From Candidatus Dadabacteria bacterium (GTDB taxonomy: Bacteria > Desulfobacterota_D > UBA1144 > Nemesobacterales > Nemesobacteraceae), in assembly GCA_022822065.1 (NCBI GenBank), contig JAJECI010000007.1, forward strand, positions 62,001-126,000: a stretch of DNA of 64,000 bases, in the 5' to 3' direction. Made by a program: the position numbers and the translations under genes. Each line of letters opens with the position of its first letter. The first letter of the stretch is position 1. The notes beneath the pieces are model-generated. The model had not been told where the DNA came from and did not search any database. It was given only the letters and a program-made list of their open reading frames with translations. This document shows positions 1 through 64,000 of this stretch, in pieces.

Positions 1-132
1 GCAGCGGACCTTATAGCAAGAACCGTCATGAGCCCTCAGGAACTTCGCCTCGGAGTAATCACTTCCTTCATCGGAGTTCCTTTCTTCGTGTTTCTGCTGA
101 GGAGAAATTTCAGCGGGAGAGGAATCGCGTAG
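1..132 (+). CDS. Iron/cobalamin ABC transporter permease (FecCD/BtuC family), C-terminal fragment
   Basis: Frame 1 is open from the window edge to a TAG at 130-132 and gives 43 residues. They read like the end of a FecCD permease: an ADLIART-type segment, then a G-V-I-T-S-F-I-G-V-P-F-F stretch and a last hydrophobic helix followed by a basic tail. The ATPase gene begins one base after the stop, so the two are translationally close and form one importer operon for a metal chelate (siderophore, haem or cobalamin). The substrate cannot be told from this fragment. The 5' part lies outside the window. Confidence 0.82.
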   Translation, partial: AADLIARTVMSPQELRLGVITSFIGVPFFVFLLRRNFSGRGIA

Positions 133-133
133 A

Positions 134-907
134 ATGCAGAAAGAAAAACAATCCGTAAAAGTATCGGGTCTGAGTTACAGCGTAAACGGAAAGACCATAC
201 TCGCCGATGCAAGCTTTGAGATTGAAAGAAACGAATTCTTGGGAATAGTCGGCCCCAACGGCGCGGGGAAATCCACGCTTCTCAGGCTCCTTACCCGCAT
301 ACTCAATCCTACCGAAGGCTGTATCCTGCTCGACGGAGAAGACCTCTCCCGATACGAAGCAAAAGAGCTTTACAAAAAAGTATCGTTTCTCCCCCAGACC
401 TCGTATTTCGATTTTCCCCTCAGCGTACTTGAGGTAGTGCTTACGGGAAGGTATCCGTACTTGGGGATTTTCGAGAGCGAAAGCAAAGAGGACATAAAGC
501 GCGCCGAGAACTGTCTCTCGCTTGTAGACATGGGAGGGTTTTCTCAAAGAAAAATAACGACGCTTTCAGGGGGCGAGCAGCAGAGAGTCTCGCTCGCTAG
601 AGTGCTTGCGCAGGAAACGGATTTCATTTTCCTTGACGAACCTTCCTCACACCTTGACATACATCACAAGTTCGCCCTCATCGAACTGCTGAGATCGCTC
701 GCGCGGAAAGGAAAAGGGATAGCGGCCGTTCTCCATGATCTTGATCTTGCGAGCAGGTTCTGCGACAGGATTCTTGTGCTTGAAGACGGGCGGACAACAG
801 CTCTGGGAGAACCGCCGCAGGTGTTTTCCGAAAAACTTCTTTCATCGGTATTCAAGGTAAGAGGTTCATGGGACCCCCAAAGCGGAAATCTTCTTGTTTT
901 CCGGTGA
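134..907 (+). CDS. ABC transporter ATP-binding protein, iron-chelate/cobalamin importer type
   Basis: This 257-residue protein is the usual size for a FecE/BtuD/HmuV ATPase. Walker A GPNGAGKST is near residues 40-48, the Q-loop glutamine near 88, the signature LSGGEQQR near 144-151 and Walker B FIFLDEP near 164-170, with a switch histidine in VLHDLD. It would power uptake of a chelated metal across the inner membrane with the permease encoded just upstream. ATG at 134 follows the permease stop directly, which supports this start. Assignment to the importer family is firm; the substrate (iron-siderophore, haem or B12) is unknown because the binding protein is not in the window. Confidence 0.9.
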   Translation: MQKEKQSVKVSGLSYSVNGKTILADASFEIERNEFLGIVGPNGAGKSTLLRLLTRILNPTEGCILLDGEDLSRYEAKELYKKVSFLPQTSYFDFPLSVLEVVLTGRYPYLGIFESESKEDIKRAENCLSLVDMGGFSQRKITTLSGGEQQRVSLARVLAQETDFIFLDEPSSHLDIHHKFALIELLRSLARKGKGIAAVLHDLDLASRFCDRILVLEDGRTTALGEPPQVFSEKLLSSVFKVRGSWDPQSGNLLVFR

Positions 908-954
908 ATTCAGAAGGCGTAAAAACCCCTTTTTACATTTTTCAGACCGATAAT

Positions 955-984
955 TTGACAAAAAAATTCGATTAACTATATTCT
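955..984 (+). promoter_or_regulatory. Sigma70-type promoter for the tRNA gene
   Basis: A perfect TTGACA at 955-960 is followed by TATATT at 977-982 (16-bp spacer) or TATTCT at 979-984 (18-bp spacer). Transcription would begin near 990, about 10 nt before the tRNA 5' end. Read by eye; the start site is inferred. Confidence 0.6.
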
Positions 985-1001
985 GTTGCCTAGTTTTATT
1001 A

Positions 1002-1075
<74 letters not shown>

Positions 1076-1203
1076 GAATTGAGAAATAAAGGCCATGTGG
1101 GTCAATTATAAAGAAAACCGAAGCAACCCCCTCCAAAAGCCCGACAATATTACTTTTTCCTCTAAAAGGCACGTTGAGATCGCTTCGCCTGAAGTAAGGA
1201 ATT

Positions 1204-1902
1204 ATGCAAGAACATATTGAAAGCCTGCAGAAGCTTCAGACAGTTGACTTGAGAATCAGAGAGTTAACGGAAGGGCTCACAAGATATCCAAACGAAATTA
1301 ACAACCTCAAAAAAGATCTTCTGGAAAAAGAAGGATCAATAAAGCTAAAGGAAACCAACCTCGCGGAACTCAAGACGCAAAGAGACGACCTTGAGTCCTC
1401 GCTTCTCTCCAATCAGGAATCCATAAAAAAATCCGAGGAAAGGTTGTTTGCCATAAAAACCCACAAGGAATACGAGGCTCTTCAGAAGGAAATAACCGAT
1501 ACCAGAAGGGAAAACCTCGAGATAGAGGACCGGACGATCTTGGTAATGACAGAGATTGAAGAAACCGAGTCGGCGCTCGCTGAAGAAAAGGAAAACTACG
1601 CGTCCCTAGAAGGGCAATACGCACAGGAGATCGCAGAAAAAGAAAAAAAGATTGAAGAACTAGAGATTTCCCGTAAACCGGCGGAGAAGGAAAAAAGTGA
1701 AATCCTATCCACTATAGACCCGAAAGTACTTCCGCTTTACGAAAAAATCTTCAAAAGAAACGGCAGGGCGCTTGCGCTTGCCGAAAACGAGAAATGCACA
1801 AGCTGCAACATGAACATCCCGCCTCAGCTCTACAATGAAGTACTGAAGCGGACAAAGCTGATTCAGTGCCCGAACTGCAAGAAGATTCTTTACACTAAGT
1901 AA
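1204..1902 (+). CDS. C4-type zinc ribbon coiled-coil protein (DUF164 / CdsZ family)
   Basis: Of 232 residues, roughly the first 180 are charged heptad-like sequence typical of a long antiparallel coiled coil. The C-terminus carries two CxxC pairs, CTSC and CPNC, forming a zinc ribbon. This matches the widespread DUF164 family, proposed to act in translation or RNA-related processes; the molecular role is not settled. ATG at 1204 follows a GTAAGGA Shine-Dalgarno-like run. The gene stands ahead of RNase HI and the RNase P RNA, a linkage I recall from several phyla, which supports an RNA-related role. Confidence 0.85.
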   Translation: MQEHIESLQKLQTVDLRIRELTEGLTRYPNEINNLKKDLLEKEGSIKLKETNLAELKTQRDDLESSLLSNQESIKKSEERLFAIKTHKEYEALQKEITDTRRENLEIEDRTILVMTEIEETESALAEEKENYASLEGQYAQEIAEKEKKIEELEISRKPAEKEKSEILSTIDPKVLPLYEKIFKRNGRALALAENEKCTSCNMNIPPQLYNEVLKRTKLIQCPNCKKILYTK

Positions 1903-1930
1903 CCGTTCAAATGGTTACCCGCTTAAGGAC

Positions 1931-2347
1931 ATGCCCCCGGGAAAAACAACCGAAGTCTACATAGACGGAGCGTCAAGGGGAAACCCAGGAGAATCCGGCA
2001 TCGGGGTTCTCATGATCCGCCCGGACGGAACAAGAGAGGAAATAAGGGAGTATATCGGGAGGGGAACTAACAACGAGGCGGAATACAAGGCGCTCATAGC
2101 AGCTCTCGGTCATCTCCTTGCGGAAGAAGTTTCAGAAGCAAAGATCCACACTGATTCTCAGCTGGTCGCGAGCCAGATGAACGGACTCTGGAAAGTAAAG
2201 GATCCGAAGCTTAGAATTCTGCACTCAGAAGCCAAAAAACTCGCCTCTTCGCTAGCGGCGCTCGAAATAGAGTACGTCCCCAGAGAAAATAACGCCGAGG
2301 CCGATGCTCTTGCGAACGAAGCAATCGATAGATATTTTAATGACTAG
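1931..2347 (+). CDS. Ribonuclease HI family protein
   Basis: This 138-residue protein would cut the RNA strand of RNA:DNA hybrids. Visible active-site motifs are YIDGASRGNPG (first Asp), NNEAEYKAL (Glu), HTDSQLVASQ (second Asp) and NAEADALANEA (last Asp). It is the short form without an N-terminal hybrid-binding domain, closer to the Bacillus/archaeal reverse-transcriptase-like subfamily than to E. coli RnhA. AAGGAC directly before the ATG can serve as its ribosome site. The TAG stop overlaps the first bases of the RNase P RNA. Confidence 0.88.
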   Translation: MPPGKTTEVYIDGASRGNPGESGIGVLMIRPDGTREEIREYIGRGTNNEAEYKALIAALGHLLAEEVSEAKIHTDSQLVASQMNGLWKVKDPKLRILHSEAKKLASSLAALEIEYVPRENNAEADALANEAIDRYFND

Positions 2348-2711
2348 CGAGTTGGCCGTGCGGTCGCCTGCGGTTTGTCCGCAGGAGGAAAGTCCGAGCT
2401 TCGCAGGGCAGGGCGCTGGTTAATTACCAGGTGTCGCGAGACAACGGAAAGTGCAACAGAAAGTATACCGCCTGAGCGCCACGGGTGTTCCGGCAAGGGT
2501 GAAAAGGTGGTGTAAGAGACCACCGCTCCGAAAGTGATGGAGGAGGCAAGGCAAACCCCGCCCGAAGAAAGACAAATAGGAAAACGCCCGGATCACGGTC
2601 CGGTCAGGGTTGCCCGCCCTGGTTTTCGGGTAGTCGCTTAAGGTATCTTGGTAACAGGTATCTCAGATGGATGACCGTGCTTGACAGAACTCGGCTTACA
2701 GGCTAACTCGC
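2347..2711 (+). ncRNA. rnpB: RNase P RNA, bacterial type A
   Basis: Catalytic RNA of RNase P, which matures tRNA 5' ends. Hallmarks are the GAGGAAAGTCCGAGCTTCGCAGGGCAG-like core, ACAGAAAGTATACCGCC, the GGTGAAAAGGTGGTGTAAGAGACCACCG hairpin region and a 3' AGATGGATGACCGTG...ACAGAACTCGGCTTACAG block. P1 pairs GCGAGTTGGCC at the 5' end with GGCTAACTCGC at the 3' end. The 5' end overlaps the RNase HI stop codon. The last nine bases run over the convergent tyrS stop codon and 3' coding end. Ends are set from P1 pairing, so they may be off by a base or two. Confidence 0.96.
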
Positions 2712-3911
2712 TTCCTTGATCGCGACTCTCAGAAACTCTTTTTTCCCGATCTTGAGTTCAAGGCTGCCTACATCAGGAAAGGAAGAATTCGGATCGGTAT
2801 ACTTTTCCCCGTTTATCTCAAGCCCTCCCTGGGATATGAGTCTTTTCGCCTGCCCCTTCGTACCAACGGAGTCGGAGACTTCCAAAACAAGATCAACTAC
2901 CTTGCGCGAGTGGGCAGCATAAGTTTTTTCCTTCGCGTCTTCAGGAAAAAATCTCTTTGAAAACTTGGTTTCAAAATCCCTGGCGGCTTCAAGGGCACTT
3001 TGAGAATCGTGAAGCCAGGAAACAATTTCCAAGGCGAGGGCTTTTTTCGCCTCCATGGGGTGGCGGGCTTTTAGCTTTCGTATCTCCTTTTCATCTCGGG
3101 AGCTTAGAAGGAGGTAGTACCTCCACATAAGATCATCCGAAATCGACATTACCTTTCCGTATATATCCTGGGGCGGTTCATCAAGACCTATGTAATTCCC
3201 GAGGGATTTCGACATCTTCTTCACCCCGTCCGTTCCCTCAAGTATCGGAAGAAACACTCCCACTTGGGGAGACTGCCCGTAATGTCTCTGGAAATCGCGG
3301 CCAAGCAGGATATTAAAAGTCTGATCCGTGCCGCCAAGCTCAACGTCACAGTGCATCTGCACCGAGTCATACGCCTGCACCAGGGGATATATGAACTCCC
3401 TAAGTGAAATCGATACCCCCTCTTTGTACCTCTTTGAGAAATCGTCCCGATCCAGTATCCGAGAAACGTTAACCAGAGAAGTAAGCCCGAGAAGCTCCTC
3501 TGAACCGAGGTCGCCGAGCCATCGGGAGTTTGAGAGAACCTGGGTCTTTTTCTCGTCAAGAACCTTGAAAACCTGGCGCTCGTAAGTCCTTGAGTTCTTG
3601 ATTATCTCCTCTCTTGAGATTGGCGGGCGGGTTTCGCTTCTCCCCGAGGGATCTCCTATATAGGCAGTGAAATCCCCTATGAGGAAGAGAATCTCGTGAC
3701 CCAAGGTCTGAAAATCACGAAGTTTCTTGAGAATTATCCCGTGACCCAGGTGGAGGTCTGCGGAGGTGGGGTCGAACCCTGCCTTTACCTTTAGGGGACG
3801 GTTGTTCTCTTTTGAAGCCTCAAGCTTCAAAAGAAGCTCCTCTTCGGGAATTATTGCATCAGTTCCCCTTTTTATTACCTCTAACTGCTCTTTAGGGTCG
3901 GCAAAAGCCAC
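2703..3911 (-). CDS. tyrS: Tyrosyl-tRNA synthetase
   Basis: This cytoplasmic class Ic synthetase charges tRNA-Tyr. Its 402 residues fit the TyrZ-like branch. The HIGH equivalent HLGHG is at about 54-58 and KMSKS is intact (KKMSKSLGN). The C-terminal 60 residues form an S4 RNA-binding domain (AKRLISQGGLEING). It follows gltD by 33 bp on the same strand and is probably the last gene of gltB-gltD-tyrS. Its stop codon and last residues overlap the 3' end of rnpB on the opposite strand. Confidence 0.96.
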   Translation of the reverse strand: MAFADPKEQLEVIKRGTDAIIPEEELLLKLEASKENNRPLKVKAGFDPTSADLHLGHGIILKKLRDFQTLGHEILFLIGDFTAYIGDPSGRSETRPPISREEIIKNSRTYERQVFKVLDEKKTQVLSNSRWLGDLGSEELLGLTSLVNVSRILDRDDFSKRYKEGVSISLREFIYPLVQAYDSVQMHCDVELGGTDQTFNILLGRDFQRHYGQSPQVGVFLPILEGTDGVKKMSKSLGNYIGLDEPPQDIYGKVMSISDDLMWRYYLLLSSRDEKEIRKLKARHPMEAKKALALEIVSWLHDSQSALEAARDFETKFSKRFFPEDAKEKTYAAHSRKVVDLVLEVSDSVGTKGQAKRLISQGGLEINGEKYTDPNSSFPDVGSLELKIGKKEFLRVAIKEAS

Positions 3912-3944
3912 CTGGAAAATCCTCCTCGTAACGGCAGAGAGTAT

Positions 3945-5429
3945 TTATGGAAGGTTGGTTGATCCCATGAGATACCTGTCGCATTCCCTCGCGGCCTCTC
4001 TTCCCTCGTTTATCGCCCATACCACAAGACTTTGTCCCCTGCGCGAATCCCCCGCGGCGAAAACTCCCTCGACGCTCGTCATGTACTTCCCGTACTCCGC
4101 CATGGCGTTTGAACGCTCGTCGGTACGGATATTCATCTGCTGCAGAAGCTCCTGCTCGGGCCCCAGGAATCCGAGAGCCAAAAGCACGAGGTCACATGGC
4201 CACCTCTCCTCAGAACCTTCTACTTCCCTAAACGACATCCTTCCGTCATCCCCCCTGTACCACTCAATGCGCACGGTCTCGAGTTCCGCTACCCTGCCCT
4301 CGCCGTCGTCTATGAATCTTTTGGTCAGAACCTGATACCTTCTCGGGTCTTCGCCGAAAACCGCCATGGCCTCCTGCTGACCATAATCAAGCCTGTACAC
4401 CCTCGGCCATTGCGGCCACGGGTTATCCGCGGCCCTCTCGAGCGGAGGCTTCGGAAGTATTTCGAACTGGAGAAGGCTCCTGCATTCATGCCTCATGGAG
4501 GTCGCAACGCAGTCGGTCCCGGTGTCTCCACCCCCGAGAATGATCACATTCTTATCCGTAGCGGAAATGTAGCGGCCGTCGTCGAGCCCGCTGTCAAGAA
4601 GGCTCTTAGTGTTTGCCTTGAGGAACTCCATCGCGAAGTGAATTCCTCCAAGATCTCTCCCCTCAATCGGAAGATCCCTGGGCTTCGTCGCCCCCGTGCA
4701 TATCACGACCGCGTCGAAGCTTTCTATAAGTTCGTTTCCGTCAATATCCTTTCCCACTTCCGTGTTGGTGACGAACTCGATTCCCTCCTCCGCCAGGATA
4801 TCGACGCGACGGTCAACGATCTTCTTGTCAAGGTGGGGATTTGGAATTCCGTACATGAGCAGCCCGCCTATGCGGTCGTCCCTTTCAAACACGGTGACCA
4901 GATGACCTGCCTTGTTAAGCTGCGCAGCACATGAAAGTCCCGCGGGTCCAGAGCCTATGACGGCAACTTTCTTTCCGGTTCTAATCTCCGGAGGCTCGGG
5001 CGTTATCCATCCTTCCTCAAAACCCCTGTCGACGATGGCGCACTCTATGCTCTTTATGGTTACCGCGGGCTCGTTTATGCCCAGAACGCACGATCCCTCG
5101 CAGGGAGCGGGGCATATCCGGCCCGTGAACTCGGGGAAATTGTTTGTCTTGTGAAGTCTTTCGAGAGCCTCTTTCCAGAGGCCCGAGTAAATCAGGTCGT
5201 TCCACTCGGGTATAAGATTGTTTATGGGACACCCGGCGGTCAGACCGCCGATTATCTGTCCCGTCTGGCAGAAGGGAACCCCGCAGTCCATGCACCTCGC
5301 GCCCTGAGTGGCAAGCTCTTTTTCGGGAAGATGACCATGAAACTCGTCCCAGTCGGCGATTCTGCGGGCAGGATCCCTGTCAGGCCCGAGCTTCCTTTCG
5401 TAATTCATAAAACCTGTGGGGTCACCCAT
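3945..5429 (-). CDS. gltD: Glutamate synthase (NADPH) small subunit
   Basis: The beta subunit passes NADPH electrons to GltB for making glutamate from glutamine and 2-oxoglutarate. At 494 residues it is the usual size. The N-terminal cysteine motifs CMDCGVPFC and [11 protein letters not shown] bind iron-sulfur centres, followed by a dinucleotide site [10 protein letters not shown] and a second one, [12 protein letters not shown] at 5429 lies 32 bp after the gltB stop, so the two subunits are co-expressed. Confidence 0.95.
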
Positions 5430-5461
5430 TGAAAAACTTCTCCTCCGTCAGAGCCTCCGCG

Positions 5462-10060
<4,599 letters not shown>

Positions 10061-10207
10061 ATAACTGTCCGCCTGTTGTGTTGTTATGAAAAAACAACGC
10101 GAGAGCTAATGCGGCGTAAGCAACCTCTTCAGACGCCTTCCCGTAATTATAACATAAATCCGGAACTCCGCACACGCTCCGCCCATGGTTATAATAAGCA
10201 AAGAGAG

Positions 10208-10549
10208 ATGCCAGCTAATCCCGAAGAAATCAAAAAGAAAAAAGACCCCGAAAGCGTAATCCTCTCTTTCCAAATGGAGTCAAGCGCAACCTTATGGAAC
10301 AGGATATTCGAGGGTTTTCCCTCCGAAATGGTCCTCGTGAGCAGGTTCGAGGGAAAGGACAGAAAGGCCCTCGAGATACTCTACAGGTTCGCCTCCATGG
10401 TCACGGAAAGATACGAAAAGTGCGCCGTAGAGCCCAGAGTCTACGGAATAGTCATAAAAAAAGACGTAAGCGACGAGACCGAGGAGACTATAAACGAATG
10501 GATGGACCTGATGCGCAGGCTTCGCCGCGAAATAATCGAGGTCCTCTAA
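10208..10549 (+). CDS. Small conserved-looking protein of unknown function
   Basis: I do not recognise this 113-residue product. The ORF track extends to 10004, but the part before ATG at 10208 lacks coding character and a GAGAG purine run precedes this ATG. The N-terminus is lysine-rich (EEIKKKKD). It is then mixed alpha/beta with a VYGIVIKK strand and a charged C-terminal helix, without cysteine clusters or membrane segments. Its stop codon overlaps that of birA on the other strand. It is divergent from gltB. A regulatory or adaptor role is possible but not shown. Confidence 0.6.
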   Translation: MPANPEEIKKKKDPESVILSFQMESSATLWNRIFEGFPSEMVLVSRFEGKDRKALEILYRFASMVTERYEKCAVEPRVYGIVIKKDVSDETEETINEWMDLMRRLRREIIEVL

Positions 10550-11331
10550 AAGACCGTATCTCCGGTAACCACCTTGCGAAGGTCGCTCTCATCCGTTCTC
10601 AGATAAAGAAATCCGTTCGCATCGACGCGCTCAACCACCCCGCTGACAATCTCTCCCGAGACATCTACGGATATCTCTTTTCCAATAAACCCCCACCTCT
10701 CGATCCACATATCCACGATCACCTGCGTCCCGCGGCGGCGAAACTCCCCGTAGAGCCGGTCAAGGGCGTTAATAACCTCCGCGCAGAACCTCTCCCTGTT
10801 AACTTCCTCTCCAAGCAGTATAGAAAGAGAGGTGGTTTTCTCTGAAATATCCTCCATTTCGCGGCGGATGAATTCCTCGGACAAATTGAGATTAACCCCG
10901 ATGCCGATCACCAGATAATCGACAGCGCCGCCCGAGGTGCCAAGTTCCGTAAGGACCCCCGAGACTTTCTTCCCGCCGACGAGAATATCGTTCGGCCATT
11001 TTATCTCGGCGTCTACGCCGTAGACTGAGAAAACCTCGACAAGGGCGCAGGACGCGAGAAAGGTAAAAACGGAAGATTTCTGCGGGGGGATCTCCGGGCG
11101 AAACAAAGCGGAGAGATAAAGATTAACGCCCCTAGGAGACACCCACTTTCGCCCGAGCCGTCCCCTGCCCACGGTCTGCGAATCGGAAACCACAACAGTC
11201 CCGTCCGCGGCCAGATCATCGCCTAGGAGTTCACGGAGAACATCGTTTGTAGAACCCACTTCGTCGTAGACAAAAAGCTTCTCTCCGACTATCTCTGCGC
11301 TGAGACGTTTTTTTATTTCTGAGATTTCCAT
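10546..11331 (-). CDS. birA: Biotin--[acetyl-CoA-carboxylase] ligase
   Basis: This enzyme activates biotin with ATP and attaches it to carrier proteins such as AccB. The conserved EVGSTNDVLRELL opening, the biotinyl-AMP loop GRGRLGRKWVSP and the KWPNDILV motif are all present. It lacks the N-terminal winged helix of E. coli BirA, so it is a Group I ligase without DNA-binding repression. The ORF opens with TTG at 11358, but ATG at 11331 is preferred, giving about 261 residues with AAAGGGG upstream. Its stop overlaps that of the convergent small gene. Confidence 0.92.
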   Translation of the reverse strand: MEISEIKKRLSAEIVGEKLFVYDEVGSTNDVLRELLGDDLAADGTVVVSDSQTVGRGRLGRKWVSPRGVNLYLSALFRPEIPPQKSSVFTFLASCALVEVFSVYGVDAEIKWPNDILVGGKKVSGVLTELGTSGGAVDYLVIGIGVNLNLSEEFIRREMEDISEKTTSLSILLGEEVNRERFCAEVINALDRLYGEFRRRGTQVIVDMWIERWGFIGKEISVDVSGEIVSGVVERVDANGFLYLRTDESDLRKVVTGDTVF

Positions 11332-11405
11332 GAAGACACAGCGCCCCTTTTCCCGCAATATTCAAGTATTATAGTCGGAACCAAGACTCAAGAGAAAAAT
11401 CCCCT

Positions 11406-12011
11406 GTGAAACAGATTCTTTCGAAAAACCTTGCGATACCGCTTGTCGCCTACGTAACAGTTATAGCGGCGATAATTATATCAAGAACCGCAATCAGCCA
11501 CGAGTACGCCCTCTTGCTCTCGGCGGGCTTCATGCTCTGGATTCCGTTTCTATTTGACCGCGGCGCAGCGGATGTTTTGAGGTTCGACCCGCGGGGGCTG
11601 GTTCGGGGAGCGGTAATTTCTATTGCGCTGCTTTTTTTGTACCTTGCCTGCCTCTATCTCTTTTCGGCTTACTTGGGAAAGACGGTTAAATTTGTTGAGC
11701 CGACGGCGCTTTTGGTACTCACACACCTTGTGGCCATCGCGTTTCCCGAGGAGTTTTTCTTCAGGGGATACCTTCAGAGAACTCTCGGCGGCGGATGGGG
11801 CGCGATTGTCGCGGCAAGTGCGCTTTTCGCCTCGGCCCACCTTCTCGTGATCTGCGTATTCTCCGGCGGGGGCTACTGCGCGCAAAACGCCCTCACCTTT
11901 TTCCCTTCGCTCGTCATGGGGTATCTATACATGAGAACCGGAAACATATGGTCAAGCGTCTTTTTTCACTTCGCCGCAAACATCGTTTACCTGTCTTTTA
12001 GACTCGTTTAG
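11406..12011 (+). CDS. CPBP-family intramembrane glutamic protease
   Basis: This 201-residue multi-span membrane protein carries the ABI/CAAX protease motifs: PEEFFFRGYLQ (paired Glu and Arg), SALFASAHL (His) and FFHFAAN (last His). Such enzymes cleave within membranes. The arrangement with a Cys-containing loop before TFFPSLVMGYLY recalls the MXAN_2755/MrtC subgroup linked to protein sorting, but no sorting partner is seen here. The start is GTG at 11406, 74 bp from birA on the opposite strand. Nothing in the context fixes its substrate. Confidence 0.8.
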   Translation: MKQILSKNLAIPLVAYVTVIAAIIISRTAISHEYALLLSAGFMLWIPFLFDRGAADVLRFDPRGLVRGAVISIALLFLYLACLYLFSAYLGKTVKFVEPTALLVLTHLVAIAFPEEFFFRGYLQRTLGGGWGAIVAASALFASAHLLVICVFSGGGYCAQNALTFFPSLVMGYLYMRTGNIWSSVFFHFAANIVYLSFRLV

Positions 12012-12082
12012 TCAGAGTCCCGCTTAAGCCCGCAGGCCGCAAAATTCTCGAAATATCCCTCGGTTACAAGTATAGTTTTTAG

Positions 12083-13822
12083 ATGAAACAGTTGCGGGCC
12101 GGGCTCTCCCAGGTTAACCCGAGCGTGGGGGACATAACCGGAAATACTAAGAAAATAACCAAAGTGATCGAGACGGCACGAGGTCTCGATATAGATATTC
12201 TGTGTTTCCCGGAGCTTGCCGTTACGGGCTACCCTCCCGAGGACCTTCTTCTTAAAACTGAATTCATCGACGACAACATCCGGGCTCTTGACGAAATAAA
12301 GAAGCACTGTCCGGACAACATGGTCGTTATAGTGGGCTTTGTCGACAAAAAGGACGACATATTCAACTCAGCAGCCGTAATCCAGAGAGGAGAGGTAATC
12401 GACGTATACCACAAACTCCGCCTTCCCAACTACGGAGTGTTCGACGAAAACCGCTATTTCCAGTCAGAAAGACGGTTTCCCGTTTACTCCCTGGGAAAAA
12501 TGACTTTCGGGGTCACGATCTGCGAGGACGCATGGTACCCAGGGGAACCTATAAGAAGCCAGGTTCTGCTAGGAAACGCCCAGATCATATTCAACCTCTC
12601 GGCTTCACCCTACTACATGGGAAAACCCCTGGCGAGGGAGAGAATGCTCGCCACAAGGGCGGTTGACTACAACACCGTAATAGCCTACTGCAACATGGTC
12701 GGCGGGCAGGACGAACTCGTGTTTGACGGAAACAGCATGTTCATAGACGAAAAAGGAGAAATCGTCGCCACCGCGCGAAACTTCGAGGAAGACCTTCTGG
12801 TTTGCGACGTTAACACCGAGAGGGTTTACAAATCAAGGCTTAACACTCCGACCATAAGAAAGACAAGATACGAGCTCTCCTTCGAGGAAAACCAGCTGGA
12901 AACATTCACGCTTAAGCCTACGAAGACAAAGCGGAAAGTGAAAATCCCGGGAAACCAGGCTGATCCTTCAGAAGATCCTCTAAAATGCGCCTTCTCGGCA
13001 CTTGTCCTAGGCACGGGGGATTACATAAGAAAAAACGGATTTGAAAAGGTGGTGCTCGGGTTAAGTGGCGGAATAGATTCTTCGCTTACGGCCGCCATTG
13101 CCACAGAAGCCGTCGGACCCTCAAAAGTCATCGGAGTTTCCATGCCTTCAATGTACAGTTCCAAGGGAAGCGTCACCGACGCGAAAAAGCTCGCGCAAAA
13201 CCTCGGAATCGAGCTTCTCAGCATTCCCATAGAAAACGTTTTCAGGGGCTACGAGGAAATGTTCGCCGAGTTTTTCTCCGGAATGGAGTCAGACGTGACG
13301 GAAGAGAACATCCAGGCGAGGATAAGAGGAAATATTCTCATGGCGCTTTCAAACAAGTTCGGGTGGCTAGTGCTCGCCACTTCGAACAAAAGCGAACTCG
13401 CTGTGGGCTATTCGACCCTCTACGGGGATATGTCAGGGGGTTTCGCGGTGATAAAGGATGTGCCCAAGGCCACGGTTTATGAGCTTTCCCACTATTACAA
13501 CCGTCTGCGGGGAAAGCGGATAATACCGAAATCGGTAATTGAAAAGCCTCCTTCAGCCGAGCTTCGCCCAGACCAGAAAGACACCGACTCGCTTCCAGAA
13601 TACGACGCGCTCGACAGGATACTGAAAGCCTACGTGGAAGACGGACTCGGGGTTGATGACATAGTAAAGCTCGGGGAGAAAAGAAGCGTAGTGCGGAAAG
13701 TGATCAGAATGGTAAACACGAACGAATACAAAAGAAGACAGAGCGCCCCGGGGGTAAAAATAACGTCGCTTGCCTTCGGAAAGGACCGCCGCTTCCCGAT
13801 AACCAACCTCTACAAGAAATAA
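12083..13822 (+). CDS. nadE: NAD+ synthase, glutamine-hydrolysing
   Basis: The enzyme makes NAD from deamido-NAD using glutamine. An N-terminal nitrilase-type amidase (about 1-265) carries the triad Glu44 (FPELAVTGY), Lys111 (YHKLRLPNY) and Cys147 (TICEDAWY). A C-terminal synthetase domain (about 300-579) shows the ATP-pyrophosphatase loop GLSGGIDSS. Its 579 residues match the two-domain bacterial form. ATG at 12083 follows the CPBP gene by 71 bp. The gene ends 9 bp from the convergent acyl carrier protein gene. Confidence 0.96.
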   Translation: MKQLRAGLSQVNPSVGDITGNTKKITKVIETARGLDIDILCFPELAVTGYPPEDLLLKTEFIDDNIRALDEIKKHCPDNMVVIVGFVDKKDDIFNSAAVIQRGEVIDVYHKLRLPNYGVFDENRYFQSERRFPVYSLGKMTFGVTICEDAWYPGEPIRSQVLLGNAQIIFNLSASPYYMGKPLARERMLATRAVDYNTVIAYCNMVGGQDELVFDGNSMFIDEKGEIVATARNFEEDLLVCDVNTERVYKSRLNTPTIRKTRYELSFEENQLETFTLKPTKTKRKVKIPGNQADPSEDPLKCAFSALVLGTGDYIRKNGFEKVVLGLSGGIDSSLTAAIATEAVGPSKVIGVSMPSMYSSKGSVTDAKKLAQNLGIELLSIPIENVFRGYEEMFAEFFSGMESDVTEENIQARIRGNILMALSNKFGWLVLATSNKSELAVGYSTLYGDMSGGFAVIKDVPKATVYELSHYYNRLRGKRIIPKSVIEKPPSAELRPDQKDTDSLPEYDALDRILKAYVEDGLGVDDIVKLGEKRSVVRKVIRMVNTNEYKRRQSAPGVKITSLAFGKDRRFPITNLYKK

Positions 13823-13831
13823 AGGGACAAA

Positions 13832-14092
13832 TCACTTAAGAGAGAGAATAAACTCAGAGAGGCTCTCAACAGTCTCAAGAACCTCAGGGGAAACCTCGGA
13901 CTCGTCAATTGAGACTCCGAACTCTTCTTCGAGTTCCATAATGAATTCAAGCGTCGAAACGGAGTCGACGCCAACCCCGAGCTCGATCAGCGACTGCTCA
14001 GGCGATATATCCTGGGGTCTGATGTCGAGATTGAACTTGCCGACGACAAGTCGCCTTATTTTCTCCCCAAGAATTTCTTTTCGCTCGGTCAC
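13832..14092 (-). CDS. Acyl carrier protein
   Basis: This 86-residue acidic four-helix protein has the phosphopantetheine site at Ser44 (GVDSVSTLEF). It shares an ATGA stop/start overlap with the preceding acyl ligase and so is made with it. It is not the housekeeping acpP, which normally sits with fab genes and has a DSLDTVE-type site. The pair looks like a dedicated acyl-loading system. The acyl group and acceptor are not visible here. Confidence 0.88.
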   Translation of the reverse strand: MTERKEILGEKIRRLVVGKFNLDIRPQDISPEQSLIELGVGVDSVSTLEFIMELEEEFGVSIDESEVSPEVLETVESLSEFILSLK

Positions 14093-15534
14093 CTAAGTTT
14101 CTCCCTAAGCACTTTGCCTGCCGGGCTTCTCGGAAGTGCGTCCACAAATTCCATCTTCGCGGGAATCTTGTAGTCAGAAATTTTGCCCCTGCAGAAGTCG
14201 ACAATTTCCCGCCTCGTGAGTCCATCCGCGACGATAAAGGCCTTTACCTCTTCCCTGCCCCCGGCTCCGGAGGTTCCTATCACTGCGGCCTCCATTATTT
14301 TCCCGTGAGTCATAAGCAGGTTTTCAACTTCGAACGGGTCGACCTTGTTCCCGGAAATGTTGATGAAAAGCTTCTTTCTTCCCCGAATGAAAAGATACCC
14401 GTCGCCGTCGAACATTCCGAGATCCCCGGTGTGGTAAAAACCGTCGACAAAAACCCTCTCGGTCTCTTCCGGAAAATCAACGTAGCCGTCCGTCATGGAA
14501 GGGCTCCTTATTATTACCTCGCCGATCTGCCCGACCGGAAGTTCGCTTCCGGTTTCCGAAATCACCCTTATAACAACGTTTTCAACCGGCACTCCGACTG
14601 AAAGACGCTTCTCCTCTATGTTCTCCGCGATATTAATTGCCATCACCCCGGTTTCAGAGGAACCGTATAGCTGGCGTGGATAGACACTGAAAGCCCGGTG
14701 GAAGGAAAAAAAGGTTTCCTCGGGCAGGGGAGCTCCGGCGGAAATAACATGCTTTAGCCGCGGGAAATTATAATCCCCACGGCTTGCGCTTCGAGCGAGG
14801 GTCTCAAGCATGAACGGAACTGCGGGAAAGACCGTTATCTGTTCTTCTTCCAGCACACCGAGAACCTCTTTTCTGGTAAACCTCGGGAGGAAATAACAGC
14901 ACGCCCCGACGCTTAGGGCACTCACGAAATTCCCGAGACCGTAGGTATGCGATATCGGAATCGAAAAAAGAATTCTGTCTCCGCTATCCCAGTTTATTGT
15001 GGCCGTGTGATTCCGGGCAAGGGCGATCATGTTGGCGTGGCTTCTCGCAACGCACTTGGGCTTTCCGGTTGAGCCCGTGGAAAAAAGATAGATGGCTTTC
15101 TCCGAAGGATGATTCCCGGGCGGACCCGCGGGAGCGTCGCCCAGAAAGTTGTCCCGGGTCACGCAAACGGTGTTTATGCCTCCGGAAACGGCGTTTGCTG
15201 TATGCGCAAGAAATTCGTCCGTAACAATAAGGGCCGGCTTTGAGAACTCAAGGTAGTGTCTCATTTCCTCGGTTCCGCAGGCGCTGTCTATCGGAACGCA
15301 GGCGGCTCCAAGCCTCGCTATCGAGAAAACAGATACGGCAAGGGAAAGCGAATTGGGAAGGAAGACGCACACCTTGTCCCCACATGACACCCCACGCCCA
15401 GAAAGAAACGAGGAAAAACCGTCAACAAAGCCGCAGAACTGCGCATAGCTGTAGGTCTCTCCCTCGTACCATAAGGCCGCTCCCCGGGGATTTCTCTCCA
15501 GGTTCGAATAAAGTATTTCGCAGTAGTTTCTCAT
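14089..15534 (-). CDS. Class I adenylate-forming enzyme (acyl-CoA/acyl-ACP synthetase)
   Basis: This enzyme activates a carboxylic acid as acyl-AMP and passes it to a thiol. ATP loop FSTGSTGKPKCVARSH, A5-like YGSSETG, the hinge region YHTGDLGMFDGDGYLFIRGR and the C-terminal catalytic lysine in SPAGKVLREK are present. The longest ORF starts at 15597 and would overlap argC by 56 nt. ATG at 15534, eight bases after the argC stop with a GGGGCG run before it, is more likely (481 aa). The four-base overlap with the ACP gene suggests that protein is its acceptor. Confidence 0.87.
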   Translation of the reverse strand: MRNYCEILYSNLERNPRGAALWYEGETYSYAQFCGFVDGFSSFLSGRGVSCGDKVCVFLPNSLSLAVSVFSIARLGAACVPIDSACGTEEMRHYLEFSKPALIVTDEFLAHTANAVSGGINTVCVTRDNFLGDAPAGPPGNHPSEKAIYLFSTGSTGKPKCVARSHANMIALARNHTATINWDSGDRILFSIPISHTYGLGNFVSALSVGACCYFLPRFTRKEVLGVLEEEQITVFPAVPFMLETLARSASRGDYNFPRLKHVISAGAPLPEETFFSFHRAFSVYPRQLYGSSETGVMAINIAENIEEKRLSVGVPVENVVIRVISETGSELPVGQIGEVIIRSPSMTDGYVDFPEETERVFVDGFYHTGDLGMFDGDGYLFIRGRKKLFINISGNKVDPFEVENLLMTHGKIMEAAVIGTSGAGGREEVKAFIVADGLTRREIVDFCRGKISDYKIPAKMEFVDALPRSPAGKVLREKLR

Positions 15535-15541
15535 CGCCCCG

Positions 15542-16570
15542 TCATGGGAAAAGGGGAACTTGTCCGAGTCCAGTGTCTTCGGGAAATCCGAAGACAATAT
15601 TCATGTTCTGGACGGCCTGGCCCGCGGCACCCTTCATGAGATTGTCAAGAACCGATACGATGACAAGGTGCCCTTCCCGCTTGCAGAAACCCAAAGAGAC
15701 GTAGTTTGAACCGGAAACAGACGCCATCCCGGGCGGCCCGTCGCAGACCCGGACGAAGGCATCATCCCTGTAGAACCCGGCGTAAAGTTCCTTTACCTCA
15801 TCAGGGGAGACATCCGAGCGGAGCCTGAGATAAGAAGCGGCCATTATCCCCCTTTTAACCGGAACGCGTGTATTGAAAAAAAGGAGTTTCTTCTTCACGC
15901 CGCAGAAATCGTAGAGCACGCGAAGAATTTCATGTTTCTGATCATCCCCTCCGGCTCCCTGGGCTGATACGTCCTCCTTTACCTCGGTGTAGTGGCTCTC
16001 GGGTTTCGGCGCCCGTCCCGAAGTCGAAAGAGAAGACTTTATGTCCACTATAATGTCGCTTTCCACTTCATACTCTTTAAGAAAAGGCACAAGGGCGAGA
16101 GAGACGCAGGTAGAGTAGCAGCCCGCGTTAGCCACTAACGGGGCATCCTTTATCCTCTCGCGATTAAGCTCGCTGAGTCCGTAGACCCCTCGCGAGAGAA
16201 GTTCGGGGAAACGGGGTGCCGTGCCGTGAGCCATGGAGTAGTCATCAGGATCAGAGAATCTTAAATCGGAGCTAAGATCGATCACCCTTACGCCTTTCTC
16301 AAGGAACTTGCGCACGAAAACAGAAGAAGTCCCCCCGGGAAGGCAGGAGAACAGAAGATCAAGAGGTTCTGAGTCGGGGATTTTCGATACGGAGCTAAGG
16401 ACAAGGTCCGCGCAGCCCAAAAGATGCGGAAACGCCTCATCCGCCCTCCTGCCCGAGAACTTCTCAGACGTAAGCACCCGCAGGTCAACGTTAGGGTGAG
16501 GAGCCAGAAGGGAAAGAAGCTGCTGGCCGACATAACCCGTAACTCCCAGAATTGCCGTCTTGAGTTTCAT
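15542..16570 (-). CDS. argC: N-acetyl-gamma-glutamyl-phosphate reductase
   Basis: Third step of arginine synthesis: reduces N-acetylglutamyl phosphate with NADPH. The Rossmann loop GVTGYVGQQ opens the protein and the catalytic cysteine lies in NAGCYST (about Cys151 from the chosen start). The ORF begins with TTG at 16588; ATG at 16570 with AAGAGAAG just before it is preferred (342 aa), fitting type 1 ArgC. argB, argD and argF are about 40 kb away in this window, so the pathway is split. Confidence 0.94.
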   Translation of the reverse strand: MKLKTAILGVTGYVGQQLLSLLAPHPNVDLRVLTSEKFSGRRADEAFPHLLGCADLVLSSVSKIPDSEPLDLLFSCLPGGTSSVFVRKFLEKGVRVIDLSSDLRFSDPDDYSMAHGTAPRFPELLSRGVYGLSELNRERIKDAPLVANAGCYSTCVSLALVPFLKEYEVESDIIVDIKSSLSTSGRAPKPESHYTEVKEDVSAQGAGGDDQKHEILRVLYDFCGVKKKLLFFNTRVPVKRGIMAASYLRLRSDVSPDEVKELYAGFYRDDAFVRVCDGPPGMASVSGSNYVSLGFCKREGHLVIVSVLDNLMKGAAGQAVQNMNIVFGFPEDTGLGQVPLFP

Positions 16571-16699
16571 CTTCTCTTGGGAAACCAAGCTGTTCGCCGC
16601 GAATACCTCTTGATTAGTATGGGACTTGCTATCATTAATATAGCTTTAAAAACGGAAGGGAAAAACCGGGTTCGGAGGAAAAAAGGTTGGCTTCCGTCC

Positions 16700-18016
16700 T
16701 CAGGCGCTCCGAGAGGTTGCGTTTCTAAATACCCTGTCGATCCACTGCTCTATGTTCTTGCGCGAGGTCTTTCCTATAAGCTCCTTCACCTCGCTCATTG
16801 GAATCACGGCCTTGGCGTAGGATCTGTGTCCGCCGGCGCTTCCTATTTCGTCAAAAAGCTCGAAAAGCAGACGCCCGGCGCTCTTGACAGACCCGCTGTT
16901 TCTTACGGATATGACCACATGGGAACCGGAAACAATTCCGAAGGCTACAGACCAATTGACCCCCTCCACCTTCATCCCCATGTCGGCCACCTGGGAGATA
17001 AGATGCTCTTTTTCTATCCTGCCTAAGTTCATGAAAATTATTCCGTCATTTATCCAGTGTCTTGAGAGCGCCTGGCCGTAATGTTTGATCTCTTCTGAAT
17101 ACAGGGTTTTGGATTCTATTTTCCTGAGCAAACCCAAGTCGGCCTGACTGTAGAGATATGTGAACGCTTCGAGATCGTCAAGATCCGCACCCCTGTTGAG
17201 AATCATGGTGTCGGCTTTTATGCCGTAGAGAAGCGCGGTTGAAAGTTTCGCGGAAATCTCAACCTGGGCGGCCCTGAGGAGCCGGGTCATGATCGTCGCT
17301 GTAGCTCCTTCTTCGGAACTTATCTCGGTGAATTTCGCGTCACACTCGGGAGTCCTAGGATGATGGTCGATCACCGAATCGATATCCGTAATCTCGCCTC
17401 TGAAATAAGAAGGCTGCACGTCGACAAGCGCTACGGAGTCGAAACTTCTTATGTCATCGTGGGAAACCACCTGCAACTCTATGTCCATAAGCTCCACCAT
17501 GGCCACGTTCTCGGGTCTTGATATCTTCTCCCCGAGGTAACCTATAATCGCCGTTTTCTTGTTTCTTCTAAGAAGGGTCCGAAGGGCCATGGCGCTTGCG
17601 ATCGCGTCCGGGTCGGGTTGGCTATGAACAAGTATGAGAAGCTTTTTCGCGTCGCGGTGAACCTCTCTTATAAGCCTTACGGAGATATCGGACCTCGCAA
17701 GCTTCTCCTCAAAAGATATCTGGCTGTCGGCAACTTTATCAAATCTCACGTATCTCGCTATATAGCCATCTTTGCGCTGCTCGCCGCCAGCGGAAACAAC
17801 TATCGGACTCGTGGGGTAACTGCGAGCGAGAGATGCCAGAAACTTCTTGGTCCCAAACTCGTTGTTTACGACTATAAGCGTAAAGACTCCCTTCTGACTA
17901 AACGCGTCATCAGGAGAATCAAGCTCTGTTATCTCGCCCCTGTTCTTAAAAAGACTCATCAGGAGAATGTCAAATTCTCCGATGAACATATATCGCTTTT
18001 CCCCGTTCGTACTCAT
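16700..18016 (-). CDS. DHH-family phosphoesterase (NrnA-like) with extra N-terminal domain
   Basis: The core has DHH motifs SQPDPDAIASA, LVDVQPSYF, IDHHPRTPECDA and LLYGIKADT, then a DHHA1 domain ending GSAGGHRSYAK. This predicts hydrolysis of short oligonucleotides, pAp or cyclic dinucleotides. Roughly 110 residues precede the core and look like an alpha/beta (RCK/TrkA-like) domain. The ORF opens at 18115 inside trpA. ATG at 18016, 19 bp after the trpA stop, gives 438 aa; ATG at 17989 preceded by GGGGAAAAG is the alternative. Substrate is inferred only from family. Confidence 0.82.
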   Translation of the reverse strand: MSTNGEKRYMFIGEFDILLMSLFKNRGEITELDSPDDAFSQKGVFTLIVVNNEFGTKKFLASLARSYPTSPIVVSAGGEQRKDGYIARYVRFDKVADSQISFEEKLARSDISVRLIREVHRDAKKLLILVHSQPDPDAIASAMALRTLLRRNKKTAIIGYLGEKISRPENVAMVELMDIELQVVSHDDIRSFDSVALVDVQPSYFRGEITDIDSVIDHHPRTPECDAKFTEISSEEGATATIMTRLLRAAQVEISAKLSTALLYGIKADTMILNRGADLDDLEAFTYLYSQADLGLLRKIESKTLYSEEIKHYGQALSRHWINDGIIFMNLGRIEKEHLISQVADMGMKVEGVNWSVAFGIVSGSHVVISVRNSGSVKSAGRLLFELFDEIGSAGGHRSYAKAVIPMSEVKELIGKTSRKNIEQWIDRVFRNATSRSA

Positions 18017-18035
18017 CGTGTCCGGAATGCAGAAC

Positions 18036-18836
18036 CTACCTGTAGCAGGCGGCGCTAAGTTCCTCCGTGAAGCTTGAAATCCTCCCCAGCACTTCTTGTC
18101 TTTCCTCACCGCCACCCTCTATTATTCTCACAAGGGCGCTTCCCACGATAACAGCATCGGAAAAAGAGGCTATCGCGGCAGCCTGACGCGCGGAGGACAC
18201 CCCGAAACCCACCCCAACGGGAAGTTCCGAGCGGCGCTTTATTCTCTCCACAAGATCCTCGAGATCGTAATCCATGTCGGGGCGCGCTCCCGTGACTCCG
18301 GTGACCGAAACCACATAGATAAAACCCGAGGCGTTTTGCGACACCATCTCTATTCTTTCCTCGGTGCTGGTCGGGGCGAGCAGAAAGATGCGGTCAAGTC
18401 CCTCCCGTTCGACATGGGTGCTAAGCTCCCCGGCCTCCTCGGGCGGAAGATCAACGACCAGAACTCCGTCCGCTCCCGCCTCGCGGGCGTCGCGCGCGAA
18501 GCGCTCGGCACCATAGGAGAAAAAAGGGTTGTAGTAGCCGAAAAGTATCACGGGAATATCCGAGCGGGACCTTATCCTTCTGACAAGAGAAAGTACGTCG
18601 GAGACGGATGTCGAGTTAGCAAGAGCCCGTTCCGAGGCCGCCTGGATCACCGGCCCGTCCGCCATGGGATCTGAGAAGGGGATGCCGATTTCCACCATAT
18701 CGACACCGCTTGCCTCCATGTGGCCAATGATCTGCTCGGTCAAGTCGATATCAGGGTCCCCGGCGGTAACATAGCAGATTAAGGCCGCTTTGTTTTTCTC
18801 CCGAAGTTCGCGGAATTTTTCCTTTATCCTTCCCAT
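18036..18836 (-). CDS. trpA: Tryptophan synthase alpha chain
   Basis: Splits indole-3-glycerol phosphate to indole and glyceraldehyde-3-phosphate, passing indole to TrpB. The 266-residue TIM barrel shows the catalytic Glu in DMVEIGIPFSDPMADGP, the Asp in the same stretch, and the phosphate loops GVTGAR and GFGVSS. It is 149 bp downstream of trpB rather than overlapping it, with a consensus promoter in the gap. No strong ribosome site precedes its ATG. Confidence 0.95.
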   Translation of the reverse strand: MGRIKEKFRELREKNKAALICYVTAGDPDIDLTEQIIGHMEASGVDMVEIGIPFSDPMADGPVIQAASERALANSTSVSDVLSLVRRIRSRSDIPVILFGYYNPFFSYGAERFARDAREAGADGVLVVDLPPEEAGELSTHVEREGLDRIFLLAPTSTEERIEMVSQNASGFIYVVSVTGVTGARPDMDYDLEDLVERIKRRSELPVGVGFGVSSARQAAAIASFSDAVIVGSALVRIIEGGGEERQEVLGRISSFTEELSAACYR

Positions 18837-18920
18837 GTGCTTTTATAAGAAGCCGGTAGTCTGGAAACGCAGAAATCGCAAGCAAACAAAGTAAAAAACG
18901 AACCTCCAACCTTCAAAAGC

Positions 18921-18949
18921 TTTATATACGCGCGTATGGGTATTGTCAA
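18921..18949 (-). promoter_or_regulatory. Consensus sigma70 promoter for trpA with a palindrome in its spacer
   Basis: On the minus strand the trpB-trpA gap reads TTGACA, 17 bases, TATAAA. The spacer and -10 overlap a perfect 12-bp palindrome ATACGCGCGTAT (18926-18937), well placed for a repressor. Transcription would start near 18914, giving a leader of roughly 78 nt before trpA. The promoter match is seen directly; control through the palindrome is inference. Confidence 0.7.
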
Positions 18950-18985
18950 GCACACAACGGGGGAGTAAAACCGGTCCACGCCGCT

Positions 18986-20185
18986 TCATAGAAGAGAGGA
19001 AGCGGTATGTATGTCCTTATCCCCCCTGCCGGAGAGACAGATCACTATAACTTGCTCGGAGGACATGGACGGAGCGATTTTGCGCACGTGGGCTATTGCG
19101 TGGGCGGTTTCAAGCGCAGGTATTATTCCCTCGACTTCCGAGAGAAAGGAAAACGCCGAGAGCGCCTCTTCGTCCGTTACGGACACGTAATCGACTTCAC
19201 CCGCGTCCTGGAAATACGAATGCTCGGGACCCACGCCCGGATAGTCAAGACCCGCGGCGACGGAATGAGCTCCCTTTACCTGCCCGTCTTCGTCCTGGAG
19301 CAGGTAGGTTTTGCTTCCGTGGAGGACCCCTACCGAACCCGCGGTTATCGTCGCCGAATGAAGACCGCTATCAAGACCGTGGCCCGCCGCCTCCACGCCG
19401 ATTTTCCTTACCCCGGATTCCTCTATGAAGGGAAAGAAAAGGCCCATGGCGTTTGAGCCGCCACCGACGCAGGCAACCAAGGTGTCTGGGAGCTTTCCCT
19501 CCGCGGCGAGTATTTGCTCCATAGCCTCATGTCCGATCACCGACTGAAAATCCCTTACCATCATCGGGTAGGGATGGGGACCGGCGACACTTCCTATTAT
19601 GTAGAAGGTGTTTCTCACGTTCGTAACCCAGTCTCTCATAGCCTCGTTCATGGCGTCTTTGAGTGTTTTCGTGCCCGAGACCACGGGCCTTACCTCGGCG
19701 CCCAGAAGCTTCATGCGGAAAACGTTAAGTTCTTGACGCTTCGTGTCCTCCTCCCCCATGTATATCACGCACTCCTTGTTCAAAAGCGCGGCCACCGTGG
19801 CCGTGGCGACCCCATGCTGCCCCGCCCCCGTTTCGGCTATTATCCTGTCCTTACCCATCCTCCCGCAGAGAACCCCCTGGCCTATCGTGTTGTTTATCTT
19901 GTGCGCCCCCGTGTGGGCAAGATCCTCTCTTTTAAGGTAAATCTTGGCGCCGCCGAGATTCTCTGTCATCGCGCGGGCGTAGTAAAGCGGGGTGGGCCTC
20001 CCCGCGTACTGCTTCAGGTAGTAATCAATCTCCTCGTGAAAAGTCTCGTCAGCCGCGGCCTCATCGTAGGCCCGCTGAAGCTCGATCAGAGCGGGCATCA
20101 GGGTTTCTGAGACGTAGCGGCCGCCGAAGTCTCCGAAATGACCTTCCACGTCAGGATAGCTGTATTTCCGGTCAGTCTTGCCCAT
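18986..20185 (-). CDS. trpB: Tryptophan synthase beta chain
   Basis: PLP enzyme that joins indole and serine. The 399 residues are the TrpB1 type; the PLP lysine is Lys96 in HTGAHKINN, the serine-binding GAGQHG loop follows, and the phosphate-binding [10 protein letters not shown] is present. It overlaps the end of trpF by 14 nt, so the two are translated from one message. trpA is separate behind its own promoter. Confidence 0.96.
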
Positions 20186-20792
20186 AACTTGCGGCCTCCA
20201 TGAATCGCTTAAGCTTAAGATGATCTTTTATGCCCGGGGAGCTTTCCACCCCGGAACTTACGTCAACGGCGTAGGGACCCACGGCCCGTATGGCGTCGCG
20301 TACGTTATCCGAGTTAAGACCTCCGGAAAGTATAACGAATTTATCCCCTAGTTTCCGGCGAGAAAGCACATCCCAAGCAAAATTCTCTCCAGTGCCCCCG
20401 TAGGCATCCGGCGAGTAGGCATCGAAAAGAAAGGCGTCCGTATCGTAGAGTTCAACTGTGTCAAGACTGCTCGAGTCCTTTACTCTTATGGCCTTTATGT
20501 AGTTTTCTCCGAATGCGGCGCAGAACTCCGGGGTCTCATCCCCGTGGAGCTGGTAGACGTCAAAACCCGCAACGTCCCTTGCTTCCCGAAGGTAGTCCGC
20601 CTCGGCGTTTACGAAAACCCCCACCTTGGTTACAAACGGGGGAATCTGCCTTATTATTTCTCCCGCCGCTTCAGGACTGACGAACCTCGGGCTTTTTTCG
20701 TAGAAAATGAAACCGAGGGCCGAGGCTCCGAGCCGTACCGCGCAGAGCGCATCCTCAGGGTTAGTTATTCCGCACACCTTTATTCTGGTCAT
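20172..20792 (-). CDS. trpF: Phosphoribosylanthranilate isomerase
   Basis: Amadori rearrangement step of tryptophan synthesis. The 206-residue TIM barrel starts [10 protein letters not shown] with the catalytic Cys7. The catalytic Asp is probably in the [11 protein letters not shown] stretch, and phosphate loops LSGGLN and [11 protein letters not shown] are seen. It is the first trp gene on this strand; trpE, G, D and C are not in the window. Confidence 0.94.
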
Positions 20793-20848
20793 TTGCGGTT
20801 AATCCTAACCGATGAGGCAGAATTAATTAACCGTATCCGAACACGAAT

Positions 20849-20886
20849 AAAAAAGCCCCTCGCACCGTCTCCGGAGCAAGGGGCTT
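20849..20886 (-). terminator. Rho-independent terminator after the porin gene
   Basis: On the minus strand an 8-bp stem AAGCCCCT/AGGGGCTT with a GC-rich loop is followed by TTTTTTATTC. It stands 55-90 bp past the porin stop codon and ahead of trpF, so it insulates the trp genes from porin transcription. Confidence 0.8.
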
Positions 20887-20941
20887 CGGCCTAACAGATT
20901 AATAAGGAAGGAGAAAAAAACTTGTTCCTTCGCGCAGACTC

Positions 20942-22219
20942 CTAGAAGTAGGCCTGAACCTGCGCTCTTACCATGTTTTCATCCGATTCCGCGCCAGAGA
21001 GCTCCTCTTCTCTCTGGAACGTGTAGTCAAGCTGTATCTTCCACTTGTGATTGCCGCTCAGGTAGTAGTTAAGCCCCTGAGTGAACGTCCACACGTTGTC
21101 AAGGTCATTTCCCCCGAGAACGTTGGCATCAGTGTCAAACGTGACCATCGCATACCTTGAGGCAATTTCGATTCTCTTCGGAATCACAAAGAAACCACCC
21201 TGAACCCTGAAACCCTGATCATAGGCAGTCTCTACACCGCCATCATCCGGATTGGCCCACCTTCCGATATACTCACCGGTGAGGTTGAACCTTGGATCCC
21301 TGTAGTTTATGTCGGCCGTCAAAGAAGTTACCGTCCCGTTTTCAAGCGCCCTCTCTCCAGATGGAATTCCGATATTGCCGTCACTGCCATCTTCAACATC
21401 TATGCCCGCAACAGCGACTCCAACCATGAGCGTGGGCCTCTTGGCAAAGTTCTCTCTTACCTTCTTGGCTTTTCCGCCTATAACAGCCGCCTGAACCCTG
21501 CCTGCCCAGAGCATGCCGGTATCACCCTTGTCGTTCTTGGTGTTTGTACCTTCTCCCTGGAAAAGACCGAAATCGTAGCGGATCATCCCGCCGCCGAGAA
21601 AACCGTAAGCACCGCCGCCGATATCCCTGTCGTACTCAAAGTAGTCGGTTATTATCGAGCGGCCTACGACCTGAAGGGCGGATGAGGAGTTAAGCACCTC
21701 TCTGTTAAACGGAACCTTGTACTGACCCATCGTGGGAACAAAAGCCTTGTTCTTGGCAAACGAAAGTTTCATGTCCTTAAGTTCACCAGTTCTTCCGAAA
21801 TCGTACTGAACCTTGTATTTCATCCACGGGGCGAAAGCGTTACCGTCCCACGTTACCCTGAGCCTTCTTACCCTGAAACCGAGACCTTCGTTGTCGTCTC
21901 CGTCAGGATTTATGTAGTTGGCCAAGAACTGGCCACGAAGCCTCATTCTCATCTTGTAGTTCTTGTCCGCGGTCTGGAAAGTAAGGCCGGTGCCTTTTTT
22001 GGTTTTGACCTTTATTTTGTTGTACCAAGCCTTGGTGTCTTTAGCCTCGTACATTTTCATGTTCATCTGCTGACTTTGTTCCTCGAGCCTCTCTATCTGC
22101 TTTTTCAGCTCCTGAATCTGTTCCTCGATGCTCCTATCGCCGTCGCCGGCCTGAGCGGGAAGGGACATAAAGGAAAGCAACGTTATGAAAGACACAGCTA
22201 AAACCGCTAAAAATCTCAT
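20942..22219 (-). CDS. Phosphate-selective porin (OprP/OprO family)
   Basis: Outer-membrane trimeric channel for phosphate or polyphosphate. The 425-residue product has a signal peptide (MRFLAVLAV...LPAQA, cut near 24) and a short coiled coil at about 30-60, a common OprP feature. Beta-strand-rich sequence with FRVRRLRVTWDG and WMKYKVQYDF follows, and it ends in an aromatic (AYF). It is divergent from phoB, preceded by repeats that look like a Pho box and by an AGGAGGATATGAG ribosome site, and followed by a strong terminator. Location in the Pho block supports phosphate specificity. Confidence 0.88.
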   Translation of the reverse strand: MRFLAVLAVSFITLLSFMSLPAQAGDGDRSIEEQIQELKKQIERLEEQSQQMNMKMYEAKDTKAWYNKIKVKTKKGTGLTFQTADKNYKMRMRLRGQFLANYINPDGDDNEGLGFRVRRLRVTWDGNAFAPWMKYKVQYDFGRTGELKDMKLSFAKNKAFVPTMGQYKVPFNREVLNSSSALQVVGRSIITDYFEYDRDIGGGAYGFLGGGMIRYDFGLFQGEGTNTKNDKGDTGMLWAGRVQAAVIGGKAKKVRENFAKRPTLMVGVAVAGIDVEDGSDGNIGIPSGERALENGTVTSLTADINYRDPRFNLTGEYIGRWANPDDGGVETAYDQGFRVQGGFFVIPKRIEIASRYAMVTFDTDANVLGGNDLDNVWTFTQGLNYYLSGNHKWKIQLDYTFQREEELSGAESDENMVRAQVQAYF

Positions 22220-22271
22220 CTCATATCCTCCTTGATGTGTTTATTGCTCTGCTTTGAACAACTCTGGGCTA

Positions 22272-22325
22272 ATGATATTTGCGAATGGTTAATTCAGAAT
22301 AAATAAACTGTTAGTTCTACGTTAA
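22272..22325 (-). promoter_or_regulatory. Pho-box-like repeat array and -10 element for the porin gene
   Basis: Reading the minus strand, hexamers TTAACG, CTAACA, TTTATT and TTAACC occur at exactly 11-nt steps (22320, 22309, 22298, 22287). Nine bases further is TATCAT, a -10-like element (22272-22277). The TT(A/C)ACA-type unit resembles Bacillus PhoP and cyanobacterial SphR sites rather than the enterobacterial CTGTCAT unit. The same layout precedes pstS. Confidence 0.65.
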
Positions 22326-22342
22326 GAGACCCCGGTGCGCAA

Positions 22343-22371
22343 TTGATGTACGCATTCGCATTCTGTAAATT
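22343..22371 (+). promoter_or_regulatory. Putative phoBR promoter
   Basis: TTGATG at 22343-22348 and TAAATT at 22366-22371 are separated by 17 bp and lie just ahead of phoB, so the message would begin only a few bases before the AGGGAAAGCGT ribosome region. Seen by eye; strength unknown. Confidence 0.5.
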
Positions 22372-22385
22372 ATCAGGGAAAGCGT

Positions 22386-23084
22386 ATGAAAAAGCTAATA
22401 GCGGTAGTAGATGACGAAAAGGACATACTCAACCTGATAACCCATCACCTGAAGCGCGAGGGGTATCAGGTAAAACCCTTTCAGAGCGGAAAGGATTTTC
22501 TGCTTTACATAAATTCTGTTCCGCCGGACCTGGTGCTGCTCGACATTATGCTCCCGGGCATGGACGGCCTCGAACTCTGCAGAATCCTGAAAAGCAAACC
22601 TTCCACCGAATCCATACCCATAATCATGATCACCGCGAAATCCACCGAGGCCGATATCGTCGTGGGCCTCGAACTAGGTGCCGACGACTACATAGTGAAG
22701 CCTTTTCGGACCCGGGAACTTGTCGCCAGAGTAAAAAGCATCCTGAGAAGGTACGCGATGAAAGACTCCGGGGACGGATCGCTTTGTATCGGTCCTCTCA
22801 AGATAAATTCGGCAAGCTACGAGGTATCGGTTAACTCGCAAAAAATCGATCTCACCACCACCGAGTTCAGAATACTTGAAACCCTGGGAGAAGCGGAAGG
22901 AAAGGTGTTCACCCGTGATCAACTGCTCAAAAGAAAGACCCTCTGGGGAGACGAAAGGGTGGTTTTTGACAGGACGATAGACGTTCACATAAAAAACCTG
23001 AGAGAAAAACTGGGTTCCGCCGGCAAAATGATAAAGACCGTCAGAGGAATCGGTTACAAGCTAGAAGAGATCCAACCGGTTTGA
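22386..23084 (+). CDS. phoB: Phosphate regulon response regulator
   Basis: OmpR/PhoB-type regulator of 232 residues. The receiver domain carries acidic residues DDEK at 9-12, phospho-acceptor Asp53 in LLDIMLPG and the KPFRTRELVARV lysine. A C-terminal winged helix (about 135-230) ends with TVRGIGYKL. It overlaps phoR by four bases and faces the porin gene. Its neighbours (pst operon, OprP porin, phoU) make the phosphate role very likely. Confidence 0.93.
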   Translation: MKKLIAVVDDEKDILNLITHHLKREGYQVKPFQSGKDFLLYINSVPPDLVLLDIMLPGMDGLELCRILKSKPSTESIPIIMITAKSTEADIVVGLELGADDYIVKPFRTRELVARVKSILRRYAMKDSGDGSLCIGPLKINSASYEVSVNSQKIDLTTTEFRILETLGEAEGKVFTRDQLLKRKTLWGDERVVFDRTIDVHIKNLREKLGSAGKMIKTVRGIGYKLEEIQPV

Positions 23085-24448
23085 AGATATTCAGAAAACA
23101 TTTTCTTTACCTGCTCTGCCTGGCAGCCTCGGCAGCTCTGCTCGCCGTGCTGCTTTCCCCCGGGGGCGGAATTCTCGGATATGTTGCGTACATATCCGCT
23201 TTTGTCGTGTTCGGATTCATCCTCTCCTGGATCATCGAAAGGGACATTCTGAAGGACTTCTCAAGGATATCAAAGGCGCTTGAGCTTTTGCCGGAAAAAC
23301 AGAAAAAGGCCCGAAAGACAGGCCGCAAGGTAAGCGGCTTCGACACGGGAGTATCGATCTCCATAAGTGAGCTCTCCGAGAGAATTTCCCTTCAGATGCG
23401 CGAAACCGAGAGGGAGGGAAACCAGCTTAAAAGCATAATCGAGTCCATGAGGGAAGGAGTCATAGTGATATCAAGGGAAGAGAACCTCCTGCTTGTAAAC
23501 GACGCTGCGAAGGAGATGTTCGCAATAGACGACGCAGCCATTGGCCGCCCCTATATGGAGACTGTGAGAAACCCCGACCTCCAAGGGCTTATTTCCCGGA
23601 TGCAGCGGAAGAAAAAATCGGCAACCCAGGAAATCTCCGTGCTCTATCCTAAGGAAAGATCGTATCTCGTAAGTGTCAGAGTAAGTCCCCGCTACAGGGA
23701 AATCGTGGTGGTTATCTTTGACATAACAGAATTCAAGAACCTTGAGCGGATCAAGGCAGATTTCGTGGCAAACGTCTCCCATGAACTTAGAACCCCGCTT
23801 ACGTCCATAAAGGGATACATAGAAACCCTTCTTGACAGAAACTACGACACAGATGAGGAGAAAAAGGATTTCCTCGAGATAATAGAGGAGAACACCGACA
23901 GGCTCATAGCCATAGCCTCCGACCTGCTCGTACTATCGGAACTTGAAAGCGGAGAGGCAGACCCCCGGGATTCGAGGAAAGGATACGAAGAGATTGACAT
24001 CAGGGAAACAGTCCTCCGCTCCGTGGGTTCGCTTGACTCCCTTTTCTCGAAAAAAGGAGTCAATCTCTTACTTGAGATCGAAGACGGCATGCCCACCTAC
24101 AGGGCAAACAGGTTTCTGGTTGAGCGCATGCTCATTAACCTAATTGAGAATTCAGCCAAGTACACCCCTGAGAACGGCTCGGTGTCAGTTCGCGCCAAAA
24201 CCCTAAACGGCACCTTGTGCATAGAGGTTGAAGACAATGGAATCGGAATTCCCCCCGAGCACCACGAGAGGATATTCGAGAGGTTCTACAGGGTTGATAA
24301 GAACCGCTCAAGAGAGATAGGAGGAACGGGGCTCGGGCTAAGCATAGTGAAGCATATAGTCATACAGCACGGGGGAACCATAGGAGTCAGAAGCGCGGAA
24401 GGAGAGGGAAGCACTTTCACGGTTGAACTTCCACGGCACAAACAGTAG
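23081..24448 (+). CDS. phoR: Phosphate regulon sensor histidine kinase
   Basis: Inner-membrane kinase of 455 residues. Two N-terminal helices (about 9-26 and 31-52) with almost no periplasmic loop match PhoR. A PAS domain lies at about 115-215, the HisKA site is His234 in NVSHELRTPL, and the ATPase has N (LIENSAKYT), G1 (DNGIGIP) and G2 (GGTGLGLSI) boxes. It begins with TTG in a TTGA overlap with the phoB stop, so it is translationally coupled. The small periplasmic loop implies signalling through PstSCAB-PhoU. Confidence 0.93.
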   Translation: MKIFRKHFLYLLCLAASAALLAVLLSPGGGILGYVAYISAFVVFGFILSWIIERDILKDFSRISKALELLPEKQKKARKTGRKVSGFDTGVSISISELSERISLQMRETEREGNQLKSIIESMREGVIVISREENLLLVNDAAKEMFAIDDAAIGRPYMETVRNPDLQGLISRMQRKKKSATQEISVLYPKERSYLVSVRVSPRYREIVVVIFDITEFKNLERIKADFVANVSHELRTPLTSIKGYIETLLDRNYDTDEEKKDFLEIIEENTDRLIAIASDLLVLSELESGEADPRDSRKGYEEIDIRETVLRSVGSLDSLFSKKGVNLLLEIEDGMPTYRANRFLVERMLINLIENSAKYTPENGSVSVRAKTLNGTLCIEVEDNGIGIPPEHHERIFERFYRVDKNRSREIGGTGLGLSIVKHIVIQHGGTIGVRSAEGEGSTFTVELPRHKQ

Positions 24449-24456
24449 AACGGCGA

Positions 24457-25137
24457 TCAGTTCATCTCCGAAGTGTGGTGGTGCTTGAGCACCTCTCCTG
24501 TAGCTATGTAGTAGGCATTCTCGGCTATGTTCGTCGCCAGATCGCCCACCCTCTCAAGATGCCTTGCAACGTAGATGTAGCGAAGCGCCCGGCTAAGCGT
24601 TGAGGGATCCGACATGATGAAGGTTATAAGCTCCCTCACTATCTGGGGCTCGTAGTTATCAACTTCGTCGTCTTTGCGACAGACCTCCACGGCGAGTTGT
24701 GCATCCCTTTTGATAAACGCATCAAGGCTTTCCCTTAGCATCTCCATAGCCTTGTCCGCCATCTTGGGAATGTCAACAAGCGGCTTTATAGGCGGGTGGT
24801 CGGCCATGAAAATAGCCATTCGGGATATGCTCGAGGCGTGATCCCCTATTCTCTCAAGATCGTTGTTAACCTTCATTATCATCGTGACGGTCCGAAGGTC
24901 CTTGGCCTCGGGCTGGTAAAGAGCCAGAATCTTCACGCAAAGGTTGTCTATCTCGATCTCCATGTCGTTTACCTGCTCGTCGGTGCGGATCACTTCCTGG
25001 GCGAGGATCATGTTGCCTTCGCGAAGGGCCTTCATGCTCTTAGCGATGCGACTCTCCACAAGCGACGCCATTTCAAGCAGTTTCTTATTAAGAAGCGCGA
25101 GTTCCTCTTCGTACTTTATCATCCTTGATCGCTTCAT
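24457..25137 (-). CDS. phoU: Phosphate signalling protein PhoU
   Basis: All-helical cytoplasmic regulator with two PhoU repeats, each with an E/D-rich metal-binding motif; it links Pst transport state to PhoR. The ORF opens with GTG at 25146, but ATG at 25137 is preferred because AGGTG overlaps the pstB stop six bases before it (226 aa). It is the last gene of pstSCAB-phoU and converges on phoR with eight bases between. Confidence 0.94.
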   Translation of the reverse strand: MKRSRMIKYEEELALLNKKLLEMASLVESRIAKSMKALREGNMILAQEVIRTDEQVNDMEIEIDNLCVKILALYQPEAKDLRTVTMIMKVNNDLERIGDHASSISRMAIFMADHPPIKPLVDIPKMADKAMEMLRESLDAFIKRDAQLAVEVCRKDDEVDNYEPQIVRELITFIMSDPSTLSRALRYIYVARHLERVGDLATNIAENAYYIATGEVLKHHHTSEMN

Positions 25138-25146
25138 TGGACGCAC

Positions 25147-26010
25147 CTAGCCGAACTTACCCGAAACGTAGTCTTCTGTATGTTTTTTGGCGGGGTTAAG
25201 GAATATCTTCTCCGTGGTGTCAAACTCCACTATGTCGCCTATGTACATAAAAGCCGTGTAATCGGAAACCCGGGCGGCCTGCTGCATATTGTGGGTGACT
25301 ATAACTATTGTGAACTTGTTTTTAAGCTCCGTAACAAGATCCTCTATCTTGGCCGTGGCTATGGGATCAAGCGCAGAGCACGGTTCATCCATTAAAAGCA
25401 CGTCGGGCTCGACGGCTATGGCTCTTGCGATGCAGAGTCTCTGCTGCTGACCTCCAGAGAGTCCCATGGCGCTGTCATTGAGCCTGTCATTTACCTCGTC
25501 CCACAGGGCCGCGCGCTTGAGGTTCTTCTCCACTATATCGTCAAGAACCGATTTCTTCTTTATCCCCGCTATCCTAGCCCCGTAGGCAACGTTTTCGTAG
25601 ATCGATTTCGGAAACGGGTTTGATTTCTGAAACACCATGCCGACCCTTTTTCTAAGATCGGTGATGTCAACATCGGAGTTGAATATGCTTTTGCCGTTAA
25701 TCGATATTTCCCCTTCAATCCTGCAGTCGTCAATGAGGTCGTTTAAGCGGTTAAAGCAGCGAAGCAGCGTGGATTTGCCGCAGCCCGAAGGGCCTATAAA
25801 CGCCGTTACCTGTCTTCTCGGGATGTTCATATTGATATCCTGAAGGGCCTGCTTCGTGCCGTAAAAAAGGCTCAGGTCCTCAACTTTGACCAAAGGGTCG
25901 GGAACGGGCTTCGCCTTCTCCGGTTTTTTAGCCTTTGGGGCCGGGGCAACGCCGTTTATCTCCGGGGCTCTGAACTCTTGTCTCTCCATCGGTTCTCCAG
26001 ACAGCATCAA
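25147..26010 (-). CDS. pstB: Phosphate ABC transporter ATP-binding protein
   Basis: Energises phosphate import. Walker [10 protein letters not shown], signature LSGGQQQR and Walker [15 protein letters not shown] are intact. At 287 residues it is longer than usual because of an Ala/Pro/Lys-rich N-terminal tail of about 40 residues before [11 protein letters not shown]. It follows pstA by 30 bp. Confidence 0.96.
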
Positions 26011-26040
26011 ATCTTCCTCCTCTACTTATACCTTATTAAA

Positions 26041-27657
26041 CTACACCGCGGAAGTCGCATATTTTTTCCTCAGTCTGTTTCTTATTACTATCGCCGTTAT
26101 GTTAAGCACAACCACTATCAGTATGAGCAGAAACGCGGTCATGAACACCATGGGTTTTGCGGCTTCGGCGTTTGGAGACTGAAAGCCGAGGTCGTATATG
26201 TGGAACCCGAGATGCATGAACTTTCTCTCAAGATGCAGGAAGGGGAAGTGCCCGTCTATGGGAAGATCGGGTGCGAGCTTCACGACCCCCGTTATCATAA
26301 GCGGCGCCACTTCTCCCGTGGCCCGGGCAACCGCGAGGATAAGACCCGTGAGTATGGCGGGAAGCGCGCTAGGGATAACAACCTTCCAAGTAGTCTCAAA
26401 CTTCGTGGCCCCGAGCGCAAGCGATCCCTCCCTTATGTTTCTCGGAACTGCCGCGAGTCCCTCCTCGGTCGCGACTATCACCACCGGAACAGTGAGAAGA
26501 GCGAGAGTAAGCGACGCCCACAGTATGCCTCCCGTGCCAAAAGTCGGGCTGGGAAGCGCTTCCTTGAAAAACACGGAGTCGATTATGCCCCCTATGCCGT
26601 AGAGAAAGAACCCCACTCCGAAAACGCCGAACACTATTGAGGGAACTCCGGCAAGGTTGTTAACGCATATCCTGACGATCCTCACCATAACTCCCTGCCT
26701 GGCGTACTCGCGAAGGTAAAGCGCCGCTACGATTCCGAAAGGCATTACCACTATGCTCATTATAAGCACCATGAGCACCGTGCCGAAAATTGCGGGGAAG
26801 ATTCCGCCCTCGGTGTTGGCCTCCCTCGGGTCATCGGAGACAAACCCCCAGAATCTTTTGACGTAAAACCCGGCTTTTTCCACAAATCCCATACTGTTTG
26901 GGCGATGGGCCATTACGATCTTCCCAAGCGGTATAGTCTTCTCGTTTCCCCCGGCGGATAGCATCACCGCCTCGTTTCTGTTAAGCTCCGCGTAGAGCGC
27001 TTCGAGCTTCGCCTCGCTTGTCTTGTAGCGCCCTTCGTATTCTTTTATCTTCAGGCGATACTCGGCCTCCTTCGCGGGGTTATGCTCGCCGCGCACGGCA
27101 AGCCCCTTGAGTTTCAAGCGCTGCTTCTCGATCCCGTAGTTTATGTCCCCGATCTCGCCTTTTTCTATCTTGAGTATCCTCTCGTGTATCCTGTTAGCGT
27201 CGCGTATCAGGCCCAGAAGCACCGAGAAAGCCTCCGGGTCAGTGCCCGGAATCACCTGACCGTTCTTTCTTATCTCCTTTAAGTAACCGTGGTAATCTCC
27301 CCATTCGTGTCGCTCCAAAACCACGGCGTCACGGGGATAATCACGTGACTTTACATCGCCCTCGTTTATCCACTTGAAGTCAAGGCCGTATATATCCCTG
27401 TTTCCTATCTTGAGCTTGACGCGGAACTCTGAACCACTCACGCCGTCCCCTCCCCGCACAGATTCCCTCGCACGAAGCTGTCCCAGGTAAGCAGAGCCGT
27501 CTCTAAGCTCGTAGCGTCCTATGTCCGCCGGCCACATCGAACCCAAACCCTTCGTGGCTATCAGGAACAGAAGCCCCCCTATCATCACGAGCGTGACCAT
27601 GAGGGCAAGGCCCGATATCCAAATGTAGGCATCGCCTGCTTTCCAGAGGTTAGGCAT
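26041..27657 (-). CDS. pstA: Phosphate ABC transporter permease PstA, long form
   Basis: The 538-residue protein has an N-terminal membrane helix (about 10-33), then about 230 residues of soluble, partly coiled-coil sequence. The usual six-helix permease follows, with the EAA-type loop VPRNIREGSLALGATKFET. The long N-terminal part resembles the DUF3333 extension known from gamma-proteobacterial PstA. Its start overlaps the end of pstC by eight bases. Confidence 0.92.
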   Translation of the reverse strand: MPNLWKAGDAYIWISGLALMVTLVMIGGLLFLIATKGLGSMWPADIGRYELRDGSAYLGQLRARESVRGGDGVSGSEFRVKLKIGNRDIYGLDFKWINEGDVKSRDYPRDAVVLERHEWGDYHGYLKEIRKNGQVIPGTDPEAFSVLLGLIRDANRIHERILKIEKGEIGDINYGIEKQRLKLKGLAVRGEHNPAKEAEYRLKIKEYEGRYKTSEAKLEALYAELNRNEAVMLSAGGNEKTIPLGKIVMAHRPNSMGFVEKAGFYVKRFWGFVSDDPREANTEGGIFPAIFGTVLMVLIMSIVVMPFGIVAALYLREYARQGVMVRIVRICVNNLAGVPSIVFGVFGVGFFLYGIGGIIDSVFFKEALPSPTFGTGGILWASLTLALLTVPVVIVATEEGLAAVPRNIREGSLALGATKFETTWKVVIPSALPAILTGLILAVARATGEVAPLMITGVVKLAPDLPIDGHFPFLHLERKFMHLGFHIYDLGFQSPNAEAAKPMVFMTAFLLILIVVVLNITAIVIRNRLRKKYATSAV

Positions 27658-29944
27658 CGGACTGCGCGTACTTCCTCCTCAGTCTCTGGCTGAGAACCTC
27701 AGCCAGGGTGTTAAGCAAAAAGGTGACCGCAAACAGCAGAATCGCCGTGAGGAAAAGTACCCTGTAGAGTGTTCCCCCGTGCGGCGCTTCGGGAAGCTCG
27801 ACCGCGATGTTGGCCGAAAGCGCCCTGAAACCGTTAAAAAAGCTCCAGTCCATAACCGGCGTGTTGCCGGTCGCCATGAGCACGATCATCGTCTCTCCCA
27901 CTGCCCTTCCAAAACCTATCATCACAGCCGAGAATATGCCTGCGCTTGCCGCGGGCAGAACTATCCTCATGGCTGTCTGCCACCTGTTGGCCCCCAGGGC
28001 CAAAGATCCCGCGGAGAGAGTCCTCGGGACGCTTGAGAGCGCGTCTTCAGATATGGTGAATATGATGGGAATCACCGTAAAACCCATTGCGAATCCCACG
28101 ACCAGCATATTTCTCTGGTCGTAGCGAAGATCGAACATACTAAAAAACCAGTCCCTAAAGTCCCCCGCGAAAATAAGACTCTCAAGGGGACCGTTAAGCC
28201 ACAGGGAAAGCACAACCGCGATCCCTATCACACCCACCAGAGTGAAAAGCTCGGCTCCTACCCGGAACCTCCCTGAGAACGAGAACGGAAGGCGGTGCCA
28301 AAGGAAAAGCGCAAAAAGGGTAAGACCAATCACCATAAACGGCATCACTAGGGTCGCGACGAAGATCTTCTCAAGCAGCGGCGCAAGCCATAGGCCCGCA
28401 AGGAATCCCAGAACCACGCTCGGAAGCGCCGCCATGACCTCTATCACGGGTTTCACCACGTTTCTTATCGAGGGATGGAGGAACTGCGAAACGCAGATGG
28501 CCGCCAAGATCGCAAGCGGAATCGAAAGTATCATCGTGTATATGGCACCTTTCAGGGTTCCGTACGCAAGCGGGGTCAAGCTGAACTTGGGCTCGAACTC
28601 GTCCGTTCCTCCCGTTGACTGCCACACGTATCGGGGCCTGTCGTAGCCCTCGTACCATATTTTTCCGAAAAGGGTGCGAAAGTTCGTCTCGGGATGCGGA
28701 TTGTCAAGATAGTAGCTTGAAAGCATCATGTCAGAATCCACAGCCACCACCCCGTTTGCCTTCGGAGAAAAACTAAGCCCCGCATAAGGCTTTCCCCGGC
28801 CCGGAAAATCAAGCTGCTTCGCGGCGGAAGTGGCCTGGTAAAGGGATATGTTTCCCGAGGTATCGGAAGCCAGAAAGCCTCTTCCCCTCTGCGACGCGGA
28901 GAACCTGTCAACCGCAGCAGGAAGCGGGGGAAAAACGTGTATCTTCGCAAGCCTGCTTTCCTCGCCGCCGCTCGTGGTCTCAAACCACACGCTTACGTTT
29001 CCCGCGGCGTCACCGACGATGAGGGACCGGTGACCTAGAAGGAACCCTATTCTAGTAACTGCCACCCCGGGGTCCGCGGTAGCCGCAAGCATGGATTTGA
29101 GTTCCGGAGAAGAGGGATCCGAAAGCGACCAGTGATAAAGCTTCCCGTTTGCGGTAGAGACGTAGAGATTCTCCGCTTCGGAATCGACCTGCACTCCCGT
29201 AACCACGGCTCCTCCGAGTTCCCCCGTAAGATCGGTCGTGAAGACCTCGGTTTCACTTTCGCCTAAAAACCCTTCCTCCTCGACCTCGGCGTATGCCAGA
29301 AGGCGCTTAGAAGCCGTGTAGGCCACTACCACGGGGGCCCCTGTTTCGGGCGAACTCTGATAGGCAAACATTTCTATCGGTTCTTCCGCTACCCGGAGAG
29401 CATCTCCCTCCGTAACTCTCGACACTATGGTTCTTTCGGTCCCCTCGCGGAACTCCACCCTAAAACTCACCTCGAACGGAACCACGTAACCCTCCCTGTC
29501 GGCAATCGCGTAGGATGTGTTGGTTCGGGCGCTGTAAAAAGATGCGTAACCTGTTGTCTTGTGGGAGACCGTGTGGGTCTTAAGGAGCTTAGGTTCTTCT
29601 TCGAGGGTGAAAAAGCGTACCGATCCGAGAGAGTCTACCGTGAAAAACTGCTCCCTGTACTCATCCACTCCTATATCGAAAATACGTACCTGCCCAGACG
29701 GCGCACCGGAAGCGAGACGGTCTTCCATCTCCGAGACGCTCTCAAGCTTTTTTCCGGGACTTTTCCACAGGGGAATGGTCTCGATCCCTATGAAGAAAAG
29801 TATGGCTATTATGCAGAAGATAATTCCCGCGCCGCCGACAAATACCACGTGCCTTGCCAGCCTGTCGTAGAGTTTTCTTCTGCGTATCTGCTTCTGCTTG
29901 GAACCCTCTTCGATTCCGAGTTCGTCAGTTTGATCGCTTGACAA
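27650..29944 (-). CDS. pstC: Phosphate ABC transporter permease PstC, long form with large extracytoplasmic insert
   Basis: At 764 residues it is more than twice a basic PstC. A first membrane helix (about 33-56) is followed by some 390 residues of beta-rich, repeat-like sequence. The pattern of short strands with SG, DP and W residues suggests a propeller fold facing the periplasm. The C-terminal third holds the permease helices and the loop VPRTLSAGSLALGANRWQT. Long PstC forms are known in proteobacteria; the role of the insert is not established. It is 136 bp downstream of pstS. Confidence 0.9.
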   Translation of the reverse strand: MSSDQTDELGIEEGSKQKQIRRRKLYDRLARHVVFVGGAGIIFCIIAILFFIGIETIPLWKSPGKKLESVSEMEDRLASGAPSGQVRIFDIGVDEYREQFFTVDSLGSVRFFTLEEEPKLLKTHTVSHKTTGYASFYSARTNTSYAIADREGYVVPFEVSFRVEFREGTERTIVSRVTEGDALRVAEEPIEMFAYQSSPETGAPVVVAYTASKRLLAYAEVEEEGFLGESETEVFTTDLTGELGGAVVTGVQVDSEAENLYVSTANGKLYHWSLSDPSSPELKSMLAATADPGVAVTRIGFLLGHRSLIVGDAAGNVSVWFETTSGGEESRLAKIHVFPPLPAAVDRFSASQRGRGFLASDTSGNISLYQATSAAKQLDFPGRGKPYAGLSFSPKANGVVAVDSDMMLSSYYLDNPHPETNFRTLFGKIWYEGYDRPRYVWQSTGGTDEFEPKFSLTPLAYGTLKGAIYTMILSIPLAILAAICVSQFLHPSIRNVVKPVIEVMAALPSVVLGFLAGLWLAPLLEKIFVATLVMPFMVIGLTLFALFLWHRLPFSFSGRFRVGAELFTLVGVIGIAVVLSLWLNGPLESLIFAGDFRDWFFSMFDLRYDQRNMLVVGFAMGFTVIPIIFTISEDALSSVPRTLSAGSLALGANRWQTAMRIVLPAASAGIFSAVMIGFGRAVGETMIVLMATGNTPVMDWSFFNGFRALSANIAVELPEAPHGGTLYRVLFLTAILLFAVTFLLNTLAEVLSQRLRRKYAQSDA

Positions 29945-30080
29945 TGAAATTACCTTGCATCCGGGACATCAGGTGCGAAAAAGACGGTTAAGATCCGACT
30001 TCCCCAGGGAAAACGGCCAACCGCAGACGAATCCGAGACACTTCCGGACCCGTCCGCACAGAAAGCCGTAAATAGTATAC

Positions 30081-31073
30081 CTACTTTGCACCTACAAGGA
30101 CTCTTAACTCGGAAACCTTGGCGGCGGGAAGCGGGAGATAGCCGTCTTTTATGACTATTTTCTGTCCCTGCTTGCTCAGAATGTATTTCAGGAACTCGAG
30201 ACGAAGCGGATCGAGAGTTTCGTTCGGCTTCTTGTTAACGTAGAGGAAGAGATACCTTCCGAGCGGGTATTTCCCGCCGACGACGTTTTTAAGACTGGGA
30301 CCAAAACAGCCCTTCTCGGCGGACTTCGCAAGCTCGATTGCCTTTACCCCGGAGGTCTTGTACCCGATACCGCTGTAGCCGACGCCCTGGAGATCCTCAG
30401 TGATTCCCTGCACGACGGCGGAGGATCCTGGCTGCTCCTTAACGGTGTCCTTGTAATCGCCCTTGCAAAGAGCCTTCTTCTTGAAATAGCCGTAGGTTCC
30501 CGACGCGGAGTTTCGCCCGTAAACGCTTATCGGCTTGCCGGCCCAGTCGCCGCCGAGACCTGCGGCTCCCCAAGTGTTGATGTCGCTTCCGCCGCCGCAT
30601 TTTCTGTTCTTCGAAAAGATGGCGTCAACCTGCTTTATCGACATACACTTCGTCGGGTTGTCCTTGTTTACGTAAACCGCAAGCGCGTCAATTGACGTCG
30701 GAACCGCGGTCGGCTTGTAACCGGCCACCTTTTCGAAGGCGTCAACTTCTTTTGATTTCATCATTCTGGACATGGGTCCGAACTGGGAAGTCCCCGCTAT
30801 GAGAGCAGGAGGAGCAGTACTCGAACCCTTGCCCTCTATCTGGCATTTAACATTGGGGTAGAACTTTGCGAATCCCTCGCACCAGAACGTCATAAGGTTG
30901 TTCATGGTGTCGGAACCTACGCTGTCTATGTTCCCGGAAACACCCGTGACTTTCGTGTAGGAAGGTATGTCCGGGTCAACCTTGACCGTCTGAGCTCCGG
31001 CAACCTGGCCGAATGTAAGAGCGCAAACAATCGCGAAAAGAGCAAAACTCGACTTAACACTCAAATACTTCAT
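30081..31073 (-). CDS. pstS: Phosphate-binding protein PstS
   Basis: Periplasmic binding protein of about 330 residues. The ORF extends to 31115, but ATG at 31073 has AAGGAGGA eight bases upstream and begins a classic signal peptide (MKYLSVKSSFALF...VAGA, cut before Gln). Phosphate-contact motifs GSDTMNNL, GKGSSTAPPAL and YGRNSASGTYGYF are present. A Pho-box-like array precedes it. Confidence 0.94.
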   Translation of the reverse strand: MKYLSVKSSFALFAIVCALTFGQVAGAQTVKVDPDIPSYTKVTGVSGNIDSVGSDTMNNLMTFWCEGFAKFYPNVKCQIEGKGSSTAPPALIAGTSQFGPMSRMMKSKEVDAFEKVAGYKPTAVPTSIDALAVYVNKDNPTKCMSIKQVDAIFSKNRKCGGGSDINTWGAAGLGGDWAGKPISVYGRNSASGTYGYFKKKALCKGDYKDTVKEQPGSSAVVQGITEDLQGVGYSGIGYKTSGVKAIELAKSAEKGCFGPSLKNVVGGKYPLGRYLFLYVNKKPNETLDPLRLEFLKYILSKQGQKIVIKDGYLPLPAAKVSELRVLVGAK

Positions 31074-31124
31074 TACAAGAATCCTCCTTAAGATAGTGGA
31101 AAACAAACCAAACAAGCTGGATTA

Positions 31125-31178
31125 ATTTAAACCCCGAAAGGTTAAGTGCGTGTTAAGAAGCAATTAAAGAAGGGTAAA
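31125..31178 (-). promoter_or_regulatory. Pho-box-like repeat array and -10 element for the pst operon
   Basis: On the minus strand TTTACC, TTAATT, TTAACA and TTAACC occur at exact 11-nt steps (31173, 31162, 31151, 31140). Nine bases later is TTAAAT (31125-31130), placed as a -10. Transcription would start about 45 nt ahead of the pstS ATG. Number of units, period and the 9-bp gap to the -10 equal those at the porin gene. Binding by PhoB is inferred from position and symmetry. Confidence 0.7.
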
Positions 31179-31205
31179 AAAGGAATTCGAGAAGAAACGG
31201 GCCTC

Positions 31206-32051
31206 TCATCTGGGCGAGTGTCCGGTTCCCTCGGCGATCACGATGCGCCTGTTGGGAGCTTTCTGGCTTGCCTCGTAGTATTCGAGAGCCTCGGGCATCC
31301 ACTTGCGGATGTTTTTTATCCTGGTCCTGTACCCGGGGTGGGTAGAGAGAAACTCGGGCGGAGCGCCCCGTCCCGCGGTTCCCATCCTCTCCCAGAAGGG
31401 GATGGCCTCGCGGGGGTCATAGCCCGCCTTTGCCATGTATATGAGACCTATCCTGTCGGCTTCAGATTCCTGCTTTCTTGAAAATGGCAAAGCGACCGCA
31501 AGTGCTGTCCCTACTCCGTAGGCGGCAAGAACCCTGGCCGTGGTTTTTTCATCCTTTTTCTTCATGGCCGACGCAAGCGCCGCGGAACCCATATCGAGCA
31601 GAATCAAGAGAGTCACTCTTTCCCCGCCGTGGCGCGCCGTCGCGTGGGCGACCTCGTGGGCCATCACGGTAGCAAGTCCCGCCTCGGTTTTGGCAATGGG
31701 CATCATCCCGGTGTAAACCCCGATTTTCCCCCCGGGAAGAGCGAAGGCGTTTACCAACTTGTCGTTATCGAAAACCGTGTACCGCCACCTGAGGTTGGGT
31801 GTGTGGGAGACAGCGGCTATGCGCTGTCCGACCCTCCTCACCGCTTCGTTGTAGTGTGCGTCGCGCGAGATCTTCTCGGTCTCAAGCAGGTTCACGTACG
31901 CGCTTGCGCCGAGCTGCATTTCGAAGGCCTGGGGGAGCAGTATAAACTGCGTCCTGTTGGTAATCGGGGCCTTGGCACACGCAACGACTAGAAGCAGAAA
32001 AAGCAGAACTCCAACCGGAAAAAGACTTTTCCTTTTAAATATCGACCTCAA
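31206..32051 (-). CDS. M48-family zinc metallopeptidase, lipoprotein
   Basis: Quality-control protease of the cell envelope, related to the BepA/LoiP group. Zinc motif HEVAH in MAHEVAHATARH and the third ligand in ESEADRIGL are intact. The ORF opens with TTG at 32096 through a GC hairpin. A TTG at 32051 gives a clean lipoprotein signal (MRSIFKRKSLFPVG...LLVVAC), so it is preferred (281 aa). It lies downstream of the aminotransferase on the same strand. Substrate is unknown. Confidence 0.85.
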   Translation of the reverse strand: MRSIFKRKSLFPVGVLLFLLLVVACAKAPITNRTQFILLPQAFEMQLGASAYVNLLETEKISRDAHYNEAVRRVGQRIAAVSHTPNLRWRYTVFDNDKLVNAFALPGGKIGVYTGMMPIAKTEAGLATVMAHEVAHATARHGGERVTLLILLDMGSAALASAMKKKDEKTTARVLAAYGVGTALAVALPFSRKQESEADRIGLIYMAKAGYDPREAIPFWERMGTAGRGAPPEFLSTHPGYRTRIKNIRKWMPEALEYYEASQKAPNRRIVIAEGTGHSPR

Positions 32052-32064
32052 TTCCGTTAATTCC

Positions 32065-32090
32065 CCGGGCCCGCAAGCCTGTGGGCCCGG
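32065..32090. other. Strong GC hairpin between aminotransferase and M48 peptidase genes
   Basis: CCGGGCCC and GGGCCCGG pair over 8 bp, extendable to about 11 bp, around a short loop. No T-run follows on either strand, so it is not a typical intrinsic terminator. It ends 13 bases before the preferred TTG start of the peptidase gene and could affect its translation or processing of the shared message. Confidence 0.5.
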
Positions 32091-32127
32091 AGTCAAGTAA
32101 AAAATCTAACTTTCTACGCTAATGGAC

Positions 32128-33300
32128 TCAGGAAAGATCCGCTTCCCTCATCCTCTTCATTCCTTCGTCTATATCCTCGTCAGAACACGCGTAGGTAACC
32201 CTCACGTAACCCTCTCCCTGGCTTCCGAAGGCCGTACCGGCCACAACGGCGACCGCCGCACGTTCAACCAGCCTGTCGGTGAACTCCTGGGAGGTAAGTC
32301 CAGTTCCCGAGATATCCGCGAAGGCGTAAAACGCTCCGTCGGGGGTATCGCAGGTTATGCCGTCGACGCTGTTCAGCCCGGCAACCATCCGATCCCTTTT
32401 CTGCTCGAGCAGAACCAGCTTGTTCTCGACCCAGTCCTGCGGTCCGGTTAGAGCCGCGTGCGCCGCTTTCTGTATGAACGCAGCCACGTTTGTGATCGAG
32501 TCCTGAAGGAATATCGAGAGCTGCTCGATAACCGGTCTCGGGGCCACGGTCCAGCCTATTCTCCACCCCGTCATCGCCCATGTCTTTGAAAACGTGTCTA
32601 TGCAGATCACCCTGTCGCGTATGCTCTCTATCGAGGAGATTGAGAGATGAGGCTTTCCGAAGGTTACCTGGGAGAATATCTCATCCGATATGATCATCAC
32701 CTGCGGGTGGCGCTCAAGCATCTCGGCTATCTCCTGGGGGTTCTCCACCAGGTGGCCGTTCGGCCTCTGGGGTGTGTTTATGATCACGAGCTTCGTTTTC
32801 GGGGTGATGAGTTCTTCCAGCTTCTCAACGTCGAACTGCCAGTCGGGCTTCGTAAGCGGGGTGTGCTTTATCACCGCGTTTGCGTACTTGGCCCATACCT
32901 CATCGGGGGGATATCCCGGGTTCGGGAATATCACCTCGTCCCCGTCCTCAAGAAAGGTAAGAAGGTTCATCGTAAGGGAGTGCTTAGCTCCCGCCGTCAC
33001 TATGACCTCGTCGGGCTCGGTGGGTCTTCCCCGTTCCCCCATCTTCTCCGCTATGGCCTCCCGAAGCTCGGGAAGTCCCGGCCCCGGATCGTACCTTACG
33101 TAACCGTCTCTAAGCGCCTTTTCCGTAGCGTCAAGAACATGCTCCGGCGTATCGAAATCGGGTCCCTGATAATCACCCTTTTCAAAGTGAATGATCTTCT
33201 TACCCGTTTTCCTCTCAAGTTCCCTCGCGACCCTCATGCTCGCCCACTGCTTGGGCGGAACAAAGTGCGAGGTGCGCGAACTGTATGCATATGATGACAT
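32128..33300 (-). CDS. Class I/II pyridoxal-phosphate aminotransferase
   Basis: This 390-residue fold type I aminotransferase resembles aspartate/aromatic aminotransferases of the AspC subgroup. The PLP lysine is in SKTWAMTGWRIG. Other landmarks are YDPGPGLPELREAIA near the N-terminus, the NPGYPPDE loop, and the arginine in YVRVTYA that binds the substrate carboxylate. It starts 33 bp after the TetR stop and is probably transcribed with it. Its amino acid is not deducible from sequence alone. Confidence 0.88.
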   Translation of the reverse strand: MSSYAYSSRTSHFVPPKQWASMRVARELERKTGKKIIHFEKGDYQGPDFDTPEHVLDATEKALRDGYVRYDPGPGLPELREAIAEKMGERGRPTEPDEVIVTAGAKHSLTMNLLTFLEDGDEVIFPNPGYPPDEVWAKYANAVIKHTPLTKPDWQFDVEKLEELITPKTKLVIINTPQRPNGHLVENPQEIAEMLERHPQVMIISDEIFSQVTFGKPHLSISSIESIRDRVICIDTFSKTWAMTGWRIGWTVAPRPVIEQLSIFLQDSITNVAAFIQKAAHAALTGPQDWVENKLVLLEQKRDRMVAGLNSVDGITCDTPDGAFYAFADISGTGLTSQEFTDRLVERAAVAVVAGTAFGSQGEGYVRVTYACSDEDIDEGMKRMREADLS

Positions 33301-33333
33301 AACTCCTCTCCTCCTTAATTTTTTTTCAAAAAG

Positions 33334-33972
33334 CTAAGAGTCCTTGTTTATCAGCAGTCCGGAAGCAAGCTGCGAGAAAACCGCGTCGGCCACCTCTCCC
33401 GCGTCCATCGAGAAATCGTGGTGAACCATTACCGCGCCCACTGCCCCGTAGAGCATGAGGGCGCGAAGCCTCGGGTTCTGTCTCACGAAGCTTCCTTCGT
33501 CTATGCCTTTTTCTATTATTTTTTCGTAGAGCCTCACCCGCCGCGTTCTCCACTTCTCTGTAAGCTCGAAATGCTCCTTGAGAAGATGCGTCTCGTCGCG
33601 GGAGAGGATGCGAAGAACTTTCAAGTTCCGTCTGTAGAAAGTGAATATGGTCACAAGCAGCTTGCGGAGCTTCAGGGGAGCGGGGTCCGAATTCTCTACT
33701 TCCTCATGCAGAAGCGCCTCTATGGCCTCGAAGCTCTCCTTGAGGATTTCGAGGTAGAGATTCTCCTTGGAGGAGAAGTAGTTGTAGAGGGTTCCCTTCG
33801 ATACGCCCATCTCCTCGGCTATCTCTTCCATGGTGACCTCGTGGTAGCCCTTCTCGGAAAAAAGATCGGTCGCGGCCCTCAGTATCTCGTCGCGGCGCCT
33901 GAACCTGCGGGATGTCTGCCTGCTCTGCGCACCTCTCTCGGGAACGCTGTTAGTCTGAACCATATTACTCAC
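33334..33972 (-). CDS. TetR/AcrR-family transcriptional regulator
   Basis: 212 residues: an N-terminal helix-turn-helix (TMEEIAEEMGVSKGTLYNYFSSKENLY) and a helical ligand-binding domain with no recognisable ligand signature. A perfect palindrome lies four bases ahead of its ATG, so it very likely represses itself and the aminotransferase gene that follows 33 bp later. Confidence 0.92.
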   Translation of the reverse strand: MSNMVQTNSVPERGAQSRQTSRRFRRRDEILRAATDLFSEKGYHEVTMEEIAEEMGVSKGTLYNYFSSKENLYLEILKESFEAIEALLHEEVENSDPAPLKLRKLLVTIFTFYRRNLKVLRILSRDETHLLKEHFELTEKWRTRRVRLYEKIIEKGIDEGSFVRQNPRLRALMLYGAVGAVMVHHDFSMDAGEVADAVFSQLASGLLINKDS

Positions 33973-33975
33973 CCA

Positions 33976-33995
33976 CTGACTGACTCGTCAGTCAG
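33976..33995. promoter_or_regulatory. Palindromic TetR operator
   Basis: CTGACTGAC-tc-GTCAGTCAG is a perfect 9-bp inverted repeat with a 2-bp centre, immediately upstream of the tetR start codon. TGACTGAC-type half-sites are common for TetR-family proteins. Autoregulation, and possible control of the divergent DUF4403 gene, is inferred. Confidence 0.8.
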
Positions 33996-34135
33996 ATTAA
34001 CAAGTCCTTAAAAAGTTGTCAAGGAAAAATTCAGGATTAATGAAATCAGGTTCCGACCGCCCTTTGGCAGATGAAACATGACAAGGAGACCAAAATCTTT
34101 AAATTCACGAAAATTCCCTTACCATATATCTTCAG

Positions 34136-35566
34136 ATGAGAAGGCTAATACTGGTTATTCTCGTGCTCGGGGTGATTCTCGCAGCGGGGGCTTTCCTCTC
34201 GGAGAAGATGTCGAGGCATGATGCCGAAAGACCCGCTCCCAAGACTCCCGCGCTTGAGCCGCTTGCGGAACATCTTTCAAGAGCAACTATCCCGGTCTCT
34301 GTCCCCATAGCCGCAGTAGGGGAAGCGCTTGAGCGCAAAACGCCGAAGAAGGAATCGGGCTTAAGGGAAAACGTTCTGGTAGGAAGATTCGCCCAAAACG
34401 AGTTAAGCTGGGACCTTGAACGCTCGGACCTTAAGATATCGGGCCGAAGCGGAGCGCTAAGCGTAGCGACCGAGCTTAGCGGAGAGGCCCGCGCGACGGG
34501 GGCCATTCAACTGGCAAGGAAAATAGATTTCAGCGCAAGCGGCGACATACTTGCAAGCGTCTCCCTCACCGCAAGTCCGACCCTCGAAACCGACTGGCGC
34601 GTCTCCCCGAACCTCTCCGAGGTAAAAATAGATATAGAAAGGGCCAGCATCCCGATAAAATACATTGGAAATCTTGACGTAAGAAGAGATATACTTCCCG
34701 GAGTTCGAGTCACGGCCGAGGGGCTCCGCACGCAACTTAACCAAAGCGTGGCCAGAAGCGATTTCTTTGAGCAGGCGGCCGCAAAAGGCTGGAAGAGGCT
34801 TTGTGGTTCAACACCGCTTGGAGAAAACTCGGAACTCTGGCTTGAAACAAGGCCCGTAGTCGCGCGCGCAGCGCAGATCCGCATCGGCCCCAAAGACATC
34901 CGCACCACGATTGGAGTTGAAGTAAAAACGCGCATCCTGACAGAGCCGACGCGGCCCCAATGCCCCTTCCCGAAAACCCTGCTCCTGGAAAAGCCGAAGC
35001 CGGGAGGCTTCGAAATCGTCATGCCTGCCGTAATCGATTACGAAACGCTTGGGCAAAGACTTGCCGAGGAAGTTGTCGGCAAGTCTCTTGGCAAAAACAT
35101 CTCCATAGTCATAAAGGGAATCAGTATCCGCCCTTATGCAAAGATGCTTCTGCTTGAAACCACGGTGGCGGTGGAGACAGATTATCTCTCCGGCACGGCA
35201 GCGAAGGGAAACCTGTACGTTATCGCCGAACCAAAACTCGACGCCAAGACGCAGTCCATAACTCTGGAAAACCTAGCTCTCGATGTCGATTCGCAAAACG
35301 TGCTTTTCTCAATGGCTGGAAAGGCAGCGGAACCACTATTGCTGGAAGCCGTCTCAAAGCGCCTTCCCTTTGATCTCGGGCCGAAACTCGAGGAACTCAG
35401 GGACGAGGCCGAGAACGCAATTTCCGCGCTTTCGTCGGAGAGCGTCTCGGTTACGGGGAAGGTGCGCCGGGTGCGCATGACCCGCCTTGACGTGGGGCCC
35501 GAGCACCTGCGTTTGGTACTCACGGCAGAAGGCAGGGTTAGGGCGAGAGTGGAGGCGATTCCCTAG
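34136..35566 (+). CDS. DUF4403-family protein
   Basis: 476 residues with an N-terminal membrane anchor or signal (MRRLILVILVLGVILAAGAFL). The rest is beta-rich and exported, matching DUF4403 with motifs such as ATIPVSVPIAAV and a duplicated lipid-binding-like (BPI/TULIP-related) pattern. Function of the family is unknown; a role in envelope lipid handling is only a guess. It is divergent from tetR. No Shine-Dalgarno is visible before the ATG. Confidence 0.75.
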   Translation: MRRLILVILVLGVILAAGAFLSEKMSRHDAERPAPKTPALEPLAEHLSRATIPVSVPIAAVGEALERKTPKKESGLRENVLVGRFAQNELSWDLERSDLKISGRSGALSVATELSGEARATGAIQLARKIDFSASGDILASVSLTASPTLETDWRVSPNLSEVKIDIERASIPIKYIGNLDVRRDILPGVRVTAEGLRTQLNQSVARSDFFEQAAAKGWKRLCGSTPLGENSELWLETRPVVARAAQIRIGPKDIRTTIGVEVKTRILTEPTRPQCPFPKTLLLEKPKPGGFEIVMPAVIDYETLGQRLAEEVVGKSLGKNISIVIKGISIRPYAKMLLLETTVAVETDYLSGTAAKGNLYVIAEPKLDAKTQSITLENLALDVDSQNVLFSMAGKAAEPLLLEAVSKRLPFDLGPKLEELRDEAENAISALSSESVSVTGKVRRVRMTRLDVGPEHLRLVLTAEGRVRARVEAIP

Positions 35567-35648
35567 CGTATTTCTTGCGCCCTAGAGTCCTTGGGGAATA
35601 ATTCCGAAGGGGAGTTTTTCTGGTACACTTCTCAGAGGAGAAAATTAT

Positions 35649-36380
35649 ATGAGCGTATGGGGAAAAATAATCGGCGGAGCGGCAGGCTTCGCTCTCGGCG
35701 GTCCTATCGGGGCGCTGCTCGGCGCAATGGCGGGCCACGCCTTCGTGGATACCGGGGAGCGGCCAACCGACACGCCCTCTAGAAAACAGGTCGCCTTCAC
35801 GGCCGGAGTTATAGTGCTGGCGGCCAAGATGGCTAAAGCCGACGGGGTAGTAAGTGAAGAGGAAATCCAGGCTTTCCGAAAGGCCTTTCATCCGATCCTG
35901 AGAAACGAGGTAAAAGAGGCCGAGGTCGCCCGCGTCTTCAATATAGCTAAGAAAGACTCGGAGGGCTTTGAGCCCTATGCACGGCAGCTTGCCGAGATGT
36001 TCAGGGACAATCCCGCGGTTCTTGAGGAGCTTTTGAGCTGCCTGTTTTTCATCGCCAAGGCCGATAACGTCTACCATCCCAAGGAAAACGAGTACCTTGA
36101 GAGCGTGGCCGAGATATTCGGGCTCAGCGAAGCGGCATTCAGGCGGATCCGCGCCGCACACGGCGTCGACAAGCCGGATCCGTATGTCATTCTGGGAGTT
36201 ACGAGGGATATCTCTGACGAAGAACTTAAAAGCAAGTACCGCGAACTCGTCCGGGCTCACCATCCCGACACCCTGATCGCCCAGGGAGTTCCTCAGGAGT
36301 TCGTCGACACGGCAAACGAGAAGCTCGCGGTCATAAACGACGCCTATGACCGGATCGAGAAGGAGCGAAAGGCGGTCTGA
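35649..36380 (+). CDS. DjlA-like co-chaperone (TerB plus DnaJ domain)
   Basis: 243 residues. A glycine-rich N-terminal membrane segment (WGKIIGGAAGFALGGPIG) matches E. coli DjlA. A TerB-like helical domain (about 50-150) and a C-terminal J-domain (about 180-240) with the HPD tripeptide in RAHHPDTL follow. It would stimulate DnaK ATPase at the inner membrane. It begins 82 bp after the DUF4403 gene on the same strand. Confidence 0.88.
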   Translation: MSVWGKIIGGAAGFALGGPIGALLGAMAGHAFVDTGERPTDTPSRKQVAFTAGVIVLAAKMAKADGVVSEEEIQAFRKAFHPILRNEVKEAEVARVFNIAKKDSEGFEPYARQLAEMFRDNPAVLEELLSCLFFIAKADNVYHPKENEYLESVAEIFGLSEAAFRRIRAAHGVDKPDPYVILGVTRDISDEELKSKYRELVRAHHPDTLIAQGVPQEFVDTANEKLAVINDAYDRIEKERKAV

Positions 36381-36400
36381 TCCCGCTACACGGACAGTAG

Positions 36401-37951
36401 TCACTCATAAGTTCCACAAATTGCCTGTCTGTCCGGCGAAAACAGGGGAACCGCATCCTTGTTGGAACTCAGCAGCTCTTCATGACTGAAGGAGTAGTCC
36501 TTGGCATAGTCAACGCAAATGAAATGATGCCCAATATGATGCGAGCATTTGGCCGGAAGCTTGGAAAGGTCGAAAGAACCGCTATATCCACTGAGAAGTT
36601 CGCCGTCAACGAACGTCGCGATGACATCCGATACCTCTGATGAAACCAGGTCGCTAAAGGGGTCATTGGTTTGCCTTCTGAATATCATAATATCCGCCGC
36701 AAGGCCTTGCTCTAGCTTGCCGGTCAGGTTCTCTGCGTCCAGCGAGTACGCTCCATGCTCCGTAGCCATACGCCAGTAGTCGCTTCCCGACAGATGATCA
36801 TCCCATTCTGCGTTGTCAATATTTTCGGCACAGCGAAATTCCTCAAGAAGATTGTACGAACCCGAGTACGACCAATCCGTACTGATCGCAACTCGGGCAC
36901 CGGCCCGCAACGCGTTCGGAATATCCACGGTGGTTCCGTAAAGAACCACGTTCGACCTCGGCGACCAAATAAGAGTCACGTCAAGGTTTTTTAGCCGCTC
37001 AACGTCTGACCGGCTCAATCCCACTCCGTGGATAAGCGAGTAACGTCGCCCCGGGTTCTTCGAAATGTAATCCAAATAAAACTTCCCTTCAATTTCTGCC
37101 GTGCAATTGGTTCCCTCCGCAATGTGCGGCACATAGCAGGTGCCCATGGGAGAATCAATATCAGGATCGCGAGACTGCGTTGCCGCTAACGGGCAAGACA
37201 AACCCCTGAGTTCCTCGGTAGCGCTAAAACCGTAGGGAAACGTCTTCGCCTCGACAGAATAGGAGTACTCCACCCCGTTTGTCGGCCAGCCCGCGTTCTT
37301 GACGAGCCCATTCAGGCCACCTGAACCGGCTAACGTGGTGGTACCGGATAAAAGGTGGCGGAGTTCTATCCAGAATTTCTGGACATCTTCCTCAACCCTC
37401 TCATACTTGAGCGCATAGTACTCCGGGCCGGCTACGCCCCGCCATTGATCACGATGTGAATACACGGCGCGCGTCATCGGATCCGGGAATCCTCCGCTCC
37501 AATTCGGGTGTTCGTGCGGATTTATCAAGCCAGGCGAAATGTACGAACTGCTGCAATCAAACACCGAGGCTTCGGGAGCTTTTAATTTGATGTCGTTTGT
37601 GTCGCCAATATCAAGAATGTGGCCGCCGCGTACGAGGATTGCGCCGCATTTCGCTCCATCGGTGTCTCTAATCAGGTTACCTATGATAATTGTCTCATCA
37701 GATTGCCGGATAGAAACTTCACAGCGTTGGGAATGTCGAGCGGACTCTGCGGAGGATACTACCTGCGCATCGCTGCACAAATTCGAAGATGTGGAAGCAC
37801 AGCCGGAAAGCACAAAAAGAACCAAGAACTGGATCGTTATAAGTACAGTCTTCGCAGATTGTCGTTTAGTGGCATAGAAGTGGGCCCCAATGTTAAGACG
37901 GCTTTTTCCTCTTTTTAAGTGTATTCCAACCATCTGAAGAAAACCCTTCAT
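36401..37951 (-). CDS. Amidohydrolase-superfamily lipoprotein
   Basis: A metal-dependent hydrolase related to the guanine/atrazine deaminase group. HxH metal site NPHEHPNW, later His in YSLIHGVGLS and Asp in AISTDWSYSG are visible. A lipobox (VLFVLSGC) lies some 45 residues in, so the protein is probably anchored outside the cytoplasm, which is unusual for this family. The ORF starts at 38023; ATG at 37951 or 37933 gives a more sensible start, though still with a long basic n-region. Sequence on either side is AT-richer than the core genes. Substrate unknown. Confidence 0.75.
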   Translation of the reverse strand: MKGFLQMVGIHLKRGKSRLNIGAHFYATKRQSAKTVLITIQFLVLFVLSGCASTSSNLCSDAQVVSSAESARHSQRCEVSIRQSDETIIIGNLIRDTDGAKCGAILVRGGHILDIGDTNDIKLKAPEASVFDCSSSYISPGLINPHEHPNWSGGFPDPMTRAVYSHRDQWRGVAGPEYYALKYERVEEDVQKFWIELRHLLSGTTTLAGSGGLNGLVKNAGWPTNGVEYSYSVEAKTFPYGFSATEELRGLSCPLAATQSRDPDIDSPMGTCYVPHIAEGTNCTAEIEGKFYLDYISKNPGRRYSLIHGVGLSRSDVERLKNLDVTLIWSPRSNVVLYGTTVDIPNALRAGARVAISTDWSYSGSYNLLEEFRCAENIDNAEWDDHLSGSDYWRMATEHGAYSLDAENLTGKLEQGLAADIMIFRRQTNDPFSDLVSSEVSDVIATFVDGELLSGYSGSFDLSKLPAKCSHHIGHHFICVDYAKDYSFSHEELLSSNKDAVPLFSPDRQAICGTYE

Positions 37952-38214
37952 GTCCGTCCCGCCGGACTCGCCGGCTTTAACAGCCGCCAAGACACCTGGG
38001 ACAATAGCAAAACTAAAACGCAAGGAGAAGAAGACTGTCTCATCAAAAAACCTTCCTTGAGAAACTGGTGTTCTTCTGTTCGGCTAGTGCTCCGGAAATA
38101 TTACTTAGAATCAACTGATCGGTTCCGAAATTCTCCGTAATTGTAACCCGAACCCACACTCCTTTACAAGGAAGTTGCGATGCGGGAAAAGTTCACCGAC
38201 TGCGGGAACACATA

Positions 38215-38250
38215 AAGATATGCGGTTTCAAGTTTGAAACCGCATATCTT
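38215..38250. terminator. Perfect 36-nt palindrome, likely terminator of the EF-hand gene
   Basis: AAGATATGCGGTTTCAA and its exact complement face each other around a central GT. It begins 16 bp past the EF-hand stop codon. The T-rich end is part of the stem, so termination could work in either direction. The core GTTTCAAGTTTGAAAC recurs at 44747-44762. Confidence 0.6.
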
Positions 38251-38265
38251 ACTGCCGTTTCCGCG

Positions 38266-38595
38266 CTATTTGCCGGCGCACTGCCCGGAATCTTTTTTCT
38301 TGTTTTTATACTTCTCTTTCTTGGCGGCCCAGTAGTTTTTTACTTCTTCCTTTGTAAGACTGCCGTTGCCGTCAGCGTCTATTTTGGCGAATTTTTTCTC
38401 CGCAGCGGCCATAAACTCGGCCTTTGAGATAACGCCGTCAGAGTTTGCGTCTTTTTTCTCGAACATTCTGTCCATTTTAGCGGACTTTCTAGGGCAATCT
38501 GCCTTCTTACCGCAATCTCCGCAATGGGCCGAGGCAAATGTCGCTCCACCGAGGAACAAAACCGCCAATACGGAAAACATCAGTACTTTTCTCAT
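38266..38595 (-). CDS. Secreted EF-hand calcium-binding protein
   Basis: 109 residues with a signal peptide (MRKVLMFSVLAVLFLGGATFASA), a short Cys/His stretch (HCGDCGKKADCP) and two canonical EF-hand loops, DANSDGVISKAE and DADGNGSLTKEE. A lysine-rich tail follows. It probably binds calcium in the periplasm or outside the cell. GGAGGTGCGTA before the ATG is a strong ribosome site. It stands alone on the minus strand between two intergenic spacers. Confidence 0.88.
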   Translation of the reverse strand: MRKVLMFSVLAVLFLGGATFASAHCGDCGKKADCPRKSAKMDRMFEKKDANSDGVISKAEFMAAAEKKFAKIDADGNGSLTKEEVKNYWAAKKEKYKNKKKDSGQCAGK

Positions 38596-38611
38596 TACGC
38601 ACCTCCACGTA

Positions 38612-38643
38612 GTTTATGAGTTTAGAACTAGTTTACAGGTTTA
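38612..38643 (-). repeat. Four TAAAC repeats upstream of the EF-hand gene
   Basis: On the minus strand TAAAC occurs four times at spacings 8, 11 and 8, ending 17 bases before the start codon. The middle pair has the 11-nt helical period seen in the Pho-box arrays, but the hexamers differ. It could be a regulator site or simply AT-rich chance. Confidence 0.35.
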
Positions 38644-38775
38644 TACGAATTGGAAAGCAAAAGTATTCGCGGCAAACAAAAAAATTCATTAAAAAAAACG
38701 AAAACTGTCCTAAGATTAGAGTCCTCTTCTCGAGGTTCATCTAAACTGACACTCGCATTACGTCAGACCAAGAAC

Positions 38776-39933
38776 TTACTCGGCGGCAACTCCAATCCCC
38801 TCAATTATCTTTTCAACTCTCTTCTCCCACGTGTACCCGACCGCGTCCGAGCGGGCACCTTCCGAAATCCGCGCACAAAGCTCAGAATCCTCAAGCACTA
38901 ACTCAAGCGCCCGAACAAACTCCCCCCCGTTATCAGGAGGAGTAACAACAGAGTTCTTCCCCGGCTTCAGTATCTCAAGAACCGACGGAACCCCCGTCGC
39001 AACAATGGGTTTTCCAGCAGCCATGTATTCGAAAAGCTTAAGCGGAGAGGTAAACTTCCCAGCCTCCGTCCCGTCCCTTATAGTTACCTTGGACGAATAG
39101 GGCATGACCAAAACATCTGAGGCAAGGAGGTAAGAGGGTACTTCCCGTTGTCGCACAAATCCCTCTATTCTGAAGTTGGCCGATCCCTCCTGTCTCGCCA
39201 TCTCGCGCCAAAGCGCGTTGTCCCGTTCCCTGCCCCCGACAATAAGAAACTCAACCTCGGGCATTCGTGCCGCGGCGCGCACCAGAATCTCAAGCCCCCT
39301 TCCCCTGTAAGTGTTGCCGCAGTAGCACACTATTTTTCTCTCAAGCGGAAGACCGAGGCGCTCCCGAAGCGAGGAGATGTCGTGATCTCCCTCAAACGCT
39401 TCTCGTTCGAAGCCGTTCGGCGCCACTATGGGATTTTGCCCCGTCATCCCGAGGCAGAAGTATATATCGTGAAGCCCCCGCGAGTTAAAGGACATCCCGA
39501 GCAGGTTCTTCGAGCTGGAAAAAGAAGCTATTATTCTTTCGGCCCCCCAGTTAACCGGAGGGTGGTGAGCGTCGTAGACCGTCGGAATACCGAGAACCCT
39601 AGTCGCGAACCAGGCGAAGATAAGGTCCCTGGTAAGCACGAAATCAAAATCATTTTTTTTTATCCGGGCGTAAAGAACGCTTAGAAACCCATGTAGTGGC
39701 CGCCTGGCCAGCCCGCTTGAAAGCGTAATCGAGGTTACGCGAAAAGGAGTCTTGATGCCGTAATACGAAAAAAGTCTTTCCTTTTTAACCCGCCCCGGCA
39801 GGACGCACTCCACCTCGATTCCGAGGTTAGCCATCGCCTGACACATCTTAAGCATGTGAACGGCACTTGCCCCTTCTGTAAAAAGCGGGTGGCTTCCCAC
39901 GTAAAGCGCTTTTAGTCCTTCGTATTTTTTCAT
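38776..39933 (-). CDS. Glycosyltransferase, GT4 (GT-B fold)
   Basis: 385 residues of GT-B type. The C-terminal donor site has the glycine-rich YCGNTYRGRGLEIL region and EAGKFTSPLKLFEYMAAGKPIV, the E-x7-E-like motif of retaining GT4 enzymes. It would transfer a sugar from a nucleotide donor during glycan assembly at the inner face of the membrane. The flippase and asparagine synthetase homologue nearby suggest a surface polysaccharide or glycolipid product; donor and acceptor are unknown. Confidence 0.88.
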   Translation of the reverse strand: MKKYEGLKALYVGSHPLFTEGASAVHMLKMCQAMANLGIEVECVLPGRVKKERLFSYYGIKTPFRVTSITLSSGLARRPLHGFLSVLYARIKKNDFDFVLTRDLIFAWFATRVLGIPTVYDAHHPPVNWGAERIIASFSSSKNLLGMSFNSRGLHDIYFCLGMTGQNPIVAPNGFEREAFEGDHDISSLRERLGLPLERKIVCYCGNTYRGRGLEILVRAAARMPEVEFLIVGGRERDNALWREMARQEGSANFRIEGFVRQREVPSYLLASDVLVMPYSSKVTIRDGTEAGKFTSPLKLFEYMAAGKPIVATGVPSVLEILKPGKNSVVTPPDNGGEFVRALELVLEDSELCARISEGARSDAVGYTWEKRVEKIIEGIGVAAE

Positions 39934-40128
39934 TCGGGCTTAGACCTTAAATCCTCCTTCGGCTTGATTCATAACCCCGACCAACCCTCGGGAGGATTGC
40001 TTGCGTAAAAAGCGGATACTTCGCAATCAGAAGTTCGCTTGAGGCTATTTTACCTTGAACGCTACCCATCCTTAAATCCGAACCGTTTGCGGTCCCATAC
40101 CTGCACCAAGTCAGTTAGAATTAGCCCC

Positions 40129-41343
40129 ATGAATCCGCTTCTCTCGATCGATATCTCATACAGGGCGATAAGGAGCAACAAAGTAAGGTCGTTTCTCACC
40201 ACCCTAGGGATAATCATAGGCGTCGCGGCCGTGATTTCGCTTGTCTCCATAACCGGCGGGGCCAAGAACATGATAGAGGGGCAACTTGCGTCCCTCGGCG
40301 CAAATTCCCTCGTGGTTAACAGCGGAAAGAGAACCAAGAGCGGAAAAACCGTCGTCACCGGAAACGTAAAACCGCTTACCGGAAAGGATGTTGAGGCAAT
40401 AGAAAACATAGAGGCCGTAAAATACGTTTCGGCCATATCGAACACCACCGCGAACGTAGTTTCGGGAAACAGGAATGTCTTCACCGCCGTGATCGGGGTC
40501 GGGAAAGACTTCATATTTATAAACGACTGGTTCCCAGAGCGGGGGACATTCTTTAACGAACTTGACGTTAGGGAAACAGCCCTTGTGTGTGTTCTCGGGA
40601 AAACCGTCAAGGAAAACCTGTTTGGAAGTCAGGATCCCCTGGGGAAAAGCGTGAGGATCGACAAGTACACCTACAGGGTTATCGGGGTAATGTCTCCGAT
40701 AGGCCCTACCCCCAGCGGAAAGGATCAGGACGACATCATCCTGCTCCCGTATACCTCGGTTCAGAAAAGGATTGTCGGCTCGAGGTCGCTTAGCAGGATC
40801 ACGGTTTTCGTAGACCCCGCCTACGATCTCAATTACGCCAAGGCGGAGATCGAGAAAACCCTGCGCCGCCAGCACGGAATAAAGGACGGGATGGACGACG
40901 ACTTCTTCGTGAGAACCCAGCAAACGCAGATAAACACCATAAAAAATGTCTCGAGAATCCTTGCCGTGCTCCTCGGAAGCATAGCCTCGATTTCGCTCGT
41001 GGTTGGAGGAATCGGGATAATGAACATAATGCTGGTTTCCGTAGGGGAGAGAACAAGGGAGATAGGAATCCGGCTCGCGGTAGGGGCTAAAGAGAAAAAC
41101 ATACTGGTGCAGTTTCTCATTGAATCGGTGCTGCTATCGCTTGTGGGCGGAGCAATCGGGACGGCGGTAGGGATACTGGTCTCGAAGGTCGCCTCGGCCC
41201 TCACGGGCTGGCCGACTCAGATATCCCTACTGGCAATACTGGTGGCTTTTGCGTTCTCGGCCTTCGTGGGGATAGTATTCGGAATATACCCGGCAAAAAA
41301 AGCAGCGAAGCTTAATCCAATAGAGGCCCTCAGGTACGAATGA
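40129..41343 (+). CDS. MacB/FtsX-type ABC transporter permease
   Basis: ATG at 40129 begins MNPLLSIDISYRAIRSNKVRSFLTTLG, the standard MacB-type N-terminus, giving 404 residues. The ORF-track start at 40039 is upstream of coding character. There is one N-terminal helix, a periplasmic MacB_PCD domain (about 50-270), then three C-terminal helices with GIGIMNIMLVSVGERTREIG and FGIYPAKKAAKLNPIEALRYE. Such permeases act with a LolD-like ATPase, but none is adjacent. Both flanking genes are on the other strand. Confidence 0.88.
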   Translation: MNPLLSIDISYRAIRSNKVRSFLTTLGIIIGVAAVISLVSITGGAKNMIEGQLASLGANSLVVNSGKRTKSGKTVVTGNVKPLTGKDVEAIENIEAVKYVSAISNTTANVVSGNRNVFTAVIGVGKDFIFINDWFPERGTFFNELDVRETALVCVLGKTVKENLFGSQDPLGKSVRIDKYTYRVIGVMSPIGPTPSGKDQDDIILLPYTSVQKRIVGSRSLSRITVFVDPAYDLNYAKAEIEKTLRRQHGIKDGMDDDFFVRTQQTQINTIKNVSRILAVLLGSIASISLVVGGIGIMNIMLVSVGERTREIGIRLAVGAKEKNILVQFLIESVLLSLVGGAIGTAVGILVSKVASALTGWPTQISLLAILVAFAFSAFVGIVFGIYPAKKAAKLNPIEALRYE

Positions 41344-41400
41344 GGCAACTTGAGGCAATCAGTTGCCGCGCCTGAACGAAACAGCCTCCGGCACCAGATA

Positions 41401-43122
41401 TCAGGCGTATTTCGTTTTCCATACCTTAAAGACCATAAGCGCAAACAGTCTGCGGGTCTGGTCGGAACGGGGATTTTCGTTAAGTCTGATAAGTCTTTCA
41501 ATATATCGTCTGTCAAAAAACTCATCATCCCCGTCAAGCAGTATCTCGGCCGCAAACTCCTTCCATTCGTTTTTAAGCCACCGGGAAAGAGGGGGGTTAA
41601 AGCCGCGTTTTCTCTCAAGAGGAAGTTCGGGAGGCAGATATTTCTCCGCAAGCCTTTTTAAAAGGTATTTAGCCGTGTTTCCATTAAGCTTTAAGTTCGC
41701 TGGCACTTTGCCCAGTGCGAACTCCACTAAGTTTGTGTCAAGAAAAGGAGTTCTTACTCTAAGCCCCAAGTCTCTGCTCAAACTGTGGATCTTGTAAAGA
41801 ATATCGTCCGGGTCGGACCTATAAGTGGAAAAACCCATCTTGCCGCCGAAGGTTCCGCCATAGGATTCAAAGACCGAAGCGGCATACTGCTCGGGCTCGT
41901 AAAAGCCTTCCCCGAGTTCCTCGATTACCCAAGGCCTAAAAAGCCTCGTTCTCATTACATCATTGAATACATTGTTTCGCCTCAGGAAAAACTGCTTTGA
42001 GGGGATATCTTCGAGAAAGACTCTCAATCCGTGTTCTTCGGGGAAAAACCCCGCGACTTTGCCCCTCAGGTACTTAAGGGGCCGGGGGGACGCGCCGTCA
42101 ATCGCAAGATGCTTCAAGGAAAAGCGATGAGTTCTGAACCCTAGGAAAAGCCCGTCGGCCCCGTCTCCCGAGAGAACCGAATTCACGTTCGCCCCGGCAA
42201 GGGCAAGTGCGCGGGAAGTCGGAATTATCGATGGGTCTGCCAGAGGTTCGTGAAACTTTGATACACAACCAATAAAGTGGTCTTTGTCAGGTTCCACAAA
42301 CAGTTCGTGGTGATCCGTCCCGAAGTGCCGGGATACTATTCTGGAATACCGGGTCTCATCGTAATCTTTATCCGAATACCCCACGATGAAAGTTTTAACG
42401 GGCCGGGAGGAAAGTTGGCTCATAACCGCCACTATAAGACTCGAGTCAAGTCCGCCGCTTAAAAAAGCTCCCGGGACGTCGCTACCCTCTAGCCTCAGTC
42501 TTACAGCCTCTTCGAAAAGCTCATCCAGTTCCGAAAGAAGTTTCCCCTCTTCTCCCAATGTGCACTCCTCAAGCGGCGATTCCCAGTACCTTGTCTCGCG
42601 CAGACCACCGGAGTCCGTGTTGTAGGAAATGAAGTTTCCCGGAAGCACCCTGCGGACGTTTTTGAATATGGTCCTATCAGCCGGGATGTACCTTAACGCC
42701 AGATAGTAGTTTAAGGAAACCGGATCGATTTCCCTCGGAAATCCTTCTGATTTTACGATCTCGCTTAAGTCGGATGAGAACATGAATCTGTCCTCAAGCT
42801 CGGAAAAATACAGGGGCACCCATCCGATCTGGTCCCTGGCGAGAATCAGTTCTCTTTTCGCCTTATCGAACACATAACACGCAAACGCGCCGTTTAATCT
42901 GCGGAAACATTCACTTCCCCATTTTCCGTAAGCGGCGGCTACCAGCTCATTAGGGTTTTCTTCTGATACGGACCCCTGTTCCCCAATCTCGTTCCTGATT
43001 TCAAGCGAGTTATGGATTTCTCCCTCGCACCCCGCGAGAACAGTCGCTCCGGGATTTGCAAAGCCCGGGATTTCCGTTAAATCCGGCGTTCTTTCCCGGC
43101 GAATTTCATGTGTAAAACTCAT
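41401..43122 (-). CDS. Asparagine synthase homologue lacking the glutaminase cysteine
   Basis: 573 residues. The C-terminal synthetase domain has the ATP loop FLSGGLDSSL and typical NSVLSGDGADGLFLG motif. The N-terminal class II amidotransferase domain keeps its later strands (LNGAFACYVFDKAKRELILARDQIG) but has no MCGI opening, so the nucleophile Cys2 is missing. ATG at 43122 follows GAGAAGATATCAG, which supports the start. It may use ammonia or amidate a sugar or peptide in the polysaccharide group around it. True asparagine synthesis is doubtful. Confidence 0.82.
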   Translation of the reverse strand: MSFTHEIRRERTPDLTEIPGFANPGATVLAGCEGEIHNSLEIRNEIGEQGSVSEENPNELVAAAYGKWGSECFRRLNGAFACYVFDKAKRELILARDQIGWVPLYFSELEDRFMFSSDLSEIVKSEGFPREIDPVSLNYYLALRYIPADRTIFKNVRRVLPGNFISYNTDSGGLRETRYWESPLEECTLGEEGKLLSELDELFEEAVRLRLEGSDVPGAFLSGGLDSSLIVAVMSQLSSRPVKTFIVGYSDKDYDETRYSRIVSRHFGTDHHELFVEPDKDHFIGCVSKFHEPLADPSIIPTSRALALAGANVNSVLSGDGADGLFLGFRTHRFSLKHLAIDGASPRPLKYLRGKVAGFFPEEHGLRVFLEDIPSKQFFLRRNNVFNDVMRTRLFRPWVIEELGEGFYEPEQYAASVFESYGGTFGGKMGFSTYRSDPDDILYKIHSLSRDLGLRVRTPFLDTNLVEFALGKVPANLKLNGNTAKYLLKRLAEKYLPPELPLERKRGFNPPLSRWLKNEWKEFAAEILLDGDDEFFDRRYIERLIRLNENPRSDQTRRLFALMVFKVWKTKYA

Positions 43123-43242
43123 CTGATATCTTCTCTCGGTTCTCGTGTCAATGTTCCGCGTACCGAGGCTTCTTCATCGTGAAGATTTTACCTCCACAGA
43201 ATAAAACAAACTATTATCGTAGGAAGGATCCGCCCCGAGGAA

Positions 43243-44553
43243 TCAGCCGAGATACATGCGGCTGAACCTACCTGCCAGATAAACGGCCGCGAGAGAATGC
43301 ACGAATTCGACGATAAGGTAAGCGATGCCAGCACCTAGATATGAATACCTAGGAACCAGCACGAACAACAGCGCAACATAGACAAGAACCTTAAACGTGC
43401 TGACCGCGGTTCTAAGTCCCGGTCTTCCGATCGCAAGGAGCATCGGCGTGAGCCAGAACGTCCCGCCCGTAAAAAGAACGGCCACGGCGAGCACCCTCAT
43501 CGTATTAGAAGCCGGCACGTACTGGCCGCCGAAAATCAGTTCTATTATCTGCTCGGTAAACAGAAGCACTATGACCAGCACGGGGATTACGAGCTTAAGC
43601 AGACTTCTTACGGAAAATTTGACGATCTCGGCGAACCTGTCGTAGAGGTTTGACGTCGAGAAACTCACAAGTCTCGGGAAAATGGCCTCGTGCAGGGGAT
43701 CCGTAATCCTGTTAACCACCTTGATCACGGCCCTTGCTATCTTGTAAAGCCCCGCCGCACCGCTTCCAAAGAAATAACCTAGGACCAAAACGGCTACTTT
43801 TCCTTCGTTAGCGATCGTAAGCGTGGCGTTAAAGCTCGTGTTAAGCAGAAACCAGGTTATCTCCCTCATCCTGCTTGAGAGAAGCCCAATTTTTGAGGAA
43901 AACCAAGTATGAAGACCCTTGTCCCTCAACATTTTGTTCACAACCATCTGGGTAAGCACGAACTCAAAGAAGGAAACCGCGACGTAGGCAACAAGAACGC
44001 CTTTTATTCCGTAACCCAGATACAGAGCCGCGAGTACTGAACCAAGCTTGAAGACCGCTTTTGCCGACTGCACGAAAACTATCGTCTTGAACCTGTCAAA
44101 TACCCTGAAAAGCGCTTCTGACGTGGTGTTGACGCTTGCGACTATGAGGGTAAGGGAAAAGATCAGAACAAGATCAAAGCCGTCGGGAGACTTTATGAAT
44201 ATGTCGTTTGCCACCCCCGCAAGCAGCAGGCAGACCCCGAAGGCTAGCAGACCCGCCGCCGCGTCGATGATATATGAGAACTTTATCATTGATAGAGCGT
44301 GGTCCGATTCATTTTTCTCCAAAAACTCGCCCACGTATTTCACGACGGATTCCCAGACTCTGAAATCCACAAGAGAACTTACAATTTTCACGTAAGCTAT
44401 GACTAGTGTCAGCAAGCCGAAGAGTTCAAGGCCCAGCACCCTCGCAAGGACAATCATTTCAACTACATTGGCAGCGGAGGGAACGGACTTGGCGACAACG
44501 AGCCAGGACACGTTTTTCATGAATTCTTTTTTTTCCGCTTTCAGTTCACGCAT
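43243..44553 (-). CDS. Polysaccharide flippase (Wzx/MATE-like, oligosaccharide flippase family)
   Basis: 436 residues with about 12 predicted membrane helices and a short charged N-terminus (MRELKAEKKEFMKNVSW). Family features include an N-terminal SVPSAANVVEMIVLARVLG helix and a conserved EAIFPRLVSF segment. It would flip lipid-linked glycans across the inner membrane. It lies about 120 bp upstream of the asparagine synthase homologue on the same strand. With the GT4 gene these make a small surface glycan group. Confidence 0.86.
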   Translation of the reverse strand: MRELKAEKKEFMKNVSWLVVAKSVPSAANVVEMIVLARVLGLELFGLLTLVIAYVKIVSSLVDFRVWESVVKYVGEFLEKNESDHALSMIKFSYIIDAAAGLLAFGVCLLLAGVANDIFIKSPDGFDLVLIFSLTLIVASVNTTSEALFRVFDRFKTIVFVQSAKAVFKLGSVLAALYLGYGIKGVLVAYVAVSFFEFVLTQMVVNKMLRDKGLHTWFSSKIGLLSSRMREITWFLLNTSFNATLTIANEGKVAVLVLGYFFGSGAAGLYKIARAVIKVVNRITDPLHEAIFPRLVSFSTSNLYDRFAEIVKFSVRSLLKLVIPVLVIVLLFTEQIIELIFGGQYVPASNTMRVLAVAVLFTGGTFWLTPMLLAIGRPGLRTAVSTFKVLVYVALLFVLVPRYSYLGAGIAYLIVEFVHSLAAVYLAGRFSRMYLG

Positions 44554-44863
44554 ATTTTAGAAACTGGGGGGAAGGTTTGATGTTCGGATAGATTTCTGGT
44601 TTTCTTAAGCGTATTTCCGCAATTGTTAAACCATCTAGCATAAATCACGACATTAAACCTTACCCGGTATAAGTCTATCAAGCCCGAAAAGACAACGACA
44701 AGCGTAGCCCTGGCATTTGATAGTCTGAGGAAAACGATTCTTTGTGGTTTCAAGTTTGAAACGCAACAAGTGGATTAATTTGAAAGATGCATGATTTGGG
44801 GTTTCGAAGCCAAGGCAGTTTCCGTTACTCTTACGGACTGCACTCGGACAACGGAAGAAATAT
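44554..44863. other. Gene-free spacer between flippase and EamA transporter
   Basis: This 310-bp stretch lies between two divergent genes. I see no convincing gene in it; the short ORFs listed there have no recognisable coding character. It holds the second copy of the GTTTCAAGTTTGAAAC palindrome. It probably contains both promoters but I could not place them reliably. Confidence 0.5.
44747..44762. repeat. Second copy of palindrome GTTTCAAGTTTGAAAC
   Basis: Seven-base arms around a GT centre, identical to the core of the 36-nt palindrome at 38215-38250. Here the arms are not extended. The two copies bracket the EF-hand and surface-glycan genes. Confidence 0.55.
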
Positions 44864-45751
44864 TTGATGCAAGCAACGCTGATCGGATTTAGCGCAATCC
44901 TTATGTGGTCGCTACTGGCCCTTCTGACGGCCTCGTCAGGAGAAGTGCCGCCCTTCCAGCTTGCCGCAATGTGTTTTTCGATCGCCACCTCCATCGGGCT
45001 GATCGCACTTGCCGCAAAGCCGTCGGGTTTTCGCAATCTGCGCCAGCCCCTAAGCATATGGTGTCTCGGCGTTGGAGGGTTGTTCGGCTATCACTTTTTC
45101 TACTTCACTGCCCTGCGCAACGCACCGGCTGTTGAAGCAAGTCTGATCGGCTACCTTTGGCCCCTGCTGATCGTTGTTGGTTCAGCATTCCTTCCCGGAG
45201 AGCGGCTCGGCTGGCATCACATAACAGGCGTACTGGCGGGTCTGGCAGGAACAGTGCTGATTGTTTCGAAAACCAGCCTTTCCTTCAATGACAGTTTTGC
45301 CTTCGGCTATGGCGCGGCGCTGCTTTCCGCCTTTACCTGGTCTGCCTACTCGCTCTTGTCACGGCGATTCGGCGCGGTTCCGACCGATGTCGTCACCGGA
45401 TTTTGCGCGATAACGGCCATCCTTTCCCTCATCTGCCATCTGGCGTTGGAACAGACGGTCTGGCCGCAAGGAACCGCAGAGTGGCTCGCCGTCGCCGGCC
45501 TCGGCCTGTTGCCGGTCGGTGCCGCCTTCTACGCTTGGGACTTTGGCGTTAAACACGGCGATATCCAGGTCTTAGGCACCGCAAGCTATTCAGCACCACT
45601 GCTTTCAACCCTGATCCTCGTTGCATCAGGTGTCGGTCAAGGTGACTGGCGTATCGCTCTTGCCTGCGTCCTGATCACCGGGGGCGCCGTGCTGGCCGCA
45701 AAGGATCTGTTGTTTTCGTCGGCGAGCCGGGAAGGGAAGGCGAAGGAATGA
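44864..45751 (+). CDS. EamA/DMT-family transporter, probable amino acid or metabolite exporter
   Basis: 295 residues with about ten membrane helices and two EamA repeats, the second beginning near FGYGAALLSAFTWSAYSLLSRRFG. Similar in outline to the YddG-type aromatic amino acid exporters of alpha-proteobacteria. Codon use differs from neighbours: it favours CTG, ATC and GGC and avoids the AGA, ATA and GGA codons common elsewhere in the window, a sign of recent transfer. Exported compound not known. Confidence 0.85.
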   Translation: MMQATLIGFSAILMWSLLALLTASSGEVPPFQLAAMCFSIATSIGLIALAAKPSGFRNLRQPLSIWCLGVGGLFGYHFFYFTALRNAPAVEASLIGYLWPLLIVVGSAFLPGERLGWHHITGVLAGLAGTVLIVSKTSLSFNDSFAFGYGAALLSAFTWSAYSLLSRRFGAVPTDVVTGFCAITAILSLICHLALEQTVWPQGTAEWLAVAGLGLLPVGAAFYAWDFGVKHGDIQVLGTASYSAPLLSTLILVASGVGQGDWRIALACVLITGGAVLAAKDLLFSSASREGKAKE

Positions 45752-45857
45752 TGCGGATATTCAAATACGGTCTCAATCCACCACAGTTCGTAAGCACCCT
45801 GTTCTCAGCCGCCGCTCCCTTGTCCAAAGCAAATGAGCGTATATATTTGAAGAGTAG

Positions 45858-46733
45858 ATGAACGGACTTCTAGAAAGCTTCATAAAGCACCTCTCGGACG
45901 AAAGAAACTACTCGGAACACACGGTAAAGGCCTATAGGAGAGATCTTGAGAATTTCCGCGATTTTCTCTTAAAGGAAGAGAAGAAGATCGAGGACGCAGA
46001 CGTAGCGGCCATAAACGCCTACGTCTCAACCCTCTACGGAAAAAACTCCCCGGCCTCGGTAGAGAGAAAAGTATCGGCGATAAGGTCCTTTTTCTCGTAT
46101 CTGGTAAGAAAAGGTCTCGCGGCGCAGAACCCCGCGAAACTCGTACGCACCCCAAAAAAGGAAAAACACCTTCCCGTGTTTTTAAGCGTGGACGAGGTGT
46201 TCAACCTGGTTGACGTAAAGGATTCTGAGAAAAATCCGCTTTGCGTGCGTGACAGGGCGATTCTCGAGCTTCTTTACTCAAGCGGCCTCCGGGTAAGCGA
46301 ACTCGCGGGGGCCACGCTCGCCGACCTCAGCATGGGAGAGGCTATAATAAGGGTCCGCGGAAAGGGGAACAAGGAGAGAATCGTTCCCGTGGGGTCAAAG
46401 GCACTTTCCGCACTCGGGGAGTATCTTGACATAAGGGGGACGCTGAAGCCCGCATCCGACCACATATTCCTTAATTCGAGGGGAGGCGGAATAACCACGA
46501 GAAGTCTGGCGCGAATAATAAAGAAGTACGGCCTAGTATCGGGGATATCGAAAAACGTGAGTCCCCACGTGCTCCGGCACTCGTTCGCCACCCACCTGCT
46601 TGCGGGCGGCGCGGACCTTCGGGCGATACAGGAGATGCTCGGCCACGCAAGTCTCTCGACGACCCAGAGATACACCCATCTCTCGGTCGAGCGGATAATG
46701 GAAGTGTACGACAAGACCCACCCGAACGCCTAG
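45858..46733 (+). CDS. xerC: Tyrosine recombinase XerC-like
   Basis: Site-specific recombinase that resolves chromosome dimers at dif. Of 291 residues, the N-terminal SAM-like core-binding domain spans about 1-90. Catalytic residues appear in SSGLRVSELAG (Arg), HVLRHSFATHLL (His-Arg), LGHASLSTTQRYTHL (His and nucleophile Tyr). It precedes hslV-hslU, the order known as codV-clpQ-clpY in Firmicutes and found in other phyla. XerC versus XerD is chosen by this context. Confidence 0.88.
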   Translation: MNGLLESFIKHLSDERNYSEHTVKAYRRDLENFRDFLLKEEKKIEDADVAAINAYVSTLYGKNSPASVERKVSAIRSFFSYLVRKGLAAQNPAKLVRTPKKEKHLPVFLSVDEVFNLVDVKDSEKNPLCVRDRAILELLYSSGLRVSELAGATLADLSMGEAIIRVRGKGNKERIVPVGSKALSALGEYLDIRGTLKPASDHIFLNSRGGGITTRSLARIIKKYGLVSGISKNVSPHVLRHSFATHLLAGGADLRAIQEMLGHASLSTTQRYTHLSVERIMEVYDKTHPNA

Positions 46734-46760
46734 AGGCTGCGGGTGAAAGAGGAAAAAACC

Positions 46761-47297
46761 ATGAGCCAGTTTCACGGAACCACGATACTCTGCGTTAAAA
46801 AAGACGGCCGGGTGGCCCTCGGGGGCGACGGCCAGGTGACCATGGGAGCAACCGCGGTAAAGCATAACGCCAAAAAAATAAGGAAGATGCGTGGCGGGAA
46901 GATCTGCGCCGGATTCGCGGGCTCAACTGCGGACGCGATGACGCTTTTTGACAAGTTCGAGGGAAAGCTCGAGGAATTCAGTGGAAGCCTGGAGCGCTCC
47001 GCGGTCGAACTCGCAAAAGAATGGAGAACGGACAGGATCCTGAGAAGGCTCGAAGCCCTGCTAATAGTCGCTAACTCTGAAACCATGCTCATAATCTCTG
47101 GAAGCGGAGACGTAATAGAACCTGACGATAGCGTGATAGCCATAGGCTCAGGAGGCCCCTTCGCTCAGGCGGCCGCTTTGGCGCTTGCCAAGCACTCGGA
47201 GCTTCCCGCCCCGAAGATAGTCGAGCGCTCGCTTGAGATCGCGGCCGGAATCTGCATTTACACAAACAGCTACATATCCATAGAGGAAATAGAATAG
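46761..47297 (+). CDS. hslV: ATP-dependent protease peptidase subunit HslV
   Basis: Proteasome-like threonine peptidase working with HslU. The ORF opens with GTG at 46743, but ATG at 46761 has GAGGAAAAAACC before it. The product begins [16 protein letters not shown]; the nucleophile should be Thr7, exposed after removal of a six-residue leader, unlike E. coli where only Met is lost. [11 protein letters not shown] and the Lys-rich NAKKIRKM region match the family. The hslU start codon follows the stop directly. Confidence 0.94.
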
Positions 47298-48647
47298 ATG
47301 TCCCAGGAATCCTACCTCACCCCGAGGGAAATAGTATCGGAGCTAGACAAGTACATAGTCGGACAGAACATGGCCAAAAGAGCCGTGGGCGTAGCGCTCA
47401 GGAACAGGTGGAGAAGGCAGAAGGTATCGCCCGAGCTTCGCGACGAGATATCCCCCAAGAACATACTCATGATGGGACCCACCGGCGTGGGAAAAACTGA
47501 AATAGCCCGGCGCCTGGCGAGACTCGCCCAGGCCCCCTTCGTAAAGGTCGAAGCGTCAAAGTTCACCGAAGTCGGCTATGTGGGTAGGGACGTTGAGTCG
47601 ATGATACGGGACCTAACCGAGATAGCCGTCAACATGGTAACGGAGGAAGAGACCCTTTCGGTTAACACGAGGGCCAGGGATCTTGCCGAAGACAAGCTCA
47701 TCGATCTGCTCGTCCCGACGCGCCCCGTCACGGAGGCGGACGGGGACATGGAAGAGGCCCAGAAAAAGATGAGCGAGACCAAGAAGAAGATGAGAAAGCT
47801 TCTTTGGGACGGGAAGCTTGACGACAGGGAAGTCGAGATAGAAATAACGGCGAGGTCTCTTCCCATACAGGTGTTCAGTCAGGCGGGAGTCGAGGAGATG
47901 GACCCCGGCATCTCCGAGATGATCGGTAGCCTCATGCCCAAAAAATCGAAGGTAAGAAAGGTCAAGGTTCCCGAGGCCATGGATATCCTAACCGAGGAGG
48001 AAGCCCGAAAGCTAATAGACATGGACAAGGTTACCCATCTAGCTCTCGAGAGAACCGAGAACTCGGGGATAATCTTCATAGACGAGATAGACAAGGTCGC
48101 CGGAAAAAACGGCGTCTCGGGCCCTGATGTCTCAAGAGAAGGAGTGCAGAGGGACCTTCTCCCCATAATCGAGGGAAGCAGCGTCACCACGAAGCACGGG
48201 ATGGTCAGGACCGATCACATACTCTTCATCGGAGCCGGGGCGTTTCACGTCTCAAAACCGTCCGATCTCATACCTGAGCTCCAGGGACGTTTCCCCATAA
48301 GGGTTGAGCTTGAGGCGCTCACCAAAGACGACTTCATACGAATCCTCACCGAGCCCAAAAACGCCCTCATAAAACAGTACACCGAACTCATGAGGACCGA
48401 GGACATAAAACTCTCTTTCACCGACGAGGCGATAGAGAAAATAGCCGAGACCGCGGCCGAAGTTAACAGCTCCACCGAGAACATAGGGGCGAGAAGACTT
48501 CACACCGTCCTTGAGAAGCTGCTTGATGAGATCTCCTTTAACGCTCCCGACATGAAAGAGAAAAAATTCACCATAGACAAAAGCTATGTTGAGGAGAAAA
48601 TAGCTGACATCGTGAAGGACAGAGATCTAAGCAGGTACATACTCTAG
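47298..48647 (+). CDS. hslU: ATP-dependent protease ATPase subunit HslU
   Basis: AAA+ unfoldase of 449 residues that feeds HslV. Walker [16 protein letters not shown], Walker [10 protein letters not shown], an I-domain of about 110-230 with acidic and lysine-rich helices, and the sensor-2 [13 protein letters not shown] are present. The C-terminus ends DRDLSRYIL, the conserved tail that docks into HslV. Start and stop of hslV and hslU abut. Confidence 0.96.
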
Positions 48648-48714
48648 CTAGGAAGGTTTTGTCAGAACTTTCCCTTTTAGTTAGATTCTTCGGGAAAAAT
48701 TCCCTGGAACCGAG

Positions 48715-50190
48715 ATGAATTTCAAAAACTACGACACAGAAGGCTTTTATGACGAGGTATTCAAGGATAACGCCACCCCGCACGAGTGGACCCGCTTTTT
48801 AACCGACAGGATAGAAAGCCTCTCAGGCGGAGAGCTGATCGACAGGCAGAAAGCCGCAGAGATGAACCTGTTCGAGATGGGGGTCACCTTCACCCTCTAC
48901 TCGGAAAAAAAGAAAGAGGCTGAGGAAAACATCTTCCCCTTCGACATAATCCCGAGGATAGTGTCGGCCGAGGACTGGGAACTCATAGAAAGGGGCCTCA
49001 AGCAGAGAATCCACGCTCTTAACCTCTTTATAGACGACATATACAACGACCGCAAGATCCTGAGGGACAAGGTGGTTCCCAAGGAACTCATCCTCTCAAG
49101 CAGGGAGTTTCGCCTTGACTGCGTCGGTTTTTCCCCGCCGAAGAATATCTGGTGCCACATCACGGGAACGGACCTCATAAGACATTCGGACGGAAACTTC
49201 TACATCCTCGAAGATAACCTTCGCTCCCCCTCCGGTGTCTCCTACGTGCTTGAGAACCGCGAGCTTCTTAAGCGCACCTTTCCCAAGGTGTTCGGCACCG
49301 TCGAGATAATGCCCATAAGCGATTACGGGCTTCACCTCCATGATACCCTCCAGTACCTGCTCTCCGACAGAACGGCCAACCCCAAGGTGGTGCTTCTCAC
49401 CCCGGGGATCTACAACTCGGCCTACTTCGAGCACTCGTTTCTGGCAAAGGAGATGGGAATAGAGCTTGTCGAGGGAAGGGATCTCGTCGTGGTTGAGAAT
49501 TTCGTTTACCTAAAGACCACCAAGGGGCTTGAAAAAGTGGACGTCATATACAGACGCATAGACGACAACTTCCTCGACCCTCAGGTGTTCCGTCCAGACT
49601 CCGTGCTCGGAGTTCCGGGGCTTTTCGGCGCTTACAAGGCCGGAAACGTCGCCATAGCCAACGCCCCCGGAGGAGGAGTTGCCGACGACAAGATAATATA
49701 CGCCTACGTTGAGAAGATAATAAAGTACTATCTGGGAGAAGATCCTGTGATCTCGAACGTGCCGACGTATATCTGCGAGGAGGATGAGGCCAGAAAATAC
49801 GTGCTCGACAATATAGAGAAGCTGGTCGTAAAGCCCGCGAACGAATCCGGAGGATACGGGATAGTATTCGGGCCCAAGGCGACGAAAGAGGAGCTTGCCC
49901 AGGCCAAAAGAGACATAAAGGCGGACCCCAGGAACTACATAGCCCAGAAGACCATGTCCCTCTCCCGAGCCCCCGTGATAGTGGACGATCATTTCGAGGG
50001 GCGCCACGTCGACCTGAGACCCTTCATCCTCTACGGAAAAGAGATATTCGTCCTGCCCGGAGGCCTTACCAGGGTGGCACTCCGCAAAGGTTCAATGATA
50101 GTTAATTCGTCCCAGGGCGGGGGAAGCAAGGACACTTGGGTGCTTGCTCCCGCAAAGAACGCCAGGGGCAAAGGAGGCAGAAAATCCTAA
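48715..50190 (+). CDS. Circularly permuted ATP-grasp protein of the Anbu cluster
   Basis: 491 residues of the CP_ATPgrasp type 2 family (former DUF404/DUF407). Motifs include ILEDNLRSPSGVSYVLENR, ANAPGGGVADDKIIYAYVE, LVVKPANESGGYGIV and DLRPFILYGKEIFVLPGGLTRVALRKGS. Family knowledge suggests an amide-bond-forming ligase that may make or attach a peptide tag; the reaction is unproven. It is first in a four-gene set with alpha-E, Anbu and transglutaminase-like proteins, 67 bp after hslU. Its stop codon overlaps the probable start of the alpha-E gene. Confidence 0.9.
   Translation: MNFKNYDTEGFYDEVFKDNATPHEWTRFLTDRIESLSGGELIDRQKAAEMNLFEMGVTFTLYSEKKKEAEENIFPFDIIPRIVSAEDWELIERGLKQRIHALNLFIDDIYNDRKILRDKVVPKELILSSREFRLDCVGFSPPKNIWCHITGTDLIRHSDGNFYILEDNLRSPSGVSYVLENRELLKRTFPKVFGTVEIMPISDYGLHLHDTLQYLLSDRTANPKVVLLTPGIYNSAYFEHSFLAKEMGIELVEGRDLVVVENFVYLKTTKGLEKVDVIYRRIDDNFLDPQVFRPDSVLGVPGLFGAYKAGNVAIANAPGGGVADDKIIYAYVEKIIKYYLGEDPVISNVPTYICEEDEARKYVLDNIEKLVVKPANESGGYGIVFGPKATKEELAQAKRDIKADPRNYIAQKTMSLSRAPVIVDDHFEGRHVDLRPFILYGKEIFVLPGGLTRVALRKGSMIVNSSQGGGSKDTWVLAPAKNARGKGGRKS
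50170..50186 (+). promoter_or_regulatory. Ribosome binding site and apparent AUC start of the alpha-E gene
   Basis: AAAGGAGG at 50170-50177 is a near-perfect Shine-Dalgarno. Six bases later, at 50184, is ATC, which would begin (M)LSRVAESIYWMSRYAERAGN, the standard opening of alpha-E proteins. No ATG, GTG or TTG occurs at this place. The ATC overlaps the TAA of the ATP-grasp gene (ATCCTAA). Confidence 0.55.
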
Positions 50191-51164
50191 GTCGCGTCGC
50201 AGAATCTATATACTGGATGAGCCGCTACGCCGAGCGCGCCGGGAACACCGCGAGGCTCATAAGCGTAAACCTGGGCCTCGCCATTGACACCCATGACTCC
50301 GTTGAGCAGGAATGGGACCCCATAGTAAAGGTGACGGGAGACATGGAGCTTTTCAGAAGCCTTTACGACGGCACGACCCGGGAGAACGTAATAAACTTCA
50401 TGGTGCTTGACCGTAACAACCCGAACTCCATCATCTCCTGCGTTAACTGCGCCCGGGAGAACGCAAGTTCCGTGAGGGAGATAATCTCCTCCGAGATGTG
50501 GCTTCTCATAAACCGCTTCTACCACAGGCTAAACAGCGAGGATGCCAAGCAGAAGCTGCTCGACAATCCCGGAAAATTCTGCGAAGTGGCAAAAGTGCAG
50601 AGCCTTCTTTTTCACGGATCCGGGTACATAAGCATATCCCACGGCGAGGCGTGGCACTTCTCGGAACTCGGAAAGCAGATGGAACGGGCCGATAATACCT
50701 CCAGGATCCTCGACGTCAAGTACTACACCCTGCTCCCCAAGGCGGAACTCGTTGGAACGTCGATAGACAACATGCAGTGGATAGCCCTTCTTAAGTCAAC
50801 AAGCGCCCTTGAGACCTACAAGGCGAAGCACCAGCAGATATCAATAGGCAACGTGCTCGATTTTCTCATCCTTGATAACCAGTTTCCCCGTTCGATAATC
50901 TACTGCGTCGCACAGGCCGACGAGTCGCTTCACTGCATATCCAACAGCCCTGCCGGCTCCTATAACAACGAAACCGAAAAAGAGATGGGAAGGCTTCTCT
51001 CGGACCTTCGGTTCACAAGCGTCGGGGAGATAATACAGCGCGGAATGCACCAGTATCTAACCAGTTTCCAGTCCCACATAAACGAGGTTGGAAACCGCAT
51101 ATACGACGATTACTTCAGCTACAGCATAACGGACAGCGCCCTTCGGGACTTCGACGATATCTGA
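50184..51164 (+). CDS. Alpha-E domain protein (DUF403) of the Anbu cluster
   Basis: All-helical protein of about 327 residues with the family signature SRVAESIYWMSRYAERAGNTARL at its N-terminus, and later FSELGKQMERADNTSRILD. The ORF track starts with TTG at 50136, adding 16 residues of frame-shadowed ATP-grasp sequence. The alternative start is ATC at 50184 after AAAGGAGG. Alpha-E proteins always keep company with the ATP-grasp and transglutaminase-like genes; they may act as a scaffold or partner of the ligase. Biochemical role unknown. Confidence 0.85.
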   Translation: MLSRVAESIYWMSRYAERAGNTARLISVNLGLAIDTHDSVEQEWDPIVKVTGDMELFRSLYDGTTRENVINFMVLDRNNPNSIISCVNCARENASSVREIISSEMWLLINRFYHRLNSEDAKQKLLDNPGKFCEVAKVQSLLFHGSGYISISHGEAWHFSELGKQMERADNTSRILDVKYYTLLPKAELVGTSIDNMQWIALLKSTSALETYKAKHQQISIGNVLDFLILDNQFPRSIIYCVAQADESLHCISNSPAGSYNNETEKEMGRLLSDLRFTSVGEIIQRGMHQYLTSFQSHINEVGNRIYDDYFSYSITDSALRDFDDI

Positions 51165-51176
51165 GAGAGAGAACAT

Positions 51177-51914
51177 ATGACTTTCTGCGTGGGAATGAAA
51201 CTTAAGGAAGGAATAATCGGGCTTGCCGATAACCTCATAATAACGGGAAACGAGGCCATACGGGCAAAGAAGGTCACCACCCACAGGGCCGGGGACAATT
51301 CGTTTTTCCTTATGACCTCGGGACTTCGCTCCGCGAGGGACAAGACCATCACCTATCTTGACGAGGCCCTTGAGCACTCCCAGGAACCGCTTGACCGCCT
51401 CTACAAGGCAGTGAATCTTTTCTCAAGGGAGCTTCGGAAGGTAAAAGAAGAAGACGGAGAGGTGCTTTCCGAGTCGGGATTTGCCTTCAACATGTACTCC
51501 ATAATAGGAGGGCAGTTTGAAAACGACCCCGAGCCCCAGCTTTTCCTCGTCTATCCACAGGGAAACTGGATTAACGTTGGAACTACATCCCCCTACGTTA
51601 TAATAGGCGAATCGAAATACGGGAAACCGATAATAAAAAGAACCCTTACCCACGACACCAGCCTCGATGTCGCGCTTCGCATCGCATATCTTGCGTTTGA
51701 TTCAAGCCGCATAAACGCCATAGACGTCGATTTTCCGATAGACATCATAGTCTACAGAAGCAACTCATTCTCCCTCGAGCAGTACAGGTTCAACGAAAAC
51801 GAACTGGCGGACATATCCGAGTGGTGGCAGGAGAGGCTCAGAAAATCGGCCGAGGAAATGCCCGCCGAATGGGTAAGAAAAATTCTTAACAGAAGTCCGA
51901 AAAGTGCTGCTTAG
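51177..51914 (+). CDS. Anbu (bacterial proteasome-homologue) peptidase
   Basis: Ntn-hydrolase of 245 residues in the Anbu/BPH group. It begins MTFCVGMKLKEG, so Thr2 becomes the N-terminal nucleophile after Met removal. GIIGLADNL supplies the Asp17 equivalent and RAKKVTTH the lysine. Anbu proteins form helical or ring assemblies, and their substrates are unknown. Start ATG at 51177 is 12 bp after the alpha-E stop. Its end overlaps the next gene by 11 bp, so the four cluster genes are tightly coupled. Confidence 0.9.
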   Translation: MTFCVGMKLKEGIIGLADNLIITGNEAIRAKKVTTHRAGDNSFFLMTSGLRSARDKTITYLDEALEHSQEPLDRLYKAVNLFSRELRKVKEEDGEVLSESGFAFNMYSIIGGQFENDPEPQLFLVYPQGNWINVGTTSPYVIIGESKYGKPIIKRTLTHDTSLDVALRIAYLAFDSSRINAIDVDFPIDIIVYRSNSFSLEQYRFNENELADISEWWQERLRKSAEEMPAEWVRKILNRSPKSAA

Positions 51915-52785
51915 CATAGATCACAACACAACTTACTCCTACGGAAAAAAAGTGGTCCTGGCCCCTCACACCGTGAGGCTTCGCCCGAGAGACGGCGGGG
52001 GGCAGATGACCCATATGTTTTCGCTCAGGACGGATCCCCCCGAAGCGGGAAGAAGCGTGAACTCGGATCTTGACGGGAACACTACCGTTACCCTGTGGTT
52101 TACGGGCGAGTCAGACAGTCTCACAATCGATACCAGCTGCGTCGTCGAGACGCTTCGGGAAAACCCTTTTGACTTCATAGTTTCCGACGTAAGGTTCCTT
52201 GATCTGCCGATGGAGTACCCCCGCGAGCAGAAGGCGGCCCTTCGCCCGTACCTAGCGGTGAGCAAAAAAACGGCTCTGGCGGTCTCGCCGCTTCGAGAAA
52301 CGGTCCTCTCGCAGACCATGGGAAAAACCACGGATTTCATTCTCTCGCTCTGCGAGCACATACACGACAATTTCCCCCACGTTGCGAGGGAGCAGGGCGG
52401 ACCCTGGTCCGCGGAGAGAACCCTCAGGGAGAAAAGAGGGTCCTGCAGGGACCTTGTGGAGCTTTTCGCGGCCGTATGCCGCTCGGTCGGTCTTGCGTGC
52501 AGGCACGTAAGCGGCTACGCGCTCAGCGCAAGAAGAAAAAAAGGAGACGAGCTTCACGCCTGGGCCGAGGTCTACATACCGGGAGGAGGATGGAGAGGCT
52601 ATGATCCCTCTTCAGGTCTTGCGGTTTCAGACCGCCACGTCGCGGTCGCAAGCGGCGCCACCCACGGGCTCATCGCCCCCGTTTCGGGAAGTTTCTACGG
52701 GGACGGAGCCGAAGTCGAACTCCAGTTCCGTGTAAGGGTAAGAAAAACGGGAAAACGGCAGAAAAAAGCCCTAGGGCTTCTCTAG
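51904..52785 (+). CDS. Transglutaminase-like cysteine peptidase of the Anbu cluster
   Basis: 293 residues: an N-terminal bacterial transglutaminase-type beta domain, then the core with Cys in EKRGSCRDLVELFAAVCR, His in DELHAWAEVYIPGGGWRGYDPS and the Asp in the same stretch. The fold predicts a papain-like protease or amide-transfer enzyme acting in the cytoplasm. GTG at 51904 overlaps the Anbu stop. It closes the ATP-grasp, alpha-E, Anbu set and may remove or process the peptide made by the ligase; this is inference. Confidence 0.9.
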   Translation: MLLSIDHNTTYSYGKKVVLAPHTVRLRPRDGGGQMTHMFSLRTDPPEAGRSVNSDLDGNTTVTLWFTGESDSLTIDTSCVVETLRENPFDFIVSDVRFLDLPMEYPREQKAALRPYLAVSKKTALAVSPLRETVLSQTMGKTTDFILSLCEHIHDNFPHVAREQGGPWSAERTLREKRGSCRDLVELFAAVCRSVGLACRHVSGYALSARRKKGDELHAWAEVYIPGGGWRGYDPSSGLAVSDRHVAVASGATHGLIAPVSGSFYGDGAEVELQFRVRVRKTGKRQKKALGLL

Positions 52786-52823
52786 ACGGCAAAAACCTCC
52801 ACGGGGGACACTCCTTAAAAGTC

Positions 52824-52853
52824 CTGCAATTCCGATCTAATTCATGCTATAAT
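52824..52853 (+). promoter_or_regulatory. Putative promoter of the TonB-dependent receptor gene
   Basis: A perfect TATAAT (52848-52853) with a weak CTGCAA 18 bp upstream. A start site near 52860 makes the first in-frame ATG (52869) too close and favours ATG at 52941. Confidence 0.45.
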
Positions 52854-52940
52854 GGGAACTTTAGAGGAATGGCAAAAAAGCCAACGGGCCGTAACGGTAA
52901 ACTGCAGGTCATGCTATCAAAAAAGGGGGAAGACATCTCA

Positions 52941-55247
52941 ATGGTTCGCAGAAAATTTAAATCCAGGTTAAAGACGCTCTTGGGAACTTTCGCCGTGGGC
53001 GCGGTTCTTACTCTTATAAGCGGCGTCTCGGCTAACGCCCAGGATGCGTTCGGCGTAAGCAGCGTTTTGCTTGAAAAGATCACAGTCACGGCGCGAAAGC
53101 GAGAGGAACTGATTCAGAACGTTCCCCTCTCGGTAACGCATTTCAGCTCCGAAGAGATTGACACCCTTAAGGTAAGGAACCTTGAAAGTCTGGCTGTAAA
53201 GATGCCCAACGTCGCGCTTGACGACATCGGCACCGTGGGAGGAATCGCTAACTTTTCCATTCGCGGACTCGGGATAAACAGCTCCATACCGTCCGTTGAC
53301 CCGACCGTGGGAGTGTTCGTCGACGGCGTGTATTTCGGGGCCAACATCGGCGGCGCCCTGTTCGACACGCTTGACATCGAGAGCATCGAGGTGCTTAGAG
53401 GTCCACAGGGAACGCTTTTCGGGCGTAACGTGACCGGGGGCGCAATACTGGTGAACACCAAAAAACCCGGAGACACTCTGGAGATGTCCGTTCGCACTTC
53501 GTTTGAAGGAGGAGGAGAAAACCTAAACAGCTACTACATGGGTACTGTGGGAGGCCCTCTGGGCGAAACCGTTAGCGCCAGGATAACCGCGTACACCAAC
53601 CAGGATAACGGCTGGTTCAAGAACCTTCACACCGGCGAAGCTTTCGGCGACCTAGACGTCCGGATGGTGCGGCCGGTGCTCGTCTGGGAACCCACAGACG
53701 ACCTGAGCCTGGTACTCCGATACCAGTACGATAGCATCGACGGCGACGGCCCCGCGGCACAGAACCACACAAACGGATTCGGCGTCTCAAACGCGGCGGC
53801 TAACTTTGCCCGAGACAGCCACGACTTCAGCATCAATCATGAAGGCCAAAGGGAAAACGAAGCTCATTTCTTCGCCGCCCAGATGGACTGGGACGTGGGT
53901 TTCGGCGACGGCACGATAACAAACATTTTCGGCTGGCGCGATTCAAAAACCTTCTCGTCAGTTGATCTCGACGCCTCGCCGCTTGAACTCATGAACGCGC
54001 AGGCATGGAGCAATTACAGGCAGTGGAGTAACGAGCTGCGTTACACGGGCAGGTTTCTTGAAAGACTCAATGCGACTACGGGAGTCTACTACTTTAGCAA
54101 CAAGATCAACTACAGCGAGCACCGCTCTCTGCTTACCGACGCTATAGCGGCATCGGGTCTTCCCTTCCCGCCAGGAACGGACGTGTCCCAGTTCGGAGGC
54201 GGAAACTACGACGTTGAAACTCTGGGTCTGTTCCTCTCTCTGGACTATGATCTCACAAGCCAGCTGACGCTCACCGCGGGTGCGCGGTACACGCGCGACA
54301 AAAGGGAGGGCGAAATAGCTTTGATTCCCACCAGTAGTCCCCTTGCGCCGCTACCGTCTTGCAATATCGTTGAAGGTCCCGACTGCGAGTTTGATTTCAT
54401 AGATGAGGAGACATGGCACAGCTGGTCGCCCAAGTTCGGCGCCACTTATTACATAAGCGGCGAAGCCAACGTTTACGGACACTGGACCAGAGGATTTCGC
54501 TCCGGAGGCTACAACCTCCGCAACCTTTCGCCCGACTACCCCCCGGGACCGTATGATGAAGAGACGATCGACAGCTTCGAGGCCGGATTCAAGGTCACAA
54601 AAGACCGCGGCCGTCTATACGGAGCAGCCTTCTACAACATGATTGATGACATGCAAAGGGAAATTAACTTTCCCGATCCATTACTCGGTATAGTTCAGTT
54701 GATCGACAACACCGCCGATGTTGAGGCCTATGGCTTTGAGCTTGACGGCCTGTTCGCCATAGCGGAGAGCCTGTTCCTGACCGGTTCCGTAGGGTACGTC
54801 AATCCCGAGTACACCAAAATAAAATATGACCTTAATCGAGACGGGACTCTTGACGTAAAAGATCTAGATTTAGAGCCTCCCCGCGCCGCGAAGTGGACTT
54901 ACAGCGTGGGACTTACCCACGACACGGGAGCAGCCAGTTGGGGGCGGATGACGTCCCGGATAAGCTACGCTTATCGCGACAAGTCATACTTCACCGATGA
55001 CAACAGGGGCTATATACTGGAGCAGAACATACTTGACGCCGGGATTGACATCATTCCCGCAAACGGCCGGTTCTCAATCGGTCTTTACGGCAAGAACCTG
55101 CTTGACGAAGTCAAGCATGGGGGCGACAGCCAGCTGCCCACCACCTTGGGCGCTCCACCTCTGTCGGCACCTCTTGGCGGCACGTTCGCACCGCTTGCAA
55201 AAGGCAGAATATTCGGAGTTCAGCTGACCTACCGGCACAAGAGCTGA
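52941..55247 (+). CDS. TonB-dependent outer-membrane receptor
   Basis: Energised outer-membrane channel for a large nutrient such as an iron chelate or glycan. The ORF begins at 52869; ATG at 52941 starts a good signal peptide (MVRRKFKSRLKTLLG...SANAQ), giving 768 residues. A TonB box-like ITVTARKREE is followed by the plug (about 50-160, NVPLSVTHFSSEEID and EVLRGPQGTLFGRNVTGGAI), then a 22-strand barrel. This pattern of plug motifs resembles the large sphingomonad/gamma-proteobacterial receptor group. Ligand unknown; no partner genes adjacent. Confidence 0.9.
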   Translation: MVRRKFKSRLKTLLGTFAVGAVLTLISGVSANAQDAFGVSSVLLEKITVTARKREELIQNVPLSVTHFSSEEIDTLKVRNLESLAVKMPNVALDDIGTVGGIANFSIRGLGINSSIPSVDPTVGVFVDGVYFGANIGGALFDTLDIESIEVLRGPQGTLFGRNVTGGAILVNTKKPGDTLEMSVRTSFEGGGENLNSYYMGTVGGPLGETVSARITAYTNQDNGWFKNLHTGEAFGDLDVRMVRPVLVWEPTDDLSLVLRYQYDSIDGDGPAAQNHTNGFGVSNAAANFARDSHDFSINHEGQRENEAHFFAAQMDWDVGFGDGTITNIFGWRDSKTFSSVDLDASPLELMNAQAWSNYRQWSNELRYTGRFLERLNATTGVYYFSNKINYSEHRSLLTDAIAASGLPFPPGTDVSQFGGGNYDVETLGLFLSLDYDLTSQLTLTAGARYTRDKREGEIALIPTSSPLAPLPSCNIVEGPDCEFDFIDEETWHSWSPKFGATYYISGEANVYGHWTRGFRSGGYNLRNLSPDYPPGPYDEETIDSFEAGFKVTKDRGRLYGAAFYNMIDDMQREINFPDPLLGIVQLIDNTADVEAYGFELDGLFAIAESLFLTGSVGYVNPEYTKIKYDLNRDGTLDVKDLDLEPPRAAKWTYSVGLTHDTGAASWGRMTSRISYAYRDKSYFTDDNRGYILEQNILDAGIDIIPANGRFSIGLYGKNLLDEVKHGGDSQLPTTLGAPPLSAPLGGTFAPLAKGRIFGVQLTYRHKS

Positions 55248-55441
55248 CGAACCGGCAATTGTGCCCCGGGGCGATTATGAGTGGCCGCAGCCGCGGTGGC
55301 TGAAACGAGAATTCCCAGGCGGAAATTCCTTCTCCACCCCCTAGGCGTTTTCGCGTCTTTAGAAGATTTTTCAATCCCGGACACTACTGTCTTCTCCTCG
55401 GCCCCGGAACCCGAATTCTCATATATGATTATCCCTGGGTG

Positions 55442-55471
55442 TTGTAATAAAAACCCCGGTTGCTATATAAT
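55442..55471 (+). promoter_or_regulatory. Promoter of the argBDF operon
   Basis: TTGTAA at 55442-55447 and a perfect TATAAT at 55466-55471 with an 18-bp spacer, about 28 bp before the argB start. A strong AAAGGAG ribosome site lies between. The 250-bp gap before argB shows nothing else I can name, and no clear terminator for the receptor gene. Confidence 0.6.
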
Positions 55472-55498
55472 GTTTTTTTTCGCAGAAAGGAGTTTTTC

Positions 55499-56380
55499 AT
55501 GAACAGTTCAGCCCAAAGGGCGGAAATACTGGTTGAGGCCCTCCCTTACATAGAGGCGTTTCACGGCAAAACCGTCGTGGTCAAGTACGGTGGAAGCGTA
55601 GGCAGGGAAGATCTTTCGAATTTCGTGCGCGACCTCACACTGATGAAGTACGTCGGGATAAAACCGGTAGTAGTGCACGGAGGAGGACCCCAGATTCAGG
55701 AGCATCTCGACACTCTGGGAATAAAATCCGACTTCATAGCCGGGCTCCGCGTAACCAGCAGGCAGGTAATGGAAGTGGTCGAGATGGTTCTTGTCGGAAA
55801 GATAAACCAGCAGATCGTAACGTCGATAAACCGCCACCAGATGGGAACGGTGGGACTCTCAGGCAAGGAAGGAAAGCTTATAAAGGCTAAAAAATTCGAC
55901 CTTCAAAAATTCGCCGCTAACCACCATATAGATGTTCCCGAGGACGCAGACCTCGGCTACGTGGGCGAAGTTCATGAAATAAACCCCGAGGTAATCAGGA
56001 CGCTTGAAAGCAAGGATATCATTCCGATTATAGCTCCCATAGGATGGGGGGAAGACGGAACCACCTACAACATAAACGCGGACCACGCGGCGGGGAAGAT
56101 AGCGGGAGCGCTTCGCGCCGCAAAGCTCATACTGCTGACCAACGTTGACGGCATCCTGGACAAGAAAGGAAAGCTCATATCCTCCGTGACTAAGAAGCAG
56201 GCCGAGAAGCTTATCAGGGACGGGACGATAAACAGCGGAATGATCCCCAAGGTAATGTGCGCGCTTGAGGCTCTGGAAGAAGGGGTTAGCAAGGTGCACA
56301 TAATAAACGGGGGAGTAAAAAGGGCTCTCATACTCGAGCTTCTTACCGATTCGGGAATAGGGACGGAGATAACCCTTTGA
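55499..56380 (+). CDS. argB: Acetylglutamate kinase
   Basis: Second step of arginine synthesis. From ATG at 55499 (AAAGGAG six bases before) the protein is 293 residues. The amino acid kinase fold shows VVKYGGSVG, VVVHGGGPQI, the N-acetylglutamate site GLRVTSRQVMEVV and NADHAAGKIAGAL. It heads argB-argD-argF. An N-terminal helix before VVKYGG suggests the arginine-inhibited hexameric type, an inference. Confidence 0.95.
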   Translation: MNSSAQRAEILVEALPYIEAFHGKTVVVKYGGSVGREDLSNFVRDLTLMKYVGIKPVVVHGGGPQIQEHLDTLGIKSDFIAGLRVTSRQVMEVVEMVLVGKINQQIVTSINRHQMGTVGLSGKEGKLIKAKKFDLQKFAANHHIDVPEDADLGYVGEVHEINPEVIRTLESKDIIPIIAPIGWGEDGTTYNINADHAAGKIAGALRAAKLILLTNVDGILDKKGKLISSVTKKQAEKLIRDGTINSGMIPKVMCALEALEEGVSKVHIINGGVKRALILELLTDSGIGTEITL

Positions 56381-56391
56381 GGCCAGGGAAC

Positions 56392-57585
56392 ATGGAAGAC
56401 CCGCGGGGAAAATACCTGATGGAGACCTACAGCCGTCTTCCCATAACAATGCGGAAGGGAAGCGGTTCGTGGCTCTGGGACACGGAAGGGAAGAAGTATC
56501 TTGACTACACGACCGGGATAGCCGTTAACAACCTCGGGCACTGTCACCCTAGTATCACGGACGCCATAACATCCCAGGCCGCCACTCTGGTTCACACTTC
56601 AAACCTCTTTAACATAGAAAACCAGGGCGCGCTCTCCGAGATGCTCGTTTCAAATTCGTTTGCGGACAGGGTGTTTTTCTGTAACAGCGGAACCGAAGCC
56701 GTTGAAGGCTCGATAAAGCTCGCCAGGAAATGGGGAGCGCAGAACGGCGGAAGATTTGCGGTCATTTCAACCGAAGGAGCTTTTCACGGAAGGACTTTCG
56801 GAGCGCTTAGCGCCACGGAATCGGAAAAATACAGAGAGGGGTTTTCCCCTTTTCTTGAGGGATTCCACTTCGCTCCCTACGCGGATCCCGACGCGATCGC
56901 CCGCCTGGCCGCCGAGACAAACCCCTGCGCGGTCATTCTCGAACCGGTACAGGGAGAAAACGGAGTCATCGTTCCGCCCCCGGGATACCTAAGGCAGGTA
57001 AGGGAAATCTGCGGGAAAAGCGACATGCTGCTCATACTTGATGAGATCCAGGTCGGAATGGGAAGGACGGGAAAACTGTTTGCCCATGAACACGAGGACA
57101 TAAGGCCCGATATAATGGCACTCGCAAAGGCTCTCGGCGGCGGAGTGCCGTGCGGAGCGGTTCTGGCCACGGAGGACGTGGCGAAGCACTTCACCCCCGG
57201 AGCGCACGGAAGCACTTTCGGCGGAAATCCTCTGGCCGCGGGGGCGGCCTGCGCCGCGATTGAAACGATACTTCAGGAGAACCTGTCTGAAAGAGCGGGA
57301 GAACTCGGAGACTACTTTCTCGACAGACTTGAAGATGTCCGGAAAAAATATCCCGAGCATATAAGCGAGGTAAGGGGAAAGGGGCTTATAGTCGGGATTG
57401 AGTTCTCGGACAGGGATTTCGCGCAGGACTGCTTTTCGGTTTCAGTTAAAAACGGTCTTCTGGTTATACTCACTGTTGAACGCGTGTTTCGGATTCTTCC
57501 CCCGCTTAACACGAACGAGGAAGAGATTGACTTTGCCGTCGCCGTAATAACCAAATCCATTGAGGAGGTAGTTTCAAGTGGGTAG
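56392..57585 (+). CDS. argD: Acetylornithine aminotransferase
   Basis: Fourth step of arginine synthesis; PLP enzyme of class III. The PLP lysine is in MALAKALGGGVPCGA, and FCNSGTEAVEGSIKLAR and LDEIQVGMGRTGK are typical. The ORF track uses a TTG at 56377 overlapping the argB stop. ATG at 56392 after CAGGGAAC is slightly preferred (397 aa); both are possible. It may also serve lysine synthesis, as many ArgD enzymes do. Confidence 0.94.
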   Translation: MEDPRGKYLMETYSRLPITMRKGSGSWLWDTEGKKYLDYTTGIAVNNLGHCHPSITDAITSQAATLVHTSNLFNIENQGALSEMLVSNSFADRVFFCNSGTEAVEGSIKLARKWGAQNGGRFAVISTEGAFHGRTFGALSATESEKYREGFSPFLEGFHFAPYADPDAIARLAAETNPCAVILEPVQGENGVIVPPPGYLRQVREICGKSDMLLILDEIQVGMGRTGKLFAHEHEDIRPDIMALAKALGGGVPCGAVLATEDVAKHFTPGAHGSTFGGNPLAAGAACAAIETILQENLSERAGELGDYFLDRLEDVRKKYPEHISEVRGKGLIVGIEFSDRDFAQDCFSVSVKNGLLVILTVERVFRILPPLNTNEEEIDFAVAVITKSIEEVVSSG

Positions 57586-58483
57586 GAATCTTCTTGCCGT
57601 CTCAGACTTTAAAAAAAGTGAGATCAGGGGAATAATCCGCCGCGCCGGCGAACTTAAGGAACTGAAAAAACAGGGGGAAAGCCCAAAAAGCCTCGAAGGC
57701 ATGTCGGTGGGTCTCCTTTTTGAAAAACAGTCGACCAGAACGAGGCTTTCCTTCGAAGCGGGCCTTTTCGACCTGGGCGCCCAGGCGATTTACATGAATC
57801 CGGCGGATACCCAGCTCGGAAGGGGGGAAACCATAGCCGACACGGCGAAAATCCTCTCCTCCTATCTTGACGGGATAATAATAAGAACCTACGGACAGGA
57901 AAAGGCCGTGGAACTCGCCGAGAACTCGACAGTTCCCGTGATAAACGCCCTTACTGATCTTGAACATCCAACGCAGATAATTTCCGATCTCTTTTCAATC
58001 TCGGAGCAGGGAATAAATCCCGAAAAATTCAGGCTTGCTTTTCTCGGCGACGGAAACAATATCGCCAATTCCTTCGTGGCCGCCTCCGCGATAATGGGCT
58101 TTGATCTTTCGGTTGCAGTTCCCCCGGGACATGAGCCCGACCCGACGATTTTGGGCGAGGCCACGGAACTCGGAAACTCGGAAATTGAAGTCACCTACGA
58201 CCCCGCCTCCGCGGTAAGAGACGCTGACGTGATCTATACCGACGTATGGGTAAGCATGGGGGAGGAGAAAAAGGGCACCAAGGTTTTCAGACCCTTTCAG
58301 GTAAACGAGAAACTTCTTTCCTTCTGCCGCAAAAAGCCCCTGATAATGCACTGTCTTCCGGCCCACAGGGGAGAAGAGATAACCGCAGGAGTAATGGACG
58401 GTCCCAGCTGCATCGCCTTCACGCAGGCCGAGAACAAGCTTCACGCGGGAAAGGCTATTCTCGAACTCTGCCTTCAGGATTAG
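57578..58483 (+). CDS. argF: Ornithine carbamoyltransferase
   Basis: Makes citrulline from ornithine and carbamoyl phosphate. 301 residues with the carbamoyl-phosphate motif KQSTRTRLSF, the LEHPTQ loop and HCLPAHRGEE near the C-terminus. The GTG start follows GAGGAGG and overlaps argD by eight bases. It ends the arginine operon; argG and argH are not in view. Confidence 0.95.
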   Translation: MGRNLLAVSDFKKSEIRGIIRRAGELKELKKQGESPKSLEGMSVGLLFEKQSTRTRLSFEAGLFDLGAQAIYMNPADTQLGRGETIADTAKILSSYLDGIIIRTYGQEKAVELAENSTVPVINALTDLEHPTQIISDLFSISEQGINPEKFRLAFLGDGNNIANSFVAASAIMGFDLSVAVPPGHEPDPTILGEATELGNSEIEVTYDPASAVRDADVIYTDVWVSMGEEKKGTKVFRPFQVNEKLLSFCRKKPLIMHCLPAHRGEEITAGVMDGPSCIAFTQAENKLHAGKAILELCLQD

Positions 58484-58544
58484 CCCGCATTCTAAAACGG
58501 CGACACTTTCGTTCAGCAGAAAAAAGGACGGACTTGCCGTCTGG

Positions 58545-60356
58545 TTAGCGCAGAAACTGCTTTACGTTGCGCGCGGCCTGTTTCGTCATGCCCTTTATGG
58601 AGGCGAGTTCCTCGGCGGTGGCCCCTTTTATCTTTTCTACGCTTCCGAAATGGTTAAGAAGCAGAAGCTTCCTTTTTTTCCCTATGCCGGGAACGCCGTC
58701 CATCTGGGAAGTCAGGGTCTTGCCTTTCCTCAATTCCCTGTGATAGGTAATCGCGAAGCGGTGCGCTTCGTCTCTTACCCTCATCAGGAAGTAAACGCCC
58801 TTTTTGTTTGACGAAAAATCGCAGGGTTCGCCCTTTCCGTGCACGTAAATCCTGTCGATTCCCCCCCGTCCTTCGGTTTTCGCTATTGAGGCAAGATCGA
58901 CCTCGTTCTCCACATCGCAGTCCCGAAGCGCCGCGTGGGCGGCGTTCAGTTGCCCCTTGCCCCCGTCTATAAGCATGAGATCCGGAAGATCCCAGTTATC
59001 ATCCCCCGCCCGAAGAGCTCTCCTGTAGACAACCTCGTACATCGACCGAAAATCATCCTGGCCCGAGGTAGCCGTGATCCTGTACCTTCTGTACCTGTCC
59101 CGCTCAGGCCTCGCGTTTCGGAACCTCACCAGCGAGGCGACCGTCTGGTGTCCCTGGATGTTAGATATGTCGAAGCATTCTATGGTGTAAGGCACCCGTT
59201 TTATGCCGGCCGACTTTCTTATACCTCGAAGAAGCGTGCCCTGCTTGGCTTTTTCCTCGGCTTTTCTCAAAGCACTCTCCCGCGCGTTTTTCATCGCAAA
59301 GCGCACGAGCTCGCTCTTAGGCCCCCTTCGGGGTGTCTCGACGTAAACCCTCTTCCCCCTTTTCTCGGTAAGCCACTCCGAGTATCCCTCGCGGTCTCTT
59401 ATGGAAAGAGGCAGGAGAACCCTCTTCGGAACGTAGTGGTCGGAGAAATAAAACCTGCCGAGAAGCTCTCTCACGCATTCCGCCTCATCGCCGTGGGGGC
59501 TTTTTACGGAAAAATCGAGCTTGTCGACCACCGAGCCGCCCCTTGAGAGCAGTACGGTAAACTCATAGTGCTCGGAGTCCCTGTAAAAACCCACTATGTC
59601 CATGTCTTCAAACTTTGAGGAAGTAACCTTCTCTATCTCGGCGTTTTCCTTCAGGCTTACAAGCTGATCCCGGTAGTAGGCGGCGTTTTCATACCTTCCC
59701 TCCTCTGAGGCTCTCTCCATCATATCCCTGATCATCCTCACAAGTTTTTTTCTCTCGCCCCGAAGAAACGACGCGGCCTGGCTTACAAGTTCTCCGTAGT
59801 CCTCCTCCGAGATCTTGCCCGCGCAGGGGCCCGAGCAAAGCTTCATAAAATAATTAAGACAGGGTCGGGTGCTGTGCCTTTCGAACTTGCTCTGGGTGCA
59901 GTCCCTGAGAGGAAAAAGCCTGTGGACGAGGTTCACCGTGTTCTTAAGAAACTTCCCCGATGCGAACGGACCGAAATAAAGCGCCCCGTCATCCCGTATC
60001 CTCCTCGTGCGCGAAAGCCTGGGGAATCTCTCTCCCACCGAGAGGCGAAGAGACGAAAACGTCTTGTCATCCTTAAGACGTATGTTGTACTTCGGTTTGT
60101 GACGCTTTATAAGGGAGTTTTCGATGAAAAGGGCTTCGCTTTCTCCCTCGGTCACCACGTAGTCGATCGAGTCGACTTCCCTTACCAGATACGGTATCTG
60201 TCCCCTGTCGCTTCCCCTCTGGAAATAGGACATCACCCGGGCGCGAAGGTTTTTGGCCTTGCCTATGTAGACCGGGGTGCCGTCCGCCCCTTTCATTATG
60301 TAAACCCCGGTTGTGGAAGGAAAAGATTCGGAAAGCTCAAGAATTTTTTCGCGCAT
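58545..60356 (-). CDS. uvrC: Excinuclease ABC subunit C
   Basis: Makes both incisions in nucleotide excision repair. About 603 residues: N-terminal GIY-YIG nuclease (TTGVYIMKGADGTPVYIGKAKNLRARV), Cys-rich segment (CLNYFMKLCSGPC), UvrB-binding UVR motif near 200-235, RNase H-like nuclease core (CFDISNIQGHQTVAS, LPDLMLIDGGKGQL) and tandem helix-hairpin-helix at the end (VPGIGKKRKLLLLNHFGS). ATG at 60356 is preferred over TTG at 60365. It converges on argF with about 60 bp between. Confidence 0.96.
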   Translation of the reverse strand: MREKILELSESFPSTTGVYIMKGADGTPVYIGKAKNLRARVMSYFQRGSDRGQIPYLVREVDSIDYVVTEGESEALFIENSLIKRHKPKYNIRLKDDKTFSSLRLSVGERFPRLSRTRRIRDDGALYFGPFASGKFLKNTVNLVHRLFPLRDCTQSKFERHSTRPCLNYFMKLCSGPCAGKISEEDYGELVSQAASFLRGERKKLVRMIRDMMERASEEGRYENAAYYRDQLVSLKENAEIEKVTSSKFEDMDIVGFYRDSEHYEFTVLLSRGGSVVDKLDFSVKSPHGDEAECVRELLGRFYFSDHYVPKRVLLPLSIRDREGYSEWLTEKRGKRVYVETPRRGPKSELVRFAMKNARESALRKAEEKAKQGTLLRGIRKSAGIKRVPYTIECFDISNIQGHQTVASLVRFRNARPERDRYRRYRITATSGQDDFRSMYEVVYRRALRAGDDNWDLPDLMLIDGGKGQLNAAHAALRDCDVENEVDLASIAKTEGRGGIDRIYVHGKGEPCDFSSNKKGVYFLMRVRDEAHRFAITYHRELRKGKTLTSQMDGVPGIGKKRKLLLLNHFGSVEKIKGATAEELASIKGMTKQAARNVKQFLR

Positions 60357-60568
60357 GAGATGCAAAAAATCAAAAGCCGCTATACGTCAAGATCCAGGAA
60401 GCTGTTCAACTCAACAATCTAAATATATTTTAAATGATTTTGAGAATACTTTTCAGATTATAGAACTATAAAAACGGCACTAAGCCAGCGCGGAAACTGT
60501 TGGAGGTCTGTATTGAAAGGAGGAATTTAGGCGGGATAGTCTTTTAACAATTCGTGGTCTCAAGACAT

Positions 60569-61999
60569 CTACTGGAATGCTTTATTTGTTTTTTTCAGTT
60601 CGGTTAAAACCACTAAAATCGTAACCAGCGTATTGATGGCGAGCAGAATCAGATCTATGCGTAAACCCATTATCATTTTCGGTACGAGTCCGAAAAGCGA
60701 CAGTAAAAACACAACCAAGCTGATAACTGTAACAATCGGGATTACGGAATTGAAGCTTCTTCCCTTGCATAGAATTGCGGTAAGAACCATAGGCGCCATG
60801 AGAGCAGTACCCATGAATCCCGACACAGCAAGAGATATAATTCCCTGAGAACTCTTCATAGCAACAATGAAAGAGGCTATGCAAAATACCAGTATAACCA
60901 GCTTCACAAAAACAATAGGAGATACTTTTAACTTCCTGCTAAACCTGCCAAGAGCATTGTTGATCTCGGATCCAAGAGCGAAAAACTGAGAGTCAGACGT
61001 GGACATAGCCGCCGCCAGAATGCCTATCAAGGCAACGGCACCTACAACAGGATTCTGTTCAAGTATCAGTTTGCCGATGAATTCCGGACCCGTTTTGGCC
61101 GGTATTGCAACTGCACCGTATAAACCAATTATAAGCCCCGCTATAAGAAGCAGGAAGGTGAAAGACGCATGCAAGACCGGAATTTTGCGTCTCTCGTTCA
61201 GACCCTTAAGAATGCTGAGCCTCGAAGTCAGCTGAGGTTGCGACACAGGTAGCAGCACAATTGATATAAATCCCGCAATAAGCCACTGAACGGATAACAA
61301 CCCCTTGGGACCGGGAGTAGATAACAGTGCAGGTTCCTCCTCCGCTACGGCCTGAACTAACTTTCCAATACCTCCAAAGTTATCCAAAACAATAAATGCC
61401 ATTATCCATATAACGGTAAACAGTACAATTCCCTGAAGCGAATCACAGTACATAATACCCCTGAGTCCTCCTATGGAAGAGTACAGATACATAAGAAACA
61501 GTATAGTGACAGCCCAACCCCACTGGGGAACTTCATAGGGAACAATGTGGGCTAGAATGCCCGACGCTCCTTTTATTTGAATTGCTATGTAGGGAACGAG
61601 AAATATGACAAGGCCCAGAACATACACGAAAACTCCACGGGAACTAAAAGTTTCACGCAGCAGGTCCGATATGCTCCGAAAATCCGTTGAAGCGATCCTT
61701 TCCCTTAATTTGAGTGAGAGCCAAAGCGTGAAAACTGCTAAAGCCATATCGGTAACGCCAAGGAATATCCACGTTCCCACGCCGTGTACGCGGAAGAAAT
61801 TGGGCATCCCTATCAATATGAATGTACTGTAGAGGGTAGCGAAAAAGGTTAAGAAGCCAATTATAGTTCCAAGACTGCCGCCCGCGAGAAGGAATTGGTA
61901 CTCATCCCCTTTGTTTTTCCTGTTTCCTATGACGGCAAGGGATATCAACACTGCAAGATATACCAGTGCAACTATAACAAATGCCATTCCCCTGTTCAT
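60569..61999 (-). CDS. Sodium:solute symporter family protein
   Basis: 476 residues with about 13 membrane helices of the SSS/PanF fold; family features are the N-terminal GGSLGTIIGFLTFFATLYS and YSSIGGLRGIMYCDSLQG. It takes up a carboxylate or vitamin-like solute with sodium; the substrate is not clear. Base composition is more AT-rich than most of the window. The small gene upstream is its likely partner, as YhdT is to PanF. Confidence 0.88.
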   Translation of the reverse strand: MNRGMAFVIVALVYLAVLISLAVIGNRKNKGDEYQFLLAGGSLGTIIGFLTFFATLYSTFILIGMPNFFRVHGVGTWIFLGVTDMALAVFTLWLSLKLRERIASTDFRSISDLLRETFSSRGVFVYVLGLVIFLVPYIAIQIKGASGILAHIVPYEVPQWGWAVTILFLMYLYSSIGGLRGIMYCDSLQGIVLFTVIWIMAFIVLDNFGGIGKLVQAVAEEEPALLSTPGPKGLLSVQWLIAGFISIVLLPVSQPQLTSRLSILKGLNERRKIPVLHASFTFLLLIAGLIIGLYGAVAIPAKTGPEFIGKLILEQNPVVGAVALIGILAAAMSTSDSQFFALGSEINNALGRFSRKLKVSPIVFVKLVILVFCIASFIVAMKSSQGIISLAVSGFMGTALMAPMVLTAILCKGRSFNSVIPIVTVISLVVFLLSLFGLVPKMIMGLRIDLILLAINTLVTILVVLTELKKTNKAFQ

Positions 62000-62027
62000 G
62001 TCTATTTCTTCCTCTTATATAAGCAGA

Positions 62028-62234
62028 CTACCCTTGGTCACCGGACGTAAGCATTGCCAAAACAAGCAGCACGTATATGGAGAGTGATATTCCCAACCCA
62101 GCCCACAGAGTCCTAGGAAGTCCCAGAAAATATGGCTCCGCCACTCCATAGGGAATTACCAGAGGAGTGAAAGACACCGCTGACAAAATAGATACCGCCA
62201 CCCCAAAGAATATCCATCGATTCTTGCTATTCAT
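62028..62234 (-). CDS. Small membrane protein, DUF3311/YhdT-like symporter partner
   Basis: From ATG at 62234 the product is 68 residues with two membrane helices and the family-like GLPRTLWAGLG segment between them. The ORF track start at 62309 adds 25 residues that look non-coding. It ends 28 bp before the symporter gene. Such small proteins regularly precede SSS symporters; their role is unknown. Confidence 0.72.
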   Translation of the reverse strand: MNSKNRWIFFGVAVSILSAVSFTPLVIPYGVAEPYFLGLPRTLWAGLGISLSIYVLLVLAMLTSGDQG

Positions 62235-62433
62235 GTCTAAAACACAACTGCCTATTAACGTTAGAATTTCTAGAAAAGCTAACCTACTAAATCTATAAGA
62301 AAGTGTCAAACGGATTAAGAGGGAATTATTTATTTAGCTTGACGCTTCATACACTGTTCTCGGCCGAGCGAAGGTAATCCCTCGCTTATCGCATAATGTT
62401 CCCCCGGCCATGCAGGCAAGAACCCCTGACCAT

Positions 62434-63741
62434 CTATATGTCAAGTTCCTTGCCTTTGGTTTCAGGAAGGGTCAGAACTACAAAAGCGGCCAAGATGGCA
62501 AAAACCGAAACGGTGACAAGGGCGTGGCCGTAACCCTTGATTCCCGCCACGTAGCCCACAAGAGGCGGCGCGATGGCCGATACTCCTCTTCCCACATTGT
62601 AGCAGAAACCCTGGGCGGTGCCTCTAGCTCTGGTCGGGAATATCTCGGAGAATAGAGCTCCGAACCCGGAGTAAAAACCCGTCCCAAAAAACCCTACCAG
62701 CGGACCGAGTATGATAACCTAGGTGAGGGTTGTTGACTGTCCGAAGAAGTAAATCAGCACGGCCATCATCAGAAGATAGGCAATGAAAACCGGCCGCCTG
62801 CCGAACCTGTCGCTTATCCAGCCGAAAGTGTTGCACCCGAGAAAGGCCCCGATGTTAAGAGGTATGATCCAGATAAACCCCTTAACACCCAGTCCTACTC
62901 CCCCCTCCTCAATAGGTCTTGCGAGAAACTGCGGAACCCAGAACATAAGACCCCAGTAAGCGATCATGCACAGGCTCGTGAGAAGGGTGCACAGGAAGGT
63001 ATAACGCAAAAGCTCTCCCTTGAATATCTGGTTGAGGGTAAATTCCTGCCCCTCTCCGAGCTTTTTCTCCTTTCTCATCTGGGACGTCTTACGCCATATC
63101 TCCGGTTCAGCCAGATTGCGCCGCACGTAGAAAAGAAGAAATGCGGGGGTTATTCCGATAAGGAAAAGTATTCTCCATCCGAGGTTCACATCGAAATACG
63201 GGAGTATCAAGGTAGCCAGCAGGGCCGCCAGTGTGTAGCCGACTGCCCAGCCGCTCTGCACCATCCCGATAACCTTTCCCCTGTGCTGCTTCGGCCACGC
63301 TTCGGCCACGAGCACCTCGCCCGATGCCCACTCGCCTCCTATGCCGAGACCGAGAAACACCCTGCACACGAGAAGGAATATGATGTTCGGAGAAAACGCG
63401 CTGAGACCGGTAAAAAAGGAGTAAAGAAGAATCGTGTAGGTAAGCGCTCTTACCCTTCCTATATAGTCCGAAATTACGCCGAAAAGCGCTCCCCCGAAAG
63501 CAGAGGCGAAAAGCGTTACGGAGAAAAGTCCGCCGACGGCTTCGGGAGACAGGTTGAAGACCTCCGCGATGCTTCCGACCGCGAAAGCGAAAAGCAGAAG
63601 GTCCATCGCGTCAAGCAGCCATCCTAGAGAGGCCGCTATGAAGGATTTCCACTGATGCTCGTTAATATCGGCTGTCCAACCAAACAGCCCTCTTCGGCCC
63701 GAATCACCTGCTGACTGAAATCCCGACTGCCTGTTTGCCAT
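62434..63741 (-). pseudogene. MFS transporter interrupted by an in-frame TAG
   Basis: The reading frame from ATG at 63741 (GAGGAAATAAAA before it) encodes a 12-helix MFS protein of the metabolite/aromatic-acid:proton symporter type. It has GVISDYIGRVRAL between helices 2 and 3, GLGIGGEWASGEV in helix 4 and WISDRFGRRPVF between 8 and 9. A TAG at 62719-62721 is codon 341. Beyond it the same frame continues with normal transporter sequence (VIILGPLVGFFGTG, then EIFPTRARGTAQG) to a TAG at 62434-62436 after LPETKGKELDI. So one base change breaks an otherwise intact 435-codon gene. Sequencing error is possible. Confidence 0.85.
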
Positions 63742-63963
63742 TTTTATTTCCTCATTTCAACAACCCGGTAGCGTCATTGTAACATACGGAAATAATGTAC
63801 GAAAAACAGAGTCCGGTGTCCCGGAGCAGGCTTAAATCTCAATGAGCCGGATTTTACGGTCTCCGCGGACCTGAAGGAGTTTTCATACACGGAAACTACA
63901 GCCCGAAACTCAGTCGAAACGCAGAAGAAGGCAAGCGAGCCGCGGGCAAAAGCCCCCAACCCT

Positions 63964-64000
63964 CTATATGTCAAGTTCCTTGCCTTTGGTTTCAGGGAGG
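63964..64000 (-). CDS. Second MFS transporter copy, C-terminal end (partial)
   Basis: The last 37 bases encode, on the minus strand, LPETKGKELDI and a TAG. The DNA is identical over about 34 bases to the end of the interrupted MFS gene 1.5 kb earlier. It is therefore the 3' end of a tandem paralogue whose body lies beyond the window. Confidence 0.8.
   Translation of the reverse strand, partial: LPETKGKELDI

Follow-up and report, generated by a model that had tools for sequence, protein, structure and literature searches.

Between a predicted porin gene and the divergent phoB gene lies an array of short direct repeats followed by a -10 element (positions 22272-22325), which raises the question of whether it is a Pho box and which of the two genes it serves. 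The analysis covered a window of 64 kb, meaning the whole stretch of DNA presented, the genome assembly to which it belongs, and related genomes. On the reverse strand, 22272-22325 reads TTAACG-tagaa-CTAACA-gttta-TTTATT-ctgaa-TTAACC-attcgcaaa-TATCAT. The predicted Pho box (22288-22325, minus strand) consists of four hexamers, TTAACG, CTAACA, TTTATT, and TTAACC, with an exact period of 11 bp, and is separated by a 9-bp gap from TATCAT, the -10 element of the porin promoter (22272-22277, minus strand). Its units point towards the porin gene. Unit 3 (TTTATT) is weak and degenerate, and the surrounding intergenic region is AT-rich. No consensus -35/-10 promoter was found at 22272-22325. The original prediction had described four units, this period, and a 9-bp gap to TATCAT, and the minus strand reads exactly so. 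The locus shows 11-nt tandem direct repeats and a -10 at offset 9 with no good -35, as expected of a Pho box, and the same genome carries a further array at pst and encodes an OmpR/PhoB-family regulator.

The second predicted Pho box is located upstream of pstS (31141-31178, minus strand) and is conserved in relatives. Its units TTTACC, TTAATT, TTAACA, and TTAACC follow the same 11-bp period, and a -10-like element, TTAAAT (TTTAAT in several relatives), lies 9 bp past the last unit at 31125-31130 on the minus strand. The full site is TTTACC-cttct-TTAATT-gcttc-TTAACA-cgcac-TTAACC-tttcggggt-TTAAAT, where the gap is 9; taking TAAATT as the -10 would make it 10. Identical layout of the two sites had been claimed. 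This applies to unit number, period, and gap, but the two arrays differ in which units are strong. The operon behind the box, pstS-pstC-pstA-pstB-phoU (24457-31115, minus strand), was assigned by family matches above cut-off for PhoU, PstB, PstA, and PstS and just below it for PstC. PstA (26041-27657; 538 aa) and PstC (27650-29944; 764 aa) greatly exceed the roughly 300 aa of the standard proteins, with C-terminal permease domains and long N-terminal parts without a Pfam match. Elsewhere in the window, a perfect 9-bp inverted repeat, CTGACTGAC-TC-GTCAGTCAG (33976-33995), is found directly upstream of a tetR-family gene (33334-33972, minus strand) that is divergent from a DUF4403 gene; the repeat is likely a TetR operator.

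The porin-side array was then compared among relatives. In 12 congeneric species, 24 of 26 columns in the unit cores (unit positions 1-5) and the -10 were invariant; of the other 45 columns lying between the porin -10 and the -35 of phoB, 16 were (Fisher p = 1.7e-6). The -10 TATCAT is invariant in all 12, and the spacers between the units drift. Across families of the order, phoB and an oppositely oriented Porin_O_P gene flank a four-unit array. Outside the order, four genomes from another family of the class carry it too, again beside a divergent gene for a porin of this type; conservation of the box thus extends to a second order. When periods of 7-15 were compared, only 11 gave a high mean best score (19.7 versus about 14). 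Of 26 arrays (the window site and those from beyond the genus), 22 have a TAnnnT element at offset 9, any other offset having it in 0-2 of the 26, and TnnAnT occurs at offset 9 in 24/24 pst sites, counts that overstate the number of independent events because the relatives' sequences share ancestry. In relative G015, for which the upstream sequence is partial, the array was not seen upstream of phoB. In the congeners G007 and G010, phoB, pstS, and the arrays are seemingly absent, and a co-loss of box and PhoB was considered and dropped, since assembly gaps explain these cases best: the flanking trpF and M48 genes are also missing from G007, and G010 has phoU but just part of trpF. Very probably, 22272-22325 is a promoter that drives the divergent porin gene under PhoB control.

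The predicted target (20942-22219, minus strand) encodes a 425-aa outer-membrane porin of the Porin_O_P family (PF07396, E = 4.3e-13; 49.7 bits against a gathering cut-off of 20.9). OprP and OprO of Pseudomonas are phosphate porins induced by phosphate starvation. The porin shares with them the PF07396 family and, as predicted here, the same regulatory logic of a PhoB-controlled outer-membrane porin, but it is too distant for profile detection of the solved chains: a PDB search with the single sequence and with a 12-member profile found no solved OprP or OprO chain. The only NCBIfam match was ExtI, a selenite/tellurite-associated family, far below cut-off, and a single-sequence structure model was too poor for use (pLDDT 34). 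The description of the gene as OprP-like therefore stands at the level of the Pfam family and does not extend to the solved proteins or to an NCBIfam assignment, and phosphate selectivity of the porin should not be assumed. The box could be real while the porin admits another substrate useful in phosphate starvation, or acts as a general anion porin. Porin_O_P is a broad family, which together with the search results fits such a role, as does an unlinked paralogue about 80% identical to the porin that is located away from phoB in eight congeners. These paralogues lack the array, with best scores of 13.5-14.6 compared with 19-20 at the phoB-linked genes. However, in two orders the porin gene has a fixed linkage to phoB and to a Pho-type array, which suggests that it contributes to phosphate supply, so that a channel for something other than phosphate is rather unlikely, though a substantial possibility. 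We infer that the porin serves phosphate uptake.

The array could instead act mainly on phoBR, with PhoB activating or repressing its own promoter, with or without an effect on the porin promoter. The phoB gene (22386-23084, plus strand) is followed by a phoR/pnpS-type sensor histidine kinase gene (23081-24448, plus strand; PnpS 369.5 bits, cut-off 400; phoR_proteo 296.9 bits, cut-off 334.2). Upstream of phoB, a predicted sigma70-like promoter consists of a -35 TTGATG (22343-22348, plus strand) and a -10 TAAATT (22366-22371, plus strand), both invariant in the 12 congeners and separated by the standard 17-bp spacer in 12/12. The array ends at 22325, 17 bp before the start of this -35 at 22343, and the two are conserved together in the 12 congeners. 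PhoB could thus regulate its own operon, since the array reaches so close to the -35. The original prediction had given phoBR a constitutive-looking promoter of its own; the separate promoter was confirmed as an invariant element, but with the array 17 bp from its -35 it may not be constitutive. Against a main role at phoBR, the units face the porin gene and keep an exact distance to its -10 in almost every relative, phoBR already has a full -35/-10 pair, and the pst sites share orientation and gap without a divergent phoB nearby. We consider it improbable that the array serves mainly phoBR, although the proximity gives this alternative some weight.

The porin promoter remains the preferred assignment of the array, and the candidate regulator is encoded beside it. 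PhoB binds 11-nt direct repeats in a head-to-tail arrangement (PMC4415409). The window's phoB product matches NCBIfam family TIGR02154 best (237.8 bits, below the equivalog cut-off of 296.2), and its gene is divergent from the porin gene, with phoR, phoU, and pst nearby. Among the proteins encoded in the genome, only the phoB product has the OmpR/PhoB DNA-binding domain PF00486. Because this is the single PF00486 protein and PhoB-type regulators bind 11-nt repeats, PhoB is the only candidate regulator in the assembly. Several OmpR/PhoB-family members use 11-bp direct repeats, so another member of the family could in principle occupy the array, but the remaining response-regulator matches in the genome have the receiver domain only, and absence of such a gene from an assembly that is 96.5% complete is possible but unlikely; binding by another regulator is accordingly very improbable. 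Judged by sequence, the array is almost certainly the landing site of the genome's only PhoB-type regulator. The original prediction that porin and pst share a regulator is strongly supported by the 11-bp repeats, the single PF00486 protein, and the conserved array and gap.

The uniqueness of the two sites was assessed in the window and genome-wide. Allowing up to three mismatches, the four-unit pattern matched only the porin and pstS sites in the 64-kb window, and no match was obtained in 100 dinucleotide shuffles. In 4 Mb of Markov sequence with the window or an AT-richer promoter composition, the score of neither site was reached. With at most one mismatch, the pattern occurred in the whole genome (1.63 Mb) only at these two sites, and a reversed control pattern gave no match in the same 1.63 Mb. 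That the repeats arose by coincidence in AT-rich DNA, or reflect the spacing of a promoter that no regulator binds, as the AT-rich intergenic region and the degenerate unit 3 might suggest, is a negligible prospect and is already refuted to a large extent, since Markov sequences never reach the score even at AT-rich composition, period 11 is unique, and the array is kept while its spacers drift and is found again at pst throughout the order.

A third, weaker array (TTAACC, TTAACA, cTTGCC, TTGACG) was observed at L189:2774-2811 (G000:C9:149273-149310), upstream of a Glyco_trans_1_3 glycosyltransferase gene (L189:2897-3970) that adjoins a PAP2-family gene. Stronger versions are present in most congeners, and the array is decayed in some; the gene behind it may serve lipid replacement as part of the phosphate response. 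A HigB-like toxin gene and a helix-turn-helix antitoxin-like gene are located near this array (L189:2008-2310 and 2346-2621). In genome G034 of the same order, 17 four-unit arrays were counted versus one for the control pattern, which suggests a Pho regulon much larger than the two or three sites of the genus.

The predicted porin switch is of a well-known kind and ordinary in that respect, and its box can be compared with several described systems. The PhoP box of Bacillus subtilis consists of TTAACA-type direct repeats. It resembles the present array in hexamer sequence and unit number, and differs in its Gram-positive host, which offers no outer-membrane porin as a target. The 11-bp period is also shared (11-nt repeats: PMC4415409). 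The Escherichia coli pho box is built of CTGTCAT units in 11-nt direct repeats (PMC4415409, PMC1906773), located 10 bp upstream of a TAN3T/A -10 (PMC1906773). Common to both are 11-bp tandem repeats that replace the -35 about 10 bp before the -10, and a pst target. However, the array at the porin gene has TTAAC in place of CTGTCA and four units rather than at least two, and units of the E. coli CTGTCAT type were not found among its four hexamers. The gap of 9 at the porin site applies to the hexamers as written, with an uncertainty of 1-2 bp in how the two motifs are aligned. The cyanobacterial SphR box, CTTAACCT, is composed of tandem 8-mers with 3-bp linkers (PMC1906773). It has in common with the present array the TTAAC core, the 11-bp period, three or more tandem units, and a pst target; the array described here differs in its lineage, in a Porin_O_P target divergent from the regulator, in having four units, and in a -10 exactly 9 bp downstream. 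By its hexamers, the predicted box is of the TTAAC type and closest to the SphR box, not of the E. coli CTGTCAT type. The literature collection searched contained no paper dealing directly with PhoB or PhoP at TTAACA Pho boxes.

The difference in strong units between the two arrays was quantified as the number of matches to TTAACA per unit, and the promoter-distal pair was compared with the proximal pair. The units in the window scored 5,5,3,5 at the porin site and 4,4,6,5 at the pst site. Across the order, the distal pair was better in 28 of 29 porin arrays, with one tie, and the proximal pair was better in all 24 well-called pst arrays, a pattern that spans several families, the 29 and 24 sequences being related and not independent events. 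The distal-strong polarity was not seen in the four porin arrays of the second order. The four-unit TTAAC arrays between phoB and porin at L264-L267 (same class, outside the order) have strong proximal units, in contrast to those of the window's order. The reversed strong and weak halves of the porin and pst arrays are a new and unexpected detail. Tentatively, this opposite polarity may set different induction thresholds. At pst, a strong proximal site for a PhoB dimer would switch the pump on early. At the porin gene, where strength lies in the distal pair alone, the proximal dimer that activates transcription would need cooperative recruitment, giving a later response at higher levels of phosphorylated PhoB.

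We infer PhoB binding and phosphate-dependent induction of the porin from the arrangement of the locus. When phosphate is scarce, the adjacent phoBR operon would supply phosphorylated PhoB, which would occupy the four TTAAC-type units head-to-tail as two tandem dimers. PhoB on the proximal pair would substitute for the missing -35 and recruit sigma70 RNA polymerase to the -10, 9 bp downstream. With pstSCAB-phoU driven by the same device, the porin and the high-affinity pump would form one small regulon.

For what is apparently a little-studied class, these results provide a well-defined predicted Pho box, with a TTAAC core, four units, and 9 bp to the -10. The predicted regulon is very small, and the outer-membrane porin beside the regulator is a fixed member of it. 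The reversed half strengths at the porin and pst genes offer a clean, testable example of how layout could set thresholds and, if the threshold reading is true, would mean that pst responds at a lower threshold than the porin.

Follow-up and report, generated by a model that had tools for sequence, protein, structure and literature searches.

The window is a stretch of 64,000 nucleotides, part of a 1.63 Mb genome (G000) whose genus (g1) has named records that are Candidatus Dadabacteria MAGs and, judging from isolate names, are probably largely sponge-associated. Within it, a xerC–hslV–hslU string is followed by four tightly packed genes encoding a circularly permuted ATP-grasp protein, an alpha-E protein, the proteasome relative Anbu and a transglutaminase-like cysteine protease (Table 1). 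A gap of 67 bp separates hslU from the ATP-grasp gene. The ATP-grasp and alpha-E genes overlap by 7 bp, alpha-E and Anbu are 12 bp apart, and the Anbu and protease genes overlap by 11 bp. With all four cluster genes in one run, the locus is an Anbu operon, and the set is the ordinary, already known Anbu cluster that an earlier note on this DNA had taken it to be. An ORF check of the window reproduced the gene coordinates of that note, and its families and spacings hold as well; the gene anatomy it described requires one refinement, at the start of alpha-E. The TonB-dependent receptor gene that precedes argB is absent from this position in G003, G014 and G020.

Table 1. Genes and sequence elements of the hslVU–Anbu region, in positions of the window
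Feature	Position	Strand	Basis or remark
xerC, tyrosine recombinase	45858..46733	+	NCBIfam TIGR02224, 345.6 bits, above cut-off
hslV, HslVU peptidase	46743..47297 (likely start ATG 46761)	+	NF003964, E 1e-83
hslU, AAA+ unfoldase with canonical HslV-docking tail DLSRYIL	47298..48647	+	TIGR00390, E 5e-197
Hairpin after hslU stop, possible weak terminator	48651..48673	+	Fold z = -3.4; window species only
Sigma70-like promoter, TTGTCA-17-TAGATT (putative)	48659..48687	+	Motif scan, 9 of 12 matches; variants in 14 of 14 congeners
Circularly permuted ATP-grasp, putative peptide/amide ligase	48715..50190	+	Pfam PF14403 (CP_ATPgrasp_2), E 4e-163; PF04174
Shine-Dalgarno AGGAGG	50172..50177	+	6 nt before alpha-E start; conserved in congeners
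Alpha-E, non-canonical ATC start	50184..51164	+	Pfam PF04168 (Alpha-E), E 2.5e-96, from residue 2
Anbu, proteasome-like N-terminal Thr hydrolase	51177..51914	+	Pfam Proteasome; PDB Anbu chains, E 4e-36 to 7e-29
Transglutaminase-like cysteine protease, GTG start	51904..52785	+	Pfam PF08379 (Bact_transglu_N) and PF01841 (Transglut_core)
TonB-dependent receptor	52869..55247	+	Between Anbu cluster and argB in most of genus g1
argB and argD	55460..57585	+	tblastn synteny across phylum; named from sequence

The catalytic residues of these enzymes are intact, as the earlier note had held. In the Dadabacteria alignment, Anbu residues Thr2, Asp18 and Lys32 (T1/D17/K32-33 in literature numbering) are invariant in 11 sequences, with the Thr nucleophile positioned directly after the initiator Met, and Cys181, His218 and Asp234 of the protease are invariant in its relatives. 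For HslV, the mature Thr lies within an HGTTIL motif and Thr1, Asp17 and Lys33 are readable in the sequence. A search of PDB sequences with Anbu returned Anbu chains only (5loy, 5nyw, 5nyj, 5nyf and 5lox), placing the protein closer to solved Anbu structures than to other proteasome relatives. Its neighbours in Nitrospirota, Planctomycetota, Verrucomicrobiota and Desulfovibrio indicate that it probably belongs to the Anbu-2 subtype. Towards the C-terminus, where Anbu proteins have helix H5 for their antiparallel coiled-coil dimer, helices are predicted at residues 208–226 and 230–237 in a block with pLDDT 62–81, within a model too poor overall (mean pLDDT 55) for a fold search. Three Anbu homologues of a 45-sequence set have Ser in place of the Thr nucleophile (N-terminus MSFCLG). 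Purified Anbu proteins cleaved none of the substrates tried (PMC6376114).

The refinement concerns the first codon of alpha-E, for which there is no ATG, GTG or TTG at the conserved N-terminus. We compared this region (50172-50186 in the window; L029-L039 and L041) across 13 congeners. The start codon is ATC in 12 of them and ATT in one (G003), six nucleotides downstream of AGGAGG, or of GGAGG in one species, and in the window it overlaps the end of the ATP-grasp gene. In other families an ATG occupies the same position. The next ATG in the reading frame is codon 12, which lies inside a conserved motif and has no Shine-Dalgarno sequence. Two other origins for the N-terminus were considered and rejected. 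An upstream TTG start is incompatible with the stop codons that G005 and G003 have in frame at codons -9 and -2. A programmed -1 frameshift from ATP-grasp into alpha-E would use an AAA slip site that the window has but G002 and G006 lack, which is why the ATC start is preferred.

The intergenic segment upstream of the ATP-grasp gene contains a promoter-like leader whose 17-bp spacer is retained in all 14 congeners, including those with genes between hslU and the cluster. The -35-like hexamer occurs as TTGTCA, TTGGCA, TTGTTA or TTTGCA and the -10-like hexamer as TAGATT, TAGGTT, TAAGTT or TAAATT. Of the 63 leader positions, 21 are invariant; among 144 fourfold sites in the neighbouring ATP-grasp gene the figure is 14 (9.7%), and 20000 random samples of these sites gave no value so extreme. 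Such sites are a less than ideal neutral reference for a leader rich in A and T. The most conserved block is CTTTTAGTTAGATT. Mean pairwise identity is unremarkable (0.72 for the leader versus 0.68), and the signal resides in the invariant blocks. From this pattern we infer that the leader may be an active promoter. No sigma54 element was seen in the leader by eye; NtrC and sigma54 control a DUF404/DUF403/transglutaminase cluster of Burkholderia cenocepacia (PMC5491218).

A terminator between hslU and the cluster was also considered and rejected: the hairpin after the hslU stop codon has no counterpart in five congeners, where fold z is near 0, and a scan found terminator-like sites in the region at chance level. 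Because no conserved terminator separates the two, read-through from hslU across the 67 bp may add to expression of the cluster. The earlier note had named, as the pattern that would speak against its idea, a terminator and a separate promoter with unrelated expression, together with a lack of conserved adjacency in relatives. This is largely the pattern observed: the promoter-like leader is present and conserved and adjacency is restricted, but a conserved terminator was not found.

Anbu is present in 28 of the 61 genomes searched; essentially every genome of the order has HslU, whether or not Anbu accompanies it. The adjacency of hslU and the cluster in the genus is inherited rather than a matter of chance, because seven of 14 congeners keep a gap of 60–67 bp and two more a gap of 248–326 bp. 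It is interrupted in five congeners, always upstream of the ATP-grasp leader. The inserts measure 3385 bp in G012 and 2517 bp in G001, with AbiEi/AbiEii type IV toxin-antitoxin genes in the former and, by 89% DNA identity, likewise in the latter, and 2417 bp in G009, which carries an HTH-IrrE (Peptidase_M78) protein. The two inserts bounded by contig ends are at least 1392 bp (G004) and at least 491 bp (G013): in G004 the opposite strand encodes an MvdD-like ATP-grasp protein (graspetide ligase), accompanied by a possible precursor of 72 aa, and G013 has a remnant of the HTH-IrrE gene. The hslU–ATP-grasp junction is a recurrent cargo site (L032, L033, L039, L036 and L029).

Beyond the genus, the cluster is adjacent to hslU in G014 of the same family (137 bp) and in G020 of family f7 (250 bp). 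In G024, also from f7, an hslU fragment at a contig end lies ~7.8 kb from the ATP-grasp gene. Anbu is located away from hslVU in families f3 and f5. Among the best 80 Anbu loci from 84,980 species genomes, hslVU falls within the fetched flank in only seven, all of them Dadabacteria, a count that is a lower bound since some loci are short at one end; no such adjacency was seen in the ~70 others among these nearest 80, which come from many phyla. We did not find a description of Anbu–HslVU adjacency in the literature. The juxtaposition of both bacterial proteasome relatives, which the earlier note had put forward as new, is a new gene order, but one confined to families f1 and f7. The comparison with relatives that the note had proposed does not reveal a conserved, extended hslVU operon, given this restriction and the interruption in five of 14 congeners.

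Gene maps across the phylum indicate how the neighbourhood may have formed. In families f2, f4 and f6 and the sister family f8, hslU is followed directly by argB. Several f3 and f5 genomes have a minus-strand gene between the two, which belongs to the Chlor_dismutase family in the one case searched (L170); Chlor_dismutase-like minus-strand genes follow hslU at L165, L166, L170, L176, L177, L180 and L181. In f1 and f7 the Anbu cluster fills exactly the gap between hslU and argB, with argB–argD next. Given this gene order, the simplest account is that an older xerC–hslVU–argB–argD string took up the cluster at its hslU–argB junction. The TonB-dependent receptor gene was added later between the protease gene and argB in g1.

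Phylogenetic trees bear on how often the cluster arrived. An XerC–HslV–HslU tree separates f7, f6 and f1 from f4, f2, f5 and f3; support for this division is modest, and it would need loss of the cluster in f6. In the tree of the cluster itself, g1 forms a long branch and backbone support is low. A tree in which every Dadabacteria cluster falls into one clade is rejected (p-AU 0.0008), and the sequences support repeated arrival of the Anbu cluster within the phylum. The g1 cluster does not join those of G014 and f7 in the free tree, and other genes have landed repeatedly at the hslU–argB junction; both points would fit a recurrent landing site, at which the clusters of g1 and of G014/f7 arrived separately or the cluster was replaced at a later time. 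We regard this as a possible but distinctly less probable history, since a single clade of the f1 and f7 clusters (g1, G014 and f7) is just 0.8 log-likelihood units worse and is not rejected (p-AU 0.42). A circularly permuted ATP-grasp gene also occurs in genomes in which no Anbu was found, namely G017 (L179), where it stands together with alpha-E and the protease, and several f8 genomes.

The earlier note had raised the idea that the two gene sets lie side by side because they share substrates or control, or because Anbu uses HslU. HslU is far from a constant companion of this Anbu type outside Dadabacteria: it occurs in 19 of 44 Anbu-bearing genomes and is absent from 25, a figure that relies in part on draft genomes. 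Full-length HslV occurs in 18 of the 44 and a fragment in one more, which has HslU. An HslU tail adapted to Anbu was considered and rejected: Dadabacteria that have Anbu and those that lack it do not differ in any essential way in this tail. Published work likewise reports no AAA+ link for Anbu and no co-regulation of Anbu with HslV, and finds Anbu expression raised under nitrogen limitation (PMC5666114, PMC6376114). Shared control and HslU use by Anbu are both unlikely, because the leader stays with the ATP-grasp gene despite the cargo, HslU is often missing and its tail is unchanged. Shared substrates found no support.

These observations weigh on two rival explanations. Were the Anbu cluster an extension of the hslVU operon, with both proteasome relatives made together, for example under heat shock, the short same-strand gap, its retention at 60–67 bp in seven congeners and the lack of a conserved terminator would be expected. 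We consider this unlikely, since every congener has a promoter-like leader belonging to the cluster, five have unrelated genes in between (one on the opposite strand), the gaps are wider in G014 and G020, and Anbu–HslV co-regulation is lacking in other bacteria (PMC6376114). Much less probable still is a role for HslU as the Anbu unfoldase of the lineage. Of 44 genomes with this Anbu type, 25 lack HslU, its tail is essentially indifferent to Anbu, its normal partner HslV is present and intact, and Anbu assembles as an open split ring (PMC5666114); these points outweigh the proximity of hslU and a superposition that accommodates an HslU tail in the inter-subunit groove of Anbu (PMC6376114). Equally improbable is a combination of the two, in which the f1/f7 placement is kept because the proteasome relatives are co-expressed and HslU, as a lineage-specific AAA+ partner, feeds substrates to Anbu.

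We favour, with a probability of roughly 80%, a self-contained Anbu operon that was inserted between hslU and argB, is inherited vertically, has its own promoter and is independent of HslVU. A standard Anbu operon would have entered in the lineage leading to f1 and f7 and then been passed on vertically. Its transcription would start mainly at a promoter immediately before the ATP-grasp gene; genes overlap within the operon, which would function independently of HslVU. The same-strand gap of 60–67 bp in seven congeners speaks against complete independence, since read-through is possible there and could be selected. In line with published proposals, the most likely role for the cluster is the making and hydrolysis of amide bonds without an unfoldase. 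ATP-grasp and alpha-E may join an amino acid or peptide through an amide bond, and Anbu, as a Thr hydrolase, together with the Cys protease may hydrolyse the molecules so formed, or proteins that are damaged or tagged, with no AAA+ unfoldase involved. The amide-bond chemistry of ATP-grasp and alpha-E was proposed by Iyer 2009, as cited in PMC5666114 and PMC6376114, two papers that disagree on whether Anbu functions in peptide synthesis or in degradation.

Nothing points to joint action of the cluster and hslVU, so their proximity looks like a historical accident, and the occurrence of both bacterial proteasome relatives within 7 kb would be explained by insertion into an older gene string. This Anbu type lives without HslU in most sampled genomes outside the phylum, which removes HslU as a general answer to the missing ATPase of Anbu. 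Control of the cluster can be approached through two features, its conserved leader and the ATC codon at which alpha-E starts.

The locus represents an established type of system at a new location. It shares with the Anbu operon of, for example, Pseudomonas aeruginosa and Yersinia bercovieri the same four genes, tight packing and intact active sites (Valas and Bourne 2008; Iyer 2009; Fuchs 2017, PMC5666114; Piasecka, PMC6376114). Its gene order recurs in 36 of the best 80 Anbu loci, and in 27 more without a detected protease. Unlike the known operon, it has an hslVU neighbourhood, a conserved leader and, across the genus, an alpha-E gene starting at ATC. The upstream genes match the familiar xerC–hslVU string in order (xerC, hslV, hslU), in their short gaps and in HslV and HslU equivalogs with canonical residues; they differ in that the Dadabacteria string continues to argB–argD and is interrupted by the Anbu cluster in f1 and f7.

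The start of alpha-E has a parallel in infC, which in E. coli begins with AUU and is controlled by IF3. In the genus, infC has no ATG, GTG or TTG at the expected start and instead shows a conserved GGAGGT-AACGGT-ATA context (L187, L190-L192 and L194-L198), suggesting that it begins at AUA, and alpha-E begins at AUC or AUU behind a strong Shine-Dalgarno sequence. This resemblance suggests that alpha-E translation may be reduced, sensitive to IF3 and coupled to that of ATP-grasp. Unlike infC, the alpha-E gene does not encode a translation factor, and its start overlaps the stop codon of the gene before it.
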